Source: Silvimonas sp. JCM 19000 (lineage in GTDB: Bacteria > Pseudomonadota > Gammaproteobacteria > Burkholderiales > Chitinibacteraceae). Taken from it: DNA of 7,865 bases. The stretch spans positions 1-7,865 of the forward strand of contig BBFD01000193.1 of NCBI GenBank assembly GCA_001313065.1. The letters are read 5' to 3'. Position 1 is the stretch's first letter; each line of letters opens with the position of its first letter. Positions 1-7,865 of this stretch are shown one piece after another. Below the pieces are notes generated by a model. It worked only from the letters and a program-made list of their open reading frames with translations. It ran no database searches and was not told where the DNA came from. Position numbers and translations under genes: made by a program.

Positions 1-361
1 CGCGCGCTTGCTCGATGACGGACTGCTGCTGCGTGAGGCTGGCCAGCACATGATCAGTGGCAGCGCGCGCGATGGCGACATTGGCCGCGGCGGAAGTCAC
101 GGCATTGACATAGTCGCGGTCATCAATGCGCGCCAACAGTTGGCCTTTGCGCACGGCTGATTGTCTTCGACCGCCAACGTGCTGATCTGGCCCGCCACGC
201 GCGGGGACACCAGGGTGAAATCAGCGCTGACATAGGCGTCGTCGGTGCTTTGCCCGCCGGATGCGTGGCAGGCCAGCGCCAGCACGGCCGCCGCGCCCAG
301 CAGCAGCACACCAAGGGCGGCCGCGATATAGCGCTTTTTTTTGCTTTGGAGATACAGACAT
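1..361 (-). CDS. EmrA/HlyD-type membrane fusion protein, N-terminal part (runs off left edge)
   Basis: This is the periplasmic adaptor subunit of a tripartite drug efflux pump, linking the inner-membrane transporter to an outer-membrane channel. The repaired protein starts MSVSPKQKKRYIAAALGVLL: a short basic cytoplasmic tail followed by one membrane anchor (about residues 11-30). Then comes the EmrA-family signature TDDAYVSADF, the biotinyl-lipoyl-like strand SPRVAGQISTLAVEDNQ and VRKGQLLARIDDRDY, and an Ala/Gln-rich stretch that begins the coiled-coil hairpin. The ATG at 361 lies 12 nt after the stop of the MFS gene, with a weak AAGG upstream, so the two are probably co-transcribed. Two indels break the frame: an extra base in the T8 run at 335-342, and one missing base near 155 (expected Q-P-V-R-K-G). 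About 120 codons are visible. The family call is secure; the substrate is unknown. Confidence 0.88.
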
Positions 362-373
362 AAGAAACAACCT

Positions 374-1965
374 TTAAGGGGAAACAGGATGCACCAGCGC
401 ACCGGGTGGATAGATACGGGTAGGCAGAAAGGGGATGAGTAGCAGCAACGCCACAGCCACCAGCGCCATCAGGCGCAATACATCGGCGGAGGCCAGCACC
501 AACGCCTGCTGCCGGATATGCGCATCCATCAGCGCCAGCAACGAGGGATGATCCAGACCTGGCAGGCTGGCCAGCTTGTTTTGCAGCAGACCCGGCACAT
601 AGGGACGGTTGCCCAACTGATCGACCAGCACATTGGAATGAAAGCGTTCGCGCAGCGTGGACACGCCTTCGGTCAAGCCGGTGCCCACCACCACGGCGAA
701 CCCTTTGACGGTGTTAAACCAGGCGGAAGCGAACGGGCCCTCCTGCGGCGTCATGCCGTTGGTGGCCAGCATCAGCAACGGCAGCACCGCCATCGGTTGC
801 GCCACAATCTGGATCAGCTGCACCGCATAAAAATGCGGGCGTATCCAGCCGAGCTCATGCTGCCGCCAAGCAGGCAAGACAGTCCGATCAAGCAAGGCCG
901 GTGGCCAGCACCCAGCGGCAATCCACTTGCCGCAGATTGCAAAGTGCAGCCACGGCGGGCAGCGCCAGCAGTTGCGGCAGCGCCACCCACAAAGCCAAGG
1001 GGGCCAGTTGCAGCGGGCGATAGCCTTGCACTTCGCTCAGATATCCCGCCGGGATGGCGGGCACGGCAACCAGCACCAGCAACACGCCGCCGAGGGTAAT
1101 CAACGCGTGGCTGAGGTTACGTCGGGCCAACAACTGGAGTTTAAAAAACGGCAGCGGGTGGAACCATTCGTTAAGCAGAAACAGCAGCAGGAGCAGCGAA
1201 CCCGCAATCAACAACAGGCAAATCAACGGTGAATCGCTCCACCCCAGCCGCGTGCCTGTTCAAAGGCCGTCACCAGCATGGCGATGGCGGGAAAACCCAA
1301 CAGCACGCCGCGCGTATCAAACTGACGGAAACGTTCCAGCCGCAGCGGGTCTTGCGGCAGCCCCCACGCCATCATGGCCACCGACAAGGCGGCCAGCGGC
1401 ACGATTTGCCAGAACAGCCAACGCCAGCCACATAGTCGGACCACAACGCCGCCAGCGGCGTGCCCAGGTTGGGCGCAAAAGTGGCGGTGAGGGCATAGGC
1501 GGCCAGGCCGTACAGCTTGATGCCGGCAGGTAGAAAACGCAGCGCCACCGTCATCAACATCGGCGGCAGGCAGCCGCCCGCCAGGCCTTGTAACGCGCGC
1601 AGCGTCAACAGCAAACCTTCTGCGCGTGCAAACGGCAAAGCCAGCCCCAACAGCGCAAAGACGCAGACAGCCGCAATGGTGAAACGCCGTAGCGTAAAGG
1701 TGCCGGCAAACCACGGCGCAAACATCATTGCCGCCACCTGCGTCACCTGATACAGCGTGCGCATCCAGCTGCCCGCATCGGCGCTCAGGCCCAGCGCGCC
1801 GCGCAAGTCGGGCATGGCTACTTCGGTGACGTGGTCGTTGAGTTGCGCCATGACCACCGCCAGCAGAACCCCCGCCAGGCCAGTCAGGATGCGGCCGCCG
1901 AAGCGAGGCGGATGCGGCGTAGCGGCCACGGGCTGCAGGTGCGCAGGAGATGCAACAGAATTCAC
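374..1965 (-). CDS. DHA2-family MFS drug exporter (EmrB/QacA type), frameshifted
   Basis: This is an inner-membrane proton-driven exporter that would work with the adjacent membrane fusion protein. The repaired gene is exactly 532 codons (531 aa), normal for the family. It is almost entirely hydrophobic helices. Family landmarks are an N-terminal helix followed by VAMPDLRGALGLS, LRALQGLAGGCLPPMLM, the APNLGTPLAALW...GWRWLFWQIVP motif, and a late NTVKGFAVVVGTGLTEGV helix. The GTG start at 1965 is chosen because GGAAG sits 6 nt upstream. Four single-base deletions are inferred: near 1430 (expected Y-V-G-W-R-W), in the C-run at 1242-1245 (expected G-W-G-W-S-D-S), near 892 and near 851. The last two are inferred because the short segment between them reads ALIGLSCLLG, a good membrane helix, only in the third frame. 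It lies 110 bp after the LysR gene and 12 nt before the fusion-protein gene. Substrate unknown. Confidence 0.9.
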
Positions 1966-1971
1966 GGCGGG

Positions 1972-1999
1972 CTTCCGTCTTCAGAATGAATGACGGAAG
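1972..1999 (-). promoter_or_regulatory. 8-bp inverted repeat enclosing the exporter's ribosome binding site
   Basis: CTTCCGTC (1972-1979) and GACGGAAG (1992-1999) are perfect reverse complements 12 nt apart. In the minus-strand transcript the downstream arm is GACGGAAG, which contains the GGAAG Shine-Dalgarno of the exporter, 6 nt before its GTG. The element could be an RNA hairpin that hides the ribosome binding site. It could instead be a DNA operator. The symmetry is seen directly; the role is inferred. Confidence 0.5.
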
Positions 2000-2027
2000 T
2001 CTAGGGAGCGCGCATCACCGCGAAAAC

Positions 2028-2040
2028 TGCAACGTTTGCA
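2028..2040. promoter_or_regulatory. Candidate LysR-type operator (T-N11-A dyad)
   Basis: TGCAACGTTTGCA is a 13-bp element with perfect 5-bp arms (TGCAA/TTGCA). It fits the T-N11-A core commonly bound by LysR-type regulators. It lies in the 110-bp gap between the lysR-type gene and the exporter, 63 bp before the exporter start. This suggests that the neighbouring regulator acts at a separate pump promoter here. No clear -35/-10 pair could be placed next to it. Confidence 0.4.
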
Positions 2041-2046
2041 TTACTC

Positions 2047-2065
2047 GCGTGCGTCTGGCGCACGC
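2047..2065 (-). terminator. GC-rich hairpin just after the LysR gene
   Basis: GCGTGCG (2047-2053) and CGCACGC (2059-2065) form a perfect 7-bp stem with a 5-nt loop, beginning about 10 nt past the repaired stop codon of the LysR-type gene. No U-tract follows in the transcript, so it is at best a weak terminator or a 3'-end stabilising hairpin. Confidence 0.35.
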
Positions 2066-2075
2066 ATCAATGCGG

Positions 2076-2985
2076 TCAGAACGCGGCGGCATCGGCCGTG
2101 CAGACCTCGCGGATAATCCGCCGCAGCCATTGATGCGCCCCGTCGTTCTGATAACGCGGATGCCAACCCTGCACCATCACCACGGTTTCCAGCGGCAGCG
2201 GCAAGGCAAAGGCGCGTGCCCGGATACCCATGCGCTGCACGGCGGCGGCCACATGTTCGCTCAGGGGCAAGATCAGTCGGAGGCTTCCAGCATGAACACG
2301 CCGGAATGAAACGTCGGCACCACCAGCGACACCTGGCGCGCCAGACCCAGCGCCTGCAAAGCCGTGTCGATCGGCCCGCTGGCGCGGCCCGGCGCGACAC
2401 GCTGATCTGGCCATAGCTGGCAAAGCGCTGCGGCGTAATTTCCGCATCAAAGATGGGGTGATCGGCGCGCGCCAGCCCGACAAACCGGGTGGTAAACAGC
2501 GTCTGTATATGCACGTCCGGGCCCATGGGCCGCATGGCGCTGATATACAGATCGACCTTGCCGTCGCGTAACACTGAATCCTCAGATTCGCTCTCGGGCG
2601 CAAAACGCAGCACCACCTGCGGCGCTTCGCTACGTACCCGGCCCAGCACGGTCTGGCCAAACGCGCTGAGGAATACATCGTTGGCATGCAGGTTGAAATG
2701 CCGCTTCAGGCTGGCCAGATCGACCGCGCGCTCGGGCTGCAACAACTGGCGCGCGCCTTCAACCGAACTGTGCACGCGCTCGCGCAAGGACAGCGCGTAG
2801 GGCGTCGGCACCATTTTGCGGCCGACTTTTACAAACACAGGATCGCCGATGGCGTTGCGGATGCGCGCCAGGGTGCGGCTCATGGCCGGCGCGCTCAGAT
2901 TCATGCGCCGCGCGGCGCCGACTACGGAGCCTTCTTCCAGCAGCACATCCAGCGCAAAGAGCAGATTAAGATCGGGTGATTGCAT
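2076..2985 (-). CDS. LysR-family transcriptional regulator, frameshifted
   Basis: This is a DNA-binding regulator with an effector-binding domain, probably controlling the efflux genes immediately downstream. After repair it is exactly 304 codons (303 aa), the usual LysR length. Residues 4-63 are the winged helix-turn-helix (DLNLLFALDVLLEEGSVVGA, then LSAPAMSRTLARIRNAIGDP and the wing FVKVGRKMVPTPYA). The rest is a periplasmic-binding-protein-like effector fold ending ALPLPLETVVMVQGWHPRYQ and WLRRIIREV, typical of the NodD/YafC-like branch. Two deletions are inferred: in the C-run at 2388-2390 (expected S-R-R-G-R-A-S-G-P) and near 2275 (expected E-A-S-D-L-I-L-P). Start: the ATG at 2985 gives the canonical N-terminus; an in-frame TTG at 2994 adds only three residues. 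Neither has a Shine-Dalgarno. It is unusual in lying upstream of its target in the same direction rather than divergent from it. Effector unknown. Confidence 0.9.
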
Positions 2986-2993
2986 GGGCCGCA

Positions 2994-2999
2994 ATTATA
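2994..2999 (-). promoter_or_regulatory. TATAAT -10 box directly upstream of the LysR gene
   Basis: A perfect TATAAT on the minus strand ends 8 nt before the ATG at 2985. No good -35 is visible at 16-18 nt spacing (GTGCGG or TGCGGC). If it is used, transcription would start at or beside the start codon and give a leaderless or nearly leaderless mRNA. That would fit the missing Shine-Dalgarno. Confidence 0.45.
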
Positions 3000-3016
3000 G
3001 GAGCGCAACGCTGCCG

Positions 3017-3040
3017 CCGCACGCACTCATGTATGCGCGG
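3017..3040 (-). terminator. Imperfect hairpin between the signalling operon and the LysR gene
   Basis: In the minus-strand RNA, CCGCGCAUAC and GUGCGUGCGG can pair over 10 positions, with two G-U pairs and one A-C mismatch, around a four-base AUGA loop. It lies about 20 nt after the stop of the CheX-like gene and could help end the signalling transcript. It has no U-tract and overlaps the expected -35 region of the LysR gene, so its role is uncertain. Confidence 0.3.
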
Positions 3041-3060
3041 TGGGCCTGCAGCGACCACGG

Positions 3061-3625
3061 CTAAAAAAAATTCCAGCTCGCCCGCCACCGCTTCTTCCAC
3101 CGGCGCGGGCGCCAGGCGGAAATCGATGTCGCTGTCGGGCGCGGCGCACAGGCTGAGCGTCAAGCCAAAGCGCACCGCGTCATTCAGCGTAATCGCAAAA
3201 GTCTGCTGCGCGGTCGGGGCGATTTCGTTGATGTAACGCGCGCAATGGCGTTCCAGCACAAACGGTGTCGACATGGCGGCATGGCGGAACGCCACGCACA
3301 GGCTGCGATTCACCGAACCGCAAATCATATTGACCAGCTCACCCAACACATCCACCAGCGCCTGGCCTTCCAGCGCGTTGGCAGAACGGCCGCGCAAGGC
3401 CAGATGCGTGCCGGTGGCGCGGTCGGCTTCAAAGTCGAACAAGGCGATGATGCGGAACAGATAAGAAGAAATATTCAGCACCACCGCATGCCCGGGCCGC
3501 CCGCTGGTGTCGGGCCAGGCCGTGCGTTCGACCACGCAGACGTCGTCGGCGCTGGCGATGGCGTTGTCGTGGATGGATTGCTCGAACAGCGTGTAGATAT
3601 TCTCAAGCGCGCTCTGGCTGAACAT
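3061..3625 (-). CDS. CheX/CheC-like chemotaxis phosphatase domain protein
   Basis: This is a predicted cytosolic CheY-P phosphatase. The diagnostic segment is DVLGELVNMICGSVNRSL (residues 92-109). It contains E96-x-x-N99, the acid/amide pair that CheC, CheX and FliY use to attack the phospho-aspartate of a receiver. The flanks alternate strands and helices, as in the CheC/CheX fold (TFAITLNDAVRFGLTLSLCA near the C-terminus). The start ATG at 3625 is 4 nt after the preceding gene's TGA, with AGGA upstream, so translational coupling is likely. The end is defined by repair. The A8 run at 3063-3070 (T8 in the coding strand) holds one base too many. With seven, the gene ends G-E-L-E-F-F-stop at 3061 and is exactly 188 codons. 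As written it would read through to 2966 into the LysR start. Target: presumably the CheY-like protein two genes upstream. Only one ExxN motif is seen, as in CheX. Confidence 0.75.
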
Positions 3626-3629
3626 GCGA

Positions 3630-4415
3630 TCAATCCTGCTCGGCCTGGGCCATGGTGGCCTGGATCTTGTCGGCGGTGGTGCGCAGGCCGAAGACCGCGG
3701 TGCGGATCAGATTGCCGCTGGCCTGCATGTCCTGGAAGGTGGTGGTGGTGATCAGATCGTTCTTGTCCAGGTTCTGCTGGTATTGCCGCGCCACTTCGGC
3801 CGAGTTGAGCGCCAGCGCGCGCACGCCATCGGCCACCACGGCAAAGCCACGCCCATGTTCACCGGCGCGGGCGGCCTCGATGGCGGCGTTCAGCGCCAGC
3901 ATCACCACGTTTTTTTACGATGCGGGCAAACTCTTCGTTTTGCGCCTTCAGATGGCGGTTATTGGCCAGGATGCCCTGCAGTTCATCGTGCCAGCGCTCA
4001 ACGATGCGCACGATGCCGAGCAACGATTCGATGTCCTGTTTCAGCGTGGCGTGTTCAGCGGCAAACTCGCTGCGCAAGCGCCCCAACTGGTTGCGATGTT
4101 CTGCGGCCTGTTGCTCGTGCCAGCGCTGGCGCTCGCTGGCCGCGCGTTCTTGCTGCGCGCCCAGTTCGGCCTGATGCGCCTGCTGTTGCACGTTCAGATG
4201 CTGTTGCAGCGCGGCCACTTCAGCCTGTAGCGGTTGCAGCTGGCGGGCCACGTCTTCGGGCGCCAGATGTTGCATCAGCCGGCCAGACGTTGATCGCGCT
4301 CACGCAAACGTTGTTGCAACACACGGCGCTGGCCGTGCGCATGCCACGCCCAGGCCACGGCCAACAACAAGCCTGCGCTCAGACCGGCCAGCGCACTCCA
4401 CAGGGTGTTCATCAT
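3630..4415 (-). CDS. Short membrane-anchored MCP signalling-tip protein, frameshifted
   Basis: This is a chemoreceptor-like protein without a sensory domain. Repaired length is 262 codons (261 aa). Order: one membrane helix (residues 6-24, [20 protein letters not shown]), a long Gln/Glu/Arg-rich coiled coil (about 28-160), then the conserved MCP hairpin tip [20 protein letters not shown] and [10 protein letters not shown] (173-202), and a short descending helix. No periplasmic domain and no HAMP are present, and the descending arm after the tip is much shorter than in ordinary receptors. The segment before the tip ([12 protein letters not shown]) replaces the usual FQTNI. Breaks: one base missing near 4279 (expected R-L-A-G-L-M-Q-H) and one extra in the T7 run at 3910-3916 (expected I-V-K-N-V-V-M). 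Two adjacent ATGs (4415 and 4412) are possible starts, both with weak ribosome binding sites, 22 nt after the receiver gene. It may link the upstream kinase to the membrane or tune it; this is inference. Confidence 0.8.
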
Positions 4416-4437
4416 GATCAGTACCGAAACCCCGTGA

Positions 4438-4803
4438 TCAGTTAACCAGTTTCTTGAACGTAGCGACCACGGCATCGCCATTAAACGGCTTGACGATCCA
4501 GCCCTTGATACCGGCCGCCTTGCCGCGTTCTTTCATGGCCGGGCTGTTCTCGGTGGTCAGCATCACGATGTTGACGGCGCTGTTGCGCAGCTCGCCGCGG
4601 ATTTTTTTCGGCCATGGTCAGGCCGTCCATATTGGGCATGTTGACGTCGCTCACCACGAGCTTGATGCCGCTGTCGGCGCGCAGTTTGTCGAGGCCATCC
4701 TTGCCATCCACCGCCACGGTGACGCTCAGGCCAGCGCTCTTGAGAAACTCGCTGACTTCGGTGCGTACCGTGCTGGAATCATCAACCACCAGAATCTGGC
4801 CAT
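4438..4803 (-). CDS. CheY-like single-domain response regulator, frameshifted
   Basis: This is a cytosolic phospho-acceptor of 121 residues (122 codons after repair) with no output domain. The receiver motifs are complete: acid pair D8-D9 (VVDDSSTVRTEV), phospho-acceptor D53 in LVVSDVNMPNMDGL, T83 in VMLTTE, W102 at the aromatic switch position, and K105 in VKPF. The start ATG at 4803 has AAGGAA 7 nt upstream. Reaching it in frame requires one base missing near 4797 (expected M-A-K/Q-I-L-V-V-D-D), because no start codon exists in the written frame after an upstream TAA. The T7 run at 4602-4608 carries one extra base (expected A-E-K-I-R-G-E-L). It sits 45 nt after the kinase stop codon and is the obvious partner of that kinase's phosphotransfer histidine. 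The output is presumably protein-protein, as for CheY. Confidence 0.92.
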
Positions 4804-4810
4804 TGCCTAC

Positions 4811-4816
4811 TTCCTT
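4811..4816 (-). promoter_or_regulatory. Ribosome binding site that fixes the start of the CheY-like gene
   Basis: AAGGAA on the minus strand is 7 nt from the ATG at 4803. It is the strongest Shine-Dalgarno in the operon and is the argument for using that ATG even though the written frame does not connect to it. Confidence 0.7.
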
Positions 4817-4848
4817 ATTTGATTAGCTACAAAATTTAGTGCGCGCGA

Positions 4849-7212
4849 CTAGATCGTCGCCGCAGTCGAAACGCCATGAATCACCGGCGTTTCGATATGT
4901 TCAAACAGCGCTTCCGGCAAGCTGACCACGGTGCTGAAAGCGCGGAAGGCCGCGCAACGCGTTGGTCTTCAAAGCGGATAGCGATATCGCCACGCTCGCG
5001 CCGGACAAACTCCTGCACCGCATCCATGCCCACGCCGCGCCCGGAAATCTCGGTTACCACCGCGGCAGTCGAGAAGCCAGGCAGAAACACCAGGCGCGCG
5101 ATCTGTTCATCGGTTGGCTGCGCGTCGGCCGGCAACAATTGTCTGGCCCGTGCGATATCGCGGATGCGATGCAGGGCCAGACCCCGGCCGTCGTCATGCA
5201 GGGTCAGATGCACCATGCCGCCATGCGCTGCGGCGTGCAATTTGAGCGTGCCCGCCATGCTCTTGCCGTGGCCCATGCGGGTATCGGCGTCTTCAATGCC
5301 ATGGTCGAGCGCGTTGCGCATCAGATGCATAAACACGTTCTTGAGCAGCGCCGAGGCCTGATGCCGCACCACATAACCGTGATCAGCCAGCACCACACGC
5401 GGCGCCAGTTTGCCCAGCTCGGCGGCCAGCCGCGGTAGCGATTCGATGACGCTATCCAGCGTTTGCGACAAGGGTTCAGTGCCGAGCAAACGCAGCGCCT
5501 TGCGCACGGCATCGCGCGCGGCCACCAGTTCGATCAGATTGTTGGTATTGACGGTTTCCAGCCGATGCAAGGCGTCATGCACCTGGGCGCGATCGACCAG
5601 CAGATATTGCTCGCCCTGGCCGCGCCCCGGGCCTTTGCGGCCGAGGCTGACCTCATTGATGCGGGCATAGCGCTCCACACCCGCACGGACTTGCGCCAGT
5701 TCATCCAGCAACATGCGTTGATCCCATGGCAGATCCGGGCGCGGCTGGCGCAGCGCTTCGTAGCTGTGTTCCGCCTGATGCACGATGTGGGTCAGATGCT
5801 GCAAGCCGTAGGTACGGGCATTGCCCTTGATGGTGTGCATATTGCGGAACAACTGCGCAATCGCCTCGCTGTCGCCCTTGGGGTGCAAGCGGATCAGTGC
5901 CTGGTTGTCTTCAATAAAGCGCAGCGCGCTGATGATGAAATCGTGGAATTTGTCCTGACTGACCGCCAGCACTTCGCCAATGATTTCCAGCTCTTGCCGT
6001 TGCTCGCTGGCTTCAGCCGCCAGTTGGCGTAATTCGGTGACATCGCGCACGCACAACATCACGCGGCAGGTATTGCCATGGTCGTCGAGGATGGGCGACC
6101 AGTTCAGATCGAGAATTTTGACGCGGCCATCGCGCATGGTTTTTTCGATTTCGCCCACCATCAAATGCTGGTTGAACTCAAAGTTCATGGCGTCTTCGTC
6201 TATGCACGCGCCCCAGACCGCATCGATTTGCGCCAGCGTATCGGCGCCCAGCTGGGTGTTGCTGAACAACAGCGCCATCACGTCGCGGCCGGCAATATCG
6301 TCGGTCTCCAGGATGGTGGCCAGCCAGGCCGAATATTCCGGATGCACGATCTTGCCTGCCTGCACCGTCAATATGCCCTGCGGCATGTTCTGCAACATCG
6401 ACTGGATGTCGGTGGTCTTTTGCTTGAGCTGCGACGAGCTGAGCTGGATCTGCTCGATCATGGTGTTGAACGCCAGCATCGAGCGGCCAATTTCATCCTG
6501 GCGCAGCACCGGCAGGCGCTGGGTAAAGTCCTGGCTGGTGGCAACATTGCTCATCATGGTTTGCATCTGGCCGATCGGGCGCACGATCTGGCGATACAGC
6601 ATCAAACCAATGCCGCTCAGCAGCAGCACCGCCACCGCCGTCACGCCCGATAAGGTGGTGGCCGTGTTGGCCAGGCTGTGATTGAGCGCATTGATGGCGT
6701 CATCCTTGCTGCGGTTTTTTTTCTACGCGCAGCGTTTCTATTTCTTGCTCCAGTTCGCCCTGGTATTGCGCCACACTGGCAAACAGATTGGCTTCGGCGA
6801 TGTCTTGCTGGGCCGCGCGTTTGAACTTGACCGTGTCATCGATGGCGCCAAAGTAGCTGGCCACGCTTTGTTGCGCTTGCTGCACCAGCCCTTTTTGCGT
6901 CGGGTTGCTGGCCTGTTGCAACTGCAAGCTCAGCGCCTGGCGCAGCCGGTTTTGCTGCAGCGCCAGTTTGTCGGCGGCCTGCGTCAAGGTGTTGGCATCG
7001 GGCGCAAACACCAGCGCCATGGTCGCCAGTTGCACGTCCTTAAGGCCAGCCACCAGATCGGCCGAAGCCAGGGTGCTGGGCACCACGCCTTCTGTAACGC
7101 GTTTCACGTCGGCCGCATTGCGCTGCGCTTGCAGCATGGCGTAGCCCCCAATGGCGGCGATCGCGGCAAAGGTGAGCAACGTCAGCAAGATAATGCGCTG
7201 GCGGATTGTCAT
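4849..7212 (-). CDS. Transmembrane CheA-like histidine kinase (sensor-HAMP-PAS-Hpt-HATPase), frameshifted
   Basis: This is an inner-membrane sensor kinase of 787 residues (788 codons after repair). Order: TM1 (8-27); periplasmic helical bundle resembling an MCP ligand domain (28-187); TM2 (188-206); HAMP (207-262, VRPIGQM then DEIGRSMLAFNTM); PAS with PAC-like end (265-396); phosphotransfer domain with H459 in LFRNMHTIKGNARTYGL; linker; and a CheA-P4-type ATPase with N box HLMRNALDHGIE (629-640, N633), DDGRGL (673-678), PGFSTA (711-716) and GRGVGMDAV (724-732). It lacks a HisKA domain, P2 and the CheW-binding P5; the chain stops about 50 residues after the last ATPase motif. The ATG at 7212 has AGAAGGA 10 nt upstream; an ATG at 7233 lacks a good site. 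Breaks: an extra base in T8 at 6715-6722 (expected V-E-K-N-R-S-K-D) and one missing near 4954 (expected D-Q-R-V-G-A-A-F). It is the first gene of the operon. Ligand unknown. Confidence 0.92.
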
Positions 7213-7218
7213 GATCGA

Positions 7219-7323
7219 GTAATCCTTCTGCATAGGCTTACGGAAAATTCGGGACCCGAGCGGGGGATGGCCGCTGCGGCTCGGCCGTCTGGCACCGATA
7301 AGCGCTGCATATTAAGGATTACT
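7219..7323 (-). promoter_or_regulatory. Leader inverted repeat that includes the kinase ribosome binding site
   Basis: AGTAATCCTT (7219-7228) and AAGGATTACT (7314-7323) are perfect 10-bp reverse complements 85 nt apart. In the minus-strand leader RNA the downstream arm is AAGGATTACT, which contains the AAGGA Shine-Dalgarno used by the ATG at 7212. The upstream arm would mask it. A nested 6-bp stem, CCGAGC (7256-7261) with GCTCGG (7279-7284), would close the intervening loop. This could be a translational switch if transcription starts upstream of 7323. Sequence pairing is seen; function is inferred. Confidence 0.45.
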
Positions 7324-7530
7324 TATTAAGTTTTTTTATTTAAGACGCGTAATCAAAATACTGACTTTTTTGCTTACTACCCTGCTATCACATGGGGGAA
7401 CCCGGCGTCCGGCCGCATCGCGATATCTGGCGCGGCGTGCGGACGCTATGCCGCAAATCATTGCGCGGCGGCGGTGTGTTTACGCCAGCAAACTTGCTTT
7501 CAGTAGCTGTCTCTTCTATGCATCCGTAAT

Positions 7531-7551
7531 AAAAAAAGAAATATTTTTTTT
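7531..7551. repeat. A7/T8 inverted homopolymer tract
   Basis: A7 at 7531-7537 and T8 at 7544-7551 are separated by GAAATA and can pair into an all-A/T stem. It is probably a flexible or curved upstream element for the plus-strand gene. A bidirectional terminator is less likely because there is no GC stem and both neighbouring genes point away. Confidence 0.35.
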
Positions 7552-7582
7552 CGCGCAAGACAGCATCACGGGATCGGTGTAA

Positions 7583-7597
7583 ACCGTTCATACCGTT
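7583..7597 (+). promoter_or_regulatory. Tandem ACCGTT direct repeat upstream of the histone-like gene
   Basis: ACCGTT occurs at 7583-7588 and 7592-7597, one helical turn apart (9 bp period), flanked by TAAAC (7580-7584) and GTTTA (7595-7599). It lies 34-48 nt before the start codon, where an operator could act. No regulator is known to me for this motif. Confidence 0.25.
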
Positions 7598-7630
7598 TAA
7601 CCAAGGGTGGCAAAACCCGAAGGAAGCATG

Positions 7631-7865
7631 ATGGCTCAAAGCAAAAAAACCCGCTACGACGACTGCAAAACCGAAGACCGCTATCCCCGCCAGGAATGAA
7701 AGCAGCGTGAGCGCCGCCGCTGCTGCACCAGCCCCGGCCAGCAAAACCCCTGTGACCAAATCCGCGACGGCCAAAGCTGCGCGACCAAAGCTGCGGCGAC
7801 CAAAGCTGCGGTGACCAAACCCGCCGCCACCCGCAAACCCGCCGCCCAAGCTGCTGCGACAACGA
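7631..7865 (+). CDS. Lys/Ala-rich histone-H1-like DNA-binding protein, N-terminal part (runs off right edge)
   Basis: The repaired product starts MAQSKKPATTTAKPKTAIPA and becomes a low-complexity Ala/Lys/Pro/Thr chain with TKAAA-type pentads (TAKAAATKAAATKAAVTKPA). This is the composition of bacterial histone-H1-like proteins and of the AlgP/HctB class of KAA-repeat tails. Such proteins bind DNA non-specifically and help compact the nucleoid. The ATG at 7631 is preferred over the adjacent ATG at 7628 because AAGGA (7620-7624) is 6 nt away. Two indels break it: one extra base in the A7 run at 7643-7649 (as written the frame stops after 23 codons) and one missing G near 7780. About 78 codons are visible and no globular domain is reached. 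Membership is by composition only, so another Ala/Lys-rich protein such as a phasin-like tail is possible. It is divergent from the signalling operon and probably unrelated to it. Confidence 0.7.
7771..7814 (+). repeat. Three tandem copies of a 15-bp unit in the histone-like gene
   Basis: The unit is CCAAAGCTGCGGCGA: 7771-7784 (14 nt, one G short), 7785-7799 (exact) and 7800-7814 (one C to T). Each full unit encodes one Lys-Ala-Ala-Ala-Thr pentad. The short first copy is what shifts the frame. Such repeats can gain or lose units by slippage and can also be misassembled. Confidence 0.8.

Follow-up and report, generated by a model that had tools for sequence, protein, structure and literature searches.

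Sensor-kinase signalling kits assembled from chemotaxis parts without a coupling protein occur in several bacteria

CheA has the domain order P1-P3-P4-P5, and its P5 domain and CheW are usually regarded as defining it as a chemosensory kinase. The phosphatase CheZ of Escherichia coli docks on CheY by its C-terminal peptide, while its catalytic part differs from CheX. A CheA survey detected the CheW domain in 100% of 13,673 sequences (PMC10782961). In the betaproteobacterium Comamonas testosteroni, a second chemosensory set of the Tfp class, the Flm pathway, acts on biofilm; it differs from the cassette described here in having the CheW-like protein FlmC and the chemoreceptor FlmB, and the accessible part of its description makes no mention of CheX (PMC6391922). 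Sensor-kinase signalling kits made of chemotaxis parts but devoid of a coupling protein occur in several bacteria, and no published description of the cassette was found in the titles and abstract openings of the open-access literature. A family with many members in which the CheA engine, the receptor tip and CheX are retained and CheW is not provides a natural test of what a receptor tip contributes when CheW is missing, and of the way in which a phosphatase is directed to a single CheY when a cell contains many.

The window, i.e., the whole 7.9-kb stretch of DNA analyzed, carries four genes (Table 1), which are all encoded on the same strand and separated by gaps of 45, 22, and 4 nt, in that order, as the sequence-only reading had described them. 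The nearest named relative is Amantichitinum ursilacus. LysR and MFS genes adjoin the cluster, and scans of the window for Rfam families and tRNAs gave no matches.

Table 1. Location and domain features of the cassette genes in the window.
Gene	Positions	Strand	Basis
Kinase: 4HB-HAMP-PAS-Hpt-short P3-like stretch-HATPase_c (CheA P4 type), no P5	7212-4849	minus	Pfam, tblastn
CheY-like receiver, single domain	4803-4438	minus	Pfam, tblastn
MCP-like: coiled coil, MCP signalling hairpin at the end, without QTN	4415-3630	minus	Pfam, tblastn
CheX-like: ExxN (ELVN), C-terminal tail GELEFF	3625-3061	minus	Pfam (below cut-off), tail kept in orthologs

Each of the four genes shows at least one frame break. 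When the Amantichitinum proteins were aligned with the window by tblastn, the kinase gene fell into three pieces, with breaks near 6722-6715 (an A run) and near 4960-4950, the receiver gene into two, with a break at the A run 4608-4602, and the MCP-like gene into three, with one break near 4278 and another at the A run 3916-3910. Examined by eye, the first codons of the receiver gene are out of frame near 4800. In the CheX-like gene the reading frame shifts within the T run 3070-3063, so that the listed ORF overruns the real end to 2966. Most of these breaks are located at A or T runs, a pattern which in our reading resembles that of an uncorrected long-read assembly, and the frame damage is most likely due to sequencing error. 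That the window copy might be a decaying remnant that no longer works, as could be imagined from the breakage of four frames out of four and the missing long CheX gene (the fifth gene of the fuller cluster), is highly improbable: the breaks are mostly at homopolymers, the neighboring LysR and MFS genes are likewise fragmented, and a CheX identical to that of the window, through the tail GELEFF, is intact on a 112,333-base contig of another record (P0242). The fifth gene is likewise missing from six relatives (L100, L113-L117), whose frames are open and whose genomes each contain the tail pattern just once.

All four genes were found together and co-directional at 20 of the 24 loci first examined in relatives, the other four being kinases on contigs of less than 9 kb. 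A chance neighborhood is excluded by the recurrence of the same four genes in 20 other genomes. The idea of a four-gene unit therefore held as regards its conservation as a unit, but the commoner unit consists of five genes, including a second CheX. The fifth gene is present at 14 of the 20 loci, which show four gene orders, and absent from the window as well as from six relatives; since it is missing there, the window copy is a reduced form, and a real example of the shortened cassette. Two further five-gene clusters were identified (L128 and L129), and two five-gene clusters lie in Burkholderia replicons (2 of the 6 records with a receiver match were profiled). Genome G479 carries a hub without a kinase, located apart from two GAF-kinases, an arrangement that is new here. 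The parts of the cassette need not go together, since the locus L130 encodes the sensor half, the MCP-like protein, and CheX without any kinase domains; the best receiver in that genome is 50% identical. Six kinases (L106-L109, L126, and L127) had no partner on the stretch examined. A contig scan gave at least 80 loci, from which six clear relatives (L001-L005 and L007) were analyzed and the other 74 left out.

The Pfam domains 4HB_MCP_1 (E 1e-6), HAMP (1e-10), Hpt (4e-9), and HATPase_c (3e-8) were identified on two pieces of the window kinase, whereas the PAS match was under the cut-off. The proposal that sensor and kinase belong to one chain is borne out. The intact Amantichitinum kinase is 789 aa long and shows 94% identity to the window over the piece searched. 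The sensor part varies among relatives, in which it may be a GAF domain or a PAS domain without HAMP. Pfam Hpt was matched in all 20 cluster kinases. Of the 7,994 proteins scored, 2,393 matched the kinase piece at E ≤ 0.001, and ordinary CheAs may be among them. In the best 120 of these 2,393, incomplete pieces included, the Hpt His motif was present in 118, the N box in 115, the G1 box in 114, the G2 box in 115, and the F box in 89. Their last five residues are diverse, and the kinase C-terminus was rejected as a second tag.

The cassette kinase shares with CheA the Hpt with its H-x-x-KG and the CheA-type P4. Its ten best sequence matches in the PDB, and all those with E < 1e-20, are CheA proteins. 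When the AF2 model of the Amantichitinum kinase was submitted to Foldseek, the CheA structures 4xiv (P3P4) and 1i58 (30% identity) ranked third and fourth, the first rank being held not by CheA but by a WalK model. The cassette kinase differs from CheA in carrying its own sensor (4HB/HAMP/PAS, GAF, or PAS) and in having no P5/CheW-like domain. The absence of the latter, which had been noticed from the window alone, extends to the relatives: Pfam CheW was matched at E ≤ 0.1 in 0/20 cluster kinases, where only 52-104 residues follow the G2 box vs. 185 in E. coli CheA. Nor was H-kinase_dim (P3) matched by Pfam at E ≤ 0.1 in any of the 20, although HMMER often misses this domain, as stated in the CheA survey (PMC10782961), and the AF2 model shows two short helices ahead of P4, partly in a low-confidence stretch. 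Since the CheW domain occurs in 100% of the sequences in that survey, the cassette kinase stands outside the CheA set surveyed (PMC10782961).

One piece of the window receiver matched Response_reg (E 7e-12), and the intact relative is 121 aa long. The L114 ortholog shows 71-91% identity to those of 19 other genomes, and the acidic pair, the phospho-Asp, the Thr, and the Lys are invariant in 20/20 orthologs. Since these are the residues that canonical CheY uses, the receivers may be subject to crosstalk with the main kinase. None of the NCBIfam matches listed for the cassette proteins reached the cut-off, those of the receiver being the best 25 of 97.

The MCP-like gene matched MCPsignal on one piece (E 1e-19). 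The MCP tip claimed in the sequence-only reading is present as regards the core of the signalling hairpin, EAARxG and GRGF, which is kept in these proteins, but it is not an ordinary tip, and this is also new: QTN was found before LNA-EAARAG-GRGF in none of the 24 tips of the cluster. In ordinary MCPs it was present in 48/49 cases (30/30 of the best-scoring, 4/4 at the cluster flanks, and 14/15 of the low-scoring, the exception having QSN), 50 of the 122 other MCP places being inspected and 5 of the 20 low-scoring loci yielding no hairpin. The loss of E in the EVR of the tip was rejected as a general mark, several orthologs having retained it. The MCP-like proteins are 238-286 aa long, and their lengths and alignment leave no room for a ligand-binding domain of their own; MCPsignal was the sole Pfam match above the cut-off in the one scanned (L114). 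The coiled-coil protein is probably membrane-anchored. Kyte-Doolittle hydropathy was dropped as proof of anchoring, 18/20 MCP-like proteins passing but also 18/20 small CheX. The retained hairpin core would suit a role as an accessory of ordinary chemotaxis, in which the MCP-like protein joins CheA/CheW arrays and the receiver serves either as an additional CheY that acts at the flagellar switch or as a sink for phosphate from the main CheA. We regard this reading as unlikely in view of the QTN missing in 24/24 tips and the lack of P5 and CheW; moreover, a sink would presumably make the cassette's own kinase and phosphatases superfluous.

The window CheX scored below the Pfam cut-off (E 4e-5; 24.1 bits vs. 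27), and its family membership is supported by the ExxN of its orthologs and the fold of the long paralogue. The cassette proteins share one ExxN with the CheX/CheC phosphatases: it was found in 20/20 small CheX orthologs of the cluster and 24/24 small-CheX homologs, and in 14/14 long copies, E and N being invariant in the 36 aligned. The long CheX, which 1,569 proteins match at E ≤ 0.001, consists of a receiver fold with CheX fused behind it; the CheX fold (3hm4, E 3e-8) was predicted for this paralogue alone, which is absent from the window. Both proteins differ from the known phosphatases in the C-terminal GELELF tail, and the long one also in its receiver fold. The form GxLE[LFM]F ends 20/20 small orthologs, and the tail occurs in 23 of the 24 small-CheX homologs (the remaining one is cut short) and in 14/14 long cluster copies; among the 120 long homologs listed, the strict form is seen in 114, and the other 6 deviate from it at a single position. 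When 17 genomes were searched for the tail followed by a stop codon, 29 matches were obtained, and 0 with the reversed pattern; 27 are ends of cluster CheX genes and one is that of an orphan long CheX. A further tail-bearing gene in these genomes was rejected, the off-cluster matches being this orphan and a site that is not the end of any 60-aa ORF. This near-invariant tail common to both CheX proteins is new here and was seen at protein ends on this CheX clade only, among the 17 genomes; no mention of GELELF was found in the open-access literature. The long-CheX tail resembles the C-terminal peptide of E. coli CheZ, QVDDLLDSLGF (median score 17 vs. 9 for shuffled tails, internal pieces reaching 17 in 1/360, in a comparison chosen post hoc), whereas the small-CheX tail is not similar to it (median score 7).

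Domain content, conserved linkage, missing P5/CheW, catalytic residues, tails, and variable sensors were established here at the sequence level. The cassette is rather probably a compact phosphorelay in which chemotaxis parts act on one receiver, with putatively tail-docked CheX phosphatases. A signal sensed by the 4HB-HAMP-PAS part would control the CheA-type ATPase of the same chain, which would phosphorylate the Hpt histidine; the phosphate would then move to the single CheY-like receiver and be stripped from it by the CheX-type phosphatase(s). The GELELF tail most likely docks on the receiver, as the CheZ peptide does on CheY. The QTN-less hairpin protein most likely serves this set as its own scaffold or brake, outside the ordinary receptor arrays, and kinases with 4HB, GAF, or PAS sensors may feed the same receiver hub in trans. 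More tentatively, such cassettes might form a separate chemosensory-like class, with sensor and CheA-type kinase in one chain, no CheW, a conserved receiver hub served by interchangeable sensor-kinases and two GELELF-tagged CheX phosphatases, and the receptor tip as a private scaffold.

The absence of cheW, cheR, and cheB from the operon, previously suggested for the 7.9-kb window itself, also applies to the surroundings of the cluster in 17 relatives, none of which has them beside it. All 17 genomes carry these genes elsewhere. Among the matches listed, the nearest cheW, cheR, and cheB are 17, 21, and 22.5 kb from the cluster, all in G241; the next cheB is at about 39 kb (G001), and the others are more than 70 kb away or on other contigs, some contigs being just 36-55 kb long. 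FliM is present in 23/23 host genomes tested, a weak hint at motility. In the order sample, 8/8 kinase-positive genomes are FliM-positive vs. 135/200 overall (hypergeometric p 0.04, relatedness ignored). Since the hosts have their own cheW and cheR (17/17) as well as FliM, a motility link is possible, and the autonomous, non-chemotactic circuit of the sequence-only reading is conjectural; these counts also speak for the accessory role considered above. The output of the phosphorelay that we favor may possibly, on this slender evidence, be motility-related. A circuit controlling biofilm, exopolysaccharide, or pili, like the chemosensory pathways with alternative cellular functions, is equally doubtful given FliM in every host tested; nevertheless, in none of the 17 genomes does cheW, cheR, cheB, or FliM lie closer than 17 kb to the cluster (matches listed, on contigs that are sometimes short), and in Amantichitinum an ArnT-like transferase gene lies next to it.

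The four genes encoding the sensor kinase, the CheY-like receiver, the MCP-like tip protein and the small CheX were found together in 20 of the 24 relatives' loci and are co-directional in all 20, so that the set, whose conservation as a unit the sequence-only reading had proposed to check in relatives, is indeed conserved, in four gene orders. The other four loci (L106-L109) show a kinase alone, their contigs measuring only 3.4 to 8.7 kb, and the genome of L109 carries a full cluster at another site (L003). The cassette is a real, conserved, CheW-less, chemosensory-like unit, present in the window in its four-gene form; its mechanism is one that we infer.

The window genes lie on the minus strand from 7212 to 3061 with intergenic gaps of 45, 22 and 4 nt, in agreement with the four co-directional genes and 4-45 nt gaps first described from the sequence. 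Pfam matches identified 4HB_MCP_1, HAMP, Hpt and HATPase_c (PAS weakly) in the kinase pieces, Response_reg in the receiver and MCPsignal in the MCP-like gene, while the Pfam CheX score of the CheX-like protein is under the curated cut-off. The ORFs as listed, which were used unmended, are gene fragments: tblastn with the proteins of Amantichitinum ursilacus, the nearest named relative, gave three stretches for the kinase, two for the receiver and three for the MCP-like gene. These breaks, mostly at A or T runs, are read as sequencing error. The CheX frame slips at a T run and reads beyond its true end; a separate record of the same protein (P0242) has the C-terminus GELEFF. Within the 7.9 kb of the window, the cluster is flanked by LysR and MFS genes on one side and by just 0.65 kb of sequence on the other.

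A fifth gene, encoding the long CheX (about 320 residues; one is truncated at the start), occurs among the cluster genes in 14 of the 20 loci. Its product combines a receiver fold in the front part (Foldseek: ArcA 1xhf and Spo0F 6ifh, E about 6e-4) with a CheX domain in the rear part (Pfam E 6e-9 to 1e-10 in the three scanned; Foldseek 3hm4, E 3e-8), the structure model having a pLDDT of 79.5 and a pTM of 0.75. All five genes are also present at L128 and L129, and the plasmid collection held six records with the receiver at E<=1e-40, all from Burkholderia or Caballeronia, the two profiled both carrying all five genes. Since the five-gene form spreads wider, the four-gene form may have arisen by loss of the long CheX.

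Gene orders of the cluster, and coordinates of window and relatives' features
Feature	Position	Strand	Remark
Kinase-MCP-CheX-long CheX-receiver			6/20 loci
Kinase-long CheX-receiver-MCP-CheX			6/20 loci
MCP-CheX-long CheX-receiver-kinase			2/20 loci, one with two tandem kinases
Kinase-receiver-MCP-CheX			6/20 loci, without long CheX; the window is of this kind
LysR-type regulator	window 2041-2994	-	adjoins cluster; frame likewise fragmented; replaced in Amantichitinum by a gene for an ArnT-like transferase, opposite strand
MFS transporter pieces	window 97-1965	-	broken frames; MFS_1, E 1e-12, 1372-1965; also a weak biotin-lipoyl-like membrane fusion protein match
Gly/Ala-rich ORF	window 7388-7849	-	upstream of kinase; zero Pfam matches
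Orphan long CheX paralogue	L118:2270-3241	+	tail AGELEFF; off cluster in G065
Two differing sensor-kinases of the family	L002:7176-12364	+	tandem, beside a single hub (cluster genes without kinase)
G479 hub, MCP-CheX-long CheX-receiver	L194:8342-11096	-	kinase-free
Two G479 4HB-HAMP-GAF-Hpt-HATPase kinases	L126:7720-11004; L127:7464-10739		about 1,090 residues; other contigs
Sensor half, then directly MCP-like and CheX genes	L130:8718-11019	+	sensor half 300 residues; HAMP, without Hpt or ATPase
GAF kinases of the family	L109:840-3584; L107:36-2840	-; -	no partners on short contigs
PAS/HATPase_c kinase, 744 aa	L007:6746-8980	-	opposite strand, about 1 kb from cluster; 28% similar to kinase, distant

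The CheX proteins end in GxLE[LFM]F (small CheX, 20/20) or [SA]G[ED]L[ED][LM]F (long CheX, 14/14). The strict tail was found in 114 of the 120 listed long-CheX homologs, the other six differing by one residue, and in 23 of 24 small-CheX homologs, the remaining one being truncated. Before a stop, the pattern gave 29 matches in 17 genomes and its reverse none; 27 matches are the ends of cluster CheX genes, one terminates an orphan long CheX and one falls where no ORF of 60 aa ends. The six genomes without long CheX in the cluster have the tail pattern once each, so no displaced tail-bearing long CheX was seen there. E. coli CheZ ends in QVDDLLDSLGF, and in a comparison picked post hoc, with the tails already known, long-CheX tails scored a median of 17 against this end, versus 9 for shuffled tails (8/120 reach 17), 6 for internal 20-mers (1/360) and 5 for kinase tails (2/120). 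The likeness to CheZ concerns the long CheX, a protein absent from the window, whereas small-CheX tails are unlike CheZ (median only 7). The tail of the small or the long CheX probably serves in docking.

Neither Pfam CheW nor H-kinase_dim matched any of the 20 aligned kinases at E<=0.1, whereas Berry et al. (PMC10782961) give a CheW domain for every CheA of the set surveyed. The G2 box, visible in 115 of 120 kinases, is followed by 52 to 104 residues, versus 185 in E. coli CheA. In the Foldseek search with the kinase AF2 model (mean pLDDT 80.1), a WalK model came first, then CheA P3P4 and P4 entries; as the pTM is 0.39, the domain arrangement is not trustworthy. The genes cheW, cheR and cheB are present in all 17 genomes tested, and their absence at the cluster, first noted in the window, holds in these relatives: the nearest copies, all in G241, lie at 17 kb (cheW, among the matches listed), 21 kb (cheR) and 22.5 kb (cheB), the next-nearest cheB at about 39 kb (G001), and the others >70 kb away or on other contigs (for cheW, among the matches listed), some contigs being short (36-55 kb). 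The Flm pathway includes a CheW-like protein (PMC6391922) and a CheW-fused sensor is the subject of PMC10653840. No prior description of the cassette was found in the open-access literature searched, mostly at title/abstract level.

All 20 aligned kinases have a 4HB match (E<=0.1). GAF occurs in the kinases of L107, L109, L126 and L127 and PAS without HAMP in that of L129; neither GAF nor PAS was found in that of L108. Partnerless kinases are mostly of the GAF type (4/5 scanned). Those of L126 and L127, each without partners on a 17 kb stretch, belong to one genome (G479), in which the MCP, CheX, long CheX and receiver genes are clustered at a separate, kinase-free place. The L130 sensor half with its MCP-like and CheX genes can be read as a relict or a kinase-free version; the best receiver in that genome is 50% identical, and two kinase candidates were scored, so a kinase may lie elsewhere. 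Conservation in the cluster is highest for the receiver (71-91% identity to Amantichitinum, versus 30-52% for the small CheX).

The cluster MCP-like protein shares the EAARxG and GRGF hairpin core of ordinary MCPs, followed by a conserved KNDxxT..TFQD stretch, but differs from them in missing QTN (0/24). In the 50 of 122 other MCP places read, QTN was present in 30/30 best-scoring loci (three genomes); of the 20 low-scoring loci, 15 gave a hairpin, with QTN in 14 and QSN in one, and five gave none. QTN was likewise present in 4/4 ordinary MCPs near clusters. A 19-residue stretch >1.6 on the Kyte-Doolittle scale lies within the first 60 residues of 18/20 MCP-like proteins; as the small CheX reach this threshold equally often (18/20), the result shows little for an anchor. 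Judging from the N-terminal sequence, a membrane anchor is likely, if unproved.

Kinase-piece homologs numbered 2,393 with E<=0.001 among 7,994 candidates scored, the closest named one among the best 120 being a 789-residue protein of Amantichitinum ursilacus (94% identity). At E<=1e-100, the kinase was found in 8/200 genomes of the order sample, 9/43 in the family of G104 and 5/369 of the class sample (two candidates per genome scored): its distribution is patchy, not universal. Motility ranks first as the output, with low confidence. FliM was found in 23/23 genomes tested versus 135/200 in the order sample, and its association with the kinase is weak, all eight kinase-positive order-sample genomes being among the 135 (p 0.04, relatedness ignored).
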